From assembly GCF_016735595.1 (NCBI RefSeq), contig NZ_JAERRB010000009.1:124001-188000 (forward strand): a DNA stretch of 64,000 nt, in the 5' to 3' direction. The position numbers were made by a program, and so were the translations under genes. The notes beneath the pieces were generated by a model. That model was not told the origin of the DNA and did not search any database. It was given only the letters and a program-made list of their open reading frames with translations. The stretch is from Chryseolinea lacunae (GTDB lineage: Bacteria; Bacteroidota; Bacteroidia; Cytophagales; Cyclobacteriaceae). Of this stretch, positions 1 through 64,000 are shown piece by piece; position 1 is the stretch's first letter, and every line of letters begins with the position of its first letter.

Positions 1-963
1 CAGCAACAGGTCCACTTCTGTGGGACGGAAATAACGAGGGTCGATTGCCAGCACTTCATCGCCTGGTTTCAGCGCGTTGCCTTCAATCACATTTTTCACC
101 GAATCGATGATGCCCACTTCATTCACACCTTGACCTTTGAACACGAGGGTTGCTCCCACATGCGCGAAAGCGCGGATAATGAACTCCCGGACCGAAGTGG
201 TCTCGCCGGTGGCAATAACATAGTCATCGGCTTTCGGTTGTTGGAGGATCAGGTACATCGCTTCGATATAATCTTTGGCGTGGCCCCAATCGCGTTTGGC
301 GTCAATGTTGCCCATGTATACCTTTTGCTGCAAACCCAGCACCATGCGGGCTACAGCGCGTGTGATCTTGCGCGACACAAACGTTTCGCCTCTCAGCGGC
401 GACTCGTGGTTGAAGAGAATGCCGTTGCACGCATACATGTTGTAGGCCTCGCGATAGTTCACAGTAATCCAGTAGCCATACATCTTGGCCACGGCATAGG
501 GCGAACGCGGATAGAAAGGGGTGGTCTCAGACTGCGGTATCGCCTGCACTTTTCCGTATAGCTCAGACGTTGACGCCTGATAGATGCGTGTCTTCTCCGA
601 AAGGCCGAGCAGACGCACGGCTTCGAGAATGCGCAATGTGCCAATAGCATCGGTGTTGGCCACATATTCGGGCATTTCAAAACTCACGCGCACATGGCTC
701 ATAGCCCCCAGGTTGTAAATTTCGTCGGGTTGAATTTCTTGTATCAACCGGATCAGGTTGGTCGAGTCGGTCAGATCGCCAAAGTGCAGCTTCATGCGGG
801 CGCCCTTGTCGTGTGGATCTTGATAGATATGATCGATACGGGCGGTATTAAACAGAGAGGATCTCCGCTTCAGGCCGTGCACTTCATAGCCGCGATCCAA
901 CAAAAACTCTGCAAGGTAGGCGCCGTCTTGTCCGGTTATGCCTGTAATAAATGCTTTTTTCAT
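1..963 (-). CDS. gmd: GDP-mannose 4,6-dehydratase (3' end outside window)
   Basis: Converts GDP-mannose to GDP-4-keto-6-deoxymannose, the first step of GDP-L-fucose synthesis, in the cytoplasm. The N-terminus is complete: it starts [17 protein letters not shown], the Rossmann glycine motif of this family, and later shows the short-chain dehydrogenase YxxxK ([12 protein letters not shown]). 321 codons are present; family members are about 370 residues, so roughly 50 C-terminal residues lie beyond the window edge. It sits 41 bp downstream of fcl on the same strand, the usual pair for surface polysaccharide fucosylation. Confidence 0.95.
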
Positions 964-1004
964 AGGTATGGTTTGCGTCGACCGTTGCCGGTCGATGATC
1001 TTTT

Positions 1005-1952
1005 TTATTTCACTACACTATACGCACCGATCTTCTCCAGAAAATCCTGATAGGTGATCCGTATGCCTTCTTTCAAAGAGGTTTGATGCCGGAAGCCGAG
1101 CTTGTGTAACCGCTCCGAGTCCATAAGTTTCCGGGGTGTGCCGTCGGGCTTGGTTTTGTCAAACCCCACACGACCTTTAAAGCCCACCGTTTCAGCAATA
1201 AGGTGCGCGAGGTCCAGAATGGATACTTCCTCGCCTGTGCCCACATTCACGATATCGGGTTGATCGTAGTTCAGCATCAGGAACAGGCAGGCCGCACCAA
1301 GGTCGTCGGCAAACATAAATTCACGCAAGGGTGTGCCCGATCCCCAGATTACCACCTCATCCAATCCCTGCTCTTTGGCTTCGTGGAAGCGACGCAGCAG
1401 GGCTGGCAGAACGTGAGAGTTTTGGGGATGATAGTTGTCGCCAAAACCATAGAGGTTTGTGGGCATAACCGAAATGAAATGGCGGTTGTGTTGTTTGGAA
1501 TACGCCTGGCAAAGTTTCACCCCGGCAATCTTGGCTATGGCGTAGGCCTCGTTCGTTGGCTCAAGCGATGATGTGAGCAAACTTTCTTCATGAATAGGCT
1601 GGGGTGCAAACTTGGGATAGATACAAGACGAACCCAAAAACAACAATTTCTTGACATTATAGCGATAGGATGCCTCGATCACATTATTCTGGATCATCAG
1701 ATTGTCGTATAAAAAGTCGGCCGGAAAGTTATTGTTTGCCAGAATGCCTCCCACTTTTGCCGCCGCCAGAAACACATATTCGGGTTGCTCTTTTTGAAAG
1801 AACCGGTCAACGGCTTGCGTGTCCTTCAAATCCAGTTCGTTGGATGTAGCAGCGCAAAGGTTAGCATACCCCTCCTGCTGTAGTTTCCGGTAGATGGCAG
1901 ACCCCACCATGCCGCGATGGCCCGCCACATAAATCTTAGCATTCTTCTCCAT
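1005..1952 (-). CDS. fcl: GDP-L-fucose synthase
   Basis: Epimerises and reduces GDP-4-keto-6-deoxymannose to GDP-L-fucose using NADPH. The 315-residue length is normal for the family. Visible motifs are the nucleotide-binding [10 protein letters not shown] near residues 12-21, the SSCIYPK catalytic serine region, and the YxxxK pair in [10 protein letters not shown]. It is the first gene of a two-gene unit with gmd; an exact TAnnTTTG element lies 39-46 bp upstream of its ATG. The gap to cysQ upstream is 177 bp, so I treat it as separate from the cys operon. Confidence 0.95.
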
Positions 1953-1990
1953 GAAATACTTAATTCCTCATCAATGGTTTAATCCGGGTG

Positions 1991-1998
1991 CAAATATA
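1991..1998 (-). promoter_or_regulatory. Candidate -7 element for fcl-gmd
   Basis: On the minus strand this reads TATATTTG, an exact match to the Bacteroidota -7 consensus TAnnTTTG. It would place transcription start about 32 nt before the fcl ATG. I see no convincing -33 TTTG at the right distance, so the call rests on the -7 element alone. Confidence 0.4.
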
Positions 1999-2129
1999 CC
2001 AGTTACCAAAGATTTTACCATTGTAAAGTCACGTAATGCCTGATGACCACCAGGGAATGAGCGGACATTTTTAACCAATAACACAAAACATCAGCCTGGA
2101 TTGGGATGAGTGCCCATGCCTGGGGCGGT

Positions 2130-2894
2130 TCAGTACGCCAGAAAATAAGGATTCAATAGATTTTCCTTATTGTAAGAAAGCACCCCGGCCCCATCTGCCA
2201 GCCTCACCTGCAGCCCAGCCTCGCGCACAATGGCGTCGGCGGCGGCGGTGTCCCATTCCATGGTGGGGGCGTGGCGGGGATAGACGTCGGCTTTGCCCTC
2301 GGCGAGGAGCATGAATTTGAGGCTGCTGCCGGCCGAAACCAGCGCGGGTTGCGTCAGGGTGTTGATAAACGCCTCTGTTTCAGGGCTCAGGTGCGAGCGG
2401 GAGGCTATCACTTTCAGGTTTGGCTGCTTTAGGTCGGCCGCTGGGCGCCGAGCAATGGGCATGGTCTGGCCGTTACGCTTCACAAAGGCTCCATGCCCCT
2501 CGGCGCCATAAAAAACGTCGCCGGTCACGGGCACGGCCACTACGCCGAGCACGGGCCGGCCCTGGTGGATGAGGGCGATGTTGACCGTGAATTCGTCGTT
2601 GCGCTTCAGAAATTCCTTTGTACCGTCAAGGGGGTCTACCATCCAGAAGTAGTCCCAGTTTTTTCGGTCGGCGTAGGGAATGTTTTTGCCCTCTTCGCTA
2701 AGAATGGGAAAGGGCGACGAAGGCGACAGCAAATGGCTGATGGCCTCGTGTGCTTTTTTGTCGGCAAGGGTCAGGGGGCTGTTGTCCCCTTTGGCCTCGG
2801 CCTGAAAGTCTCCTGAACGATACACCGTCAGAATCTCGTCGCAGGCCTTCTCGGCGGCGGCCAGGGCCAGGGGAAGTAGCGATGCCAGGTTCAT
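2130..2894 (-). CDS. cysQ: 3'(2'),5'-bisphosphate nucleotidase CysQ
   Basis: Hydrolyses 3'-phosphoadenosine 5'-phosphate (PAP) to AMP, removing the inhibitory by-product of PAPS-dependent reactions. The 254-residue protein has the inositol-monophosphatase fold motifs: an EEGK metal-ligand segment, VDPLDGTKEF with the three acidic metal ligands, and EWDTAAADAI near the C-terminus. It begins 9 bp after the cysN stop codon and is the last gene of cysC-cysD-cysN-cysQ, which fits its housekeeping role beside APS kinase. Confidence 0.93.
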   Translation of the reverse strand: MNLASLLPLALAAAEKACDEILTVYRSGDFQAEAKGDNSPLTLADKKAHEAISHLLSPSSPFPILSEEGKNIPYADRKNWDYFWMVDPLDGTKEFLKRNDEFTVNIALIHQGRPVLGVVAVPVTGDVFYGAEGHGAFVKRNGQTMPIARRPAADLKQPNLKVIASRSHLSPETEAFINTLTQPALVSAGSSLKFMLLAEGKADVYPRHAPTMEWDTAAADAIVREAGLQVRLADGAGVLSYNKENLLNPYFLAY

Positions 2895-2903
2895 GTGACG
2901 GGG

Positions 2904-4163
2904 TTAGATAATCATGCCTGCAGCCACGGTTTCGTTTGTGCCTTCGTCTACCAGGATGACGCTGCCGGTGATGCGGTTGCGGCGGTAGCTGTCGAATGTC
3001 AACGGTTGGGCTGTACGGATTTTTACGCGGGCAATCTCGTTCATGGTGAGCTCGTTCACGTTCTCGATGCGGTGCAGGGTGCTGATGTCGAGCTTGTATT
3101 GTATTTCCTTCAGCACACCGCGCACTTCTTTGGTGGTGTGGCGCACAAAAAGTTTTGTGTTTACGCTGATGGGACGTTGGTTCATCCAGCACAACATCAG
3201 CTCCACGTCCTGATCGGCGTTCGGATGGTTGTTGGGCTTGGCAATGATGTCGCCGCGGCTGATGTCGATCTCGTCTTCGAGGGTGATGGTCACCGACATG
3301 GGCGCGAAAGCTTCTTCGAGCGCCTCTCCTCCCAGGTTGATGGATTTGATTTTCGATGTGAAACCGGAAGGCAGCACCAGCACATCTTCTCCGGGTCTGA
3401 AAATACCTCCAGCTACACGCCCGGCATAGCCACGAAAATCGTGGTGTTCTTTCGACTGCGGGCGCACCACATATTGTACGGGGAAACGACTGTCGATGTG
3501 ATTGTAGTCGCTTTCAATGTGCACCGTCTCCAGCATGTGCATCAGCGTAGCGCCCTGATACCACTCCATGTTCTCGGAACGGTGCACCACGTTGTCGCCA
3601 ACCAGCGCGCTGATGGGCACAAACTGAATGTCGGATATCTCCAGCTTGGAGGAAAATGCTTTATAGTCTTCTACAATTTTCTCGTATACATCTTCCGCAT
3701 ACTCCACCAGGTCCATCTTGTTCACACACACAATCACGTGCGGGATCTTCAGCAGCGATGCAATGAACGAGTGGCGATGTGTTTGCTCCACCAGTCCTTT
3801 ACGCGCATCGATGAGGATGAGCGCGAGGTTCGCGGTCGACGCGCCCGTCACCATGTTGCGGGTATATTGAATGTGGCCGGGTGTGTCGGCGATAATGAAC
3901 TTGCGTTTCGGAGTGGCAAAATAGCGGTAGGCCACATCAATGGTGATGCCCTGCTCCCGCTCCGACTTCAGGCCGTCAGTGAGCAACGAAAGATCCACAT
4001 AGTCGAAACCTTTCTTCGCGCTGGAGGCTTCTACGGCTTCAAGCTGATCTTCAAAAATAGATTTGCTGTCGTATAGCAACCGGCCAATGAGGGTGCTCTT
4101 GCCGTCGTCTACACTGCCGGCGGTGGTGAAGCGAAGAAGTTGATTATTTTGGTGGTAGTTCAT
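2904..4163 (-). CDS. cysN: Sulfate adenylyltransferase subunit 1 (GTPase)
   Basis: GTPase subunit that couples GTP hydrolysis to APS formation by CysD. At 419 residues it is the stand-alone CysN form, without the C-terminal APS kinase domain of NodQ-type fusions; a separate cysC exists upstream. GTPase motifs visible: GSVDDGKSTLIGRLLYDSK (P-loop), DTPGHIQYTRNM (G3) and NKMD (G4), followed by two beta-barrel domains. A 72-bp gap separates it from cysD. Confidence 0.95.
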   Translation of the reverse strand: MNYHQNNQLLRFTTAGSVDDGKSTLIGRLLYDSKSIFEDQLEAVEASSAKKGFDYVDLSLLTDGLKSEREQGITIDVAYRYFATPKRKFIIADTPGHIQYTRNMVTGASTANLALILIDARKGLVEQTHRHSFIASLLKIPHVIVCVNKMDLVEYAEDVYEKIVEDYKAFSSKLEISDIQFVPISALVGDNVVHRSENMEWYQGATLMHMLETVHIESDYNHIDSRFPVQYVVRPQSKEHHDFRGYAGRVAGGIFRPGEDVLVLPSGFTSKIKSINLGGEALEEAFAPMSVTITLEDEIDISRGDIIAKPNNHPNADQDVELMLCWMNQRPISVNTKLFVRHTTKEVRGVLKEIQYKLDISTLHRIENVNELTMNEIARVKIRTAQPLTFDSYRRNRITGSVILVDEGTNETVAAGMII

Positions 4164-4235
4164 GATGCGTGTTTCAAAATGTTAAGCGATGCCCTGTTCC
4201 CTTCCGCTAGCTTCGGATGAGGTGTGCAGGGCAGT

Positions 4236-5141
4236 CTAGAAATAGCCGCTTTTCTTGCGGTCTTCCATAGCGGTTTCCGATCGCTTGTCGTCGGCCCGTG
4301 TGCCGCGTTCGGTTTTGCGCGAGGCGGCAATCTCTTCGATGATTTTCTCCACGGTGTCGGCTTCCGATTCCACAGCCCCGGTGATGGGCATGTCGCCGCA
4401 GGTTCTGAAGCGCACAATTTTTTTTGAGGGCACTTCATTTTCTTTCAGCTTCAGCCACGGCGATGTGGAAAGGATGGCGCCGTCGCGCACAATCACCTCG
4501 CGTTCGTGCGAAAGATAGAGCGATGGGATGGGAATGTTCTCGGCAAAAATGTATTGCCACACATCCATCTCCGTCCAGTTGCTGATGGGAAACACACGGA
4601 AGTGTTCGCCCATGTGCTTGCGTCCGTTGAAGAGGTTCCAGAGTTCGGGCCGTTGGTTCTTGGGGTCCCACTGGCCAAACTCGTCGCGGTGCGAGAAGAA
4701 ACGTTCTTTGGCACGTGCCTTTTCTTCGTCGCGTCGTGCGCCACCCATGGCGGCGTCGTATTTATGTTGTTCAATGGTGTCGAGCAGTGTCACGGTTTGA
4801 AGTGCGTTGCGGCTGGCATTCCAGCCGGTCTCCTCCTTGGCACGACCCTTATTGATGCTTTCCTGCACAGAACCGACCACGAGTTTCACGTCGAGTTCGT
4901 TCACGAGCCAGTCGCGATATTCCATCGTCTCCGGAAAATTGTGACCGGTGTCGATGTGCACCAGCGGAAACGGAATGCGCGCGGGCGCGAACGCCTTGCG
5001 CGACAAATAGGCCAGCACAATGGAATCTTTCCCGCCCGAAAACAACAAGGCCGGCTTTTCAAATTGTGCCACTACTTCACGGATCACAAAGATCGCCTCT
5101 GCCTCCAGCTCCTTCAAATGACTAAGATAATATTGACTCAT
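4236..5141 (-). CDS. cysD: Sulfate adenylyltransferase subunit 2
   Basis: Adenylylates sulfate with ATP to give APS, working as a heterodimer with CysN. The 301-residue length is standard. The PP-loop nucleotide-binding motif is LLFSGGKDSIVLAYL near residues 32-46, and the C-terminal segment contains the conserved RFRTCGDMPITGAVESEA. It lies 51 bp downstream of cysC and 72 bp upstream of cysN in one minus-strand operon. Confidence 0.96.
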   Translation of the reverse strand: MSQYYLSHLKELEAEAIFVIREVVAQFEKPALLFSGGKDSIVLAYLSRKAFAPARIPFPLVHIDTGHNFPETMEYRDWLVNELDVKLVVGSVQESINKGRAKEETGWNASRNALQTVTLLDTIEQHKYDAAMGGARRDEEKARAKERFFSHRDEFGQWDPKNQRPELWNLFNGRKHMGEHFRVFPISNWTEMDVWQYIFAENIPIPSLYLSHEREVIVRDGAILSTSPWLKLKENEVPSKKIVRFRTCGDMPITGAVESEADTVEKIIEEIAASRKTERGTRADDKRSETAMEDRKKSGYF

Positions 5142-5192
5142 TCGCGATGTTATTACAAACTTCTATATACGTACGCTTCCCACGGCTGTGGG

Positions 5193-5786
5193 TTACTTCC
5201 ATTTGATGCGCGGCAAAATAAACGCCATCAGCTTCTCGATCGACTCCTCCACACTCCACTGCCCCGTGGGCACCGCCAGGTCAGGACGCAGCGGTGTTTC
5301 ATAGGGCGAATCGATGCCCGTGAAATTCTTTACCTCACCTGCGCGGGCTTTCTTATACAATCCCTTCACGTCGCGCTGTTCGCACACTTCCAGCGGCGCA
5401 TCCACAAAGATTTCGATATAGTTCTCTGCACCCACAATTTCCTTCACCTGGTCGCGATCGGCATTGAAGGGTGAGATGAATGCCGACAGCACAATGACGC
5501 CTGCGTCGGTCATCAACTTCGAAACCTCTCCGATGCGGCGGATGTTTTCTACACGCCCTTCGTCCGTAAACGTCAGGTCTTTGTTCAGGCCTGTGCGAAT
5601 GTTGTCGCCGTCGAGCAGATAGGTTTTGAAACCCAGCGCATGCAACTGCGCCTCCAGTTGAACCGCCAGCGTAGACTTGCCGGATCCCGACAGGCCCGTG
5701 AACCAGATCACCGTGGCCCGCTGATTCAACACCTGCTGACGTTGTTCCTTGCTGACTTTGGTTTTGATGGGATAAAGGTGATTCAT
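5193..5786 (-). CDS. cysC: Adenylylsulfate (APS) kinase
   Basis: Phosphorylates APS to PAPS. The 197-residue protein has the P-loop WFTGLSGSGKSTLA, the DGDNIRTGLNKDL substrate motif and the IEIFVDAPLEVCEQRD region. It is the first gene of the sulfate activation operon, with a good Bacteroidota promoter about 65 bp upstream. The CysH elsewhere in this window looks like an Fe-S APS reductase, so PAPS may not be needed for sulfate reduction here and may serve sulfotransferases instead (inference). Confidence 0.95.
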   Translation of the reverse strand: MNHLYPIKTKVSKEQRQQVLNQRATVIWFTGLSGSGKSTLAVQLEAQLHALGFKTYLLDGDNIRTGLNKDLTFTDEGRVENIRRIGEVSKLMTDAGVIVLSAFISPFNADRDQVKEIVGAENYIEIFVDAPLEVCEQRDVKGLYKKARAGEVKNFTGIDSPYETPLRPDLAVPTGQWSVEESIEKLMAFILPRIKWK

Positions 5787-5802
5787 GCCTGTTATTTTAA
5801 TA

Positions 5803-5828
5803 CACTAAAGTCTACTTATTCTATAGTG
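5803..5828. promoter_or_regulatory. Inverted repeat in cysC 5' leader
   Basis: CACTAAAG at 5803-5810 and CTATAGTG at 5821-5828 form 8-bp arms with one mismatch, separated by 10 bp. The dyad lies between the predicted transcription start and the cysC start codon. It could be an operator or a weak RNA hairpin; no regulator can be named from the sequence. Confidence 0.35.
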
Positions 5829-5850
5829 TTTTACTATATTAAATTCCGGG

Positions 5851-5881
5851 CAAAGGTATAAGGAATGGATAAAACTACAAG
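5851..5881 (-). promoter_or_regulatory. Promoter of cysCDNQ
   Basis: The minus strand has TACCTTTG at 5858-5851, an exact match to TAnnTTTG, preceded after 19 nt by CTTG at 5881-5878, close to the -33 TTTG. Predicted transcription starts near 5844 and gives a leader of about 58 nt before cysC. Confidence 0.5.
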
Positions 5882-6092
5882 GTGGGGATTTTGGAAAAAT
5901 GCTCTCACTAACGGTTGTTGGCATTGCACTTCAAGCAAATGAAAGATCGACAATCGTCGTAGTGGATTGAATTAGACGTTGTTTGTCGTGACGCTCAGGT
6001 TTTCAAACGAATATTTCTGACGACGCTTCAAATTTATGGTCACGTTGTTTCGCATAGCGGAGCCGCGGTGTATCGTTCAGATTGGACAGCCT
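5882..6092. other. Intergenic region with no assignable gene
   Basis: About 210 bp between the cysC promoter and the kdsC stop. I find no convincing ORF, tRNA or terminator hairpin. It contains scattered short imperfect repeats built on CGTTGTTTG and CGTCG. Nothing can be assigned. Confidence 0.5.
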
Positions 6093-6632
6093 CTACCCTC
6101 TCACAATTTTTTCCATCTCACCCCGGGCGGCCAACACCAGATCGGCCACCTCGCGCACCACGCCTTCGCCTCCTTTGGCGCGGGTCACCACGTCCACCTC
6201 CTGCTTCACATACTCAAACGTGTCGTTGGGGCAAACGCTGAGACCGGCCAGACGCAACACGGGCAGGTCGTTGATGTCGTCGCCGATGAACGCCACTTCC
6301 TTCATTTTCAGCTTATAGTGCTTCACCAGCTTTTCGAACACGGAGGCTTTGTCAATGATGCCCTGGTGGCAAAAATCCAGTTTCAACTCCGCCGCGCGTT
6401 TGGCCGTGGCGCCGGAGTCGCGGCCCGAGATGATGCCGGTGAGGATGCCCGCTTTCTTCAGGTGGTTCATGATGAACCCATCCTTCACACTGAAGTTCTT
6501 GGTTTCCTTGCCATTCTCGTCATAAATGATTTTGCCGTCGCTCAGCACGCCGTCGGCATCAAAGAAAATGGCTTTGATGTTGCCGGCCCGCTTCACTTGC
6601 TCTTTGCTGTAGGAGGATAAAATGATTTTCAA
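6093..6632 (-). CDS. kdsC: KdsC-type HAD phosphatase (KDO-8-phosphate phosphatase)
   Basis: Small HAD phosphatase (179 residues) expected to dephosphorylate 3-deoxy-D-manno-octulosonate 8-phosphate for lipopolysaccharide core synthesis. The nucleophile motif IFFDADGVLSDG, the SGRDS motif II, and GDDINDLPVL (motif III/IV with metal ligands) are present, and there is no cap domain, as in the C0 KdsC class. It stands alone and is divergent from the penicillin acylase gene. Related cap-less phosphatases with other sugar substrates cannot be excluded. Confidence 0.85.
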   Translation of the reverse strand: MKIILSSYSKEQVKRAGNIKAIFFDADGVLSDGKIIYDENGKETKNFSVKDGFIMNHLKKAGILTGIISGRDSGATAKRAAELKLDFCHQGIIDKASVFEKLVKHYKLKMKEVAFIGDDINDLPVLRLAGLSVCPNDTFEYVKQEVDVVTRAKGGEGVVREVADLVLAARGEMEKIVRG

Positions 6633-6748
6633 ACGTTCGTAGATTTTCGGTGTAACCTTCCGAAAATTAGGAAAAGCTTTTTATTTTACCTCTCTGTTTC
6701 AAAACTCCATTTCCCCGTTGCTCCCCTCTCCATCGGAAATGCGAGGAA

Positions 6749-6763
6749 ACAGGTTAAACCTGT
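6749..6763. promoter_or_regulatory. Perfect palindrome abutting the acylase start codon
   Basis: ACAGGTTAAACCTGT is a perfect 7-1-7 inverted repeat that ends 3 bp before the ATG at 6767. The arms are too close for a stable full RNA hairpin, so a DNA operator is the simpler reading. It lies in the intergenic space shared with divergent kdsC. Confidence 0.4.
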
Positions 6764-6766
6764 ATT

Positions 6767-9214
6767 ATGCGTCTCTACAAATTTGTTGCGTCGCTGGCCA
6801 TCACGCTGGCACTCGTCTATGGTTTAGATCACCGGTGGGAAGTGGGCGGCAGTCCCATTCCGCCCTTGGGGCGTTTTCTCGATCCATTTCAGGGCTTCTG
6901 GCATAACCTCGAACCCGCGGCTCCACACCGGGAAGCTTCGCTGTCCATCCCAGGCCTGCAAGCGGCCGTCACGGTGTCGTTCGACAGCCTGAACATTCCC
7001 CACATTTTCGCTCCCGACGAAGCTTCACTCTATTTCGCACAAGGCTACATCACAGCCCAAAGCCGCCTGTGGCAAATGGAATTTCAGACGCACGCCGCAG
7101 CGGGAAGAGTTTCGGAAATCACAGGGCCTGGTCCGCAAAACGCCGTGCTCGACTACGACCGGGGTCAACGTCGCCTGGGACTTGTCTTTGGCGCCGTCAA
7201 GGCCCAGCAAGCCTTTGAAGGCAACCCGCAAACCCGCGCGATGGTGGAACAATACACCGCCGGCATCAACGCCTACATTCAGTCGCTGCACTATGCCGAC
7301 CTGCCCTTCGAATACAAACTCCTCCACTACGCACCCGAGCCGTGGTCAAACTTCAAATGCGCGCTACTGCTGAAGAGCATGGCCCAAAGCCTCAATCTTG
7401 ATGACAAAGACATGGAGATGACCACGGCGCTGAAAGCCTTTGGCCTTGATAACGTGGAGTTGCTCTACCCCGACCGTGAGGCCGTGAGCGACCCCATTGT
7501 AGACAAACCCGGCGGCTGGAAATTTAACCCCGTAACACTCGACAGCGTACCGTCTGCCCTTCCGCCGGAATTGATCGGCATCAAAAAACTTCCCCACGCC
7601 GATCCCACCACGGGCAGCAACAACTGGGCGGTGAGTGGCAGCAAGACCGCCAGTGGCGCACCGTTGCTGTGCAGCGATCCGCACCTCAACCTAAGCCTGC
7701 CCTCGCTGTGGTATTGCATTCAACTCTCTGCACCGGGCGTGAACACACTCGGCGCCTCGCTGCCCGGCGCACCCGGCGTGATCATCGGCTGCAACGACTC
7801 GGTGGCCTGGGGCGAGACCAACGCGCAACGCGACCTCGAAGACTGGTTCAAGATCACCTTCCAGGACAAGACACACGCGAAATACATGCTCGACGGAAAC
7901 TGGGTAGACACCAAAAAAGTGGTAGAGTCTTTCAAGGTCCGCGGCACCGAAGTGTTCTACGACACCGTGCTCTACACCCATTGGGGACCGGTCACCTACG
8001 ACGAGACCTATCATCCCGAATCCAATCAAAAATATTATGCCTTCCGCTGGATTTCCCACGACGCATCCAACGAATTCCTCGCCTTCTATAAACTGAATCG
8101 TGCGCACAACTACGCCGACTACATGGCCGCGCTGGATCACTACGAAGCGCCTGCTCAAAATTTCGTGTTCGCCTCAACGGCAGGCGACATCGCCATGCGC
8201 GTGCAGGGGAAATATCCGGTGCGCCGTGCGCTCGAAGGAAAATTCGTGATGGATGGCACCCGCAGCGCCAACGGCTGGCAGGCATTCATTCCCTTCGATC
8301 AGAATGTGATGGACAAAAATCCCGCACGGGGTTTTGTGAGCTCCGCCAATCAGATCCCTGCCGACGCCACCTATCCCTACTACATCACCGGCAACAGTTT
8401 CGAAGCCTATCGCAACCGCCGCATCAACACGCTGCTCGCAGGCATGCAACACGTCACACCTGCCGACATGATGAAGATGCAAACCGACAACTTCAACATG
8501 CCCGCCTCCGAAGGCCTCCCCTATTTTCTGAAGGCTCTGGATTCGATGAAGCTAAGCCCCACCGAGAAAAAAGCGCGCGACCTTCTCGCCTCCTGGAATT
8601 TCATAAACGACAAAACATCGGAAGGAGCATCCTACTTCGAATGCTGGTTTGACCATCTCACACCCATGCTTTGGGATGAGATGACCCGGATCGCCATAAG
8701 CTACCCCACTACCTATCAAACCCTTTACCTGCTAAAACAAAATCCCGCGCTCCCCTTCTTCGACATCCAGGGAACACCCGAAAAAGAAACAGCAAAAGAA
8801 GTTTTGCAGAAAGCCTTTGTGAAAAGTGTGGCGTATGTAGAGGCGTGGAAAAAAGAGCATGGCAGCGCACGCGTAGACTGGGGCGACTACAAAGACGGCT
8901 ACGTGGGCCACATCATGCGCGTGCCAGCGCTCGGCGTGCATGTGAAAGCGGGCGGCAACCACGACATCATCAACGCGCACTCGCGCACGCATGGCCCCTC
9001 GTGGCGCATGATCACCAGCCTTGAAAAATCGGGGGTCAAAATGTGGGGCATCTATCCGGGTGGTCAGTCGGGCAATCCCGGCAGCGCGCATTTCAAAGAC
9101 ATGCTGCAGCCGTGGGTAGATGGTCAGTATTTTCCCATTCCGTTTCTTCGTTCATCGGCCACACAAGACCAGGCCATTTCCTTCACCACACAACTCAATC
9201 CTGTTCAGCCATGA
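6767..9214 (+). CDS. Penicillin acylase family protein (Ntn hydrolase)
   Basis: An 815-residue precursor of the penicillin G acylase/AHL acylase family, self-cleaving amidases usually exported to the periplasm. It starts with a hydrophobic segment (residues 5-19). The autocatalytic junction is visible at GSNNWAVSGSKT, with the predicted N-terminal nucleophile Ser284 starting the beta subunit; downstream are the usual DPHLNL and APGVIIGCNDSVAWGET blocks. True substrates (N-acyl homoserine lactones, peptides or beta-lactams) cannot be told from sequence. It overlaps the next gene by 4 bp (ATGA), so the two are translationally coupled. The alternative start at 6718 is in another frame. Confidence 0.9.
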   Translation: MRLYKFVASLAITLALVYGLDHRWEVGGSPIPPLGRFLDPFQGFWHNLEPAAPHREASLSIPGLQAAVTVSFDSLNIPHIFAPDEASLYFAQGYITAQSRLWQMEFQTHAAAGRVSEITGPGPQNAVLDYDRGQRRLGLVFGAVKAQQAFEGNPQTRAMVEQYTAGINAYIQSLHYADLPFEYKLLHYAPEPWSNFKCALLLKSMAQSLNLDDKDMEMTTALKAFGLDNVELLYPDREAVSDPIVDKPGGWKFNPVTLDSVPSALPPELIGIKKLPHADPTTGSNNWAVSGSKTASGAPLLCSDPHLNLSLPSLWYCIQLSAPGVNTLGASLPGAPGVIIGCNDSVAWGETNAQRDLEDWFKITFQDKTHAKYMLDGNWVDTKKVVESFKVRGTEVFYDTVLYTHWGPVTYDETYHPESNQKYYAFRWISHDASNEFLAFYKLNRAHNYADYMAALDHYEAPAQNFVFASTAGDIAMRVQGKYPVRRALEGKFVMDGTRSANGWQAFIPFDQNVMDKNPARGFVSSANQIPADATYPYYITGNSFEAYRNRRINTLLAGMQHVTPADMMKMQTDNFNMPASEGLPYFLKALDSMKLSPTEKKARDLLASWNFINDKTSEGASYFECWFDHLTPMLWDEMTRIAISYPTTYQTLYLLKQNPALPFFDIQGTPEKETAKEVLQKAFVKSVAYVEAWKKEHGSARVDWGDYKDGYVGHIMRVPALGVHVKAGGNHDIINAHSRTHGPSWRMITSLEKSGVKMWGIYPGGQSGNPGSAHFKDMLQPWVDGQYFPIPFLRSSATQDQAISFTTQLNPVQP

Positions 9215-9561
9215 AGTTTATCACGCAAGTTGTTGCCATCGTTGTAGCGGCCTATATTGCACAGCTTTTTTTTCCTTGGTATAGCCTGGCCGTGGCGGCG
9301 TTTGCCATGGGCTACTTTTTCAAATCAAAAGCCAACTTTCTCGCGGGGTTCATTGCCATTGGCCTGTTGTGGTTTGTGAAAGCCTGGTGGACCGATGCCG
9401 TTGCAGCATCCGATCTTTCCGCACGCGTGGCCGAAATACTCATGCTGAACAACAAACTTCTGCTCATGTTGCTCACCGCATTCCTGGGAGGGCTGGTTGG
9501 AGGTTTCGCTGCGTTAACGGGATCGTTGTTGAGGTATGAACGTAAGATGAAATATTATTGA
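9211..9561 (+). CDS. Small integral membrane protein, unknown function
   Basis: A 116-residue hydrophobic protein with about four predicted membrane segments: near residues 5-20, 22-36, 43-60 and 80-105, the last holding FLGGLVGGFAALTG. The start is chosen at 9211 because it gives the ATGA overlap with the acylase stop; the longer reading frame begins inside the acylase gene. No family is recognised. Coupling suggests a link to the acylase, but no role can be assigned. Confidence 0.75.
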   Translation: MKFITQVVAIVVAAYIAQLFFPWYSLAVAAFAMGYFFKSKANFLAGFIAIGLLWFVKAWWTDAVAASDLSARVAEILMLNNKLLLMLLTAFLGGLVGGFAALTGSLLRYERKMKYY

Positions 9562-9591
9562 CGAAACGTTGCGCGCCACGATGGATTTTAA

Positions 9592-10359
9592 TCAACGATA
9601 CATTTCACTGATCAGCTTCAGCCCGTTTAGTGTTAAGAAAGGGTCCATCACATCAAACGTTTCTTTCAGCGAAGGAATTATGGACGACAGCCCGCCGGTT
9701 GCGACCGATTTCAATCCATCATCTTTCAATTCAGCTTTGATGCGTTGCAGCATGTGTTTCACCATGCCCTCATAGCCCACCAGCACGCCCGCCTGAATGG
9801 CATGCACAGTGCCTCGTCCCAACACTGACGTGGGCATGGTTAGTGGCACGTCAAAAAGTTTTGCTGTGTTTTGGGAAAGCGATTTGATGGCCGTCTTCAG
9901 TCCGGGTGCGATAGACACGCCCAATATTTCTCCGTCGTTCGCCAGGGTTGTGAACGTGAGGGCCGTTCCAAAATCAACCACCACACAACTCCGCTTGAAC
10001 AACGTGAACCCCGCCAGCGCATTCGACACAAGGTCGGCCCCAATTTCGTAGGGACGCAATATTTTTATCGGCAGCCGCGAATACACATCCGGCCCCAGCA
10101 CCACAGGTTCTTTTTCAAAGAGCATGTGGGCCACCTGCACAATCTTTCCTGTGAGGTCGGGCACCACGCTGCTAATCACAACGTGACTCACATCGCCAAC
10201 CCCAAGCCGGTTCTCCAAAAAATGTTCGCGCACTTTCATGGCATAAAAAGTTTCCTGCAAGTCGGGCAGCGACGGCACGCGCCACACCGGCTTCCACTCG
10301 GTTCCGGCATGAAGACCAATGGTGATGTCTGAATTCCCGATGTCGAACGCCAATAGCAT
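9592..10359 (-). CDS. coaX: Type III pantothenate kinase
   Basis: Catalyses the first step of coenzyme A synthesis, ATP-dependent phosphorylation of pantothenate. The 255-residue length is typical. Visible ASKHA-fold motifs: LAFDIGNSDITIG at the N-terminus (phosphate 1), RPYEIGADLV (pantothenate-binding region), VVDFGTALTFT (phosphate 2) and VATGGLSSI. It is monocistronic, convergent with the small membrane gene and 47 bp after the CotH gene start. Confidence 0.93.
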   Translation of the reverse strand: MLLAFDIGNSDITIGLHAGTEWKPVWRVPSLPDLQETFYAMKVREHFLENRLGVGDVSHVVISSVVPDLTGKIVQVAHMLFEKEPVVLGPDVYSRLPIKILRPYEIGADLVSNALAGFTLFKRSCVVVDFGTALTFTTLANDGEILGVSIAPGLKTAIKSLSQNTAKLFDVPLTMPTSVLGRGTVHAIQAGVLVGYEGMVKHMLQRIKAELKDDGLKSVATGGLSSIIPSLKETFDVMDPFLTLNGLKLISEMYR

Positions 10360-10406
10360 AGGTGACGATTTTAGAAAGTATGTTTTAAAAATACGCTGTA
10401 AAACTT

Positions 10407-12047
10407 TTATTGTTGTGCCACTTTGCCCTGCCCCAGCACAAGATTTCCCTGGCGCACGGTGTAATAATAAAAACCTTGCGGCGCCTCCACCTGCCAGGTG
10501 TACTGATAGTGGCCAGCTTGCACCGCATTGACCACCACCGTGTGCGACAGTCTTCCCAGGGCGTCATACATCTTCAGATTGATTTCGCCAGGCTTCTGCA
10601 CGGCATAGTCCAGCGTCAACATTTTGCTGAAGGGGTTGGGGTAAAGCGACGCTGCGCCTTCGGCACGAACCGCCGGAGCAACATCAGTCACAAGTTGCGG
10701 AATGTTTTTGTCGAGCCATGCCATGCGTTTACCGATCCAGTCTTTCAGGTGGTTCACTTCATCCTGGTAGGTGTTTCCAACGTAGTCGTTGGGCCACAAA
10801 TAGGTGCCCAGCACGGGCCACGCTTCAAAGTTCCGCTGTTGCGCACCGGCGTTCAACACCGTGGCCACGGAGTCGACATAGGTCAGCACCACCGACTCCT
10901 TCCAGGTTGTGGTGCGCAGGTTCGTCCAGCGCGAGGCAAGTTTTTGTTTGAAGGCCGGATCTTCCAGCAAGCGTCCCCACCAGAAGGGGATCTGATAGTA
11001 GTCGTCGGAACATACCGTATTGAACGATAATGCAAAATTCTCGGGCTCACCCTTGGTGCAATAGTCGGCGTTGCCAAAGCCCAGGTTAAAATCCCACAAC
11101 GGCCCCATCGTCAGTTTGCCACCGTCGGAGTCGCGTTGTTTGTAAAAAAAAGTACTGAGCCGATAGCCATCCACATTCTTGGTCATCTCCTGCATCAGCA
11201 AAAAGTCGACAAACGAATCCACATCGATATACTTGGCATATCCCTTCTCAGCGTCCTTGAAGCTATCTCCAGCCAGAGCATCTTCAAATTGTTTCACATA
11301 GTCCTGGATATATGTTTTTTGTTCCGGAGCTATCGCGTCATACTTCGGCTCTTCATATTGAAAGTTCACATTCTGCCACGCGGTGGGCCTGGGCTTGTGT
11401 GAAGAGATCCATCCCTCGCCGCTATCGCCCGTAGCTTTGTCAATCTTGATGATGTAGCCACCGGTAAGGTTGTCGCCCGAAGTTTCGTCGGGGTCCAGTT
11501 TATTGATGTTGACACGGCCCTTGTCGCGTTTCACTTTTTCAATCACCACATACACTCCCCTATACAGGTCGTTCATCACCAGCTCACAAAATTTTGTACG
11601 GGGTGCATAACGTCCCTGGTCACGGCCCAGTTTATAGGCCAGCACATCACGCATGAGTGTCTTGTCGTTGTAAGGCGCAAAAAATACCCAATCTTCTTCT
11701 TTTGGAAATCCAAAAAGCGCAGTCTCCAGGTCTTTGCCGTTGGCATCGTGAAGTTCCACGCCGTATTGTTTTTTGGGAAACATCTGCGATGACGAACCAC
11801 GGATTTCAATACCCATCTTTCCATTGTATACATTAAACGCGTCGGTGGGTTTGTTTTGCATACCCACGCCGTTGTCGATGATGCCCAGGTCGGCCGTGAT
11901 CTTCGGATCGTCCACGATTTCCTGACCTTGGGTTTGGATGACGATTACTGGCAGGTTTGAACTGGTGAAGTTCACCGCGTTATCCTGCGCCCGGATCGGC
12001 ACACTCGCCATGACCAGTATAAAGCTCAGTAAAATCTTTTCGCGCAT
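10407..12047 (-). CDS. CotH kinase-like protein with T9SS sorting domain
   Basis: A 546-residue secreted protein. A signal peptide occupies about residues 1-20 (MREKILLSFILVMASVPIRAQ). The body matches the CotH family: GIEIRGSSSQMFPKKQYGVEL, the LMRDVLAYKLGRD block, YRGVYVVIEKVKRDKGRVNI, and GPLWDFNLGFGNADY carrying the metal-binding acidic residue. CotH proteins are atypical protein kinases in spore coats. The last 80 residues (SLYPNPFSKMLTLDY onward, ending in a beta-rich GQGKV segment) are a type A T9SS C-terminal domain, so the protein is probably exported to the cell surface. The substrate is unknown. Confidence 0.9.
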   Translation of the reverse strand: MREKILLSFILVMASVPIRAQDNAVNFTSSNLPVIVIQTQGQEIVDDPKITADLGIIDNGVGMQNKPTDAFNVYNGKMGIEIRGSSSQMFPKKQYGVELHDANGKDLETALFGFPKEEDWVFFAPYNDKTLMRDVLAYKLGRDQGRYAPRTKFCELVMNDLYRGVYVVIEKVKRDKGRVNINKLDPDETSGDNLTGGYIIKIDKATGDSGEGWISSHKPRPTAWQNVNFQYEEPKYDAIAPEQKTYIQDYVKQFEDALAGDSFKDAEKGYAKYIDVDSFVDFLLMQEMTKNVDGYRLSTFFYKQRDSDGGKLTMGPLWDFNLGFGNADYCTKGEPENFALSFNTVCSDDYYQIPFWWGRLLEDPAFKQKLASRWTNLRTTTWKESVVLTYVDSVATVLNAGAQQRNFEAWPVLGTYLWPNDYVGNTYQDEVNHLKDWIGKRMAWLDKNIPQLVTDVAPAVRAEGAASLYPNPFSKMLTLDYAVQKPGEINLKMYDALGRLSHTVVVNAVQAGHYQYTWQVEAPQGFYYYTVRQGNLVLGQGKVAQQ

Positions 12048-12121
12048 GCGGGGTTCTTCTTATGTTCCCCGAATCTACCACTCCGCACGCGAAATGTAAA
12101 ATAGCGGGGTCTTTCCCTCGG

Positions 12122-12814
12122 TCAACGCCATTCGGCCAAGGCCAGCTTTACCTTCTCCATGCCGGTGCTTGCCTTTTCGGCAAACATGCGAATGGTTGGG
12201 TCGCTGCCTATGTCGGGCAGTTTTGGATCGACAACAAACTTCAGCGCATCGTGCGGCACATAGTTGATTAATCCTGCTGCGGGATACACCACCATAGACG
12301 TTCCCACCACTATAAAAAAATCGGCCTTGGCTGCATACCCGGCGGCCACCTCCATGAGCGGCACCATTTCGCCAAACCACACAATGTTGGGACGCAGCTG
12401 CGATCCCTTCTCGCAAAGATCGCCAAGCTTCAGTTCCCAACCTTCAATGGGATACACCAGATTTTCATCTTTCGAGCTTCGCGATTCAAACAAGCTGCCG
12501 TGCAAGTGAATGACGTGCGACGAACCGGCACGCTCGTGAAGATTGTCGACGTTCTGCGTCACCACTGTCACATCAAATTCTGCTTCGAGCTCGGCCAGAA
12601 TCTCGTGACCTCGGTTGGGAAATACTTCCAGGGCGCGCTTGCGTCGTTGGTTGTAGAAGTCCATCACCAAAGCAGGATTCTTTTTCCAGCCCTCCGGTGT
12701 TGCCACCTCCATCACATCGTGGCCCTCCCACAATCCATCCGAATCGCGAAAGGTCGGCACGCCGCTCTCTGCACTGATGCCCGCACCGCTCAACACTACC
12801 AGTTTTTTCTTCAT
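12122..12814 (-). CDS. NAD-dependent protein deacylase (sirtuin)
   Basis: A 230-residue SIR2 protein that removes acyl groups from lysine using NAD+. NAD-binding motifs GAGISAESGVPTFRD and TQNVDNLHERAG and the catalytic HLHGS are intact. FYNQRRKR carries the Tyr-x-x-Arg pair that E. coli CobB and SIRT5 use for succinyl-lysine. The zinc module is degenerate: between HGSLF and RPNIVWFGE only one cysteine (GDLCEKG) remains of the usual four. It is single, with 74 bp to the CotH gene start. Confidence 0.92.
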   Translation of the reverse strand: MKKKLVVLSGAGISAESGVPTFRDSDGLWEGHDVMEVATPEGWKKNPALVMDFYNQRRKRALEVFPNRGHEILAELEAEFDVTVVTQNVDNLHERAGSSHVIHLHGSLFESRSSKDENLVYPIEGWELKLGDLCEKGSQLRPNIVWFGEMVPLMEVAAGYAAKADFFIVVGTSMVVYPAAGLINYVPHDALKFVVDPKLPDIGSDPTIRMFAEKASTGMEKVKLALAEWR

Positions 12815-12903
12815 GATCTTGCTCCTTTATTCTTCAAACGAAAATACAAATTTCCTATCGACATGTGATCGCTTCCACTATGCGTCGCGAAGAAACAGGG
12901 TCA

Positions 12904-12947
12904 ATAAAAAAAGGCGCGCTGCACACGTTTAATGTATGCAGCGCGCC
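12904..12947 (-). terminator. Intrinsic terminator of topA
   Basis: On the minus strand GGCGCGCTGCA pairs perfectly with TGCAGCGCGCC (11 bp; arms 12937-12947 and 12913-12923, loop 13 nt), followed by seven T residues and ATT. It lies 21 bp past the topA stop codon. Confidence 0.85.
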
Positions 12948-12967
12948 GCTATTAAAAAACGAATACT

Positions 12968-15433
12968 CTATTTCTTCTTTTTCGGAGCGGCTTTCTTCGC
13001 CGTGGTTTTCTTTGCTGCAGTTTTCTTGGCCGCCGTTTTCTTTGCCGCTACCTTCTTGGCCGGCGCCTTCTTCGCGGCCGTCTTCGTCGCGGTTTTGGCT
13101 GCAGGTTCCGGAGCTGCCTTGCGACCAAAGCGTCCGCGTTTTTCGGGAGCGTTGGCGGCCAGCGTCACGCACTCTTCGTAGGTAAGTGATGCAGGTTCGC
13201 GATCTTTCGGAATTTTTACATTCTTTTTGCCCGCCTTTATGTAGGGACCAAATCGACCGTTCAACACCTGCATGTCAGGATCTTCGGCAAACACTTTAAT
13301 GGTCCGGTTCGCATCGGCAACACGTTTGGCTTCAATCAACTCCACTGCGCGTTCGGGTGTGATGGCGTAGGGATCGATGTCTTTGGGAATGGAAACAAAT
13401 TTCTTGTCGTGCAGCACATACGGACCAAACCGTCCGATGTTCACCACCACTGGTTTCTCTTCAAAGAGACCGAGGTCGCGAGGCATCTTGAAGAGCTCCA
13501 TGGCATCTTCCATCGTGATGTTCTCGATGAACTGGCCGGGACGCAGACTGGCAAACTTGGGTTTTTCGCCCCCGTTGTCGTCTGGATTTTCGCCGATCTG
13601 CACATAGGCCCCAAACTTTCCAAGCTTCGCATAAACGTTCTTGCCCGTCTTCGGATCGGTGCCCAATTCTTTCGACTTGCCTACCGACGACCGTTCAATC
13701 TTTTCAGTCTCCGACACCTTTTTGTGGAAGGGCTGATAGAACGTGTCGATCATCTTCTTCCAGTTCAGCTTGCCATTGGCAATCTCATCAAACTCCTGTT
13801 CGATGTCTGACGTAAACGAAAAATCGGTGATGTCGGGAAAGTGGTCTACGAGAAAGTCGTTCACCACCATGGCCGTGTTGGTGGGGAAGAGTTTGTTTTT
13901 TTCGGCGCCGGTAATTTCCGTTTCGCCTGTTTTTGTGATGGCGTCGTTCTTCAGCGACAGCACGGTGTATTTTCGTTCAACGCCTTCGCGGATTTCTTTC
14001 ACCACATAGCCACGCTTTTGCACCGTGGTGATGGTGGGCGCATACGTAGACGGGCGGCCGATGCCAAGTTCTTCCAGTTTCTTCACCAGGCTCGCTTCCG
14101 TGTAGCGGGGCGGGTGGCGGGTGAACACCTGCTTGGCAATAATCTCTTCGAGGGTGAGCGATTGACCTACGGTGAGCGGAGGCAGCGTCTTGCTGTTCTC
14201 TTCTTCATCCTCATCGTCGCCCGACTCCATATATACTTTCAAAAATCCTTCAAACTTGATCACCTCGCCAGTGGCAACAAACGCACGCTGGTTGGTGCTG
14301 ATGCCTATCGTGGCCGTTGTCTTTTCCAGTTCGGCGTCGGCCATCTGCGAGGCGATGGCGCGTTTCCAGATGAGTTCGTAGAGGCGAAGACCATTGCGGT
14401 CCATGCCTGGATCCATCACCGAAAAATCGGTGGGTCGTATGGCTTCGTGAGCTTCCTGTGCCGACGACGATTTTGTTTTATAAACACGTGCCTGAAAAAA
14501 TTCTTTTCCAAACGCAGAGGTAATCTGATTCATGGCGCCGTTGCGTGCTTCGTCCGAAAGGTTCACGGAGTCCGTACGCATGTAGCTGATCTTACCGGCT
14601 TCATAAAGTTTCTGGGCCACCATCATGGTTTGAATAACCGAGAAGCCCAGCTTGCGCGCAGCTTCCTGCTGCAAGGTTGACGTGGTGAACGGCGGCGCTG
14701 GCGAACGTTTTGACGGGCGGGTTTGCAAATCGGTGATGGAATATTTCGCGCCCTTGCACGATTCCAAAAACGCCTGTGCTTCCTCCTCGGTGTCGAATCG
14801 CTCCGACAATTCGGCCACCAGATTCTTGCCTTTGCCCAAATCAAAAAGCGCGTTCACTTTAAACGACGACTTCGCTTTAAACTCCGTGATCTCGCGTTCG
14901 CGTTCCACCACCAGGCGCACCGCCACAGACTGCACGCGGCCTGCCGAGAGACCGGTCTTGATTTTTTTCCAGAGAATGGGCGACAGTTCATAGCCCACCA
15001 GACGGTCGAGCACACGACGGGCCTGCTGTGCATTCACCAGATCAATATCGATGCCTCGCGGATTTTGCAGCGAGTTCAAAATAGCTTTCTTGGTAATTTC
15101 TGTGAACACGATGCGGCGTGTCTTGGCATCGGTCAGGTCGAGCACTTCTTTCAAGTGCCACGAAATAGCTTCTCCCTCGCGGTCCTCATCGGAAGCGAGG
15201 TAGACCATCTCGGCATCCTCGGCAAGCTTTTTAAGTTTGGAAATAATATCCTTCTTCTCGGGGCTGACTTCGTAGGTGGGTTCGAAGTTATTTTCAATAT
15301 CAATGGCGCCGCTTCCTTTGGGCAAATCGCGGATGTGACCCATGCTGGAAGCAACTTTATAATCCTTACCCAGATAACCTTCTATGGTTTTTGCTTTCGC
15401 CGGAGATTCAACTATTACGAGGTTTTTTGACAT
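12968..15433 (-). CDS. topA: DNA topoisomerase I with Lys/Ala-rich tail
   Basis: Type IA topoisomerase (821 residues) that relaxes negative supercoils. The Toprim domain is at the N-terminus (LVIVESPAKAKTIEGYLG, and YLASDEDREGEAISWHL with the DxDxE metal site). The active-site tyrosine is in KISYMRTDSVNLS. After the core come repeated FGPYV/FGPYI topoisomerase C-terminal segments without zinc cysteines. Residues about 774-821 form a basic tail of AAKK/TAKK repeats with almost no acidic residue. Basic tails are known on TopA of several bacteria and promote DNA binding. A strong terminator follows. Confidence 0.97.
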   Translation of the reverse strand: MSKNLVIVESPAKAKTIEGYLGKDYKVASSMGHIRDLPKGSGAIDIENNFEPTYEVSPEKKDIISKLKKLAEDAEMVYLASDEDREGEAISWHLKEVLDLTDAKTRRIVFTEITKKAILNSLQNPRGIDIDLVNAQQARRVLDRLVGYELSPILWKKIKTGLSAGRVQSVAVRLVVEREREITEFKAKSSFKVNALFDLGKGKNLVAELSERFDTEEEAQAFLESCKGAKYSITDLQTRPSKRSPAPPFTTSTLQQEAARKLGFSVIQTMMVAQKLYEAGKISYMRTDSVNLSDEARNGAMNQITSAFGKEFFQARVYKTKSSSAQEAHEAIRPTDFSVMDPGMDRNGLRLYELIWKRAIASQMADAELEKTTATIGISTNQRAFVATGEVIKFEGFLKVYMESGDDEDEEENSKTLPPLTVGQSLTLEEIIAKQVFTRHPPRYTEASLVKKLEELGIGRPSTYAPTITTVQKRGYVVKEIREGVERKYTVLSLKNDAITKTGETEITGAEKNKLFPTNTAMVVNDFLVDHFPDITDFSFTSDIEQEFDEIANGKLNWKKMIDTFYQPFHKKVSETEKIERSSVGKSKELGTDPKTGKNVYAKLGKFGAYVQIGENPDDNGGEKPKFASLRPGQFIENITMEDAMELFKMPRDLGLFEEKPVVVNIGRFGPYVLHDKKFVSIPKDIDPYAITPERAVELIEAKRVADANRTIKVFAEDPDMQVLNGRFGPYIKAGKKNVKIPKDREPASLTYEECVTLAANAPEKRGRFGRKAAPEPAAKTATKTAAKKAPAKKVAAKKTAAKKTAAKKTTAKKAAPKKKK

Positions 15434-15601
15434 GCAGCTTTAATCGTTCAACGGCTTCAAATATCAGTAAAATTTTAAAAAATCAAATTTGAGGCCTTCC
15501 GCCATCCCGGAAACGGGGTCGAATGGCTGTTGTCTCAGCTATCATTTAGGTGCTGACCTTCACGTCGTTAGCACATTTTAAAAGCTTTTTTTTAACTTTT
15601 T

Positions 15602-15609
15602 TATATTTG
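15602..15609 (+). promoter_or_regulatory. Candidate -7 element for sixA
   Basis: TATATTTG matches TAnnTTTG exactly and would start transcription about 45 nt before the sixA ATG. The upstream sequence is A/T-rich and I see no clear TTTG at -33. Confidence 0.35.
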
Positions 15610-15662
15610 GCTCCTTAATATTGACAAGATTTGGCCAACCTCACCCCTATTCAAGACCCGAA

Positions 15663-16166
15663 ATGACACGACACCTCTATTTATTGCGCCATGCCGAAAG
15701 TGCTGAAAAGCAGGCCGGCCAATCCGACAAGGAGCGGTCGCTCACGCCCCGTGGCATGCGCGAAGCCGTCGTGATCGGAACCTATCTCTATCAGCAAAAC
15801 ATCAACGTCGATGCGGTGCTCACCAGCGTGGCCGAACGCGCGCAAGACACGGCGCGCTATGTGGCCAACGCCATGAAAATAGACCTCGAAAAAATCACCA
15901 TCACCGAAGAAATCTACGAAGCCTCGTCACGAACCTTCTTCCAATTTCTTTCGGCCCTCGACGACAAGTTTCACACTATATTAATAATAGGACACAACCC
16001 CGTCATCTCCTACGTGGCCGAGTATGTTACCCAATCCGAAATTGGCGACATGGCCACCGGCGGCCTGGCCACCATCAAATTCAACATCTCCTCCTGGAAG
16101 GAAGTGACCCAGGGCAATGGTTCGTTGGAAAACTATGTTTCGCCAAGCATGTTGGACAACAACTAG
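15663..16166 (+). CDS. sixA: SixA-type phosphohistidine phosphatase
   Basis: A 167-residue histidine phosphatase superfamily protein. It has the catalytic LLRHAESAEK (RHG-type motif), an arginine in TSVAERAQDTA, and the second histidine in ILIIGHNPVISY. SixA enzymes dephosphorylate phosphohistidine in phosphorelay or PTS proteins; the substrate here is unknown. I chose the ATG at 15663 because it puts the RHA motif at the usual distance; an in-frame upstream ATG at 15621 would add a non-conserved leader. The ureohydrolase gene follows 34 bp later. Confidence 0.85.
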   Translation: MTRHLYLLRHAESAEKQAGQSDKERSLTPRGMREAVVIGTYLYQQNINVDAVLTSVAERAQDTARYVANAMKIDLEKITITEEIYEASSRTFFQFLSALDDKFHTILIIGHNPVISYVAEYVTQSEIGDMATGGLATIKFNISSWKEVTQGNGSLENYVSPSMLDNN

Positions 16167-16200
16167 CTGAACATCAACAACCCTATCGCGCGAAAAGGAT

Positions 16201-17259
16201 ATGCTCTCTAAAGATGAAGTGATAAAACGTTTCGATCCCAGCGGCCCCGGAACGGAAGGAAATATTTTTGGTCTTCCCTTTTCGCCCGAACATGCCGAAG
16301 TGATTCTGATCCCCACGCCCTGGGAAGTGACCGTGTCTTATCACAGCGGAACCGCGCGTGGCCCCAAAGCCATACTTCAGGCATCGCGACAAGTCGATCA
16401 TTTTATAAAAGACATTCCCGACGCCTGGAAACTGGGCGTGAACATGCTGCCCGTGTCCACCAACATGCTGGGCGAAAGCGATAAACTACGGTCGTGGGCC
16501 AAAGAACACATTGCCCGCGTAGAGCGTGGCGAACCCGTTGCTGCCGACGATGCCATGCTGGCCAAGATCAATGAAGCGTCCGAAAACTTTAACATCTATG
16601 TGAAGTCCACCGCCCAGCAATACATCAGAGAAGGCAAGATGGTGGGATTGGTGGGCGGCGACCACAGCACACCGCTGGGCCTGCTGCGTGCGTTGAGCGA
16701 ACACCACAACCGCTTTGGCATTTTGCAATTCGATGCCCACGCCGACCTACGCAGGGCCTACGAGGGTTTCACCTACTCACACGCGTCGATCATGTATAAC
16801 GCACTGAAAATTCCCGCCGTAGGCCGCATCGTGCAGGTGGGCATCCGCGATTGGTGCGCCGAAGAAATGGACGTTATCGGCCGGGCTATGGGCCGCGTGG
16901 TCACGTTCTTCGACGAAGACCTGAAAGCGCGTCACTACAAAGGCGACACCTGGGATCGCATTTGCGACGACATCATTCACCACCTCCCTCCGCTCGTCTA
17001 CATCAGCTTCGACATCGATGGCCTCGACCCCAAACTCTGCCCCAACAGCGGAACACCCGTGCCCGGCGGATTGGAATTTCAACAAGTCATCTACCTGCTG
17101 AAGAAACTTGTGCTGGCCCGCAAAAAAATTATCGGCTTCGACCTCACCGAAGTGGCCCCCGGCGAAGACGACGACTGGGATGCCAACGTGGGCGCACGCC
17201 TGCTCTACCAGCTTTGCCATTGGATGGGCGTTTCACACGGGAAACTTGCGTTGAAATAA
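16201..17259 (+). CDS. Agmatinase/arginase family ureohydrolase
   Basis: A 352-residue binuclear manganese hydrolase of the ureohydrolase superfamily. Metal-binding motifs are complete: VGGDHSTPLG, LQFDAHADLR and ISFDIDGLDP. The substrate could be agmatine, formimidoylglutamate or another guanidino compound. The protein is longer than typical SpeB (about 300 residues) because of an N-terminal extension. No histidine- or arginine-degradation genes adjoin it. It probably shares a transcript with sixA. Confidence 0.88.
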   Translation: MLSKDEVIKRFDPSGPGTEGNIFGLPFSPEHAEVILIPTPWEVTVSYHSGTARGPKAILQASRQVDHFIKDIPDAWKLGVNMLPVSTNMLGESDKLRSWAKEHIARVERGEPVAADDAMLAKINEASENFNIYVKSTAQQYIREGKMVGLVGGDHSTPLGLLRALSEHHNRFGILQFDAHADLRRAYEGFTYSHASIMYNALKIPAVGRIVQVGIRDWCAEEMDVIGRAMGRVVTFFDEDLKARHYKGDTWDRICDDIIHHLPPLVYISFDIDGLDPKLCPNSGTPVPGGLEFQQVIYLLKKLVLARKKIIGFDLTEVAPGEDDDWDANVGARLLYQLCHWMGVSHGKLALK

Positions 17260-17266
17260 AAACAAG

Positions 17267-18133
17267 TCACACCTCGTAGCGGTCGGGCACATAGGCAACG
17301 CGCGCAAAGTTTTTGGTGACCAGTTCAGTGTCCACCACTTTTCCGCCTTCAAACTTCAAGAGCTTCTCCCGCCAGATTTCATTCTTCCGGAAGAACTGAT
17401 CCTGCACTTTCACGAACGCGTGATCTTTCTCAACAACCCGATAGGCATAGTCCAGTTCGTGATCAATGCGGAGTTCGCCCTCCAGGCATTTTTCAGAGAA
17501 CCACAAGTTCACCTGGAAAATATGCGGTGTGTTGTTTGTGAATTGATAGTCGCGGTAGTTATAGAAAACGGTGGCTCCGCTTCCGAAAGGCAGCACGCGA
17601 CCATCGTCGGGAAACGGATCGAAAGAATGATGATAGCGTTCGGTTACCGTGAGCGGACTGTGAATCACAAGCCAGTGAACAAGGTTTGCAATCTGGCAAA
17701 TGCCTCCTCCAATTCCCGCTCTTGCCTGGCCAAACGAAAGCTCCATGCCAAGCAGGTATCCCTTCTTCTTCGTAGGCAACCCCACGAGCTTGCAAAACGA
17801 AAAGGTTTCGCCTGGCTTGATGATGATACCGTCAATTTGCCTGCTGGCGATTCTGAGGTTAGTCACTTTGTTAACCTGCCACTCCACGTTGCTGTCGCCC
17901 AACTTCTTCATGAGCACAGACTGATGCTTTTTTATCCGGAAGGGCAACTTTTCGGATACACGCCGCGAAGCGTATGTCTTATTGTCTATACGCCAGGTGA
18001 CCTGACGTTTTATACGCCTTGCCCACACAGCCAGAAAATACAGAATGGGATGTCGTTGACTCAGGAGTTTTCGTTGCTTCATCGCGAGCAGTATGGGGGC
18101 GTTTCCGGATTTCATTTTAAACAACGAAATCAA
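17267..18133 (-). CDS. VanW family protein
   Basis: A 288-residue protein with the VanW domain in its second half: IIKPGETFSFCKLVG, GGGICQIANLVHW and the FPDDGRVLPFGSGATV block. VanW is found beside some glycopeptide-resistance genes, but its biochemical role is not established, and there are no van genes here. The N-terminus is basic with no clear signal peptide. It lies 15 bp after the stop of the upstream orphan gene on the same strand. Confidence 0.85.
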   Translation of the reverse strand: MISLFKMKSGNAPILLAMKQRKLLSQRHPILYFLAVWARRIKRQVTWRIDNKTYASRRVSEKLPFRIKKHQSVLMKKLGDSNVEWQVNKVTNLRIASRQIDGIIIKPGETFSFCKLVGLPTKKKGYLLGMELSFGQARAGIGGGICQIANLVHWLVIHSPLTVTERYHHSFDPFPDDGRVLPFGSGATVFYNYRDYQFTNNTPHIFQVNLWFSEKCLEGELRIDHELDYAYRVVEKDHAFVKVQDQFFRKNEIWREKLLKFEGGKVVDTELVTKNFARVAYVPDRYEV

Positions 18134-18148
18134 AAAGGGTTACTGCTC

Positions 18149-19588
18149 TTAGCTGCTCAACTCCTCCGAAACCTGCTTCGTTTCCTCCGCTTTGGGATAA
18201 TCGAACAGGCCGAATTCTTTGATGGCTTCTTCCACTTTGTGCGGAACAAATTTTTCCCATCCGGCTTCGCCCTTGCGGATCATGGCCAGAACATTGTCGG
18301 AAATGATGTGCAGGTTTTTCACGTTGGCTTCGGCAATGTCTTCCAGCTTGTTGTTGTCCATGAGGAAGCGGAAGAGATTTTTCAGGTTGTCGGGCAACGT
18401 TTGCTCGAAGTTCTTCAGCGTGAACAGTTCATTGTTTTGCCATGCGGGATAAATGTAGAGCTTCACATTCGAACCAAACAATGAAGCAAAACACTCGAGA
18501 ATTCCACCGCGGGTGTTTTCGTATGTCTTTTCTTCAAACACTTTTTGCAGCGCGAAGATGCCCATGGTGATGCCGATCTTTTTCCCCTTTGTGATTTTGG
18601 AGAGGTAGTCCACCAGGCGGTAGTATTCGAAATAGTTTGAGATCAACACGTTTTGTCCCAGCGAACACAGAATGTCGGCGCGATGCAAAAAGTCGCGCTC
18701 GTCTATTTTTCCGTCGGGGCTCAGATCGTTCAGTGTCAGCTCCGAGATGAGCATGATGTTGGCGCGGTCCACATCGGCTTCGTGTTTGAAATGACGACGC
18801 GAGGCCAACAGCATATCCACATTCACATGGGTCGGCGGGCGGAAACGTCCACGCAAAACCAGCACGTTCTTTTTATACAATTCATCCGAAGGCTGCATCA
18901 CGTTGCCATCCGGACCGAACATAGCTGCCTTGGTCAATCCGTTCTTCACCAGCTTCAAGGCCATCAGGCGATTGTCAACGTGTTTGAAGTCGGGACCATC
19001 CAGACGAAACATATCGATCTCGATGCGACGGGCCGTGAGGCCATCCAGCAACGACATCAGTATCTCTTCGGGGTTTGTGAGGAACATACACGAATAGAGC
19101 ATGTTCACCCCAACCATGCCCAGCGCATACTGCTGTTGCAACGGATCGTTGTCGTGCATCTTCAAGTGCAGCACGCAGTCGTTGGGCTCGCTCTGGGGCG
19201 TCATCTGAAAGCGAAGTCCCATCCAGCCGTGACCTTGGTTGGTACGATCGTAATTGATCACTTCCACCGTATCGGCGAATGCAAAAAAACGGGTTGATTC
19301 AATTCTGTGGGGAAGACGTTCGGGCAGCAACACATACTCATGGTCCAGCATGCGGATCAACCGTTCTTCGCACACGTAGCGGCCACCCACACCGTAGATG
19401 GCATCCGAAAACTTCATGTCGTAGGCCGACATGGTTTTGGCGACCGTTCCGGAGGCGCCGCCTACTTTAAAAAAATTGGCTGCGACTTCCTGACCCGCAC
19501 CGATCTCAGCAAACGAACCATAGATGGCCTTGCTCAAGTTGATGCGAAGGGCTTTCTCCTGCGTGGTGAGTTTTCTGAATTCTTCCAT
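18149..19588 (-). CDS. Conserved protein of unknown function
   Basis: A 479-residue soluble-looking protein with a strongly family-like N-terminus (AIYGSFAEIGAGQEVAANFF, then a SGTVAKTMSAYD segment). I recall close relatives across Bacteroidota and cyanobacteria, listed under inconsistent and doubtful names such as nucleotidyltransferase or TonB receptor; I cannot confirm any of these. There is no signal peptide, membrane segment or recognised catalytic motif, and it is clearly not an outer membrane receptor. It is upstream of and probably cotranscribed with the VanW gene. Confidence 0.8.
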   Translation of the reverse strand: MEEFRKLTTQEKALRINLSKAIYGSFAEIGAGQEVAANFFKVGGASGTVAKTMSAYDMKFSDAIYGVGGRYVCEERLIRMLDHEYVLLPERLPHRIESTRFFAFADTVEVINYDRTNQGHGWMGLRFQMTPQSEPNDCVLHLKMHDNDPLQQQYALGMVGVNMLYSCMFLTNPEEILMSLLDGLTARRIEIDMFRLDGPDFKHVDNRLMALKLVKNGLTKAAMFGPDGNVMQPSDELYKKNVLVLRGRFRPPTHVNVDMLLASRRHFKHEADVDRANIMLISELTLNDLSPDGKIDERDFLHRADILCSLGQNVLISNYFEYYRLVDYLSKITKGKKIGITMGIFALQKVFEEKTYENTRGGILECFASLFGSNVKLYIYPAWQNNELFTLKNFEQTLPDNLKNLFRFLMDNNKLEDIAEANVKNLHIISDNVLAMIRKGEAGWEKFVPHKVEEAIKEFGLFDYPKAEETKQVSEELSS

Positions 19589-19828
19589 AACCTGCTACTG
19601 CTTTCCTCCTCAATTTACCGTTAATCCCCAAATGGTTGAAAGGTAAATACATTTAAATCTTCCGGCAATACAATCGTTGGGCGCTTGCATGTCAGAGTGT
19701 CAATGCATTTTGCATGGGCCGCGCTTCTCAAAAGGAAACACTCCCTGAAATTACGGGGTTCAATCGTTTACCGAAGCGTGATTCGCAGCTCCTATGCGAT
19801 TGGTCTCTGGTGTGAGGTCGTGAAAAAT

Positions 19829-20260
19829 CTAGGAAACAAATTTTTCCTTCGCCTCGCGCTTAATCTCCTCCCACTCTTCGGGGGGCGGAGGTGTTCCGCG
19901 CTCAAACTCCTCCAGTAACCATCCAACCAATTGCTTCTTCATGCCAAAACGCTCCACGGCGTCTTCACAAAATTCAATCTCGTGCTTGTCCACCACATCA
20001 TCGGCATACACCATGAGGATGAGGTCGTAGAGCAGGTTCATTTTATCGTTGTGGTTGTCGGGCACGTTCATCTCAAACTTTTCCTCGGCATCCACCAACT
20101 CTTTCACCTGGCGATCTTTCAGGCCATAGTGTTTGGCAATCTTATATAACAAAGCTTCTTCTTTCGGGTGCATGTGCCCGTCGGCCTTGGCCAGTGCCAA
20201 CAGGTTTTTGATGTGATTCTTCTTGTAGGACAGGTATTGATGCTCAAAAAAGCCGATCAT
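19829..20260 (-). CDS. TerB-like domain protein
   Basis: A 143-residue all-helical protein. LLALAKADGHMHPKEEALLYKIA and the later MVYADDVVDKHEIEF are the paired acidic metal-binding helices of the TerB (tellurite resistance B-like) fold. No other ter genes are nearby, so a specific tellurite role is not supported. It is single, with 240 bp of featureless sequence on its 3' side. Confidence 0.7.
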   Translation of the reverse strand: MIGFFEHQYLSYKKNHIKNLLALAKADGHMHPKEEALLYKIAKHYGLKDRQVKELVDAEEKFEMNVPDNHNDKMNLLYDLILMVYADDVVDKHEIEFCEDAVERFGMKKQLVGWLLEEFERGTPPPPEEWEEIKREAKEKFVS

Positions 20261-20350
20261 AAAAAGGATGTTTTCGTGAATGGAAATCGTTATTCTAAAA
20301 TACGGAAAAGCCTCGAATTAAAAATCCGAAACCTCTTCCAACCGCAAGGA

Positions 20351-22045
20351 TCAGGCGGCTGCCGCAGCGGCAGCCTCTTCCTCTTTCAGTGCCCGTCTCA
20401 AAATTTTGCCCACATTGGTTTTGGGCAATTCTTTACGAAACTCGATGTGCTTGGGAACCTTGTAGTTCGTGAGGTTCTCGTGGCAATATTTGCGCAGCTC
20501 GTCTTCCGTCAGGCTCTGGTCGCGCTTCACCACAAAGATCTTGATCACCTCTCCCGATTTTGCGTCGGGCACGCCAATAGCCGCCACCTCCAGCACTTTC
20601 GGATGAGCCGCCACCACGTTCTCGATTTCGTTGGGAAACACATTGAAGCCCGACACTTTGATCATGTCTTTCTTCCGGTCCACGATCTTGAAAAAACCTT
20701 CCGTGTCCATGGTGCCGATGTCGCCCGTGCGGAACCATCCGCCCGGAAAAAACACACCGTCGTTGTCTTTTCGCCAATAGCCCGACATCACTTGTGGACC
20801 ACGGCCACAGATCTCTCCCACTTCGCCTTGCGGCAACTGGTTTCCCTGCTCGTCGAAGATGGCCACTTCGGTGTTGGGCATAGGCAAACCTATGGTTCCC
20901 AGTTTGTGTTTGCCATCCAGCGGGTTGCAGCACAACACGGGCGATGTTTCGCTCAGGCCATAGCCTTCCACCAAGGCCGTTCCCGTCACCTCTTTCCATT
21001 TCTTGGCCACCACGTCCTGAACTGCCATACCTCCACCCACAGCGCCGTGCAGCGTCGAAAAGTCCAGGTCCTTAAAGCCTTCGGTGTTCAGCATGCCGTT
21101 GAACAGCGTGTTCACGCCGGTGAGAATGGTGAACTTATATTTTTTCAACTCTTTGATAAATCCTTTCATGTCGCGCGGGTTCGTGATCAGCACGTTCTTC
21201 ACACCCGTGCTAAACATGAGCAGACCGTTCACGCTCAAGGCAAAGATGTGATACATGGGAATGCCCGTGATGATGAGGTTTTCGCCTTTCCCGTTCATGT
21301 AGGGCTTGAACCACTCGGTGATCATCGAGTTGTGCGCGATAAGATTGCCATGCGAAAGTTGTGCGCCCTTGGCGATGCCCGTAGTGCCTCCTGTATATTG
21401 CAGCACGGCAACGTCGTTCACATCACATTTCACCGGCTGCAGTTTCAAGGCTGCGCCACGCTTCATGGCTTCCTTAAACGTGGTGTGCGGAACGTTGTAG
21501 GCCGGCACCATCTTCTTGATGTTCTTCACCACAAAATTTACAAGTGCACCTTTCAACCCACCCAGCATGTCGCCAAGCTGCGTCACGATGACGTGTTTTA
21601 TGGGATAGTTGGCAATCACTTTCTCGAGGTGAAACGCAAAATTTGAAACGATCACAATCGCCGAGATTTCCGCATCCTTAAACTGATGCTCCATCTCGCG
21701 CGGTGTATACAGGGGATTGGTATTGACTACGATGAGCCCCGCTCGAAGGGCCCCGATCAAAATGACGGGGAACTGCAGCATGTTGGGCATTTGAATGGCA
21801 ATGCGATCGCCCTTTTTCAGGTTGAGGTCCTGCTGAAGATAGGCTGCAAAATGAGAAGACCGTTCGTCAAGCTCGCGATAGGTCATGGGCACGCCCATAT
21901 TTTCATAGGCTACACGGTCGGGATATTTCGAAAATCCTGCATCAAAAAAATCTTGCAGCGAAGGATAATCATAGAGATTGATTTCGTGGGCAACGCCTTC
22001 CGGGTAGTTTTTGAACCAGGGAAATTCTTTCATAGAACTGAACAA
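20351..22045 (-). CDS. fadD: Long-chain fatty acid--CoA ligase
   Basis: A 564-residue AMP-forming acyl-CoA synthetase. The P-loop-like motif is LQYTGGTTGIAKGAQLSHGN; downstream are VEGYGLSETSP, GWFRTGDIG (the adenylate-binding aspartate) and the A10 lysine in NVGKILRRALK. Length and motif order match FadD. The C-terminus ends in an unusual run of Glu then Ala (EEEAAAAAAA). It is monocistronic; the terminator of the tRNA-like unit lies 100 bp upstream, insulating it. Confidence 0.93.
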   Translation of the reverse strand: MFSSMKEFPWFKNYPEGVAHEINLYDYPSLQDFFDAGFSKYPDRVAYENMGVPMTYRELDERSSHFAAYLQQDLNLKKGDRIAIQMPNMLQFPVILIGALRAGLIVVNTNPLYTPREMEHQFKDAEISAIVIVSNFAFHLEKVIANYPIKHVIVTQLGDMLGGLKGALVNFVVKNIKKMVPAYNVPHTTFKEAMKRGAALKLQPVKCDVNDVAVLQYTGGTTGIAKGAQLSHGNLIAHNSMITEWFKPYMNGKGENLIITGIPMYHIFALSVNGLLMFSTGVKNVLITNPRDMKGFIKELKKYKFTILTGVNTLFNGMLNTEGFKDLDFSTLHGAVGGGMAVQDVVAKKWKEVTGTALVEGYGLSETSPVLCCNPLDGKHKLGTIGLPMPNTEVAIFDEQGNQLPQGEVGEICGRGPQVMSGYWRKDNDGVFFPGGWFRTGDIGTMDTEGFFKIVDRKKDMIKVSGFNVFPNEIENVVAAHPKVLEVAAIGVPDAKSGEVIKIFVVKRDQSLTEDELRKYCHENLTNYKVPKHIEFRKELPKTNVGKILRRALKEEEAAAAAAA

Positions 22046-22135
22046 AAAAGGTTGATTTCCTTACGGATAAAATATAAAATCCAAAGCAAACGATTGTTTG
22101 CCAGCAAATCAATAGCGAAATATGCGAAAGGATGA

Positions 22136-22169
22136 AAATAAAAAACCCGCCCCGACAAGTCGGAGCGGG
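22136..22169 (-). terminator. Terminator of the tRNA-like transcription unit
   Basis: Arms 22159-22169 and 22146-22156 form an 11-bp stem (one G-U pair) with a 2-nt loop on the minus strand, followed by TTTTTTATTTT. It is 37 bp past the 3' end of the first tRNA-like gene and before fadD, so it ends a minus-strand transcript containing both tRNA-like genes. Confidence 0.85.
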
Positions 22170-22205
22170 CAGCTCTGAATAACTCATTAACCTAAACTGA
22201 GCTTG

Positions 22206-22353
22206 CTGTAGAGGAAGGAGTCGAACCTCCACGGAGCGGTTAGGCGTCAGACCTGATCCTGGTAGTAGTTACTGGGATCAGGGGCTTTCACTTTCTTCCG
22301 TACTCTCCACCCCCGAGACCGGAGGGCTTGTCTGCCAATTTCAACACCCTACA
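22206..22353 (-). tRNA. tRNA-like gene 1: class II Leu-type body, non-canonical anticodon loop
   Basis: Reads as a full cloverleaf on the minus strand. The acceptor stem is TGTAGGG (22353-22347) with CTCTACA (22213-22207), discriminator G. The D-arm TTGAAATTGGCAGACAA resembles bacterial tRNA-Leu. The anticodon stem CCCTC/GGGGG is fully paired. The T-arm at 22230-22214 has loop TTCGACT. The seven-base anticodon loop is CGGTCTC: position 33 is G, not U, and the nominal anticodon GUC fits neither Leu nor Ser, the usual class II tRNAs. The variable region is 79 nt, far longer than normal, with an internal 8-bp hairpin (CCTGATCC/GGATCAGG). CCA is not encoded. Probably not a decoding tRNA; an inactive tRNA relic is the main alternative. 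Confidence 0.6.
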
Positions 22354-22354
22354 A

Positions 22355-22390
22355 TGTGTTTGTTGTGTGTGTGTGTGTGCGTGTGTGGTT
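22355..22390. repeat. GT/AC simple-sequence tract between the tRNA-like genes
   Basis: An almost pure GT tract on the plus strand. On the transcribed minus strand it is AC-rich and unstructured, and forms the spacer before tRNA-like gene 1. A similar AC-rich stretch (about 22511-22545) precedes gene 2, so each copy has the same kind of leader. Confidence 0.7.
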
Positions 22391-22391
22391 G

Positions 22392-22509
22392 CTGTAGAGG
22401 GAGGGTTCGAACCTCCACGGAGCAGTTAGGTCGCCAAAGGCTGGACTTTATCCCGTTTTCTCCACCCCCGAGACCGGAGGGCTTGTCTGCCAAATTTCAA
22501 CACCCTACA
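22392..22509 (-). tRNA. tRNA-like gene 2: paralogue of tRNA-like gene 1
   Basis: Second copy of the same cloverleaf: acceptor 22509-22503 with 22399-22393, D-arm TTGAAATTTGGCAGACAA, G at 26, anticodon stem CCCTC/GGGGG with the identical loop CGGTCTC (22476-22470), and T-arm loop TTCGAAC with a perfect GGAGG/CCTCC stem. Acceptor, anticodon arm and discriminator G equal those of gene 1, while the variable region is 48 nt instead of 79. Both variable arms share a GGAG/CTCC base, a CGG segment and a CCTAAC segment. It lies upstream of gene 1 in the transcript. Confidence 0.6.
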
Positions 22510-22559
22510 AGGTTGTGTTTTGTTGTGTGAGTAATGTGTGTGCGTTGTAAAATCTTTAA

Positions 22560-22567
22560 CAAAGTAA
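22560..22567 (-). promoter_or_regulatory. Weak candidate -7 element for the tRNA-like unit
   Basis: The minus strand reads TTACTTTG, five of the six fixed positions of TAnnTTTG, and would start transcription about 45 nt before tRNA-like gene 2. No -33 match is seen. Low confidence. Confidence 0.2.
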
Positions 22568-22606
22568 CACAAAACCTGATACCTAAATCAAGAAAGTATT
22601 CGAATA

Positions 22607-22640
22607 ATTGTAGATTTTTTAAAATTGTTTCATATTTTTG
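22607..22640 (+). promoter_or_regulatory. Promoter of the Lrp/AsnC gene
   Basis: TATTTTTG at 22633-22640 matches TAnnTTTG exactly; ATTG at 22607-22610 lies 22 nt upstream, within the usual -33/-7 spacing. The predicted leader before the ATG at 22667 is about 20 nt. Confidence 0.45.
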
Positions 22641-22666
22641 AATTATAGTCAAAACTCAAATTTTAC

Positions 22667-23131
22667 ATGGCCGAAAATTATAAAGTTGATAATGTCGATC
22701 TGAAGATTTTGGAAATCCTCATGCAAGACGCGAAGAAACCCTATACAGAAGTGGCAAAAAAAGCCTTCGTATCAGGAGGCACCGTGCACGTGCGCATGAA
22801 CAAGCTCGAAGAAGCAGGCATTGTCGAGAAAACCACCCTTAAAGTAAACTATGCCAAACTGGGCTACGACATCACCGCCTTCATTGGCATATTCTTACAG
22901 AAAAGCGCCCTCTATGATCAGGTAATGGCCAAACTGAAAGCCATTCCCGAAATCACGAACATACACTACACCACCGGCAACTACAGTATGTTCACAAAAA
23001 TTCACTGTAAGGACACCAATCACCTCAAACAGGTGTTGCACGATAAGATCCAACAAGTGGAAGGCATTGAACGGACCGAAACCATGATCTCGCTGGAAGA
23101 AAGCCTCGACAGAAGTCTCAACCTTACCTGA
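22667..23131 (+). CDS. Lrp/AsnC family transcriptional regulator
   Basis: A 154-residue regulator: an N-terminal winged helix (VDLKILEILMQDAKKPYTEV, recognition helix in GGTVHVRMNKLEEAGI) and a C-terminal RAM/AsnC ligand-binding domain (YDITAFIGIFL through HYTTGNYSMF). Members respond to amino acids as octamers. It is 102 bp upstream of sufB on the same strand, but sufB has its own promoter and operator, so the two need not be linked. The ligand and targets are unknown. Confidence 0.92.
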   Translation: MAENYKVDNVDLKILEILMQDAKKPYTEVAKKAFVSGGTVHVRMNKLEEAGIVEKTTLKVNYAKLGYDITAFIGIFLQKSALYDQVMAKLKAIPEITNIHYTTGNYSMFTKIHCKDTNHLKQVLHDKIQQVEGIERTETMISLEESLDRSLNLT

Positions 23132-23192
23132 CGCCGGCTTCCATAGCGAAAACTTCTGAAGGGTTTTGAACCTAGAAATGGCATTTTTGTTA

Positions 23193-23200
23193 TACTTTTG
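23193..23200 (+). promoter_or_regulatory. -7 element of the suf operon
   Basis: TACTTTTG matches TAnnTTTG exactly. A TTTG at 23165-23168 is 24 nt upstream, slightly long for the -33 spacing. Predicted start is near 23207, at the edge of the operator-like dyad. Confidence 0.45.
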
Positions 23201-23206
23201 TAGGTT

Positions 23207-23230
23207 GTTTAAAATTAGTCTAAATAGACT
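23207..23230. promoter_or_regulatory. Putative iron/Fe-S operator of the suf operon
   Basis: Contains the perfect 6-2-6 palindrome AGTCTAAATAGACT (23217-23230), ending 3 bp before the sufB ATG. The segment from 23207 matches 17 of 22 positions of a site between the ferritin and porin genes at 51025-51046. Its place at or just after the predicted transcription start suits a repressor. The binding protein (Fur-, DtxR- or IscR/SufR-like) cannot be named from sequence. Confidence 0.5.
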
Positions 23231-23233
23231 GCT

Positions 23234-24679
<1,446 letters not shown>

Positions 24680-24724
24680 TTTTTTTATCATTCTTATCTC
24701 AGTATTGAATTTTCTATTGGAACT

Positions 24725-25480
24725 ATGTTAAGCATAAAGAATCTTACAGCGAAGATCGGCGACAAGCAAATCCTGAACGGCATAAACCTGGATGTGAAAC
24801 CTGGCGAAGTGCATGCCATCATGGGCCCCAACGGCTCGGGCAAAAGCACACTGGCATCGGTGCTGGCAGGTCGCGAGGAATATGAAGTGACCGGAGGCGA
24901 AGTCGATTTCCTCGGTAAAAATCTGTTGGAGCTTTCGCCCGAAGATCGCGCTCGCGAAGGCATGTTTCTCGCCTTTCAATATCCCGTGGAAATCCCCGGT
25001 GTGAGCACCATCAACTTTATGAAAACTGCCGTGAACCAGATTCTGGAATACCGCGGACAGCAACCCCTGGATGCCGTATCGTTTCTGAAAGTGATGAAAG
25101 AAAAAATGAAGCTCGTGGAAATCGATCAGTCGTTGCTGAACCGTTCACTCAACGAAGGCTTTTCGGGTGGTGAGAAAAAACGCAATGAGATTTTCCAGAT
25201 GGCCATGCTGGAACCCAAGCTCGCCATCCTCGACGAAACCGATTCGGGCCTCGACATCGATGCGTTGAAAATTGTCTCCAACGGTGTCAACAAACTGCGC
25301 ACAAAATCAAACGCTGTCATAGTGGTCACACACTATCAGCGTCTGCTGGATTATATCGTACCGGATTTTGTTCACGTGCTCTACAAGGGTAAGATTGTGA
25401 AGTCCGGCACGAAAGAACTCGCGCTGGAACTGGAGGCAAAAGGATACGATTGGATCAAGGACGAAGTGGCGGTAGCCTAA
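24725..25480 (+). CDS. sufC: Fe-S cluster assembly ATPase SufC
   Basis: ABC-type ATPase of the SufBCD complex, 251 residues. Walker A is IMGPNGSGKSTLASVLAG, the ABC signature FSGGEKKRNEI, and Walker B AILDETDSGLD, with the H-loop histidine in VVTHYQRLLDYI. It lies 45 bp after sufB and 9 bp before sufD. Confidence 0.97.
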   Translation: MLSIKNLTAKIGDKQILNGINLDVKPGEVHAIMGPNGSGKSTLASVLAGREEYEVTGGEVDFLGKNLLELSPEDRAREGMFLAFQYPVEIPGVSTINFMKTAVNQILEYRGQQPLDAVSFLKVMKEKMKLVEIDQSLLNRSLNEGFSGGEKKRNEIFQMAMLEPKLAILDETDSGLDIDALKIVSNGVNKLRTKSNAVIVVTHYQRLLDYIVPDFVHVLYKGKIVKSGTKELALELEAKGYDWIKDEVAVA

Positions 25481-25489
25481 GCACACAAC

Positions 25490-26800
25490 ATGAGCGTAGC
25501 GGTAGAAAAGAACACCACGGCAGAAGTGGTGAGCATCATCGAAAAAAGTCTGGCCCGGTTTCCTTCGCAGGAAAACCGGAAAGAAGCCCTCGCGGCCTTT
25601 CAGAAATTAACATTACCAGAAAACAAGTCGGAAGAATATAAGCAAACGCCCATCACGCGCCTGCTGCAACGGAATTTCGCACTCGACAAACCGAATGCCG
25701 CAGCGCAATCGCTGGACGCCAAAGAATTTTTTATTCCCGGTGTTGAAGGTAACGTCATCGTTATCATCAACGGCTTGTTTTCAGTTGAACATTCTGTCAT
25801 TGTATCGCCCACCGACCAAGTAACTATCTCGGGCCTGGGCAAAGCGGTGAACGACAACCACCCTGTGGCCCTCGCCCACCTTGCAAAATACACCGACGTA
25901 GCAACCGATCCGTTTGCCGCCTGGAACACCGCCGCGTGGAGCGACGGCGTATTCATTCACGTGCCCAACGGCAAAGTTGTTGACAAGCCTGTTCTTGTCT
26001 ATCACATTCACGATGCCCGTCAGGGCCAGGTCATCACAGCCGGGCGAAACCTGATTGTGACCGGCACGAACAGCGAAGTCACCGTCATTGAAAAATATGA
26101 CTCGCTGGGTTCAGACAATCATTTCTCGACAACAATCACCGAAGCCGAAGTAGCAGAGAACGCGGGCTTCAATTTATACACCATTCAAAACGATGCCGGC
26201 AACCGCTATCAGTGGGCAGGCACCAACATTCACCAGGAACGGTCGAGCCGGGTGAACACCTATACGTTCACGCTTGCCGGCAAGCTCGTGCGCAACAACC
26301 TCCAGCTTTCGCTGGACGGCGAAGGCATTGAATCGCACATGTTTGGACTATATCTGGTGACCAACGATACACTGGCTGATAACCACACCGTGGTAGATCA
26401 CCGGAAAGCCAACTCGTTCAGCAACGAACTCTACAAGGGCGTGATGGATGGAAACTCCAAAGGAGTTTTCAACGGAAAAATATACGTAAGACCACAAGCC
26501 CAGAAAACCAATGCCTTTCAAGCCAACCGGAACATCATCATCTCCGACAAGGCCCAGGTGAACACAAAGCCCCAGCTCGAAATCTGGGCCGACGATGTGA
26601 AATGCTCCCACGGTTGCACCACCGGCCAGCTCGACGAAGAAGCATTGTTCTATCTGCAAGCCCGAGGCATTGCCAAAGACACTGCCCGTGCCATGATGCT
26701 CTACGCATTTGTGGGCGAGATCCTGGAAAATGTGAAAATCCCCGAACTTAAAGCCTACCTGGATAAGTTAGTGAGTGAACGGCTCCACAAAAACTTCTAA
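25490..26800 (+). CDS. sufD: Fe-S cluster assembly protein SufD
   Basis: SufB paralogue that completes the SufBC2D scaffold and helps iron acquisition. 436 residues, with the typical C-terminal WADDVKCSHGCTTGQLDEEALFYLQARGI split here over residues about 365-395 and a beta-helix core with low N-terminal conservation. It is positioned between sufC and sufS, 9 bp and 4 bp from its neighbours, so translation is tightly linked. Confidence 0.95.
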   Translation: MSVAVEKNTTAEVVSIIEKSLARFPSQENRKEALAAFQKLTLPENKSEEYKQTPITRLLQRNFALDKPNAAAQSLDAKEFFIPGVEGNVIVIINGLFSVEHSVIVSPTDQVTISGLGKAVNDNHPVALAHLAKYTDVATDPFAAWNTAAWSDGVFIHVPNGKVVDKPVLVYHIHDARQGQVITAGRNLIVTGTNSEVTVIEKYDSLGSDNHFSTTITEAEVAENAGFNLYTIQNDAGNRYQWAGTNIHQERSSRVNTYTFTLAGKLVRNNLQLSLDGEGIESHMFGLYLVTNDTLADNHTVVDHRKANSFSNELYKGVMDGNSKGVFNGKIYVRPQAQKTNAFQANRNIIISDKAQVNTKPQLEIWADDVKCSHGCTTGQLDEEALFYLQARGIAKDTARAMMLYAFVGEILENVKIPELKAYLDKLVSERLHKNF

Positions 26801-26804
26801 GACC

Positions 26805-28049
26805 ATGACCACAGCTTCTCCTGCCCTGTCCGTAATCGACGTTGAAAAGATCAGGAAAGAATTCCCCATCCTGCATCAAACTGTTAACGGACGCGACCTT
26901 GTTTATCTCGACAACGCCGCCACCTCGCAAAAACCGCTGGTGGTCATCGACGCGCTAACGGACTATTATAAAGGATATAATGCCAACATTCACCGTGGCA
27001 TCCACACCTTGGCAGAGAAAGCGACAAAAGCCTTTGAACAAACCCGCCACACGGCGAAACAATACATTAACGCGGCATCCGAACAGGAAATCATTTTCAC
27101 CCGCGGCGTCACCGAAGGCATCAACCTGGTGGCTACCTCCTATGGCCGAACCTTTGTGAAAGAAGGCGACGAGATCATTGTGTCGGAGCTGGAACATCAT
27201 TCCAACATTGTGCCCTGGCAGTTTGTGTGCGAAGAAAAGAACGCCACACTCAAGGTCATTCCCGTGAACGACAATGGCGAACTCGACCTGGACACCTATC
27301 GGAAACTGCTTTCGTCTAAAACCAAAATTGTGTCGGTGAACCATGCATCCAATAGCCTGGGCACCATCAATCCCATAAAAGAAATTATCCGCCTGGCCCA
27401 CGAAGTTGGCGCTGTGGTGTTCATCGACGGTGCACAAGCCGGAGCACACCTGGAAATTGATGTCCAGGATCTGGACTGCGACTTCTATGCCGTGTCGGCC
27501 CACAAAATGTATGGCCCCACCGGCACAGGTTTTCTCTACGGCAAAAAAGAACAGCTGGAGAAAATGCCTCCCTACCACGGCGGCGGCGAAATGATTAAAG
27601 AGGTGACGTTCAAAAAAACCACCTACAACGACCTGCCCTATAAATTCGAAGCCGGCACGCCCAACATTGGCGATGTGGTGGCTTTTAAATACGCGATGGA
27701 CTTCATCACCGGACTGGGTCGCGAAACCATGGCAGCCTACGAACACGAACTGTTGCTGTACGCAACCGAACGTGTTTCAAAACTGAAAGGTGTGAAACTG
27801 ATTGGAACCGCTGCACACAAAGTGAGCGTGTTGTCATTCACCGTGGACGGAATACATCCGTTTGATATTGGCCAGATGCTCGATGCCCGCGGAATTGCCG
27901 TGCGCACGGGCCATCATTGCACGCAACCCCTCATGGATCGCTACGAAATTGAGGGAACTGTGCGCGCTTCCTTCGCTATTTACAACACTAAAAAGGAAGT
28001 TGATCAACTTGTGGAAGGATTGGAGAGGATTATTAATTTTATGAAGTAA
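26805..28049 (+). CDS. sufS: Cysteine desulfurase SufS
   Basis: PLP enzyme that takes sulfur from cysteine for cluster assembly (414 residues). The PLP lysine is in SAHKMYGPTGTGFLYG and the active-site persulfide cysteine in RTGHHCTQPLM, the group II (SufS) form that needs SufE. I start at the ATG 4 bp after the sufD stop; the in-frame ATG at 26775 would overlap sufD by 26 bp and add a non-conserved leader. Confidence 0.96.
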   Translation: MTTASPALSVIDVEKIRKEFPILHQTVNGRDLVYLDNAATSQKPLVVIDALTDYYKGYNANIHRGIHTLAEKATKAFEQTRHTAKQYINAASEQEIIFTRGVTEGINLVATSYGRTFVKEGDEIIVSELEHHSNIVPWQFVCEEKNATLKVIPVNDNGELDLDTYRKLLSSKTKIVSVNHASNSLGTINPIKEIIRLAHEVGAVVFIDGAQAGAHLEIDVQDLDCDFYAVSAHKMYGPTGTGFLYGKKEQLEKMPPYHGGGEMIKEVTFKKTTYNDLPYKFEAGTPNIGDVVAFKYAMDFITGLGRETMAAYEHELLLYATERVSKLKGVKLIGTAAHKVSVLSFTVDGIHPFDIGQMLDARGIAVRTGHHCTQPLMDRYEIEGTVRASFAIYNTKKEVDQLVEGLERIINFMK

Positions 28050-28086
28050 GTACCCTCATAAAAATTAAAAACTCTTCAAGATTTTT

Positions 28087-28434
28087 ATGAAAAACGAGAA
28101 ACGAATTATTGAGCTGTTGGCCGAAGTGCTGATCAAGCAAGACACCATGACAGGTGAAATCCGCGGTGTAAGAACTGAATTGAAGGACGAGATTCAGGAC
28201 CTACGAACTGAATTAAAGTACGAGATCCAAGACCTAAGGGGTGAAGTACACGAACTAAGGGGCGAGGTATACGACCTTAAATACGAAGTCGGGGGTATGA
28301 AAGGCGAACTTGTAAAACTGAATTTGCAAACCGCCGAAAACACCCGGGCCATCGTAAAGCTGGCAAACGAAGTGGAGAAACTCACCGATCTGCCCGATCG
28401 GGTTTCCAAACTGGAAAAAGCAATCTATAGATGA
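28087..28434 (+). CDS. Small coiled-coil protein inside the suf operon
   Basis: A 115-residue charged protein. Residues about 20-75 repeat a heptad-like pattern of the form DLRxELKxEIQ then ELRGEVxDL, predicting a long coiled coil; a second helical segment follows. There is no cysteine and no recognised domain. Its stop overlaps the sufE start (ATGA), so it is part of the operon and translationally coupled to sufE. The role is unknown; similar proteins can also arise as generic coiled-coil ORFs. Confidence 0.7.
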   Translation: MKNEKRIIELLAEVLIKQDTMTGEIRGVRTELKDEIQDLRTELKYEIQDLRGEVHELRGEVYDLKYEVGGMKGELVKLNLQTAENTRAIVKLANEVEKLTDLPDRVSKLEKAIYR

Positions 28435-28865
28435 GCATCGACGAAATACAGGAGGAGATTGTCAGTGAGTTTTCGTTGCTCGACGGCGACATGGAAATGA
28501 CCGTTTTCTACATCATGGAATTGGGCCAAAAGCTCCCCCCCCTGAACGAAGCCGATCGCACCGAAGAAAACGTGGTGAAAGGATGCCAGTCTAAAGTGTG
28601 GCTCACCGGTAACCTTGAAAACGACAAAGTATACTTCACGGCCGACAGCAACACCGCCATCACCAAAGGACTGGTGAGTTTGCTGGTGCGCATCTTCAAC
28701 GGCCAGCCCCCTGAAACCATTCTGAACGCCGACCTGTTCTTTATGAAGAAAATAGGCATGGAACGCTTCATTGGAACCCAACGTTCCAATGGCTTTGCGG
28801 CCATGATAAAACAAATGAAACTATACGCACTCGCCTTCAAAACTAAACAGGAAGTGAAATCATGA
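28431..28865 (+). CDS. sufE: SufE family sulfur acceptor
   Basis: A 144-residue SufE protein that accepts persulfide sulfur from SufS and raises its activity. The acceptor cysteine is in VKGCQSKVWLTG. The length matches SufE. It overlaps the coiled-coil gene by 4 bp upstream and sufT by 4 bp downstream. Confidence 0.95.
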   Translation: MSIDEIQEEIVSEFSLLDGDMEMTVFYIMELGQKLPPLNEADRTEENVVKGCQSKVWLTGNLENDKVYFTADSNTAITKGLVSLLVRIFNGQPPETILNADLFFMKKIGMERFIGTQRSNGFAAMIKQMKLYALAFKTKQEVKS

Positions 28866-29215
28866 GTGACCAATCCCAACCCATCGAAAAAGTGGTGTCT
28901 ACCACGGCCATTCCTGATCTTCAGGACAAAGTGATGGCCGCCATAAAAACGGTGTATGACCCCGAAATTCCCGTAGATATTTATGAACTGGGCCTCATTT
29001 ACGAAATGAATGTGTACCCGGTCAACAATGTGTATGTGCAGATGACCCTCACGTCCCCCTCCTGCCCTTCGGCCGAAGCCATTCCCAGTGAAGTGGAGCA
29101 GAAATTAAAAGCCATCGAAGGCGTGAACGATGTCAAAGTTGAGCTTACTTTTGACCCGCCGTATTCGCAGGATATGATGTCGGAAGCGGCCAAACTGGAA
29201 CTTGGATTCCTATAA
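28862..29215 (+). CDS. sufT: SufT/MIP18 (DUF59) Fe-S assembly factor
   Basis: A 117-residue MIP18-family protein involved in Fe-S protein maturation. It has DPEIPVDIYELGLIYEM and the conserved cysteine in LTSPSCPSAEAIP. It is commonly encoded at the end of suf operons. The ATGA overlap with sufE supports cotranscription. Confidence 0.92.
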   Translation: MSDQSQPIEKVVSTTAIPDLQDKVMAAIKTVYDPEIPVDIYELGLIYEMNVYPVNNVYVQMTLTSPSCPSAEAIPSEVEQKLKAIEGVNDVKVELTFDPPYSQDMMSEAAKLELGFL

Positions 29216-29234
29216 TTTGTTATACCAATACAAT

Positions 29235-29242
29235 TAACTTTG
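29235..29242 (+). promoter_or_regulatory. Candidate internal promoter before the bacilliredoxin gene
   Basis: TAACTTTG matches TAnnTTTG exactly and ends 6 nt before the ATG at 29249, so transcription would begin at or next to the start codon. A TTTG at 29216-29219 is only 15 nt upstream, shorter than usual. Confidence 0.35.
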
Positions 29243-29248
29243 TAAACT

Positions 29249-29665
29249 ATGTATCCCGAACAATTAGTGGCTCCGATGCGTACTGACCTTACCAGCGCGG
29301 GCTTTACTGAATTCAAAACCTCTGACGAGGTGGAGAATAATCTTAAAAACCTGAAGGGAACGACCCTTTTGGTGATTAACTCCGTTTGCGGATGTGCGGC
29401 AGGGGCTGCTCGTCCGGGTGTGAAATGGGCCTTGCAGCATACCGACAAGAAACCCAATAACCTGGCGACCGTGTTTGCCGGTGTAGACAAAGATGCAGTA
29501 GCGAAAGCCCGTGAATTCACGTTGCCCTACCCTCCTTCTTCTCCGGCCATCGCCCTTTTCAAAGACGGCGAGCTGGTGCACTTCGTGGAGCGTCACCACA
29601 TCGAAGGTCGCAATGCCCAAATGATCGGGCAGCACCTGGTGGAGGTCTTCGACGAGTTTTGTTAA
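29249..29665 (+). CDS. BrxA/BrxB family bacilliredoxin
   Basis: A 138-residue thioredoxin-like protein of the YphP/YqiW family. The redox motif is CGC in NSVCGCAAGAARPG, which in Bacillus removes bacillithiol from oxidised proteins. Here it follows the suf genes by 33 bp, a reasonable place for a thiol-repair or Fe-S-related factor. The downstream intrinsic terminator closes the operon. Confidence 0.92.
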   Translation: MYPEQLVAPMRTDLTSAGFTEFKTSDEVENNLKNLKGTTLLVINSVCGCAAGAARPGVKWALQHTDKKPNNLATVFAGVDKDAVAKAREFTLPYPPSSPAIALFKDGELVHFVERHHIEGRNAQMIGQHLVEVFDEFC

Positions 29666-29691
29666 GAAAGTTTTAAGTAAAGAATAGTGTA

Positions 29692-29724
29692 AAGGGGTTG
29701 TTCGAAAAGAGCAATCCCTTTTTT
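29692..29724 (+). terminator. Terminator after the suf/brx operon
   Basis: AGGGGTTGTTC and GAGCAATCCCT form an 11-bp stem (two G-U pairs) with a 5-nt loop, followed by six T residues. It lies 27 bp after the bacilliredoxin stop. Confidence 0.8.
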
Positions 29725-29742
29725 AATGCCGCCTCCAATCCG

Positions 29743-31323
29743 TCAGGCCTGTTCCAGGATCAGGCGGGTTTCTTCCAGATCAAGCTCGTATTCAATTTTC
29801 CGAAGAGCTTCGTCACTGATCTTTCCCTGATCGCGCAACGACAGGGTGAGTTCGCGCTCGCGATTTAACAATTCTTTCTGGATGCGGTGAAACTCATTAA
29901 TCTCCTGCTCGGCCAAACGCTGCTGCGTCTGATCTTTCCGGATGCGCTGGATACGGATTTCGTATTTGGTTTTGATCTGATTTAACACCTCGTCGCTCAA
30001 CGCCAGCGAATAGTTTTCCTCAATGTGCTCAATCACCGACGACGCTATTCTCAAACGGGCCTGCTGTTCGCGCTCATGCTCCGCATTGTCAACCTCAATA
30101 CCCAGCCAGTTGATAAGCGGACGCAACGTCAGGCCTTGCAATACCAGGGTTGAGAGGATCACGCAGAAGGTAAGGAAAATGATGAGGTTGCGATTATGGA
30201 AAGGTTCGTCGCCCATGGTGGTGAGTGGCAAAGCCAGGGCGGCCGCCAGCGACACCACGCCCCGCATGCCCGACCATGCCACAACGGTGACCGTCTTCAT
30301 GCTGGGCTTTGGTTCGGTGGTTCGTATTCTTTTGATGATCCGCGGAATATAGGTTCCCGGATAGACCCAAATGATGCGTCCCAAAATCACGGCCACGCTC
30401 ACAATCGCCCCATACCACAACAACGTACCAAACGAATGCTCTTCCATCCCCTCCATCACCACGCGAAGCTGAAGGCCAATGAGAATAAAGATAATGCCGT
30501 TGAGCATGAAGATCACCGTATCCCAAACGCCATAGGCCTGCAACCGTCCCTGCTGTGAGAATATCTTCGATGATTGTCGCCCAAGGTAAAGCCCGCACAC
30601 CACCACCGCCAACACACCCGACACGTGAATGCTTTCCGCAGACAGGTAGGCCACAAACGGAGCGAGAAAAGTAAGCGTTGTATCGGTGGTCGGGTTGTCG
30701 GGTGTGAGTTTGTGAATCCATTTAAAAACCAATCCAACCAGCAACCCGAGCACTATGCCCACACCGGCCACCACAAAAAACTGAAGGCCCGCCTCCCACA
30801 CATTAAAGACCCCGGTGACGACAGCCGCCACGGCATACTTATAGGCGATTAACCCCGTGGCGTCGTTCACCAAGCTCTCGCCTTCCAAAATCGTAGTCAC
30901 TCTTTTAGGTATGGCCAGCCCCTTGGTGGCGGCAGCGGCCGCCACGGCATCGGGTGGCGAAATGATGGCGCCCAGCACAAACGCTTCGGGCCAGCTCAGG
31001 TCGGGTATAAAAATGTGGGCTACCCAAGCCACCGCACAGGTGGTGAAGATCACACACCCCGTGGCCAGCAACGTGATGGACCGGCGCGCGGCTTTGAACT
31101 CCGCCAGCGATGTAGTCCACGCCGCCGCATATAATATAGGAGGAAGAAAAACCAGAAACACCACTTCCGGGTTCAGGGTGATAACGGGCAGGCCGGGCAC
31201 GAGACTGATGGCAATACCCGCCAATACCAGCAAGATCGGATAGGGCACTTTGATCCGGTCGGTCACTTCCGCCAGAGCCGTTACCACGGCGAGCAATATA
31301 ATTACGGTAGCAATGTTCTCCAT
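29743..31323 (-). CDS. CPA1-type Na+/H+ antiporter
   Basis: A 526-residue inner-membrane protein with about 12 transmembrane helices. The CPA1 ion-binding block is LGAIISPPDAVAAAA plus GESLVNDATGL, and SGMRGVVSLAAALALP is also typical. The last 110 residues are a charged, helical cytoplasmic tail. It exchanges sodium or potassium for protons to control pH and ion balance. It is single and convergent with the suf operon. Confidence 0.93.
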   Translation of the reverse strand: MENIATVIILLAVVTALAEVTDRIKVPYPILLVLAGIAISLVPGLPVITLNPEVVFLVFLPPILYAAAWTTSLAEFKAARRSITLLATGCVIFTTCAVAWVAHIFIPDLSWPEAFVLGAIISPPDAVAAAAATKGLAIPKRVTTILEGESLVNDATGLIAYKYAVAAVVTGVFNVWEAGLQFFVVAGVGIVLGLLVGLVFKWIHKLTPDNPTTDTTLTFLAPFVAYLSAESIHVSGVLAVVVCGLYLGRQSSKIFSQQGRLQAYGVWDTVIFMLNGIIFILIGLQLRVVMEGMEEHSFGTLLWYGAIVSVAVILGRIIWVYPGTYIPRIIKRIRTTEPKPSMKTVTVVAWSGMRGVVSLAAALALPLTTMGDEPFHNRNLIIFLTFCVILSTLVLQGLTLRPLINWLGIEVDNAEHEREQQARLRIASSVIEHIEENYSLALSDEVLNQIKTKYEIRIQRIRKDQTQQRLAEQEINEFHRIQKELLNRERELTLSLRDQGKISDEALRKIEYELDLEETRLILEQA

Positions 31324-31360
31324 GCTATTCTGTTAGCCTATACTTTAAAATAATGTTGGA

Positions 31361-32281
31361 TCAGAAACTAAACCTCGCCAGGAATTCCTGCAGCTCTTCT
31401 TTCAAGAGTTTGGGGTTGTTGATGCCCAAGGCCTGATTGACCTGCTGATTTTCCTTGACCTTCAGCTCGTGAAGGGTGAGGTGTTGATTGATAAAGATAA
31501 ACTCCAATTCCGGAATTAGCTGCTTCAATTCATCAACGATGTCAAAAACCTTTATGGTCCGCTCCACCAGGTTGTAGGTGCCGCGGGGCAGGTCGCTGGT
31601 GAGCAGGTTGTTGAGGGCATTCGAGATGAGGTCGATGTGGATGAACGAGCGCGACTGCTTGCCGTCGCCCTGGATGGTGACCCGCTTGTTGAAGTTAGCC
31701 TCCAGCACAAACTTGTTGATGACAGAGTCGAAGCGCATGCTTTTGCTGTAGCCATACACGTTGCCGCAGCGCAAAATCCAGGTGTCCATTTTGTTGACCA
31801 GCCGGCGCACGTGCTCTTCGCCCCGCAGCTTCGAAATGGCATAGAAGCTTTTCGGGTCGGTGGTCGACTGCTCATCCACCGCGCCGGCCGACGAACCATA
31901 CACTCCCGTGCTGCTGGTGTAGATGAACTTCTTCACATCGCTTTCCTCTACGGCATAGACCAACTCGGCCGTGCCCCAATGGTTCACCTGCTCGTAGGCA
32001 TGGGCATCGGCGCTGGCGAAGGGGGTCGTTACTTTGGCGGCCAGGTGATAGACCACGTCCACCCCTTTCAACACCTTCCGGAGCGACCGCGAATCCAGAA
32101 GCTCGCCTTTCACAAAGGTGAGCTTGGCGTGCTTTTGCAACTTGAGACCGAGAAACAAATTATAGTTTAACCGGCTGAGGTTGTCGTAGACAATCACCTC
32201 ATCGACCGAATTATTGGAAACCAGCAAATTGATTAACTCGGTGCCCATGTAGCCGGCACCGCCCGTTACTAAAACCTTCAT
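31361..32281 (-). CDS. NAD-dependent epimerase/dehydratase
   Basis: A 306-residue extended short-chain dehydrogenase. VTGGAGYMGTELINLL is the NAD-binding motif; the catalytic YxxxK is in SFYAISKLRGEE. It is expected to act on a nucleotide sugar, but the substrate cannot be inferred. It begins 14 bp after the cysH stop on the same strand, so the two may share a transcript. Confidence 0.9.
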   Translation of the reverse strand: MKVLVTGGAGYMGTELINLLVSNNSVDEVIVYDNLSRLNYNLFLGLKLQKHAKLTFVKGELLDSRSLRKVLKGVDVVYHLAAKVTTPFASADAHAYEQVNHWGTAELVYAVEESDVKKFIYTSSTGVYGSSAGAVDEQSTTDPKSFYAISKLRGEEHVRRLVNKMDTWILRCGNVYGYSKSMRFDSVINKFVLEANFNKRVTIQGDGKQSRSFIHIDLISNALNNLLTSDLPRGTYNLVERTIKVFDIVDELKQLIPELEFIFINQHLTLHELKVKENQQVNQALGINNPKLLKEELQEFLARFSF

Positions 32282-32295
32282 TCTTGTTTACGTGA

Positions 32296-32955
32296 TTATT
32301 TGGTGACTAAATCTGTGTTGAGACCGCATTCCACTTTGTTCATGCCGAACCAACGGGCTTCGCGTTCCTGCATTTCGGGATCTAATTTACGGGTACACGG
32401 CTCACAACCTATACTGATAAATCCCTTTTCTTCCAGGGGATGCTTGGGAAGGTTATATTCCTTTTGGTATTGCCAGATCATTTTCGGGTTCCAGTCCAGC
32501 ATGGGGTGAAAGCGCAGACATCCGTGCTTGGCGGGTTGCTCCACTTTCATGGCAGCGCGCACGGCGCTTTGGTCGGCACGCACCCCGTTTATCCAGACGT
32601 CTTTTGCCAACAGGATGGCGTCCATGGGCTGGGTCTTGTTCAGCTGGCAGCAGTGGTCGGGGTCGGAGGTGAAGAGCAGACGCCCTTCAGGATCGCGCTG
32701 CATAAACTTGGGAACGTCCGACTTGAGGTCGATGGTATTGAGGCCAAACTGCTCCGTGATCTGGTCGCGGAAGCTCACGGTTTCAGGGAAATGGAAGCCC
32801 GTATTTATGAAATAGACCGGTATCGTTTTGTCGATCCGGCTCAGCATATGCAGCAGCACGAGGCTATGCGATTGAAAGGAAGAGCTGGTAAAAAGGGTCT
32901 TTCCCGCATCTTTATACGAATTCAACTTCGTCTGAATATCCTCAAATTTCATCAA
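32296..32955 (-). CDS. cysH: Adenylylsulfate (APS/PAPS) reductase, Fe-S type
   Basis: A 219-residue CysH family reductase that makes sulfite from activated sulfate using thioredoxin. It has adjacent cysteines in DHCCQLNKTQP and a later CxxC in GCEPCTR, the four ligands typical of [4Fe-4S] APS reductases rather than cluster-free PAPS reductases; the catalytic cysteine is in KVECGLN at the C-terminus. It is separated from the cysCDNQ operon by 26 kb. Confidence 0.92.
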   Translation of the reverse strand: MMKFEDIQTKLNSYKDAGKTLFTSSSFQSHSLVLLHMLSRIDKTIPVYFINTGFHFPETVSFRDQITEQFGLNTIDLKSDVPKFMQRDPEGRLLFTSDPDHCCQLNKTQPMDAILLAKDVWINGVRADQSAVRAAMKVEQPAKHGCLRFHPMLDWNPKMIWQYQKEYNLPKHPLEEKGFISIGCEPCTRKLDPEMQEREARWFGMNKVECGLNTDLVTK

Positions 32956-33027
32956 CTTATCGTTTAATTAAAACACTCTAACTACCTAATAATCAATTTA
33001 ACTATTTGGTAACACCGAACAGATACT

Positions 33028-33073
33028 TTAAACTACTATATTCGATTTCCTTAAACCTAAACCAGTAGTTTAA
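33028..33073. promoter_or_regulatory. Perfect 10-bp inverted repeat before a TTG start
   Basis: TTAAACTACT (33028-33037) and AGTAGTTTAA (33064-33073) are perfect complements separated by 26 nt. The right arm ends 2 nt before the TTG start at 33076. In RNA it could form a stem-loop against the start site; in DNA it could be an operator. A near -7 element, TATATTCG (33037-33044), overlaps the left arm. Confidence 0.4.
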
Positions 33074-33075
33074 CC

Positions 33076-34989
33076 TTGAAATCGAAATATCGCTTTCTTT
33101 TAGCAGTCTTGCTTACACTGCTGGCGATTTGTAGCCAGGTCGTGTTCGGTCAGACCAAGAAATTCACGCAGTCGTATTCCGTGGGAAGCGCTGCCAGCTG
33201 TAACTGCCCACTGTCAGTAACACAAACAATCACAAATTCATCCGCGTGCGACAAAAAAGATGGTGCTATTTCCATCGGCCTTGTGGGTGGATCCGGTGAT
33301 TATTTGTTCCAATGGAAAGATCAATCCGCACAAGTAGTGTCCTCCCAAAAGAACCTCACACAGGTTTCGGCCGGAAGCTATTTCCTGGAAGTCACCGACA
33401 TCCAGGCCCCCTACTGCGGAAGTTATGTCTATGGCTTCACCATCAACTCGTCCATGTCTATCACCACCGTGTCTACGGATGTGAACAGCTGCGCGGTGGC
33501 CAATGGAAGCATTACCCCCACCGTGGCGGGCGGCTCGGGCACCTACACTTACCAATGGACGATGCCCGACGCCACACAGGTCACCACAAAGAACCTGACC
33601 GGTCTCAAAGCCGGCTCCTACACCCTGAAAGCAACCGACACAAAGCTGGGTTGCACAGTTACAAAAACGATTTACATTCGAGCTAATAATCTTCTGACGG
33701 TCAGTCTTGTTACTGCCACGCCCAACACATCTTGCGCAACGCCCAACGGCGCCCTGGATGTGCGCACAACGGGCGGATCGGGAAAATATCAATCGCTGTG
33801 GTATGACCTGGAAACCTATGGCATTCCGGGAACCGTGGAGGATCTGACGAAGGTTCGCGGCGGAAACTACGGCGTATACGTGAGCGACGTGGTGTCGGGA
33901 TGCTCGGGCTATCAGGCTTTTGTGGTGGCAGAACAGACCGTGGCGCCTCAATTTGTATTGAAAGATATCGTGGCTAATACTCAATGCAGCAGCCCCTTCG
34001 ATGGGGCCGCCTCCCTCGTCGTTACCGGCACACCCGGCCCGTATGACATTGCCTGGATCAAAGATGGCCAGACCGTGTCGACACAACAAAACCCCATTGG
34101 CCTCGACCGTGGGGTTTATGGTTTTACGATAACCGACCGACTCTCGCTTTGCCAGACAACTGTATCGTCAACCGACACCAGGGCCCTCGTTATCGCCGAT
34201 CAGTCGGTTCCCAACATCAATGTGAAGCTTGACTTGCTGAAGGCTAACACCCAATGCATCAAGTTCGATGGCGCCATCAACGTGACCGTTGAAGATCCCA
34301 AGGTGCCCTACTCTGTTTCGTGGAAAGGCCCCAACAACTTTGCCGCCAACACAGCCGACATCAGTGGTCTGCCGGCAGGCAACTACACCCTGACCGTGGA
34401 AGCAGGTTGCAACAAACCGCCGGTGATCGTGCAGCCCAACCCCGGCTCAGAAACCGGGCAGGTAAGCTTCGACCTCCTGCAGTTCACCTCCGACCCCGAC
34501 AGCAATCTTGACCCCAACGGCTTCGCCATTGTGGACCAACCCATCAGCCAGGCGAGGGCATCGCTGACCGGCCATGTGCTTACCATCGACTACACCGGCA
34601 ACTCCTTTAAGGGCACAGACCAGCTCCGCCTAAGAGCCTGCGACGCGCTGGGCGCCTGCACCGAAAAAATACTGACGTGGCAGGTAGACCCCACCGCCAT
34701 TAAGCGCACCGGCGACATTGTGGTGCACAACGCCGTGGCGCCCAACAGCCCCGGCGACAATCACTATATGCGCATCATGAACCTACCCCCCGACAACCGC
34801 GTGAGCATCTTTAACCGGTGGGGCGATCTGGTCTTTGGAACCCAGAACTATAACGACGAAACACCCGGCAAACGGTTTGAAGGCTTTGGAAGCGATGGGA
34901 GAAGTTTACCCTCGGGCACGTATTTCTATAAAATTGAATTTGGCGACGGCCGCTCCGCCATGACCGGCTACGTTGCCCTTCAACAATAA
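33076..34989 (+). CDS. SprB-like T9SS cargo with gliding-type C-terminal domain
   Basis: A 637-residue secreted protein. The start is TTG; it gives a good signal peptide (MKSKYRFLLAVLLTLL then AICSQVVFG), and the next in-frame ATG is far inside. About five SprB-type repeats follow (blocks such as GGSGTYTYQW with AGSYTLKATD), each roughly 80-90 residues with conserved cysteines. The C-terminus (VSIFNRWGDLVF, then SGTYFYKIEFGDGR) is a type B T9SS sorting domain. The PorP/SprF partner gene follows 44 bp later. Likely a surface adhesin or cell-wall polymer binder. Confidence 0.9.
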   Translation: MKSKYRFLLAVLLTLLAICSQVVFGQTKKFTQSYSVGSAASCNCPLSVTQTITNSSACDKKDGAISIGLVGGSGDYLFQWKDQSAQVVSSQKNLTQVSAGSYFLEVTDIQAPYCGSYVYGFTINSSMSITTVSTDVNSCAVANGSITPTVAGGSGTYTYQWTMPDATQVTTKNLTGLKAGSYTLKATDTKLGCTVTKTIYIRANNLLTVSLVTATPNTSCATPNGALDVRTTGGSGKYQSLWYDLETYGIPGTVEDLTKVRGGNYGVYVSDVVSGCSGYQAFVVAEQTVAPQFVLKDIVANTQCSSPFDGAASLVVTGTPGPYDIAWIKDGQTVSTQQNPIGLDRGVYGFTITDRLSLCQTTVSSTDTRALVIADQSVPNINVKLDLLKANTQCIKFDGAINVTVEDPKVPYSVSWKGPNNFAANTADISGLPAGNYTLTVEAGCNKPPVIVQPNPGSETGQVSFDLLQFTSDPDSNLDPNGFAIVDQPISQARASLTGHVLTIDYTGNSFKGTDQLRLRACDALGACTEKILTWQVDPTAIKRTGDIVVHNAVAPNSPGDNHYMRIMNLPPDNRVSIFNRWGDLVFGTQNYNDETPGKRFEGFGSDGRSLPSGTYFYKIEFGDGRSAMTGYVALQQ

Positions 34990-35033
34990 ACATCGAAAAA
35001 GACCCGCTCCCAGCATCGCCGAACCTTTGTCCT

Positions 35034-35939
35034 ATGAAACGACTTCTACCTGCACTTCTCTGCATCATCCTTGCTATGCCCGCCTGGGCCCAGGAAGATC
35101 CGCTTTATGCTCAATACCTCAACAACCCGCTGGTCATCAACCCGGCTTATACGGGACTGAACAAAAACTTCAACGCAGCCCTTACCTACCGGCGGCAGTG
35201 GGGAGGCTTCGACGGCGCCCCCACCACGGCCAGCGTGAGCGTGCACTCGTCGTTGATGAACAACAAGATGGGACTGGGCATGCTGGTTGTGCGCGACCGG
35301 TCGGGCAACTCCAACAACACCGAGGCGGTGGCCACCTACGCCTATCGCATCCATGTTGACGACAAAAGCATTTCGTTCGGGCTTCAGGGCGGGCTCATTA
35401 ACTACCGGAGCATCAACTCGGAACTGAACCCCTACGACCCCAGCGACCCAGCCTTCAACAGCGATCAAAACCTGATCAAACCCAGCATTGGCGCCGGCAT
35501 GATGGTGAGCAACGAGCGTTTCCTCATTGGCCTGTCGGCACCGCGCCTGCTGAAGGCGGAAAGTGCTGGCGACCAGTTCAGCGCCCAGCTCTACAGCCAG
35601 CATTACTACCTGATGGGAGCCTATGTGTTTCACCTCACGGAACGCCTGCGGTTCAAGCCCTCGGTTTTGCTGAAGGGCGTGAAGGGCGCTCCGTTCTCGA
35701 CCGACTATAACGCGGCCCTCAACATCGACGAGCGCTACACGGCATCGTTGTTCACCCGGAACTTCAACACCTATGGATTTCTGGCGCAGGTTCGATTGGG
35801 TGAAGCCTACCGGTTGGGATATGCCTTCGAGGTGCCCACCAACGCTTCGGTCGGCACACGCTTCACAACCCACGAATTCAGCTTTGGGCTGAACCTGGCA
35901 TTGCTCCGTTCGCACGACACCACTATTACCAATTTTTAA
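35034..35939 (+). CDS. PorP/SprF family T9SS outer-membrane protein
   Basis: A 301-residue outer-membrane protein with signal peptide MKRLLPALLCIILAMPAWAQ. EDPLYAQYLNNPLVINPAYTG is the diagnostic start of the PorP/SprF family; the rest is alternating beta strands. Partners of this family are needed for export of the adjacent type B cargo. It pairs with the SprB-like gene upstream in a two-gene unit. Confidence 0.93.
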   Translation: MKRLLPALLCIILAMPAWAQEDPLYAQYLNNPLVINPAYTGLNKNFNAALTYRRQWGGFDGAPTTASVSVHSSLMNNKMGLGMLVVRDRSGNSNNTEAVATYAYRIHVDDKSISFGLQGGLINYRSINSELNPYDPSDPAFNSDQNLIKPSIGAGMMVSNERFLIGLSAPRLLKAESAGDQFSAQLYSQHYYLMGAYVFHLTERLRFKPSVLLKGVKGAPFSTDYNAALNIDERYTASLFTRNFNTYGFLAQVRLGEAYRLGYAFEVPTNASVGTRFTTHEFSFGLNLALLRSHDTTITNF

Positions 35940-36026
35940 AAGAAAAACGGCTTTGTTTTCAATTTGGGAACCCGCGAGGGGGTAAAACATGAACCTTTTG
36001 CAACCAAACCTGTTTAACTTTACGAA

Positions 36027-36437
36027 ATGAAGGTTAAGGTTTCCCGAAAAGAACATTTTAATGCGGCCCATCGTCTCCACAATCCAGCGTGGACCGCCGA
36101 AGAGAACTCCCGTATATTCGGAAAGTGCAACAATCCCAACTATCACGGCCACAACTACGAGCTCATCGTGAGCCTCACCGGTGAAGCCGATCCCGACACC
36201 GGCTATGTGTTCGACCTCAAAGTGCTGAGCGACCTCATTCGCGAGCACGTGCTGCTTAAATTCGACCACAAGAATCTGAACCTGGACACGGAATACTTCA
36301 AGAACCTGAACCCCACAGCGGAGAATATCACGCTCATTATCTGGCGGATACTGCGACAACACATTGATTCGAATTTGGACCTGAAAATTACTTTGTATGA
36401 GACAGAAAGAAATTTCGTTGAATATCCGGCCGATTAA
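36027..36437 (+). CDS. queD: 6-pyruvoyl-tetrahydropterin synthase / QueD family
   Basis: A 136-residue member of the PTPS/6-carboxytetrahydropterin synthase family. Zinc-binding histidines are in HFNAAHRL and NYHGHNYEL; the catalytic cysteine is in FGKCNNPNYHG, and the C-terminal glutamate in LYETERNFVEY. It acts on dihydroneopterin triphosphate, the product of FolE encoded next, toward queuosine precursors or tetrahydropterin. A near -7 element, TAACTTTA, ends 4 nt before the ATG. Confidence 0.9.
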   Translation: MKVKVSRKEHFNAAHRLHNPAWTAEENSRIFGKCNNPNYHGHNYELIVSLTGEADPDTGYVFDLKVLSDLIREHVLLKFDHKNLNLDTEYFKNLNPTAENITLIIWRILRQHIDSNLDLKITLYETERNFVEYPAD

Positions 36438-36453
36438 ACCCGCTGACGACGAC

Positions 36454-37086
36454 ATGGAAGACGAGCACCCCTTGTCTTCGATCGAGACACCCCTTCGCGC
36501 CGATGCCTTCGAGCTGAGCGACGAAGTGAAGATCGAACGAATCGAAAAACATTTCCATGAGATCATGACCATTCTGGGTCTGGACCTGAACGACGATAGC
36601 CTCAGCGGCACGCCGCGCCGGGTGGCCAAGATGTATGTGAAGGAAGTGTTTAGCGGCTTGAACCCGCAGAACCGCCCCAACGCCCGACTGTTCGAAAACA
36701 AGTATAACTACGACCAGATGCTGGTGGAGAAGGACATTACGTTCTACTCGCATTGCGAGCATCACTTTGTGCCCATCTATGGCAAAGCCCACGTGGCCTA
36801 TTTTTCCGATGGCAAGGTGATTGGCCTGTCGAAGATCAACCGGATCGTGCAATATTTCTCCAAACGCCCTCAGGTTCAGGAGCGTTTGACCGTGCAGATC
36901 GGCAAGGAAATGGAGCGGGTGTTGCATACCGAAAACGTTGGCGTTGTGATTGATGCCAACCACATGTGCGTGGCCTCGCGCGGCGTGGGCGACACCAACA
37001 GCAAAACCGGGACAGCTTACTTCTCCGGAAAATTCAAAGACGAGAACATCAAACGCGAATTTTTAAACTACATCAACAGCAAATAG
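36454..37086 (+). CDS. folE: GTP cyclohydrolase I
   Basis: Converts GTP to dihydroneopterin triphosphate, feeding folate and QueD. Zinc ligands are in HCEHHFVPIYG and MCVASRGVGD; GTPRRVAKMYVKEVF is the family's N-terminal helix. I chose the ATG at 36454 (211 residues, 16 bp after the queD stop). An in-frame ATG at 36397 overlapping queD by 41 bp would give 230 codons and cannot be excluded, since Bacteroidota FolE often has an extended N-terminus. Confidence 0.93.
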   Translation: MEDEHPLSSIETPLRADAFELSDEVKIERIEKHFHEIMTILGLDLNDDSLSGTPRRVAKMYVKEVFSGLNPQNRPNARLFENKYNYDQMLVEKDITFYSHCEHHFVPIYGKAHVAYFSDGKVIGLSKINRIVQYFSKRPQVQERLTVQIGKEMERVLHTENVGVVIDANHMCVASRGVGDTNSKTGTAYFSGKFKDENIKREFLNYINSK

Positions 37087-37135
37087 GCTAAAAAATGGCT
37101 ACTTTGGTAGAACCTAAACCTAAGTAGTCATTCCT

Positions 37136-37669
37136 ATGTCCCTTGAGAAGGATATCATGCTGGCTGATGTTCGCAGCGAACATCAGCGTGCGCTTATTAA
37201 CATCTTGTATACCTACTACTATCTTGTAGACCAGATGAACGACCTCTTCAAAAATAATGAGGTCACCCGCCAACAATACAACGTGCTGCGAATCCTGAAA
37301 CGGCACCATCCCCACCACATTTCTGTCAACGTCATCAAACGTTCCATGTTCGACAAGATGTCGGATGTGTCGCGCATTGTAGAACGTCTGCGCATCAAGG
37401 GGTTGGTGAACCGCCAGAGCGGCCAGAAAGACAAACGCTCTGTGGACGTGAGCATTACGGACAAAGGAATCGAACTTTTACAAATCATGGATCCCCAGGT
37501 CGACACCCTGGGAAAGCTTCTGGGGAATCTGACGGAGCCGGAAACCCTGATGCTCAATCAGCTGTTGGATAAAATAAGGTCATGCGACGAGACCACTCAT
37601 ATAAGTGGTTCAACGCATACCCATCATTCCGATGAAAAAATTATTACTTTAGCAGCGCTAAAATTATAA
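37136..37669 (+). CDS. MarR family transcriptional regulator
   Basis: A 177-residue winged-helix repressor. The DNA-binding domain spans roughly residues 40-105, including [15 protein letters not shown], a recognition helix near [17 protein letters not shown], and the wing [16 protein letters not shown]. The stop is 4 bp before the aconitase start, so it is probably cotranscribed with and may control that gene. The ligand is unknown. Confidence 0.9.
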
Positions 37670-37673
37670 AACT

Positions 37674-40253
37674 ATGGCATTCGATTTAGACATGATCAAA
37701 GCCTTGTATGCGAAAATGCCCGCCAGCATCGCCAAGGCTCGAAAAGTTGTTAACCGCCCCCTCACCCTTTCCGAAAAAATTCTTTACTCCCACCTCCATG
37801 CAGACCAGAAACTGGAAAACTTCGGACGGGGTAAATCATACGTAGACTTCGCGCCCGACCGTGTGGCCATGCAGGATGCTACGGCGCAGATGGCATTGTT
37901 ACAATTCATGTCGGCCGGCAAGCCCAAAGTGGCTGTGCCCTCAACCGTACACTGCGATCACCTCATTGTGGCCAAGACCGGCGCAGCAGAAGATTTGACA
38001 AACGCAAACACCGAGAGCAAGGAAGTATTCGATTTCCTTTCGTCGGTATCCAATAAATATGGCATCGGATTCTGGAGACCCGGCGCCGGCATCATTCACC
38101 AGGTTGTGTTGGAGAACTACGCATTCCCCGGCGGCATGATGATCGGAACCGATTCGCACACCGTGAACGCCGGCGGCCTCGGCATGGTGGCCATTGGTGT
38201 GGGCGGCGCAGATGCCGTTGATGTAATGGCCGGTATGGCCTGGGAACTAAAATTCCCCAAACTCATCGGCGTGAAGCTGACCGGCAAACTGAACGGTTGG
38301 ACTTCAGCTAAAGATGTGATCCTGAAAGTGGCGGGTATCCTCACCGTGAAAGGTGGAACCGGCGCCATCGTGGAATATTTCGGCGAAGGCGCAACGTCCA
38401 TGAGCTGCACCGGCAAAGGCACCATCTGTAACATGGGGGCCGAGATCGGCGCAACCACTTCGACCTTTGGTTATGACGAATCGATGGAACGCTACCTCAG
38501 CGCCACCGGTCGTTCTGAAGTGGCCAAGCTTGCCAACAAAATAAAAGAACACCTAACGGGCGATCCGGAAGTATATGCCGATCCCGAAAAATATTTCGAC
38601 CAGGTAGTGGAGATCAACCTCGACGAGCTGGAGCCGCACCTCAACGGTCCGTTCACGCCCGACCTGGCCACGCCTATTTCGAAGATGAAAGAAGAGGCCT
38701 CCAAAAACGGATGGCCCACCAAAGTGGAAGTAGGCCTCATCGGCTCTTGCACCAACTCATCGTATGAAGACATTTCACGCGCCGCAAGCCTTGCCCGCCA
38801 GGTGGCCGACAAAGGCCTGAAGACCAAAGCGGAGTTCACCATCACCCCGGGATCGGAAGTGGTGCGCTACACCATCGACCGCGACGGATTTATTGACGCC
38901 TTCGACAAGATCGGGGCGAAAGTATTTGCCAACGCCTGCGGACCTTGCATTGGCATGTGGAACCGTGTGGGGGCCGACAAGAAAGAGAAGAACACCATCG
39001 TTCACTCCTTCAACCGTAACTTCCAGTCGCGCAACGACGGCAACCCCAACACCTATGCGTTTGTGGGATCGCCCGAATTGGTAACGGCCCTGGCCATTGC
39101 CGGCGACCTTACCTTCAACCCGCAAACCGACTTCCTCACCAACGAGAAAGGCGAACAGGTGAAGCTCGACCCTCCTACCGGCGACGAACTGCCCAAGCGT
39201 GGTTTTGATGCGGAAGATCCGGGCTTCGTGGCTCCCGCCAAAGACGGCAGCAAAGTTCAGGTGAAAGTGAGCCCTACTTCAGACCGCTTGCAGTTGCTGG
39301 CGCCGTTCAAGGCTTGGGAAGGAACAGACCTTCGCGGCCTGCGCCTCCTCATCAAGGCAAAAGGAAAATGTACGACCGATCACATCTCGATGGCCGGCAA
39401 GTGGCTGAAATATCGCGGTCACCTCGACAACATTTCCAACAACCTGCTCATCGGGGCAACCAACTTCTTCAACGAAAAAATCAACAGCGTAAAAAATAAC
39501 CTCACCGGCCAGTTCGACGAAGTGCCCAAAGTGCAGCGTGCCTACAAAGCACAAGGCATCGGCTCGATTGTGGTGGGTGACGAAAACTACGGCGAAGGAT
39601 CGTCGCGCGAACATGCCGCGATGGAACCCCGTCACCTGGGCGTGCGCGCCATCCTGGTGAAATCGTTTGCCCGCATTCACGAAACCAACCTGAAGAAGCA
39701 GGGCATGCTGGGCCTCACATTTGCCAACAAGGAAGACTACAACAAGATCCTCGAAGACGATGTGATCGACATTGTGGGCCTCACCACGTTTGCTCCCGAA
39801 ACACCCCTCACCCTGGTGCTTCACCACAGCAACGGCACCGAAGAATCAATCACGGTGAACCACACTTATAATAAGGGACAGATTGAATGGTTCAAAGCCG
39901 GCTCGGCCCTCAACATGATGGGTGGAGGCGCTAAACCGAAAGCCGTAGCAAAACCTGCCGCCAAAGCAGCTCCTAAAGCCGCCGCGAAAGCAGCGCCCAA
40001 AAAAGCTGCACCGAAAGCCGCCGCCAAAAAAGCAGCGCCCAAGAAAGCCACGAAGGCAGCTCCCAAAAAAGCAGCGAAGAAAGTGGTAGCCAAAAAAGCA
40101 GCGCCTAAAAAGGCAGCGAAAAAAGTAGTCGCCAAGAAGGTTGCGCCTAAAAAGGCAAAAGCAAAAAAGGTGGTCGCTAAAAAAGCCGTGAAGAAAGTCG
40201 TGAAAAAAGCAGCTCCTAAAAAAGCAGCCAAGAAAGCGGCAAAGAAAAAATAG
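37674..40253 (+). CDS. Aconitate hydratase with histone H1-like C-terminal tail
   Basis: TCA-cycle enzyme interconverting citrate and isocitrate. Residues 1 to about 750 are a complete mitochondrial-type aconitase: the Fe-S cysteines are in [14 protein letters not shown] and [11 protein letters not shown], with [15 protein letters not shown] and [17 protein letters not shown] also present. Family members are about 750 residues. This one continues for about 108 more residues (from about 39926) of repeated [10 protein letters not shown] and AAKA units with no acidic residue, like histone H1 or Hc1 tails. The tail is in frame, uninterrupted, and followed by a terminator. Confidence 0.95.
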
Positions 40254-40276
40254 AATATCATCAACATCGTTTTAAA

Positions 40277-40310
40277 AGGCTCCCGACTTGTCGGGGGCCT
40301 TTTTCTTTTT
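40277..40310 (+). terminator. Terminator after aconitase
   Basis: AGGCTCCCGAC and GTCGGGGGCCT form an 11-bp stem (one G-U pair) with a 2-nt loop, then a T-rich run. It lies 24 bp after the aconitase stop codon. Confidence 0.85.
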
Positions 40311-40478
40311 CAAACGATGACACACACGTGCAGGCCCACGTATGGGATGTGATTTTTTTACGTCACGGCACCGTTCGAACACCAAACCAACCATCCAGCC
40401 ATACGCCGAAAAAAAACATCTGTTTCTTCAAACACATAGAGACGTCGTTCGTTACTACCGTGAATTGACTCTCTCGTG

Positions 40479-41633
40479 ATGAAAAAGAATTTACTCTTCC
40501 TCCTGCTAACGCTACCGCTTGCTGCAACCTGGGCGCAGCAAATCAACTACGATACCCTCGCCAAAAACATAGCCACGAAAAGTATCGGCATCAAAGCCGG
40601 CGAAACTGTATACATCTATGGCGACCAAAACGCCGTGCCCCTCATGGAGGCCCTCGGCAAAGTCTGCGAAACCCTCGGTGCCAAACACTTGCCCAAACTG
40701 AATCCCGATAAATTTCAAGGCACCGAAAGCATGAACAACTTTCTGACGGGTGAACTCTCTCCCCCCGAAAAACTTGTGGAGTGGCTCAACACCGCCGACG
40801 CCTGCATCATCCTCACTCCTTTCGACAAAGAACCACGCTGGCTCTTCAAAGACATCACCGCCACCGTGGCCGACGCACAACAGACTGTGATTCGCGAAGC
40901 CCTCCTCAAATCGCACACGCGCATACTCTATGTGACTTATCCCACACGCGCCTTCGCCGAAGGACTTTCGCTGAACTATGACGCCTACGAGCAAATGACC
41001 TGGAAGGCCATTACCACACACAACAACGACGTTGAAAAGCTGGTGAAACGGTTGAAGGGGCTGCTCGCCAACGCCAAGCAGGTGCGCATCACCACCACGT
41101 CGGGCACCAACCTCACCTTCTCCATAGCAGGCCGGGCTGCCGCCGCAAACGACGGCGCAGTGACCGAAGCCGAAGCAGCATCACGCGCACCTTACAACAA
41201 ACTTGATCGCCTTCCCGCAGACATGGTGGAGGTGAGCATTGCCGAACACTCTGCCAATGGAAAAGTGATTGTGCCACTCTGTGAATGCGACTATGACGCC
41301 GTAACGCAGGCAACACTTACGTTTGTGAACGGTAAGATCCAAACCATTACAGCCAAAACCGGGGCCGATTGTTTGAAGGGAAAATTTGCCGCACAAGATG
41401 CCTCTGTTTTGCTGGGCAGTGTTTCATTCGGATTCAATGCCGACCTGAAACCGATGAACACCGGCGGCGCCTTGTATTGGCCTCGTGCTACAGCCGGCAT
41501 GGTGACACTCACCACAGGCAGCAACCAATTTCTTGGTGGCAAAAACGACATTCGCGCTGTGCAATTTAATTTTCCCTTGGCAGATGTTAACCTGGTAGAG
41601 ATTGATGGTAAGGTGGCATTGAAGAAACCTTAG
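40479..41633 (+). CDS. Secreted M29-like aminopeptidase family protein
   Basis: A 384-residue exported protein with a signal peptide (MKKNLLFLLLTLPLAATWAQ). The order of blocks resembles the thermophilic aminopeptidase (M29) family: a TTSGTNLTFSIAGR segment, a catalytic-region VEVSIAEHSANGKV, GSVSFGFNADLKP and a final GGKND. Metal ligands cannot be assigned with certainty. The ATG at 40479 is preferred over the GTG directly before it because the peptide starts MKK. It stands alone after the aconitase terminator. Confidence 0.6.
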   Translation: MKKNLLFLLLTLPLAATWAQQINYDTLAKNIATKSIGIKAGETVYIYGDQNAVPLMEALGKVCETLGAKHLPKLNPDKFQGTESMNNFLTGELSPPEKLVEWLNTADACIILTPFDKEPRWLFKDITATVADAQQTVIREALLKSHTRILYVTYPTRAFAEGLSLNYDAYEQMTWKAITTHNNDVEKLVKRLKGLLANAKQVRITTTSGTNLTFSIAGRAAAANDGAVTEAEAASRAPYNKLDRLPADMVEVSIAEHSANGKVIVPLCECDYDAVTQATLTFVNGKIQTITAKTGADCLKGKFAAQDASVLLGSVSFGFNADLKPMNTGGALYWPRATAGMVTLTTGSNQFLGGKNDIRAVQFNFPLADVNLVEIDGKVALKKP

Positions 41634-41651
41634 CATTTAATCATCGTCGCA

Positions 41652-42440
41652 TCACTCCGTCCACAAGACGCTTTGCGAATAGGTGCGGGCTTTGCCGCGT
41701 ATCAAAACACGCGAACCTTCGTCCACGCAAAACAACTCCCCTCCCCGCGCTGACAATTGGCGCGCAGTCATCGTTTGTTTTTTGAGGCGTTCGCTCCAGT
41801 ATGGAACGAGTGAACAATGTGCCGAACCCGTCACAGGGTCTTCGAGTATGGATGCCTGGGGTGTGAAGAAGCGGGACACAAAATCGCATTGCTCCCCCGG
41901 TGCCGTGACGATGACACCACCGGTGCCCAAATTTACGGTGTCGAAAAGTTGGCGATTGATGGCAATGTCGCGAATGTCTTGTTCGCGTTCATAGACCAAC
42001 ACATAGTCACGGGCGCGTAACGTTTCAACTGGGGCTTTGCTAAATGCGTTCAAAATGGCTTCGGGCGGTGTTTCGGGTGTTGGCTTCCGGCTTGGAAAAT
42101 CAAGACTATATAAATCGCCGGAGGTTGTCACCCGGAGGCGACCGCTGAGGGTGTCGAACAGGATGGGATTTTCCGGATAGTTGAGAATGGTCTTTAGCAC
42201 ATGAGCCGTGGCCAACGTGGCGTGACCGCAAAGGTCCATTTCAATTTCGGGTGTGAACCAACGCAGATGAATGCTGTCGGCCTGGCGAACAAAGAAGGCC
42301 GTTTCAGCCACGGCGTTTTCCATCGCAATATTCAACAGCACATCGTCGGCGGGCCACACGGCTAGTGGCACAACACATGCCGGGTTTCCGCCAAAGATTT
42401 TTTCGGTGAAGGTGTCGACCTGATAGCAGTCCAGTTTCAT
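41652..42440 (-). CDS. PhzF family isomerase/epimerase
   Basis: A 262-residue protein of the PhzF/diaminopimelate-epimerase fold. It starts with the typical YQVDTFTEKIFGGNPACVV, has the catalytic glutamate region AVAETAFFV, and EMDLCGHATLATAHVL. The second half carries FVSRFFTPQASILEDPVTGSAH. Family members act as isomerases in varied pathways; phenazine synthesis is not indicated by context. It lies 24 bp downstream of the PBP1A gene. Confidence 0.92.
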   Translation of the reverse strand: MKLDCYQVDTFTEKIFGGNPACVVPLAVWPADDVLLNIAMENAVAETAFFVRQADSIHLRWFTPEIEMDLCGHATLATAHVLKTILNYPENPILFDTLSGRLRVTTSGDLYSLDFPSRKPTPETPPEAILNAFSKAPVETLRARDYVLVYEREQDIRDIAINRQLFDTVNLGTGGVIVTAPGEQCDFVSRFFTPQASILEDPVTGSAHCSLVPYWSERLKKQTMTARQLSARGGELFCVDEGSRVLIRGKARTYSQSVLWTE

Positions 42441-42464
42441 AGTTTTTCTTGCGTTACTGGATCG

Positions 42465-44783
42465 CTATTGATTGGGTCCATCCCACTGCCGCGTATCCTC
42501 CACCGAGTCGGCAGGGATGTTCTCGTACTTGTCGGGATCAAGCGTCATATCCAACGGTGTGGATGGACGCCTGAATTGTCCTTTCTTATATCCGAGTGAA
42601 CGATCGGCATAAACCTTCAACATAAACGATTCCCAAATGGGGCGGGCGGTTTTTCCACCTTGGCCAAGCGACCATCGCTCATAGTGGATGCTGCGTTCGT
42701 CGCCACCCACCCACGCTCCCGCCACCAGGTCGTGTGTTACGCCCATAAACCAACCGTCGGAAGCACTGCTGGTGGTTCCCGTTTTGCCGCCAATTTCATT
42801 GTCGTCTTTCAACAAATCGGAAATTCCTGCCGAGCCGGCACCATGTTCTTCAACGACGCCGCGAAGCAGATACAAAATCTTGTAGGCCGTCTGTTCATTG
42901 ATAACCTCACCATGAATTTTAGGGGCAAAGCTTTGTATCAAATTGCCATGCTTGTCTTCTATACGTGTGATATAATACGGTTCAGTGTAGATGCCGAGAT
43001 TGACAAACGTTCCATACGCGCCCACCAACTCATACAACGACACATCGCTCACTCCTAAACACAGGGTGGGCACGGCATCGAGCTTGCTGGCGATGCCGGC
43101 GCGGTGTGCAAAGTTCACCACGTTGTCGATGCCTACGCGTTGCATCAGCTGGGCGGTCACGGTGTTCTTCGACTTGGCCAGGGCCATTCTCAGGGTGATC
43201 CACTCTCCCGTGCCATAGTCTCCTTCCGCGTTGGCGGGCCTCCATGTTTTCCCGCCCGACACGGTGAACGTGGGTGATATGTCCTGAAATTTCTGATTGG
43301 GATTGTAGCCTTGCTCCATCGCCGTGCCATACACAAATGGCTTAAAGGTGGAACCCGGTTGACGCGATCCCTGGCGCACGTGATCGTATTTGAAATACTT
43401 GTGGTTGATGCCTCCCACCCACGCCTTCACCGCACCGTTGCGCGGGTCCATCGACATGAAGCCGGTTTGCAAAAAGCGTTTGTAGTAGTTCAGCGAGTCC
43501 ATCGAACTAAACAACGTGTCGCGTTCGCCTTGCCAGGTGAACACAGTCATGCGCTTTTTCAGGTTCAGCATGATTTTAACAGAGTCGTTGTTCACGCCGT
43601 ATTTCGCCACCAGCATTCGATAGGCGTCCGATTGTTTGATGCGCGAGTCCAGGAAGCCTTTTATCTCTTTCCGGTTGTCGTCTATCCACGGGTTGCGGCC
43701 TTTCCAATGATCGCTGAATTTCTTTTGCTGCTGTTTCATTTGCTCCGTCACGGCCTCTTCGGCGTAGCGCTGCATGCGGCTGTCGAGCGTAGTGTGAATG
43801 CGCAGTCCAGACTCCAAGAGGTCGTAGCCGTTCTCTTTGCACCACTTTGTCAACTCGGGCGTGATCACCGTGCGGAAGTATGTGGCCAGTCCCTTGTTTT
43901 GGTTCTGTACCGAATATTTCATGTCGATGGGCAACACCTTCACGGAGTCGTATTGCAATTTTGTTTTCCAATAGTTTACGCGATAGAGTTTATAGAGCAC
44001 CTGGTTGCGTTTGGCCAGTGCGGCCTCGGGATGTTGTTTCGGATTGAACAGCGCGGGTGATTGCAACATGCCCACCAGCACGGCCGACTCCTGCACATTG
44101 AGCTTGTCGGGTTGTTTGGCGAAATAGGTTTCGGCTGCCACCTTGATGCCAAAGGCGTTGTTTCCAAAGTGGCATGTATTGAGATACATCGCCAGAATTT
44201 CCTGCTTGGTGAAATGGCGTTCCAGGTAAATGGAGATGATCCACTCTTTTGTTTTTTGAATGACGCGGCGCGGCGTTCTCCCCAGCTTGGCCAGGCTTCC
44301 GTCGAGCTCCGGGTTGAGGGTGAACAGGTTCTTGGCCAACTGTTGCGTGAGCGTGCTTCCACCACCGATTTCGGACGACCGAAAGGTGACGGCTCCCAAC
44401 ACGGCGCGTATCAACGCTTTGGAGTCGACACCCGAGTGTTCATAGAACCGTATGTCTTCGGAGGTGATCAGCGTCTTTACCAGCGCGGGCGAAAGCTTGT
44501 TGAAGGGCACTTGGCTTCGGTTGAACCGAAAGTAGCGACCCAGCGAAACGCCGTCGGCCGAGATCACTTCCGACGACAAGTCGTTCTCGGGATTTTCAAT
44601 TTGTTTCAGGCTGGGCATGTCGCCATACAATCCGAAGAGGTTGTATTTCACCGACAGGATGTAGAGCGGGCCGCCGACAATGATGAGGAAAAAAACGATC
44701 CAGACGGCCTTCACTGCGCGACGGAACCAGACACTTTGAAGGTGCAGCGCGCGCGATACCTTCTGCAAAACTGTAACGGCCAT
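42465..44783 (-). CDS. Class A penicillin-binding protein 1A
   Basis: Bifunctional peptidoglycan synthase (772 residues) anchored by an N-terminal helix (residues about 24-45). The glycosyltransferase domain (GT51) shows TSEDIRFYEHSGVDSKALIRA and GGSTLTQQLAKNLF. The transpeptidase domain shows the nucleophile in PGSTFKPFVYG, the SxN motif SKN and the KTG motif in GGKTGTTSSASDG. It polymerises and crosslinks the wall. A short C-terminal tail follows. It runs in the same direction as the PepSY gene, 83 bp downstream of it. Confidence 0.95.
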   Translation of the reverse strand: MAVTVLQKVSRALHLQSVWFRRAVKAVWIVFFLIIVGGPLYILSVKYNLFGLYGDMPSLKQIENPENDLSSEVISADGVSLGRYFRFNRSQVPFNKLSPALVKTLITSEDIRFYEHSGVDSKALIRAVLGAVTFRSSEIGGGSTLTQQLAKNLFTLNPELDGSLAKLGRTPRRVIQKTKEWIISIYLERHFTKQEILAMYLNTCHFGNNAFGIKVAAETYFAKQPDKLNVQESAVLVGMLQSPALFNPKQHPEAALAKRNQVLYKLYRVNYWKTKLQYDSVKVLPIDMKYSVQNQNKGLATYFRTVITPELTKWCKENGYDLLESGLRIHTTLDSRMQRYAEEAVTEQMKQQQKKFSDHWKGRNPWIDDNRKEIKGFLDSRIKQSDAYRMLVAKYGVNNDSVKIMLNLKKRMTVFTWQGERDTLFSSMDSLNYYKRFLQTGFMSMDPRNGAVKAWVGGINHKYFKYDHVRQGSRQPGSTFKPFVYGTAMEQGYNPNQKFQDISPTFTVSGGKTWRPANAEGDYGTGEWITLRMALAKSKNTVTAQLMQRVGIDNVVNFAHRAGIASKLDAVPTLCLGVSDVSLYELVGAYGTFVNLGIYTEPYYITRIEDKHGNLIQSFAPKIHGEVINEQTAYKILYLLRGVVEEHGAGSAGISDLLKDDNEIGGKTGTTSSASDGWFMGVTHDLVAGAWVGGDERSIHYERWSLGQGGKTARPIWESFMLKVYADRSLGYKKGQFRRPSTPLDMTLDPDKYENIPADSVEDTRQWDGPNQ

Positions 44784-44866
44784 TCGGAATTGATTTTACC
44801 GAAAGTAAAAAGAACTATATGAAACGGCAAAGTGCCGGTCGAAAATAGGCTGTTCTGCCAGACGAG

Positions 44867-46066
44867 CTATACATTCTTCGCCATCGCCTTCCGCACCGCG
44901 GGGCGCACACGCGAAGGGACCACACGCTTTTTGCCAGTTTCTTCCTCCCTGCTCTTCTTTCTCCTGCCCCACCAGATGTAAACACCCGTGACCGGCAATG
45001 AGGCACAAAGCAGGCTGGCACAGAACATGAGAATTTTTCCGGCCAACCCCAGTATGGCGCCCACGTGAATGTCGTAGTTCATGCGCACCAGTTTGTCGGC
45101 CGCGGTGGCTTCGGCAAATTTTCCGTAGACGTGATCCACGTGCAATTCCTTCAGCGAATATTGATCGAAATAGCGATAGTCTGTTTTCCAATAGGTGCCG
45201 CTTTCCGTGTTCACGTTCACCACAATGGGCGACACGTTTGTTTCAGGCACATGCACTTCCATCACTTTTGCATCGGGGTTCTCGCGGCGCAACGTCATCC
45301 AGATTTCATCGAGGGGCGTAGCCTGCCCGCGTGCCAGAGTAGTGTCAGATGCGGGCTCGGCATAGCGTAGTGATTTTTCTCCGCCGGCCACGGCGTACAC
45401 GCTGCTTGCTACCCATTGAAAGCCCCACACCAGACCCGTCACCGCCAGAATGATGGCGATCCACGACACATAGAATCCCATCACATTGTGCAGGTCATAG
45501 TTCTTTCTGCGCCAGCGTGCATTCCACTTGATGGTGAACCGTTGTCGTGCGGCCGCACGGTTCCTGGGCCACCACAACACAATGCCGGTGATCAGCATCA
45601 CCACAAACACCAGGGTGGCGGTGGCAACTACCGGTTGGCCAAGGGTGGGTGGAAGCCACAAATAATAATGTCCCTGTAACACAAAATGGAAAAAGCCTGC
45701 GTTTTCGTCCGTCACTTTCAGCACGTTGCCGGTGTAGGGATCGAGGTATACGAAGTAATAATATTCCGGTTCGAAGTTGTAGAAGATCACCTGTACTGCA
45801 CGGCCCGGTGTGGAATAGAGCACGGCATGAATTTTCTTTCCAGGCAGGGCCTTCTCCGCAATGGCTCGCAGTTGTGATGGTGGCAACAACGCTTCATCGC
45901 GTTGCTCTACAAAACGAAAAGGTTGAGTGGCATCCTGTATTTCCACCTGAAAGGCATACAGACATCCGGTGATGGCCACGATAAAAACCACCAGGCCCGA
46001 TGTGAGTCCAAGCCAGAGGTGCATCCACCCCGTTATTTTTCTAAACCAATTCTTTTTCTTCGTCAT
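44867..46066 (-). CDS. PepSY-associated transmembrane protein
   Basis: A 399-residue inner-membrane protein with four predicted helices: near residues 15-37, about 140-160, about 205-225 and about 350-370. It has the FRKITGWMHLWLGLTSGLVVF start of the PepSY_TM family, known from siderophore- and heme-related reductases. Conserved histidines in the helices could hold heme. It follows the iron/electron-transfer operon in the same direction, 92 bp after the response regulator. Confidence 0.85.
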   Translation of the reverse strand: MTKKKNWFRKITGWMHLWLGLTSGLVVFIVAITGCLYAFQVEIQDATQPFRFVEQRDEALLPPSQLRAIAEKALPGKKIHAVLYSTPGRAVQVIFYNFEPEYYYFVYLDPYTGNVLKVTDENAGFFHFVLQGHYYLWLPPTLGQPVVATATLVFVVMLITGIVLWWPRNRAAARQRFTIKWNARWRRKNYDLHNVMGFYVSWIAIILAVTGLVWGFQWVASSVYAVAGGEKSLRYAEPASDTTLARGQATPLDEIWMTLRRENPDAKVMEVHVPETNVSPIVVNVNTESGTYWKTDYRYFDQYSLKELHVDHVYGKFAEATAADKLVRMNYDIHVGAILGLAGKILMFCASLLCASLPVTGVYIWWGRRKKSREEETGKKRVVPSRVRPAVRKAMAKNV

Positions 46067-46158
46067 GACATGCTATAAAATGTGGAGGCCCGTGTCATTC
46101 GTAAGTGAACCCTTTTATAAAACCATCTGAAGCCAGAACGTGCATTCAGAGAGAATCT

Positions 46159-46812
46159 CTATTTCGGTTTGATCAATCCAAAGTCCATCGCGTAAATCAC
46201 AAACTCTGTCGGCGATTTGATGTTGAGTTTCCGGATAATGCTCTTGCGATGTGTATGCACTGTGTGAGGACTGAGGTGCAGGGTGTCGGCAATCTGCTGT
46301 GTGGAATGCCCGGTGGCCAGCAAAGAAAGAATTTCTGTTTCGCGCGACGTGAGCACCGACGGATCGGCCGCGGGTGCTTCCGGCGAAAAGTGTTTTTCCA
46401 TGATGATGTCGAGAATCTTGTGGCAGAAAAACTTTTCTCCCTTCGATACCGACTGCACGGCCATCATCACTTCTTCGCGTGAGCAGTCTTTGGTGACGTA
46501 GCCTTTCACACCCAATTGCAACACTTCCAGGATTGAATTCTTGGAATCGTCGGCCGACACCACGAGGATGTTGGGTGCGGTTTGCACCTTGGTCACATCC
46601 TGAAGGTCTTCGATGGTGATGAATCCGGGAAGGTTATAGTCGGCCACCAGCAACTGGGGTCTGTGCTTGTGCACGAGGTCAATCAGTTCGTCGCGATGGT
46701 TCACATTGGCCACGATTTCAAATTCGTCGCGGTTCCCCAGCAGGTGCACCATACCGGCGGCGGTCAGTGCCTGACTATCGGCCAAAAGGATTTTGAAGGG
46801 TACGTTCCTCAC
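46159..46812 (-). CDS. NarL/LuxR-type response regulator (orphan)
   Basis: A 217-residue regulator. The receiver has the phosphoacceptor aspartate in LLVADYNLPG and the switch lysine in GVKGYVTKD; the first acidic pair is reduced to one aspartate (LLADSQ). A LuxR HTH follows: LTSRETEILSLLATGHSTQQ and SPHTVHTHRKSII. No histidine kinase is adjacent. Its start lies 1 bp after the stop of the di-heme oxidoreductase gene, so it is cotranscribed with the iron operon. Confidence 0.9.
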   Translation of the reverse strand: MRNVPFKILLADSQALTAAGMVHLLGNRDEFEIVANVNHRDELIDLVHKHRPQLLVADYNLPGFITIEDLQDVTKVQTAPNILVVSADDSKNSILEVLQLGVKGYVTKDCSREEVMMAVQSVSKGEKFFCHKILDIIMEKHFSPEAPAADPSVLTSRETEILSLLATGHSTQQIADTLHLSPHTVHTHRKSIIRKLNIKSPTEFVIYAMDFGLIKPK

Positions 46813-46813
46813 C

Positions 46814-48199
46814 TTACAACGATTCTAAAAATTTAACCAGCTTATCGCGATCTGTCTTTGACAGGTTGCTCACAAAGTCTTTCGATTGTTCCGCTTCGCC
46901 CCCGTGCCACATAATCGCTTCCAGAAGTGTGCGGGCGCGTCCGTCGTGCAAAAAGTTTTGATGACCATTCACGATGCGGGTCAACCCGATTCCCCAAAGC
47001 GGAGCGGTGCGCCACTCGCGACCGTTGGCGTCAAAGTCGGGGCGGTTGTCGGCCAGGTCTTCGCCCATGTCGTGCACCAGCACGTCGGTGTAGGGAAAGA
47101 TGACCTGGTTCGAAATCTCCGGGAACGCAACATCTGTTTTTGTGCGGAAGCGCGGCACGTGACATTGTGCGCACTTGCCCTCCACAAACAATTTTTTTCC
47201 CTGCAACACCACAGCATCGTCGGCCGAGCGGCGTGCCGGCACGCCAAGGGTGCGGATATAAAACGCTACGCTGTGCAACAAACTGTCGCTCACTTCATAC
47301 TCGTCGTCACGACCGTCGTATTGGGATTGGCCCATGGCGGTTTCGTGCGGGAAGATGAAGTTGGTGATGCCCATGTCTTCGTTATAGGCACCGGCCGACT
47401 GCTGCAACACCGAGGGGTTGGCGGCTTTCCATCCAAACTTGCCCAGTGTCATTTTGCCTTCCACAACATTCCAGGCATAGTTCGGTTTGCCCGAAATGCC
47501 GTCGTCGTTCATGTCTTCCACATCGGCATTGGCCAGGATGTCGGCTTCGTCAATCGCTTCCAGCAAGCCCAGGCCAAACACCGGTGGGGCTATGCGCGGC
47601 GAGATCATGACGCCGGCGGGCAAAGCTGTGTAGGGATTCTGCAGGCTATAGGTCGGAAAGCGAAGCGAATAAGCCTCGCCGTCGGCGAATGTATATTGTT
47701 TCTCGGTGTATTCAATCTTCACCAACGCTTCGGGTGCAACACCAAAGATGCCGCGCTGCTGCAGCTGTCCGCCAAAACCGGGCACGGGGTTGGGGCCACC
47801 GTGCGCGTCGGTGCCGGGAATGCTGATGCGAATCAACAATGACGAGAGTTGTTCGCCAGCGCCGGGTGGTTTGCCACGCCCGTCGTTGACGTGACACGAG
47901 GTGCACGACACGTTGTTGAAGATGGGGCCAAGGCCCGGGTTGATAGGCGCCGGCGCCGTAACGAATGTCTGACCAAACGCGCCATCGCCAATGCCATGCA
48001 CATGCTCGCGTGCGCTCGTGAGGTTGGGGAATGCTGTGCTGAACGCGCCGACACCATTGTCGAACACCGTCTGCGATCCGCCCGACAACCACTCACTGTA
48101 GTCCGAATCCTGTAAGGCATCGGGTTCTACACACGCGTAGACAGACACAATGATGCCGATGATCATGAACAGCCGCACTATAATCTTATCCTTCCTCAT
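46814..48199 (-). CDS. Di-heme oxidoreductase (DUF1111/thiol oxidoreductase-like) lipoprotein
   Basis: A 461-residue periplasmic protein with two CxxCH heme sites: CTSCHVNDG near residue 97 and CAQCHVPRF near residue 360. The lipobox is in IIVSVYACVEPD, with predicted lipid cysteine 23. This family is distantly related to di-heme cytochrome c peroxidases and usually sits next to imelysin genes in Bacteroidota and proteobacteria. It lies between imelysin (35 bp upstream) and the response regulator. Confidence 0.88.
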   Translation of the reverse strand: MRKDKIIVRLFMIIGIIVSVYACVEPDALQDSDYSEWLSGGSQTVFDNGVGAFSTAFPNLTSAREHVHGIGDGAFGQTFVTAPAPINPGLGPIFNNVSCTSCHVNDGRGKPPGAGEQLSSLLIRISIPGTDAHGGPNPVPGFGGQLQQRGIFGVAPEALVKIEYTEKQYTFADGEAYSLRFPTYSLQNPYTALPAGVMISPRIAPPVFGLGLLEAIDEADILANADVEDMNDDGISGKPNYAWNVVEGKMTLGKFGWKAANPSVLQQSAGAYNEDMGITNFIFPHETAMGQSQYDGRDDEYEVSDSLLHSVAFYIRTLGVPARRSADDAVVLQGKKLFVEGKCAQCHVPRFRTKTDVAFPEISNQVIFPYTDVLVHDMGEDLADNRPDFDANGREWRTAPLWGIGLTRIVNGHQNFLHDGRARTLLEAIMWHGGEAEQSKDFVSNLSKTDRDKLVKFLESL

Positions 48200-48234
48200 C
48201 TCGTCAAATCGCCGTGTCCTTGTCTATATGTTAC

Positions 48235-49308
48235 CTACTTTGCATGCTGCTGCACAAAAGGCAACAGCTGCTGATCCAGAATTTCTTTCAATTCCGCGAT
48301 GGCATCAATGGCCGCTTGCACTTGCAGGGGTTTGTCAATGATGGCTTCGCCGAAAGGAACTTTAATGTTATCCAATGCCGCGATGGCGCTGGCCATTTTC
48401 AATTTCAGATCGCTGTCAAGTTGCAGGTTGTGGGCACGCACCACGTCTTCGAGGCCTTTTCCATCGGCTGTGTATTTGCCGAGGTAAACCGCCTGCACAC
48501 CCTTGATGTTGTTGGTGAAATCGATGATAGAATTTTTCGCAAACGGCGATTCTTCAAGCGAAGGATCTTTTGCCACAAAAGGTTCCTTAATTTTTCCATC
48601 CGACACTTCTTCGCAGATGCCCACCATGGCATTCACCAGTTCTTCGTAGGCGCTCAGTTGTGTGGGGTAAACTGCGCTGCCATTGCCGGCGTTCACAAAT
48701 GCGGTATAGTAGCTATTGGAGGTTGAGGGTTGCCACGAAGCGTTGAGGTCGGCTGTGAGAGTCTTCAGGTTCTTGGCCAGGCCAGTCAGGTATTCAAGGT
48801 CGCGAGCCGAAAGTTCGTCGGCCGCTTTGTCGCCGTTTTCGCCAAAGATGAGATACTCGATGGGGTGAAAACCTTTCAGGGCATCATCGAGGTCATCGAT
48901 GTAGGCTTCTGTAAATTCATTTTCGCTGGCCAACTGAGCATCCAAATCCTGAAAGTTCACGGGCCATGTGTCGATGCGTGGATCGATGTCTTCGGTCGAT
49001 ACGGGGCCGAACAAAAATGCTTCCGATTGTTCCCAGGCTTCGCGGGCTTGCTTCCAGGTGGTGCGCGCAGCATTCAATTCTGCGTCGGTCGCTCCGTCGG
49101 TCGACAGGGCCACAACCTGATCATAAAGTGTGCTGGTCTTCGAGGCCAGTGAGCCGTATACGGTTTGGGGCAAGTTGGTCGAGAACTCCGTCAACACTTG
49201 TGCGTTCAGTTCGGTGTTCACCGCCGGTGTGCTTTCGTCGCTCGAACAATTGGCCAGGCTCACCACCACAGCGCCACTCAGCAACAGGTTTATATAGGAT
49301 TTCTTCAT
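48235..49308 (-). CDS. Imelysin family (EfeO-like) lipoprotein
   Basis: A 357-residue, mostly helical periplasmic protein. It has a lipobox in VVVSLANCSSDE (Cys21) and the GxHxxE motif in KGFHPIEYLIFG, the putative metal-binding site of imelysins. The family is linked to iron uptake and named for an alleged protease activity not supported for most members. It sits in the operon downstream of the Rieske gene. Confidence 0.9.
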   Translation of the reverse strand: MKKSYINLLLSGAVVVSLANCSSDESTPAVNTELNAQVLTEFSTNLPQTVYGSLASKTSTLYDQVVALSTDGATDAELNAARTTWKQAREAWEQSEAFLFGPVSTEDIDPRIDTWPVNFQDLDAQLASENEFTEAYIDDLDDALKGFHPIEYLIFGENGDKAADELSARDLEYLTGLAKNLKTLTADLNASWQPSTSNSYYTAFVNAGNGSAVYPTQLSAYEELVNAMVGICEEVSDGKIKEPFVAKDPSLEESPFAKNSIIDFTNNIKGVQAVYLGKYTADGKGLEDVVRAHNLQLDSDLKLKMASAIAALDNIKVPFGEAIIDKPLQVQAAIDAIAELKEILDQQLLPFVQQHAK

Positions 49309-49325
49309 GTGTGTATGAATTATGA

Positions 49326-49757
49326 TTATGAGTTAAGATCGATGGTAATGTTCTGGTCCGATAACGTTGTCTTGAATTTCTTGAGAGGAAGCGGCGCCGG
49401 CTCCTTGGTCACGTTGCCGTCGAGGTCGAACGTGCTGCCGTGTTCCGGACAATAGAGGCCCGATTTGGTGGCCGACACAGGGTTGTCGCGGTGAGAGCAT
49501 TTCATGTGCAGGGCGTTGTATTCTTCGGCGCTTTTCTTCACCAGCAGAATGTCGAACTGCACTTGCATGTCGCGCACGATCACCAGGTTGCTTTCGGCAA
49601 ACGAGGTCAACGGCACGGTCACTGTTTTCTGTTCGAGATTGGCTTTAAATACCGGAAGCGACGAACAGGAAGAGAGTTGTGAAAACGTGAACCCCAGGGC
49701 CACCGTGCCGAGGCAGGTGGTGCAGGTGTCTTTCAAAAATTCTCGTCTCGTCTTCAT
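49326..49757 (-). CDS. Exported Rieske [2Fe-2S] protein
   Basis: A 143-residue protein with an N-terminal RR motif (TRREFLKDTC), suggesting Tat export. A hydrophobic segment follows, then a possible lipobox (SQLSSCSS). The Rieske cluster ligands are CSH in HMKCSHRDNP and CPEH in GLYCPEHGST, giving the Cys2His2 set. It likely passes electrons in the periplasm within the iron operon. It lies 4 bp after the porin stop and 17 bp before imelysin. Confidence 0.88.
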   Translation of the reverse strand: MKTRREFLKDTCTTCLGTVALGFTFSQLSSCSSLPVFKANLEQKTVTVPLTSFAESNLVIVRDMQVQFDILLVKKSAEEYNALHMKCSHRDNPVSATKSGLYCPEHGSTFDLDGNVTKEPAPLPLKKFKTTLSDQNITIDLNS

Positions 49758-49761
49758 GCTG

Positions 49762-50991
49762 TTAAAAACTATAGCCCAGGCCGATGTTGAAAAATCCGTT
49801 CGATGTGTAGTAAGGCAACTGCTGTGGAAAGGGAGTCACAATCAGGTCTTCGTTGCGCGGTTGTGTTTTGCGCAGGGCATAGTCCATCTTGATGATCACG
49901 CCGTTCACCGGCTGATAGGTAAGCCCCACCACGGTAAAAGTCTTATGATTCACGCCGTTCTTTATGCCGTTGGAGGGCACGCGATAGTTGATATCCATAA
50001 ATTCCTGGCGAACAAACAGCGACAGGTTCTTATTGACATCGGGATTGATGATGCGATAGAAGTTATAGGCCACTTCGGCATAATAGCCCACCATCATGCT
50101 GGGTGTGTTGTTGGCATAGGCGCGGTTGATCGCGAACGCATCGCGAATGCCCGACACCGCGGCCAGTGCCTTGAACGACAAACCGTTTTGATGATACTGG
50201 GCATTGATCTCGCCCATCGACACCGGTGTGCCAAAGACGCCCGATTGAAGCTGAAGACTGTCGGCCACGCGTTTGGTCACTCCCGCACTGCCACCGTAGT
50301 AGCCGGACATTTGCAAACGCCAGCTTTTGACGTAATACAACACGGCGCCCGTCACAGCCAGGTTGGCGGCGGTGGCGTTGCTTCCCTCCTGCCGGCCTTC
50401 TTTTATGCCCGAGCCGTTCACAAAGTTGCGCGAGTTCAGGCCGTTCATGATGGCAAACGAATAGTTGAAGCCGGGAATGGAACGCACCGTTCCGTAGAGT
50501 CCCACGCCAATCTCACGCCATGTGGCGGGAATCAGAAACGTCTCCACATAGGGTCTGTCGTTTCCGTTGAAGGTGGTGGGCAAATGGTTTTCGTTGGTGA
50601 TGCCGATGCGGGGAATGAAGAGGCCCGCCTGCAAATACATGTCACGATTCAATGAAAATTTCAGAAACAACTGCTCCATCGAAATCTCACCGCTGGGCTG
50701 GCCGCCAACCACTTTGGCATTCTCAAGTTCCAGCTCCGAAAAAAAGTAGATCCGGTTGCTGAACCGGTGACCGATGAACAAGACGTTGCGTGTGAGGTTC
50801 GCCGTAGCCGTTTTCAGCTGCGCATCGTATTCAACCTTCAGCTGACCGTAGCCGGAAAGGACGGTAGTGTTATTTGACCTTATCAGCCCTGCCGAAAGGG
50901 AGTCTTCCCGGGTAAGAACCTGGGCGAAAGCCCCGTTTAAGCAACTGATAAAGAGGACGATAGTCAGTAGGTGTTTCCTGGACGGTAGCAT
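49762..50991 (-). CDS. Outer-membrane porin-like protein of the iron operon
   Basis: A 409-residue beta-barrel protein with signal peptide (MLPSRKHLLTIVLFISC then LNGAFAQ) and repeated aromatic-ended strands, ending in GLGYSF, typical of outer-membrane barrels. I cannot name the family precisely. It is the first gene of the operon and lies 34 bp from an iron-box-like palindrome. A role in ion or iron-complex entry is inference. Confidence 0.75.
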   Translation of the reverse strand: MLPSRKHLLTIVLFISCLNGAFAQVLTREDSLSAGLIRSNNTTVLSGYGQLKVEYDAQLKTATANLTRNVLFIGHRFSNRIYFFSELELENAKVVGGQPSGEISMEQLFLKFSLNRDMYLQAGLFIPRIGITNENHLPTTFNGNDRPYVETFLIPATWREIGVGLYGTVRSIPGFNYSFAIMNGLNSRNFVNGSGIKEGRQEGSNATAANLAVTGAVLYYVKSWRLQMSGYYGGSAGVTKRVADSLQLQSGVFGTPVSMGEINAQYHQNGLSFKALAAVSGIRDAFAINRAYANNTPSMMVGYYAEVAYNFYRIINPDVNKNLSLFVRQEFMDINYRVPSNGIKNGVNHKTFTVVGLTYQPVNGVIIKMDYALRKTQPRNEDLIVTPFPQQLPYYTSNGFFNIGLGYSF

Positions 50992-51024
50992 TTCTTCTCA
51001 AAATAGAGTGCAATACTATTTCTT

Positions 51025-51043
51025 ATTTAGATTTAATCCAAAT
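51025..51043. promoter_or_regulatory. Putative iron-responsive operator between porin and ferritin
   Basis: ATTTAGATTTAATCCAAAT is a 9-1-9 inverted repeat with one mismatch, 34 bp before the porin start on the minus strand and 77 bp before the ferritin start on the plus strand. With flanking AGA it matches the suf operator at 23207-23228 in 17 of 22 positions. Confidence 0.55.
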
Positions 51044-51119
51044 AGAAAGAGTTGAATTTATGAGCCCAAAAACGTGTTTTGCATAACTTGATTAAAGATT
51101 TAAACACACGAAAGACCCT

Positions 51120-51680
51120 ATGAAAAAGCAGACCTATACCCCCGCGCGCTCGATCACTCCGGAGATTGAAGCCTTGTTAAATAAGCAGATTGTGATGGAA
51201 GGAAAATCTTCCGCGGCCTACCTGTCTATGGCCTCCTGGTGCGACACCCAGGGATTTGAAATATCGGCCGAATTCCTCTACAAACATTCTGAAGAAGAGC
51301 GCCATCACATGCTCAAACTGTTTCGCTATGTGAACGCCGCTGGTGGCCACGCACTTCAACCGGAAGTGGCGGGCATCAAGCATGAATTCAAAAGCTTGCG
51401 CGAAGTTTTCGAGCAGGTGTTGTTTCATGAAATTGAAGTCACCAAGTCTATCAACAACATTGTGGACCAATGTCTGCAAATCAAAGACTTCGCCACATTC
51501 AACTTCCTGCAATGGTATGTGAACGAACAGCGCGAAGAAGAAACGCTGGCCCGCCGCGCCGTAGAAATCTTCGACATCATCGGCGAAGAAGGTGTTGGCC
51601 TCTGGATGATCGACCAGGAAGTGGGCAAGCTCGAAGCCTATGCCGCGCGCGTTTCCGGAAAGATATCGTCAGAACGATAG
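51120..51680 (+). CDS. ftnA: Ferritin
   Basis: A 186-residue iron-storage ferritin. The four-helix-bundle ferroxidase ligands are visible: E in EIEALLNKQIVMEGKSSAAY, EEERHHMLKLF, and later ESEIEVTKSINNI-type helix D (HEIEVTKSINN) and NEQREEETLARR. It lies divergent from the iron operon, sharing the 51025-51043 palindrome. A 15-bp stem terminator follows. Confidence 0.93.
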   Translation: MKKQTYTPARSITPEIEALLNKQIVMEGKSSAAYLSMASWCDTQGFEISAEFLYKHSEEERHHMLKLFRYVNAAGGHALQPEVAGIKHEFKSLREVFEQVLFHEIEVTKSINNIVDQCLQIKDFATFNFLQWYVNEQREEETLARRAVEIFDIIGEEGVGLWMIDQEVGKLEAYAARVSGKISSER

Positions 51681-51689
51681 TGTTCACGC

Positions 51690-51728
51690 AAAGCAAAGGC
51701 GCAACCGCCCATTGCGCCTTTGCTTTTA
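51690..51728 (+). terminator. Ferritin terminator
   Basis: A perfect 15-bp stem, 51690-51704 with 51712-51726, loop of 7, followed by TAT. It lies 9 bp past the ferritin stop and overlaps the stop codon of the convergent NUDIX gene. Confidence 0.85.
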
Positions 51729-52349
51729 TAAAACCTCGCGCAACACCAGGCGAAATTCATTCAGCATCATGGCCGTGGCACCCCACACCACTTCGCCTTC
51801 AATCTCAAAATGCGGGGCCATCATCCGCACCCTTCCCGCCACCAGAATTTCTTTTTCACGCACAGCATCCTCGCGCACCAATGCATCGACGGTGCACGAC
51901 AAGATCCTGGCCACTTCATATTCATTGCGCACAAACACCGGCACGGCCGGGCTAAGCGCAACCACCGGGGTAACCATAAAATTGCTGGGGATCACAAAGA
52001 ATGGCGAAAGGGTTCCCAGTACTTTCAGCGTGTTGGCCACGGTTCCGATTTCTTCTTCGGCCTCGCGCAACGCCGTTTGAACTGCCGACTCACCGGGCTC
52101 GGCTTTTCCTCCGGGCAAGCTGATCTGACCGCTGTGTGCACCGGGATATTCCTGTCGCTTGGTGAGCGGAAATTTCACTACGCCATCTTCTTCATAAAGT
52201 AAAATCAGCACGCCTCCGGGACGAGGCGGCAACCGGTGGCCAAAGTCCGGCATAGGTTGGCCAATGGGTGCTGCCCGCAGCGGCTCGTGGGCGGTTGGCC
52301 CCGGCAAGGGTTGTGTCAATCTCTCCTGTAGTCTCGCATACCAGTCCAT
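51726..52349 (-). CDS. NUDIX hydrolase (CoA pyrophosphatase-like)
   Basis: A 207-residue NUDIX enzyme. The Nudix box begins GGKAEPGESAVQ and continues LREAEEEIG, giving the GX5EX7REXXEEXG pattern. The surrounding LLYEEDGVVKFPLTKRQEY and HSGQISLPGG match CoA pyrophosphatases. The start is placed at the ATG at 52349, MDWYARLQER, since the longer reading adds a non-conserved N-terminus. It is convergent with ferritin. Confidence 0.85.
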   Translation of the reverse strand: MDWYARLQERLTQPLPGPTAHEPLRAAPIGQPMPDFGHRLPPRPGGVLILLYEEDGVVKFPLTKRQEYPGAHSGQISLPGGKAEPGESAVQTALREAEEEIGTVANTLKVLGTLSPFFVIPSNFMVTPVVALSPAVPVFVRNEYEVARILSCTVDALVREDAVREKEILVAGRVRMMAPHFEIEGEVVWGATAMMLNEFRLVLREVL

Positions 52350-52432
52350 GCGGGCCAAGTTGCAAAAAAGGAAACATTCCTCCACAGAAAATGAGGATTT
52401 GCAGAAAGGTAAATGCTGATTTTGTCTGGCCG

Positions 52433-53446
52433 TCAATTACACTTCGGCAGGTGTGCATCTTTTGGCACCTCGTTGCGTTCGATGGCCTTTGCATAGCTGG
52501 CACACGCCGCGCTGTTGTCGCCGGCCAGGCGATGGGCTTCTCCTAAGTAATAATACAAATGTTCGATAAACGGATCTATTCCCTCGGCCTGCTTCAACAG
52601 GCGAAGCGCGTCGGCATACTGCCTGGTCTGTAAATAATAAATGCCCTTGTTCCGATAGGCCCAGCCGTTGTAGGGATCGATGCCGATGCTGGCGTCGATG
52701 TCGGTCTTGCCTTTTTCGATGTCGTTGGTGAGCAGGGAAACGTAGCCGCGGTTGTTCAGGAAATAAGGATCGTCGGGATGGAGCGCCAGGGCCTTCGCCA
52801 GGTTTAGTTTGGCCTGGTCATAGTGCTGCAACTCCAGGTCCACCAGCGCCAGGGCGTTGTAGGCATTGCCTTCTTTGGCATTGAGGCGCAAGGCTTGTTC
52901 AAAATTCAGGCGCGCGCTGTCGAACTGTTTTTTATAATAGTGCACTGTGCCCAGGTTCACCAGCACTTCGGCATTTTTCGGATCAAGGGTTTGCGCGCGC
53001 TTAAAGGCATTCATGGCCTTGTCGAATTCGCGAAGGCGTGTGTGGATCAGGCCTTTCGAAAAGTAGGCCACGGCCGTGTCGGGTTTGTGTTGAATCACCT
53101 TGTCGATGTCTTTCAGGGCGCTATAGTATTCCTTCAACTCATAGGCAGTGTTGGCGCGATTGAGATAAGCATCCAGATAGTCGGGACGGCAGCCAATGGC
53201 GTGGTCGTAGTCGTTCAGCGCCTCGCGGAATTTAAGTTTGTTGAAGTGCAGTGTGCCCAGGTTGTTCCAGGCGTCGGCAAAACAGGAGTCGAGCTTCAGG
53301 GCTTCCTGCAGAAAGTGTTCGGCCTCGTCTTCCTTCCGGTTGGTGATCATGTCGTTGCTTTGCAGCAAAAAGCGTTGCAACCGTGTTTCCTTGCTTTCAC
53401 CACAGGCCGCCAGCAAGAGCAACAGCACACCCATCATTCGTTTCAT
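52433..53446 (-). CDS. TPR-repeat lipoprotein
   Basis: A 337-residue lipoprotein with a lipobox in LLLLLAACGES (Cys15). It then carries about eight tetratricopeptide repeats (for example AWNNLGTLHFNKLKFREALNDY and AKLNLAKALALHPDDPYFLNN). A protein-binding scaffold in the periplasm is likely; no partner is known. It is upstream of the NUDIX gene by 83 bp and single. Confidence 0.85.
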   Translation of the reverse strand: MKRMMGVLLLLLAACGESKETRLQRFLLQSNDMITNRKEDEAEHFLQEALKLDSCFADAWNNLGTLHFNKLKFREALNDYDHAIGCRPDYLDAYLNRANTAYELKEYYSALKDIDKVIQHKPDTAVAYFSKGLIHTRLREFDKAMNAFKRAQTLDPKNAEVLVNLGTVHYYKKQFDSARLNFEQALRLNAKEGNAYNALALVDLELQHYDQAKLNLAKALALHPDDPYFLNNRGYVSLLTNDIEKGKTDIDASIGIDPYNGWAYRNKGIYYLQTRQYADALRLLKQAEGIDPFIEHLYYYLGEAHRLAGDNSAACASYAKAIERNEVPKDAHLPKCN

Positions 53447-53710
53447 CGTCTTTTGAAAGTTTAAAGTCTCTACGTAATGTGCACAGGGTAGTTAACCATT
53501 TTAAAAGCAATCTCAACCCAACCCTGCGAACGAACGTTAACCCGACCAGGACCGGCGGTCCTTCAGGTCTCTCGCTGGTGGAGACGGCCTTTTTCCTAAC
53601 TACCGTATGGGTCCGAAAGCTAAAGAAGAAGAGTGGAATTGCTTTATTTTATTTTTTCCGCGGTTCAAATTTTGAGATAAGTAAACTATTTGATTTCTTA
53701 GCACCCGCAA
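53447..53710. other. Intergenic region before the his leader
   Basis: No gene is assigned. It holds two tandem hairpins on the plus strand: AGGACC/GGTCCT at 53548-53562 and GTCTC/GAGAC at 53567-53585, the latter followed by GGCCTTTTTCC. These could end a small transcript. A possible -7 element, AAATTTTG at 53667-53674, precedes the his leader. No promoter can be assigned firmly. Confidence 0.4.
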
Positions 53711-53788
53711 ATGAGAAACACTATCAACATCGGCATCCACCACCATCACCATGTGAAGCACATCGTGCGTGGCAATGCTGTATCTTGA
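53711..53788 (+). CDS. hisL: His operon leader peptide
   Basis: A 25-codon ORF starting at ATG 53711 and ending TGA at 53786-53788. It begins MRNTINIGI, then five consecutive His codons at 53738-53752, then V-K and a sixth His at 53759-53761. Six of 25 codons being His, directly before an intrinsic terminator and hisG, is the pattern of transcription attenuation by His-tRNA charging. The reading frame is short, so it relies on this context. Confidence 0.85.
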   Translation: MRNTINIGIHHHHHVKHIVRGNAVS

Positions 53789-53810
53789 TCGATCATAAAA
53801 GATTTTCAAA

Positions 53811-53840
53811 AGGCTTGTCACGGTGTGACAAGCCTTTTTT
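53811..53840 (+). terminator. His operon attenuator
   Basis: AGGCTTGTCAC (53811-53821) pairs perfectly with GTGACAAGCCT (53825-53835), a 3-nt loop, followed by TTTTTG. It ends 24 bp before the hisG start. The alternative anti-terminator is not certain: GTGAAGC (53753-53759) can pair in part with its left arm. Confidence 0.85.
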
Positions 53841-53863
53841 GTTTTTAAACCACTATTGAAGAA

Positions 53864-54727
53864 ATGAACACATTATTGCGCATCGCCATTCAAAAATCCG
53901 GACGCCTGCAGGAAGGCTCACTCGACCTTCTTAAAGAAAGCGGCCTCAAGTTCAGCAATGGCAAAGACCAGCTCAAAACCCAGGCCCGTAACTTCCCCGT
54001 CGAAGTATTGTTTCTCCGCGACGACGACATCCCACAATATGTTGAAGACAAAGTAGCCGATGTGGGTCTCGTGGGTGAAAATGTTTTCGCCGAAAAACAA
54101 AAGAAAAACCAGATTGTGAAGCGCCTTGACTTCGCGAAGTGTCGCCTCTCCATCGCCATTCCCCGCGCCGAAACCTATGGGGGCATTCCTTCGCTCAACG
54201 GCAAAAACATCGCCACCTCCTACCCCAACATCGTCAAAGATTTTCTAAAGAAGCACAACGTGGTTCCTGCGGGCATCCACGAGATCAGCGGCTCTGTAGA
54301 AATTGCCCCCGGCATAGGATTGGCCGACGCCATCTGCGATATTGTGAGCACCGGCAGCACCTTGCTGAGCAACGGGTTGAAAGAAGTGGAAGTGGTGATG
54401 CAATCGGAAGCGGTGATCATTGCCAACCCCGACCTGGAACCAGAGAAACAAGCCATACTCGACAAACTGTTGTTCCGCATTGAAGCGGTGAAGAAAGCCA
54501 AGAACAACAAGTACATTCTCATGAACTGCCCGAACGACGCGATCGAAAAAATCACCACCGTCATTCCCGGCATGAAAAGTCCCACCATCATCCCGTTGCA
54601 ACGGCAAGGGTGGAGCTCGCTCCATTCGGTGGTGGACGAAAATGATTTCTGGGAGAAGATCGACCTGCTGCGTTCGTTTGGCGCCGAGGGCATCCTGGTG
54701 ATCCCCATTGAGAAGATGATTGTATAA
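53864..54727 (+). CDS. hisG: ATP phosphoribosyltransferase
   Basis: First enzyme of histidine synthesis, condensing ATP with PRPP. At 287 residues it is the long form, with a C-terminal regulatory ACT-like domain, which binds histidine for feedback control. The PRPP-loop-type segment is in ISGSVEIAPGIGLADAICDIVSTG, split here near residues 140-165. It is the first structural gene after the attenuator. Confidence 0.95.
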   Translation: MNTLLRIAIQKSGRLQEGSLDLLKESGLKFSNGKDQLKTQARNFPVEVLFLRDDDIPQYVEDKVADVGLVGENVFAEKQKKNQIVKRLDFAKCRLSIAIPRAETYGGIPSLNGKNIATSYPNIVKDFLKKHNVVPAGIHEISGSVEIAPGIGLADAICDIVSTGSTLLSNGLKEVEVVMQSEAVIIANPDLEPEKQAILDKLLFRIEAVKKAKNNKYILMNCPNDAIEKITTVIPGMKSPTIIPLQRQGWSSLHSVVDENDFWEKIDLLRSFGAEGILVIPIEKMIV

Positions 54728-54777
54728 GAAACAACACACTGGTTGTAGACAGACTTTTGACATAACTGATATCACCC

Positions 54778-56061
54778 ATGAAAATATTTGACAATCCGGG
54801 CCGCGACGGCTGGGGCGAACTTTTGGAAAGACCCCAGCTTGCGCTGGAATTTTTGGATGGCGCCGTGCGCAACGTATTGAACCGCGTGAAGAAGTCGGGC
54901 GACAGCGCCCTTCGCGAACTCACCCTTCAATTCGATAAAGTGACCGTAGAAAATCTTCAGGTGACGGAAGCGGAAATTCAACGCGCAACGGATAGCCTGG
55001 ACGAATCGCTGAAGACTGCCATCCGCACCGCCGCCGCCAACATCGAAAAATTTCACGCGGCCCAACGCCGCGAGCCGGTGATGGTGGAAACCACACCCGG
55101 TGTGATTTGCTGGCGCAAGGCCGTGGCCATCGACAAGGTGGGCATCTATATTCCCGGTGGCTCCGCCCCACTCTTTTCGACCGTGCTCATGCTGGGTCTT
55201 CCCGCAAAGCTCGCCGGATGTCGCGAAGTGGTGTTGTGTTCTCCGCCCGACAAAAGCGGTCAGATCAACCCGGCCATTTTGTTTGCCGCGCAGCTGGTGG
55301 GCGTGAAGAAAGTTTTCAAAGTTGGCGGTGCGCAGGCCATTGCGGCCATGGCCTATGGAACCGAAACCATTCCCAACGTTTATAAAATCTTCGGACCCGG
55401 CAATCAATACGTCACCAAAGCCAAACAGCTGGCGGTGGAAGAAGGTGTGGCCATCGACATGCCGGCGGGTCCTTCGGAAGTACTGGTAATGGCCGACGAA
55501 TCGGCAAACCCTACGTTTATTGCCGCCGATCTTTTGTCGCAGGCCGAACACGGCGAAGACAGCCAGGTGATCCTGGTGCTCAACAACACAACGCACCTCG
55601 AAGCCATCCAGCAGGAAATTCAAAAACAACTGAACGCCCTTCCGCGCAAAGCCATCGCCGAAAAGGCGTTGCTCCACAGCCGCGTGGTGATTTTGCCCAA
55701 CGAACAAGATGCGCTGGATTTTGTGAACGCCTACGCTCCCGAACACCTCATCATCAACATGAACAATCCCGAAGACATCGCCGGCAAGATTGTGAACGCA
55801 GGTTCCGTGTTCCTCGGCAACTACTCGCCCGAAGCCATCGGCGACTATGCTTCGGGCACCAACCACACGCTGCCCACCAACGGCCACGCAAAGGCTTTTG
55901 CCGGTGTGGCGCTGGAAAGTTTTATGAAATACATCACCTATCAACAACTCACCAAAGACGGTCTGCGCAAGCTTGGCCCGGTGGTAGAAAAAATGGCGGA
56001 AGCCGAGCAACTCATGGGCCATAGCATGGCCATTCGTGTTCGCCTCGACGCTCTTCAGTAA
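54778..56061 (+). CDS. hisD: Histidinol dehydrogenase
   Basis: Oxidises histidinol to histidine in two NAD+-dependent steps. 427 residues with IYIPGGSAPLFSTVLMLGLP and the zinc region in PAGPSEVLVMADESANPTF, plus the catalytic Glu/His block in SQAEHGEDSQVI. It lies 50 bp after hisG. Confidence 0.97.
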   Translation: MKIFDNPGRDGWGELLERPQLALEFLDGAVRNVLNRVKKSGDSALRELTLQFDKVTVENLQVTEAEIQRATDSLDESLKTAIRTAAANIEKFHAAQRREPVMVETTPGVICWRKAVAIDKVGIYIPGGSAPLFSTVLMLGLPAKLAGCREVVLCSPPDKSGQINPAILFAAQLVGVKKVFKVGGAQAIAAMAYGTETIPNVYKIFGPGNQYVTKAKQLAVEEGVAIDMPAGPSEVLVMADESANPTFIAADLLSQAEHGEDSQVILVLNNTTHLEAIQQEIQKQLNALPRKAIAEKALLHSRVVILPNEQDALDFVNAYAPEHLIINMNNPEDIAGKIVNAGSVFLGNYSPEAIGDYASGTNHTLPTNGHAKAFAGVALESFMKYITYQQLTKDGLRKLGPVVEKMAEAEQLMGHSMAIRVRLDALQ

Positions 56062-56081
56062 CCCATCAAACAAACGCCACC

Positions 56082-57137
56082 ATGTCATCACCAAAAAATA
56101 CAGTCCTCGATATTCAGTCGCTTGTGCGCAAAAACATTCTGAACATGAAGCCGTATGCTTCTGCGCGCGATGAGTTTAAAGGCGAAGCAGAAGTTTCGCT
56201 CGACGCCAACGAAAATCCATACCCCACACCCTTCAACCGCTATCCCGATCCCCTGCAATGGGACGTGAAAGAGAAGCTGGCGGCGCTCAAAGGCGTGATG
56301 CCGCAGCAAATCTTTCTCGGCAACGGCAGCGACGAAGGCATCGACCTCATCATCCGGGCCTTCTGCGAACCGCACCAGGATTCCATTCTCATCACAGAAC
56401 CAACCTACGGCATGTATTCCGTATGTGCCGATGTGAACGCCGTGAACGTGCAACGCGTGTTGCTCACACCCGAAACCTTCGACCTCGACCTGGATGCGGT
56501 TGTCAACAAGATTGATGCATCCACCAAAGTGATGTTCCTGTGCAGTCCCAACAACCCCACGGGAAATCTCCTGAGCCGCGAGCGTGTGGAAACGATGTTG
56601 AATCAATTTGCCGGCATCGTGGTGATCGACGAAGCCTACATCGACTTTGCCAACAGCAAGAGCTTTGCGCTGGAACTGTCGCGCTATCCCAACCTCATCG
56701 TGTTGCAAACCTTCTCCAAAGCGTGGGGCCTTGCCGGTCTTCGTTTGGGCATGTGCTTCGCGTCGGAAGCGATCATCAACGTGCTGAACAAAATAAAATA
56801 CCCCTACAATGTGAACATCCAAACCCAGACGCTGGCGTTGACTGCGCTTGACAACGTTGCGCAAAAAGAGGCTTGGGTAAACGCCATCGTGAGCGATCGC
56901 GCCACGCTGGTGAACGCATTGCTAGAGCTTCCGTTGGTGGAGCATGTCTATCCTTCGGATGCCAACTTTGTGTTGGCAAAAGTCCGCGATGCGCACAACA
57001 CCTATAAGTACCTTATGAACAAAGGCATCATCGTGCGCGACCGTTCGCGCGTGGCGTTGTGCGACGGCTGTCTTCGCATCACCGTGGGCACACCGCAAGA
57101 AAACAAACAACTCATCGACGCGCTGAAAACGCTATAA
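56082..57137 (+). CDS. hisC: Histidinol-phosphate aminotransferase
   Basis: PLP enzyme converting imidazole acetol phosphate to histidinol phosphate (351 residues). The PLP lysine is in LQTFSKAWGLAGLRLGMCF, and LDANENPYPTPF, SPNNPTGN and IDEAYIDF are typical of class I/II aminotransferases of HisC type. It lies 20 bp after hisD and 9 bp before hisB. Confidence 0.96.
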   Translation: MSSPKNTVLDIQSLVRKNILNMKPYASARDEFKGEAEVSLDANENPYPTPFNRYPDPLQWDVKEKLAALKGVMPQQIFLGNGSDEGIDLIIRAFCEPHQDSILITEPTYGMYSVCADVNAVNVQRVLLTPETFDLDLDAVVNKIDASTKVMFLCSPNNPTGNLLSRERVETMLNQFAGIVVIDEAYIDFANSKSFALELSRYPNLIVLQTFSKAWGLAGLRLGMCFASEAIINVLNKIKYPYNVNIQTQTLALTALDNVAQKEAWVNAIVSDRATLVNALLELPLVEHVYPSDANFVLAKVRDAHNTYKYLMNKGIIVRDRSRVALCDGCLRITVGTPQENKQLIDALKTL

Positions 57138-57146
57138 CTCCACTGC

Positions 57147-58262
57147 ATGAAAAAAGTATTATTCATCGACCGCGACGGCACCCTCATTCTCGAACCACCC
57201 GACGAGCAAATCGACAGTCTCGAAAAACTGGAATATTATCCCGGCGTGTTCAGCGGCCTCGGCAAGATTGCACGCGACACCGACTTTGAACTGGTGATCG
57301 TGACCAACCAGGACGGCCTCGGCACAGCAAGCTTTCCTGAAGAAACTTTCTGGCCCGCCCAAAACAAAATGCTGAAGACGTTTGAGAACGAAGGCATCCG
57401 CTTTCCAAAAATCTTTGTTGATCGCTCGTTTGCGCGCGACAACCAGCCCACACGCAAACCCGGCACCGGCATGTTGACGGAGTTCTTCAACGGTCAATAC
57501 GACCTCGCTAATTCCTATGTGATCGGCGACCGCATCACCGATGTGGAACTGGCAAAGAACCTCGGCGCAAAAGCCATCCTTATCAACAACGGCAGCCTTA
57601 CTGAAAAAGTGGCTGAGAAAGGACTCACCGACTATTGCTCGCTGGTGACCACAAGCTGGCAAGAGATCTACACACACGTGACATTGCCCGACCGGAAAGC
57701 CACGGTGACTCGCACCACCAAAGAAACCGACATTCGCATCACCCTGAACCTGGACGGCCAGGGCAAATCAAGCATCCACACGGGACTTGGTTTCTTCGAC
57801 CACATGCTCGACCAACTGGCGCGCCACGGCAACATGGACCTCGACATCACCGTGAAAGGCGACCTTCACATCGACGAACATCACACCATTGAAGACACGG
57901 CCCTCGCACTCGGCGAAGCGTTTGTGGTGGCCCTTGGCACCAAGCGCGGCATCGAACGTTATGGCTTCACGCTCCCCATGGACGAATGTCTCGCACAAGT
58001 AGCCATCGACTTTGGTGGTCGTCCGTGGCTGGTGTGGAGCGCGGAGTTTAAGCGCGAAAAGATCGGCGAGATGCCAACAGAAATGTTTTTCCATTTCTTT
58101 AAATCGTTTTCCGACACCTCGAAAAGCAACCTCAACATTAAAGTGGAAGGCGACAACGAGCATCACAAAATCGAGTCGATCTTCAAGGCTTTTGCCAAAG
58201 CTATCAAGATGGCCGTGAAGCGCGAAGGCAACCAGCTGCCCACCACAAAAGGTGTTATCTAA
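57147..58262 (+). CDS. hisB: Bifunctional histidinol-phosphatase / imidazoleglycerol-phosphate dehydratase
   Basis: A fusion of two enzymes in 371 residues. Residues 1 to about 165 are a HAD phosphatase ([29 protein letters not shown]) that dephosphorylates histidinol phosphate; residues about 180-371 are the dehydratase ([48 protein letters not shown] with metal histidines). The same fusion order occurs in E. coli HisB. Confidence 0.96.
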
Positions 58263-58274
58263 AAAACAAACACG

Positions 58275-58859
58275 ATGAAACTCGTTATCATAAAATACAA
58301 CGCCGGCAACATTCAGTCTGTGTCGTTCGCCCTCGAACGACTGGGCGTCGACTTCGCCATCACCGACAGCCCTGAAGAAATTGCAAAAGCCGACAAGGTG
58401 ATTTTCCCCGGCGTGGGCGAAGCCAGCACCACCATGGCCTACCTGCGCAACAAAGGGCTCGACCGGGTCATCACGTCGCTGAAGCAACCTGTGCTGGGCA
58501 TCTGCCTGGGCATGCAACTCATGTGTACGTTCTCAGAAGAAAACAGCACCGACTGCCTGGGCATCTTCCAGGAAACGGTGAAGCGCTTTCTGCCCCAAGG
58601 CGACATGAAGGTTCCCCACATGGGATGGAACAACCTAACCCTGAGCAACGGCTGGCTCGACAACGCCATTGAAAGTCAGTATGCTTATTTTGTACACAGC
58701 TATTATGTGCCCGTGAATCCCCACACGTCGGCCATCACCGAATACATCAAGCCGTTTAGCGCGGCCATGCATAAGGATAATTTTTATGCCGTGCAGTTTC
58801 ACCCCGAAAAGTCGGCGCAGGCCGGCGAGTTGGTTTTAAAAAGTTTTTTAGCGTTATAA
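58275..58859 (+). CDS. hisH: Imidazole glycerol phosphate synthase, glutaminase subunit
   Basis: Class I glutamine amidotransferase (194 residues) that supplies ammonia to HisF. The nucleophile cysteine is in VLGICLGMQLM; the catalytic His-x-Glu is in VQFHPEKSAQAG. It lies 12 bp after hisB and 9 bp before hisA. Confidence 0.95.
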   Translation: MKLVIIKYNAGNIQSVSFALERLGVDFAITDSPEEIAKADKVIFPGVGEASTTMAYLRNKGLDRVITSLKQPVLGICLGMQLMCTFSEENSTDCLGIFQETVKRFLPQGDMKVPHMGWNNLTLSNGWLDNAIESQYAYFVHSYYVPVNPHTSAITEYIKPFSAAMHKDNFYAVQFHPEKSAQAGELVLKSFLAL

Positions 58860-58868
58860 CCCATTGAC

Positions 58869-59582
58869 ATGAGAATCATTCCCGCGATCGACATCATAGA
58901 CGGCAAGTGCGTCAGGCTCACACAAGGCGACTATGCCCAGAAGAAAATATACCACGAAGATCCCGTGCAGGTAGCCCGGTCGTTTGAAGAAGCAGGCCTC
59001 ACCGATTTGCACGTGGTGGATCTTGATGGCGCCAAAGCCGGCAAAGTGGTGAACTGGAAAGTGGTGGAAGACATCGCCAAAAACACAGGCCTCGCCGTGG
59101 ACTTCGGCGGCGGCATCAAGACCGAAGAAGAAATTGACAAACTGCTGAACCTGGGCGTGAAGCAAGTGAACTTGGGAAGCGTGGCGGTGAAAGAACCGTT
59201 GAAAGTGATTTCGTGGCTGAAAAAATTCGGCAAATCAAAAATCATTCTCAGTGCCGATGTGAAAGGCGAGTTCATCGCCATCAGCGGCTGGCAGGAAAGC
59301 TCTCCCCTCACCCTCTTCTCGCTGCTGAAAGACTACACACGCAACGGCATCGAATATGTGACGTGCACCGACATCAGCACCGACGGCATGTTGACGGGAC
59401 CCAACATTGAATTGTATAAGAACATCCTCATGAGCTTCCCACAACTGAACCTCGTGGCCAGCGGTGGCGTGAGCAACCTCGAAGACCTGCGCGAGCTGAA
59501 ACGCATCGGTGCCGACGGCGCCATTGTGGGCAAAGCAATTTATGAAGGCCGCATCACACTGGAAGAACTCAAAACTTTATAA
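58869..59582 (+). CDS. hisA: ProFAR isomerase
   Basis: A (beta/alpha)8 barrel (237 residues) that isomerises ProFAR to PRFAR. It has the N-terminal [12 protein letters not shown], with catalytic aspartate 8 and the second aspartate in [15 protein letters not shown]; phosphate-binding glycines are in [12 protein letters not shown] and [14 protein letters not shown]. It is 7 bp upstream of hisF. Confidence 0.95.
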
Positions 59583-59589
59583 ACGCGTC

Positions 59590-60345
59590 ATGCTGACCAA
59601 ACGAATTATTCCCTGCCTCGACATCAAAGACGGCCGCACCGTGAAAGGTGTGAACTTCGTGAACATCCGCGACGCGGGCGATCCGGTTGAGCTGGGTTCG
59701 CTCTATGCACGACAAGGTGCCGACGAACTGGTGTTCCTCGACATCTCGGCCACCAACGAAGAACGCAAAACGTTTGCGTCGCTGGTCAAAGACATCGCCC
59801 GGCACATCAACATTCCCTTCACGGTGGGCGGCGGCATCAGCTCTGTGGCCGATGTGGCGCCGCTGCTGGAGGCCGGTGCCGACAAGGTGAGCATCAACTC
59901 TGCCGCCGTGCGCAACCCACAATTGATCGATGATCTGTCGCGTGCCTTTGGCGCCCAATGCATCGTGCTCGCCATCGACGCCCGCAAGATCGACAACCAA
60001 TGGACGGTGCACACGCATGGAGGAAAAATAGCAACCGACAAAAAACTTTTGTCGTGGGCCAAGGAAGGACAGGAACGTGGCGCCGGCGAAATTCTGTTCA
60101 CGTCAATGGATCACGATGGCACCAAAGAAGGTTTTGCCATCGACCCGCTGAGCAAGCTCAACGCCATGCTCGACATTCCGGTGATCGCTTCCGGCGGCGC
60201 GGGCTTGAAAGAACATTTCATCGACGCCTTTGTGTTGGGCAAGGCCGACGCTGCACTGGCCGCCAGCATCTTTCACTTCGGCCAGGTGAAAATTCCGGAA
60301 CTGAAGACCTATCTGAAAGAACGGAACATCGCGATGCGCGCCTGA
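59590..60345 (+). CDS. hisF: Imidazole glycerol phosphate synthase, cyclase subunit
   Basis: Barrel subunit (251 residues) that makes imidazole glycerol phosphate and AICAR with ammonia from HisH. It has [18 protein letters not shown], with catalytic Asp11, and the second aspartate in [22 protein letters not shown]-type phosphate site reads [11 protein letters not shown] start at 59590, because a longer in-frame start at 59509 lies inside hisA. Confidence 0.96.
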
Positions 60346-60377
60346 TTTTTCTCTACACCCTATTTCAACCGAATGCC

Positions 60378-60977
60378 ATGAACGAACGAACCATACACTT
60401 CAGCAAAACCGACGGCCTCGTGCCCTGTGTGATCCAAGATGCCAAAACCCTGCGCGTGCTGATGCTGGGCTATATGAACGAAGAAGCCTATACAAAAACA
60501 CTGGCCGAAAAGAAGGTGACATTCTTCAGCCGCAGCAAACAACGTCTGTGGACCAAGGGCGAAACCTCGGGCAACTTCCTGCACCTGGTCGAAATCGCCA
60601 TAGACTGCGACGGCGACACGTTGCTGATCAAGGCCAATCCACAAGGGCCGGTTTGCCACACGGGCGCCGACACCTGCTTCAACGAAACCAACGAACGCTG
60701 GGACCTTGCCACACTCGAAGCGGTGATTCAGGATCGAAAGGCAAACCCCACCGCCGGATCATACACCGCGTCGCTCTTCGACAAAGGCATCAACAAAGTG
60801 GCACAAAAAGTTGGAGAAGAAGCGGTGGAGCTCGTCATCGAAGCAAAAGACAACAACACCGAACTCTTCCTCGGCGAGGCCTCCGACCTCATGTTTCACT
60901 ACCTCGTGCTGCTCACGGCAAAAGGGCATTCACTCAACGATGTGCTTGACGTGCTGAAGAAGCGTCATGGAAAATAA
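60378..60977 (+). CDS. hisIE: Bifunctional phosphoribosyl-AMP cyclohydrolase / phosphoribosyl-ATP pyrophosphatase
   Basis: Fusion of HisI (residues 1 to about 110) and HisE (about 115-199), performing steps two and three of the pathway. HisI has MLGYMNEEAY, the metal-binding CDGDTLLIKANPQGPVCHTG and the TCFNE cysteine; HisE has KVGEEAVELVIEAKD. The start at 60378 gives MNERTIHFSK; an upstream in-frame reading lies inside hisF. It is the last gene of hisGDCBHAFIE and overlaps the 3' end of the convergent acyltransferase gene by 44 bp. Confidence 0.95.
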   Translation: MNERTIHFSKTDGLVPCVIQDAKTLRVLMLGYMNEEAYTKTLAEKKVTFFSRSKQRLWTKGETSGNFLHLVEIAIDCDGDTLLIKANPQGPVCHTGADTCFNETNERWDLATLEAVIQDRKANPTAGSYTASLFDKGINKVAQKVGEEAVELVIEAKDNNTELFLGEASDLMFHYLVLLTAKGHSLNDVLDVLKKRHGK

Positions 60978-62154
60978 GCTGGGCCTTTGCCTCCTCCACA
61001 ACAAGCGGTGTGCGACGGGTTTGAAAACGTTTGTTCAGATAGTTGCGCGCCGGTATCTCGACGTAGCGATAGGTTAGCGAAGCCACAATCAAGGTAAGGG
61101 CGACCAACCCAATGCACAGCTTCCACCCCAGCGCCAGATCGGGTGGTGTGGTTACCAGCTTCATGAAGTCGGCAAACAGCGTCGGATTCTGGCGAACAGA
61201 CCAGATTGTAAAAAAGTAGGCGATGGGAATGTGCACCATGTAAATCGAAAACGACCAGTCGCCCAACCGTTGCAGCGGTTTCCAATCCAACATGCGTTTC
61301 ACCTGTGTGCCGTTGTAGGCCGCGCAGAGAATGATGAACGGAAAGAAAGCCAGCGTCAGCATGTCGTCTATTCCAAGGTGCATCGCTACCAGAGCACCAA
61401 GAAACGAAATAGCAAAACTGATGCTCGACTTGAAAAGTGTATAGCCTGTTCCGGCTTTGTACAGATCGTAGACCAGCATGCCAATGGCAAACCCCAGGAA
61501 GCAACGGATAAATCCCCAGTCGGCAACAAAGTTGATCGAATAGCCAAAGGGGCCTTTGCCATCGCCAAGCCCATACTTCAATCCAACGTAGCCCGCCACA
61601 ATCAAGATCACCGTAACAATCTTCCACACGCTGCGCACATTCGTGAAATAGGGAACTAGAAACGGAAAAATCATATACATCCACCACTCCGTGCTCAGCG
61701 ACCACGACGGTGTGTTCAAGGGTGCTGACGTATACAAATGCATGCCTTGTAACAACACGAGCGACGATGGTATGGCCCCGAGATTAAACATCTCCTGAAA
61801 AAACGGATCAAGTCCACGCGCATACGAAAGCACGATGGCCGTCATGATCGAAGCCCAGACGAGGGTGAACAAATGAATGGGATATATTCTCGCGAAGCGG
61901 GCCCCGATAAATTTCCAGTAGTTTCCACGCGTCACCACGTGTTCGAAATCTCTTCCATAAACATAGCACATAATGAATCCGCTGAGGATAAAAAAGAAGT
62001 CCACCCAAAGCCAGCCAAAGTCAAGCAGCTTCGTGTAGCCCGGGGGCACAAAGCCCATCACCATGAGATTGGAATGAAAGACAACCACCAGCAGCGCCGC
62101 GATGCCGCGCAGGGGTGTCAACGTTGTGAGATACGGTTTTTGAGACGGTTGCAT
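60934..62154 (-). CDS. Acyltransferase 3 family membrane protein
   Basis: About 406 residues with ten or so membrane segments. It has the acyltransferase 3 start PLRGIAALLVVVFHS, with the conserved His, and FFFILSGFIMCYVYGRDF. These proteins O-acylate surface polysaccharides. I prefer the ATG at 62154 (MQPSQKPYLT), which leaves the usual short N-terminus; an in-frame ATG at 62244 would add 30 residues. Its 3' end overlaps hisIE by 44 bp. Confidence 0.88.
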   Translation of the reverse strand: MQPSQKPYLTTLTPLRGIAALLVVVFHSNLMVMGFVPPGYTKLLDFGWLWVDFFFILSGFIMCYVYGRDFEHVVTRGNYWKFIGARFARIYPIHLFTLVWASIMTAIVLSYARGLDPFFQEMFNLGAIPSSLVLLQGMHLYTSAPLNTPSWSLSTEWWMYMIFPFLVPYFTNVRSVWKIVTVILIVAGYVGLKYGLGDGKGPFGYSINFVADWGFIRCFLGFAIGMLVYDLYKAGTGYTLFKSSISFAISFLGALVAMHLGIDDMLTLAFFPFIILCAAYNGTQVKRMLDWKPLQRLGDWSFSIYMVHIPIAYFFTIWSVRQNPTLFADFMKLVTTPPDLALGWKLCIGLVALTLIVASLTYRYVEIPARNYLNKRFQTRRTPLVVEEAKAQLIFHDASSARQAHR

Positions 62155-62268
62155 AAAAGAGAGGTTTTTATGCAACACAATTTCTGTCGAATCCATGTGC
62201 CAATCCATACCATGATATGGGTATTCGTTCACATAGATGTTCAACCGTCTATTTTAAGAAACTACATC

Positions 62269-63753
62269 TTAAAAATGAATATCCTGATAAACCCCTCCAG
62301 TGCTGGTGCGGCACGAAATTTTTCCTTTCAGGGCTGCGGGCTTGAACAATGATTTCCCCAACAGCATGCGCACACATTCCTGTATGCCTTCGGTGATGGA
62401 GGGATGGGGATGCACGCACTCTGCCAGTTCTTCAATGCCCTTGTCCATGCTGATGAGCACGGCCACGGCCTGAATGGCGCTTGACGCGTGGTTGCCAATG
62501 ATCTTGAGTCCGAGAATTTTCATCTGGTCGTCGTTGGTCACCAGCATTTTGATGAAGCCTTGTGTGTTGCGTTTGGCAATGGCGCGGGGGATGCAGCTGT
62601 AGTCGAGCGTCACCACCTTATAGTCCACACCTTTTTCGCGGGCCTGTGTTTCGTTCACGCCCACACTGGCCACTTCGGGGTTGAGGAACATGATGGTGCT
62701 GATGTTTTCATACATCAGTTTATGTCGGGGATTGCCGAATATTTTTTCAACGGCATAACGACCTTCCAGTTCGCCCACGTTCACCAGCGAGATGTCGGCG
62801 GTGATGTCGCCCACGGCGTAGATGTTGGGGATGTTGGTTTGGGTGTCGTTGTCTTCGATGCCGCGCTTGGAGATGCTGATGTTCACGGAGTCGTCCCACA
62901 GTTCTTCGTAGTTGGGTGTGCGGCCTACGGCCACCAGGGCCTTGGCCACGTTGAAGATGCCTTTGGTGGTATCGTCGTATTCGAGTTCGTATTCCACTCG
63001 GCCGTGTTTGATCTCCATGCGGATGAGGCGCGAGTTCCGGTGAATGAGCACACCGTTGTTTTCCATGTTGCGTTCAATCACGCGCACAATGTCTTCGTCT
63101 TCGAAGGGCAGAATGCGGGCGCCTTTGTCGATGAGGTGCACTTTGGTTTTGCCAAAGCCCGAGAAGATGGTGGCATACTCGCAACCAATCACCCCAGCAC
63201 CGACAATGACCATGCTCTCCGGAAAGTCTTCCATGCTCTCGATGCCATCGCTGGTCATCACGATCTTTTCGTCGATGGGCAACTCGGGCAGGTAGCGGGG
63301 CCGGCTGCCCGTGGCCAGCACGATGTGTTCAGCCCAAACCACTTCCTTCTCGTAGGCCCCGGCGTCGATCTCTATTTCGTGTTCGCTCACCAGTCGCGCG
63401 CTGCCTTTTTTGAAGCTCAGCAGGCTGCTGTAATGAGAGTCTTTCATCATGTGGATGTGTTCCTCCAGCATGCCCTTGCGCTCTTCGATGGCGCGGGCCA
63501 CTTCCTCCTGGATTTCCGTGTAGTTGATGCTGGGCACTTTGAGATTGAACCGTTTCAGGTTTTTGCGGAACGACGCAGTTTCGCGCGACAGCTCCCACCA
63601 GGTCTTCGACGACAGCGCACCGTTGGTGACGCCGGCACCGCCGACCTTGTTTTTCTCAATGAGCAATGTTTTCTTTTTGAAGTCGAGTGCGCGCATAGCC
63701 GCGGCATAGCCGGAAGGGCCCGCCCCGATTACCACCAGATCAAATTTCTCCAT
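62269..63753 (-). CDS. Dihydrolipoamide dehydrogenase-like FAD/NAD oxidoreductase lacking the redox disulfide
   Basis: A 494-residue flavoprotein of the pyridine nucleotide-disulfide oxidoreductase family. The FAD motif is VVIGAGPSGYAAAMRA, the NAD motif VIVGAGVIGCEYATI, and the C-terminal His-Glu pair is in HPHPSITEG. The region that should read CxxxxC (as GGTCLNVGCIPSK) instead reads GGAGVTNGALSSK at residues 38-50, so both redox cysteines are gone. It is therefore not a normal lipoamide dehydrogenase; a transhydrogenase-like or other hydride-transfer role is possible. I start at 63753 (MEKFDLVVIG). Confidence 0.85.
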   Translation of the reverse strand: MEKFDLVVIGAGPSGYAAAMRALDFKKKTLLIEKNKVGGAGVTNGALSSKTWWELSRETASFRKNLKRFNLKVPSINYTEIQEEVARAIEERKGMLEEHIHMMKDSHYSSLLSFKKGSARLVSEHEIEIDAGAYEKEVVWAEHIVLATGSRPRYLPELPIDEKIVMTSDGIESMEDFPESMVIVGAGVIGCEYATIFSGFGKTKVHLIDKGARILPFEDEDIVRVIERNMENNGVLIHRNSRLIRMEIKHGRVEYELEYDDTTKGIFNVAKALVAVGRTPNYEELWDDSVNISISKRGIEDNDTQTNIPNIYAVGDITADISLVNVGELEGRYAVEKIFGNPRHKLMYENISTIMFLNPEVASVGVNETQAREKGVDYKVVTLDYSCIPRAIAKRNTQGFIKMLVTNDDQMKILGLKIIGNHASSAIQAVAVLISMDKGIEELAECVHPHPSITEGIQECVRMLLGKSLFKPAALKGKISCRTSTGGVYQDIHF

Positions 63754-63832
63754 AACCGAAGACCAAAGTATTCCCGTACAATGTACAATAAAATCGCAAG
63801 TTGAAAAGGAGACAGAGACCGTTGCGTCCCTT

Positions 63833-64000
63833 TTAGGAGACAATTTTCTCCAGCGAAACGGCGGTGAAGAAAGCCGCAGGCGATATTCCGGCACCCCACG
63901 GTCCAGCCTCATCCCACGACACGGGCAGCAGTGTGGCAAAGCTGCTCAGTGCGTCGGCCTGGCCGGGCAGCAGGCTGTTGTGGAATGTTTCGGAGAGCAC
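63833..64000 (-). CDS. C-terminal end of an unidentified protein (5' end outside window)
   Basis: An open frame runs in from the right edge on the minus strand and stops at TAA 63833-63835, giving the last 55 residues. It begins VLSETFHNSLLPG and ends FFTAVSLEKIVS. The composition is globular; no family is recognised. It would lie just upstream of and in the same direction as the flavoprotein gene, 79 bp before its start. Confidence 0.6.
   Translation of the reverse strand: MLSETFHNSLLPGQADALSSFATLLPVSWDEAGPWGAGISPAAFFTAVSLEKIVS

Follow-up and report, generated by a model that had tools for sequence, protein, structure and literature searches.

What would a bacterium do with a tRNA that has a complete core but a loop that seems unfit for decoding? 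The question is raised by a locus of Chryseolinea lacunae within the window analysed here (the whole 64-kb stretch of DNA, 64,000 nucleotides). A preliminary description had placed two tandem class II tRNA-like genes on its minus strand, and both were confirmed there, with a cloverleaf backed by covariation. The features of the locus are listed below, with scores for the covariance model R1, which was built from 18 copies of the RNA.

22392..22509, minus strand: tRNA-like RNA copy 1, 118 nt from U1 to G73; R1 125.5 bits, E 7.6e-31; evidence from covariation
22470..22476, minus strand: anticodon loop of copy 1, CGGTCTC, positions 32-38, with GUC at 22474-22472; evidence from the sequence and the family profile
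22206..22353, minus strand: tRNA-like RNA copy 2, 148 nt; R1 120.8 bits, E 1.4e-29; evidence from the two-copy alignment
22315..22321, minus strand: anticodon loop of copy 2, CGGTCTC, positions 32-38; evidence from the sequence and the family profile
22560..22591, minus strand: Bacteroidota-type promoter candidate, TTG at 22591-22589, 21-nt spacer, TTACTTTG at 22567-22560
about 22137..22170, minus strand: terminator-like hairpin and T run 3' of copy 2, seen in the sequence
22667..23131, plus strand: AsnC-type (Lrp/AsnC family) regulator gene, divergent from the RNA genes; Pfam Lrp/AsnC domains, NCBIfam

In both copies TGTAGGG and CTCTACA form an acceptor stem of 7 bp that includes one G-U pair, followed by a 3-bp D stem with GG in the D loop, a 5-bp anticodon stem with one U-G pair, a T arm with the loop TTCGAAC or TTCGACT, and a discriminator G; position 33 is G and positions 34-36 read GUC. 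The tRNA-Leu-like D-arms, the two T-loops and the paired stems that had been described were all seen, as was a terminator-like element after the pair (about 22170-22137). In the alignment the main difference of copy 2 from copy 1 is an extra hairpin inserted in the variable arm. The candidate promoter element TTACTTTG has one mismatch to TANNTTTG, which we take to be the Bacteroidota-type consensus. Across the window and 80 fetched loci of the same kind, mismatch-free promoter sites with a spacer of 17-23 were present upstream in 37 of the 81 loci versus 22 of 1620 mononucleotide shuffles, and terminator-like sites lay within 120 nt downstream in 49 of the 81 versus 21 of 1620 shuffles.

Standard annotation tools passed over these genes. 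ARAGORN called neither copy and reported no tRNA in the window, and none of its calls overlapped any of the 142 copies collected below. At the gathering score Rfam matched no tRNA or other RNA anywhere in the window, and at E values up to 10 over 22000-22700 it returned weak sub-gathering matches with no tRNA family among them; in two control loci Rfam did recover the ordinary tRNAs. The Rfam tRNA model RF00005 had no gathering-score match in 10 other loci of the RNA either. Among the matches listed from the open-access PMC literature, no published description of the RNA was found.

Beyond the window, homologous DNA was present in 43 of 59 relatives. In a sample of 247 genomes from the class, 43 had an R1 match at E<=1e-13, all of them at <=9.4e-16, in large searches run with stricter filters under which weak matches can drop out; ordinary class II tRNAs reached best R1 scores of about 1e-8 to 1e-13. 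A looser count, 283 of 291 genomes of the order at E<=0.001, was rejected as a measure of prevalence because ordinary class II tRNAs were mixed in. An exact-pattern scan returned at least 119 stretches, and among the matches listed every title named a member of the Bacteroidota, save for a MAG described simply as a bacterium; they include Chitinophaga, Niabella, Dyadobacter, Hymenobacter, Pontibacter, Cyclobacterium, Algoriphagus, Echinicola (with a match in Echinicola shivajiensis) and other genera, all of which we take to belong to the phylum Bacteroidota. The window and the 80 fetched loci gave 143 matches, of which 142 were kept, the one dropped being an 82-nt, ordinary-looking class II tRNA with A73 and a different acceptor. 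There was one copy in 47 loci, two in 21 and at least three in 13, with a maximum of seven. The genes are stand-alone units, often in tandem. We consider the RNA family secure; it is widespread in Bacteroidota.

The fold was assessed by covariation. In the unfitted alignment A2 (18 sequences) 10 of 30 pairs had changed on both sides, a value reached in 0 of 500 shuffles. In alignment A4, with 117 distinct rows that represent 123 copies and 75 of the 81 sources, 20 of 30 pairs had both-side changes and 97.2% of cells were paired (0 of 500 shuffles equal), counts that lean towards the cloverleaf because A4 was fitted to the structure; pairing fell to 53-58% when the A4 partners were slid by 1-3 columns. 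The folding energy of single sequences (six copies) was no better than that of shuffles, with z from -1.60 to +0.64, so support for the cloverleaf rests on covariation. The stems match those of class II tRNA, with 7 bp in the acceptor, 3 in the D, 5 in the anticodon and 5 in the T stem. The variable region is 38-123 nt long (median 63, 142 copies) and is built of two short stems that covary, an internal loop and a terminal stem that is variable. The consensus of the internal loop is RAYAAA opposite CUAA, with the first and third positions varying; the four As of the first strand are present in 131-141 and the CUAA positions in 132-141 of the 142 copies. This conserved loop is likely a contact site, for a protein or within the tertiary fold. 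In one copy (L006, 1292-1459) a hairpin is inserted in the D loop with the remaining tRNA elements intact, and a few others have enlarged D loops.

One homologue departs from this plan. In genome G048, a 76-nt, class-I-like relative (L270, 1500-1576) has U1-A72, G73, C74 and the loop CTATCTC, is without the long variable arm and is called tRNA-Asp(atc) by ARAGORN. G048 encodes asnA, and no AsnC gene was found in the 3-kb stretch around the homologue. In this single case the RNA, which AsnA may render superfluous, could be decaying or streamlined; G066, of the same genus, has both asnA and the full-length RNA.

The positions kept by the 142 copies say more about what the RNA might do. U1-A72, the pair looked for in a GatCAB substrate, G2-C71 and G73 are each present in 142/142. 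So is an encoded C74, which together with a free position 75 (CCA is encoded in 19 copies) might form a processing or binding signal. In the anticodon loop U35 and C36 are each found in 141 and C38 in 139 copies, and position 34 is G in 112, A in 14, U in 10 and C in 5. Positions 34-36 read NUC in 141 copies, with one copy gapped, and a Leu or Ser anticodon is found in none. Among the fetched loci, 62 of 76 genomes have a GUC copy and 14 have none, and 28 of the 29 copies in which G34 is replaced by A, U or C come from the window's own order. Position 33 is U in 100 copies, G in 26 and C in 15, and position 37 is U in 125, C in 13 and G in 4 but never A. The replacement of U33 by G therefore holds for both copies of the window and not for the family; G33 is a local state, and the stable part of the loop is U35-C36 with C38. 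G10 is present in 12 copies and G1-C72 in none. The letters that follow the GG of the D loop are mostly C-A-G, which means, in Leu-type numbering of our own assignment, that there is no U20a.

These positions can be read against published identity elements. According to PMC9976931, the strong determinants of aspartylation are G73, G34, U35, C36 and C38, with G1-C72 and G2-C71 also crucial; U1-A72 marks Asp-tRNA-Asn for amidation, which G1-C72 and U20a block in tRNA-Asp. PMC4206432 likewise gives U1-A72 as a GatCAB determinant, and PMC6523644 counts G10 as an aspartate determinant in E. coli. By the determinants of PMC9976931, the RNA's DETERMINANTS joins an AspRS-type anticodon loop and discriminator to a GatCAB-type acceptor end. 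Efficient aspartylation is not assured, since G1-C72 is missing and G10 mostly so, and the loss of G34 in 29 of 142 copies counts against strict recognition by AspRS. As far as the letters can tell, the features given up, strict U33 and a purine at 37 (found in 4 copies), are those that decoding needs. The suggestion of a dedicated non-decoding tRNA fits this pattern, with core and determinants kept and positions 33 and 37 not.

The relevant enzymes were tabulated in the same draw of 247 genomes, with the presence of GatCAB read from gatB. gatB was present in 43/43 genomes with the RNA versus 139/204 without it. Where GlnRS is lacking, Gln-tRNA requires GatCAB, and gatB was indeed found in 149 of 152 such genomes irrespective of the RNA. 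Among the 95 genomes with GlnRS (94 over the cut-off) all 25 that have the RNA also had gatB, versus 8 of the 70 without the RNA, giving a Fisher value of 2.5e-16 in which kinship is ignored. In the three families of mixed RNA status, the GlnRS-containing genomes comprise 13 with the RNA, all with gatB, and 6 without it, all lacking gatB; all 19 agree, and shuffling these 19 genomes within families gave a chance agreement of 1 in 5040. The eight exceptions, which have GlnRS and GatB without the RNA (G331, G372, G406, G434, G460, G483, G504 and G525), all belong to one family, f33, and their GatB scores are weaker, at about 1e-103 to 1e-108. A broader model, R2, was run on 78 genomes without the RNA and, among the matches listed, gave only 80-88-nt class II-like matches plus the 76-nt homologue of G048. 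Overlooked copies were considered as the cause of the f33 exceptions and rejected, R2 having listed no long-armed copy there.

AsnRS was found in 75 of the 76 genomes tested for it, including 42 of the 43 with the RNA and all 25 that have both the RNA and GlnRS. GatCAB is therefore not needed for Asn-tRNA in those genomes, and in the 25 it is without a known translational job because AsnRS and GlnRS are both there. AsnA and E. coli-type AsnB are rare alongside the RNA. AsnA was found in 14 of the 247 (13 over the cut-off), with one, G066, among the 43 that have the RNA. The broad Asn-synthase family TIGR01536, some of whose proteins might make asparagine, matched 226 of the 247 genomes, including 41 of the 43 that have the RNA, and was uninformative, so the E. 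coli-type model NF006949 was used after a check on E. coli AsnB. Among GlnRS-containing genomes this model exceeded its cut-off in none of the 25 with the RNA and in 22 of 55 without (G466 falling just under); the test covered 55 of the 70 such genomes without the RNA and, of the 43 genomes with the RNA, the 25 that have GlnRS. Counting AsnA or an over-cut-off AsnB of this type, the figures are 0 of 25 versus 25 of 55. Absence of both synthetases is not specific to the RNA, because 30 of those 55 genomes lack both as well. By association, the link of the RNA to GatCAB and asparagine is strong.

The gene neighbourhood pointed the same way. An AsnC-type gene lies beside the RNA in 45 of 81 loci, always divergently and 92-328 nt away, the 44 other neighbours being 51-81% identical to the window's protein. 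Of the remaining 36 loci some are extra loci of one genome; per genome, among the fetched loci, an AsnC-linked locus was present in 45 of 76 and absent in 31. The window's regulator scores 170.9 bits with the NCBIfam AsnC model, below the cut-off of 227, compared with 87.4 for the next-best model and 48.5 for Lrp, and its nearest solved chain is E. coli AsnC (2cg4, E 1e-36). In E. coli, asnA is under AsnC control. An AsnC gene beside asnA or asnB would have been strong evidence, but none was seen for 37 such genes in 36 loci; apart from the asnA of G066, these genes came from genomes in which R1 had no match. Used as a query, the window's AsnC found a relative in four of four positive-control loci and none in L270, L303, L310 or L326. 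The other recurrent neighbours share no common pathway: they include M28 peptidases, a pseudouridine synthase, three with no Pfam match and, within part of the order, suf genes and an AMP-binding enzyme. In the window a suf operon follows 3' of the AsnC-type gene (22667-28049 with that gene), with SufB identified by Pfam and sufC, sufD and sufS presumably completing it; a SufB-cluster gene is found again in 13 of the 81 loci, and in 12 of these AsnC is close by.

Our main reading, to which we assign a probability of roughly 0.55, is that the RNA is a dedicated non-decoding tRNA on which aspartate is amidated to asparagine under AsnC control. The RNA would be transcribed from its own promoter and matured as a tRNA, CCA addition included. 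AspRS would load it with aspartate, reading U35, C36, C38, G73 and usually G34, and GatCAB would recognise U1-A72 and convert the bound aspartate to asparagine, which would then be set free into the pool used by AsnRS. On the ribosome, an Asn-tRNA with an aspartate anticodon would misread Asp codons; the changes at loop positions 33 and 37, together with the great length of the variable arm, may bar it from entry, and the divergent AsnC-type regulator would tune expression to asparagine supply. A non-decoding carrier would explain why an Asp-type anticodon is coupled to U1-A72 and decoding avoided, why GatCAB is retained beside GlnRS and AsnRS, and why an AsnC-type gene is adjacent. For the fuller claim, that the RNA is a cofactor of amino acid synthesis, a translation-proof and AsnC-controlled tRNA that allows an ordinary AspRS together with GatCAB to produce free asparagine in place of an asparagine synthetase, we put the chances at about even.

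Among the closest known systems is tRNA-dependent asparagine synthesis by non-discriminating AspRS and GatCAB on tRNA-Asn, as in Deinococcus, Thermus and Bdellovibrio, which has AspRS-type determinants and U1-A72 in common with the RNA. There the carrier is an ordinary tRNA-Asn that later decodes, whereas here it would be a separate RNA with an Asp-type anticodon, a long structured variable arm and an altered loop, for which a non-discriminating AspRS would in principle be dispensable. Canonical tRNA-Asp(GUC) resembles the RNA in G34 (112/142), U35, C36, C38, G73 and G2-C71 but has G1-C72, unlike the RNA with its U1-A72, class II build, loose U33, lack of A37 and G10 in 12/142. The allo-tRNAs and tRNA-Sec-like tRNAs (the subject of PMC7609411) are similar in their long variable arm and unusual anticodons, but have acceptor and T stems of 8/4 or 9/3 bp rather than the 7 + 5 of the RNA.

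Among the alternatives, a regulatory role as a tRNA mimic, signalling aspartate or asparagine status through binding to AspRS, GatCAB or AsnC, is in our view unlikely, if worth weighing. Such a role would suit the AsnC linkage, the lost decoding features and the stand-alone, often tandem units with candidate promoters and terminators, but it has no obvious need for a whole tRNA core with invariant G73-C74 and U1-A72. It also leaves the retention of gatB in GlnRS-containing genomes with the RNA unexplained, unless GatCAB makes asparagine on tRNA-Asn. 

A point against the main reading comes from PMC4206432. It notes 18 genera, Bacteroidetes among them, that have AsnRS, GlnRS and GatCAB and no asparagine synthetase, all with U1-A72 in tRNA-Asn; GatCAB is kept there under the same circumstances as here. 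Synthesis on ordinary tRNA-Asn is put forward for Bdellovibrio in that paper and regarded as an option for some Bacteroidetes. Because the genomes studied here may do the same, the RNA need not be a GatCAB substrate; asparagine made on ordinary tRNA-Asn, with the RNA in another role, is possible.

Quite unlikely, in our judgement, is a non-decoding donor of aspartate or asparagine for a transferase (of wall, lipid, peptide or natural product) and not for free asparagine, a reading with the same determinants and the same gatB association behind it. Its precedent is the non-translating tRNA-Gly of staphylococcal wall synthesis, which is likewise a dedicated tRNA thought to stay off the ribosome, but is of normal size and differs in amino acid, partners and architecture. 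Against this reading, the recurrent neighbours scanned included no transferase family, and the AsnC linkage and rarity of Asn synthetases favour asparagine supply. The wall or lipid donor role offered as an example in the preliminary description was accordingly unsupported: the AsnC neighbour, the co-occurrence with gatB and the rarity of AsnA and E. coli-type AsnB point to asparagine synthesis.

We find it very doubtful that the RNA is a repurposed class II tRNA that accepts serine or leucine. It does share with tRNA-Leu and tRNA-Ser the 3-bp D stem, the Leu-like D loop, the long variable arm and the T arm; what sets it apart is the NUC anticodon, a variable region of median 63 nt with an internal loop, U1-A72 and its invisibility to the Rfam tRNA model. 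G73 occurs in bacterial tRNA-Ser, which would fit; SerRS, however, ignores the anticodon, yet U35, C36 and C38 are near invariant, and the discriminator of tRNA-Leu is not G73. Neither acceptor explains gatB or AsnC.

A decoding role, as an odd tRNA-Asp (or Glu) isoacceptor for some condition, is highly improbable. U33 in 100 copies and the NUC anticodons speak for it, but a canonical tRNA-Asp(GUC) is already encoded in the window's genome, A is never found at position 37 (U, C or G instead), position 33 is G or C in 41 copies, the variable region runs to 123 nt, and U1-A72 would invite amidation and mistranslation. Relic genes or pseudogenes, which the altered decoding features and the shortened homologue in G048 might suggest, can be dismissed given the covariation, the invariant core, the promoter and terminator candidates and the conservation across the class (43 of 247 genomes), neither absence from relatives nor decay of the stems having been seen, in keeping with the earlier argument against simple decay.

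We return to the non-decoding carrier of asparagine synthesis and what it would mean. To our knowledge, tRNA-dependent synthesis of Asn, Gln, Cys and Sec takes place only on tRNAs that later decode, and we know of no earlier tRNA with the sole job of carrying an amino acid through a biosynthetic step. If the reading is true, the RNA would represent a new function for tRNAs, that of a pure biosynthetic carrier, with the synthesis role split from decoding. Annotation pipelines gain an RNA gene overlooked by ARAGORN and Rfam. In PMC7311316 (GapMind), Echinicola vietnamensis and a Pedobacter strain are listed with the bacteria that can make all 20 amino acids and for which large-scale mutant data exist. 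The carrier would also bear on a question put in PMC4206432, namely why some bacteria, including Bacteroidetes, keep GatCAB together with AsnRS and GlnRS and have no asparagine synthetases, and it could account for asparagine where genome-based predictions leave a gap in a large group of environmental bacteria.
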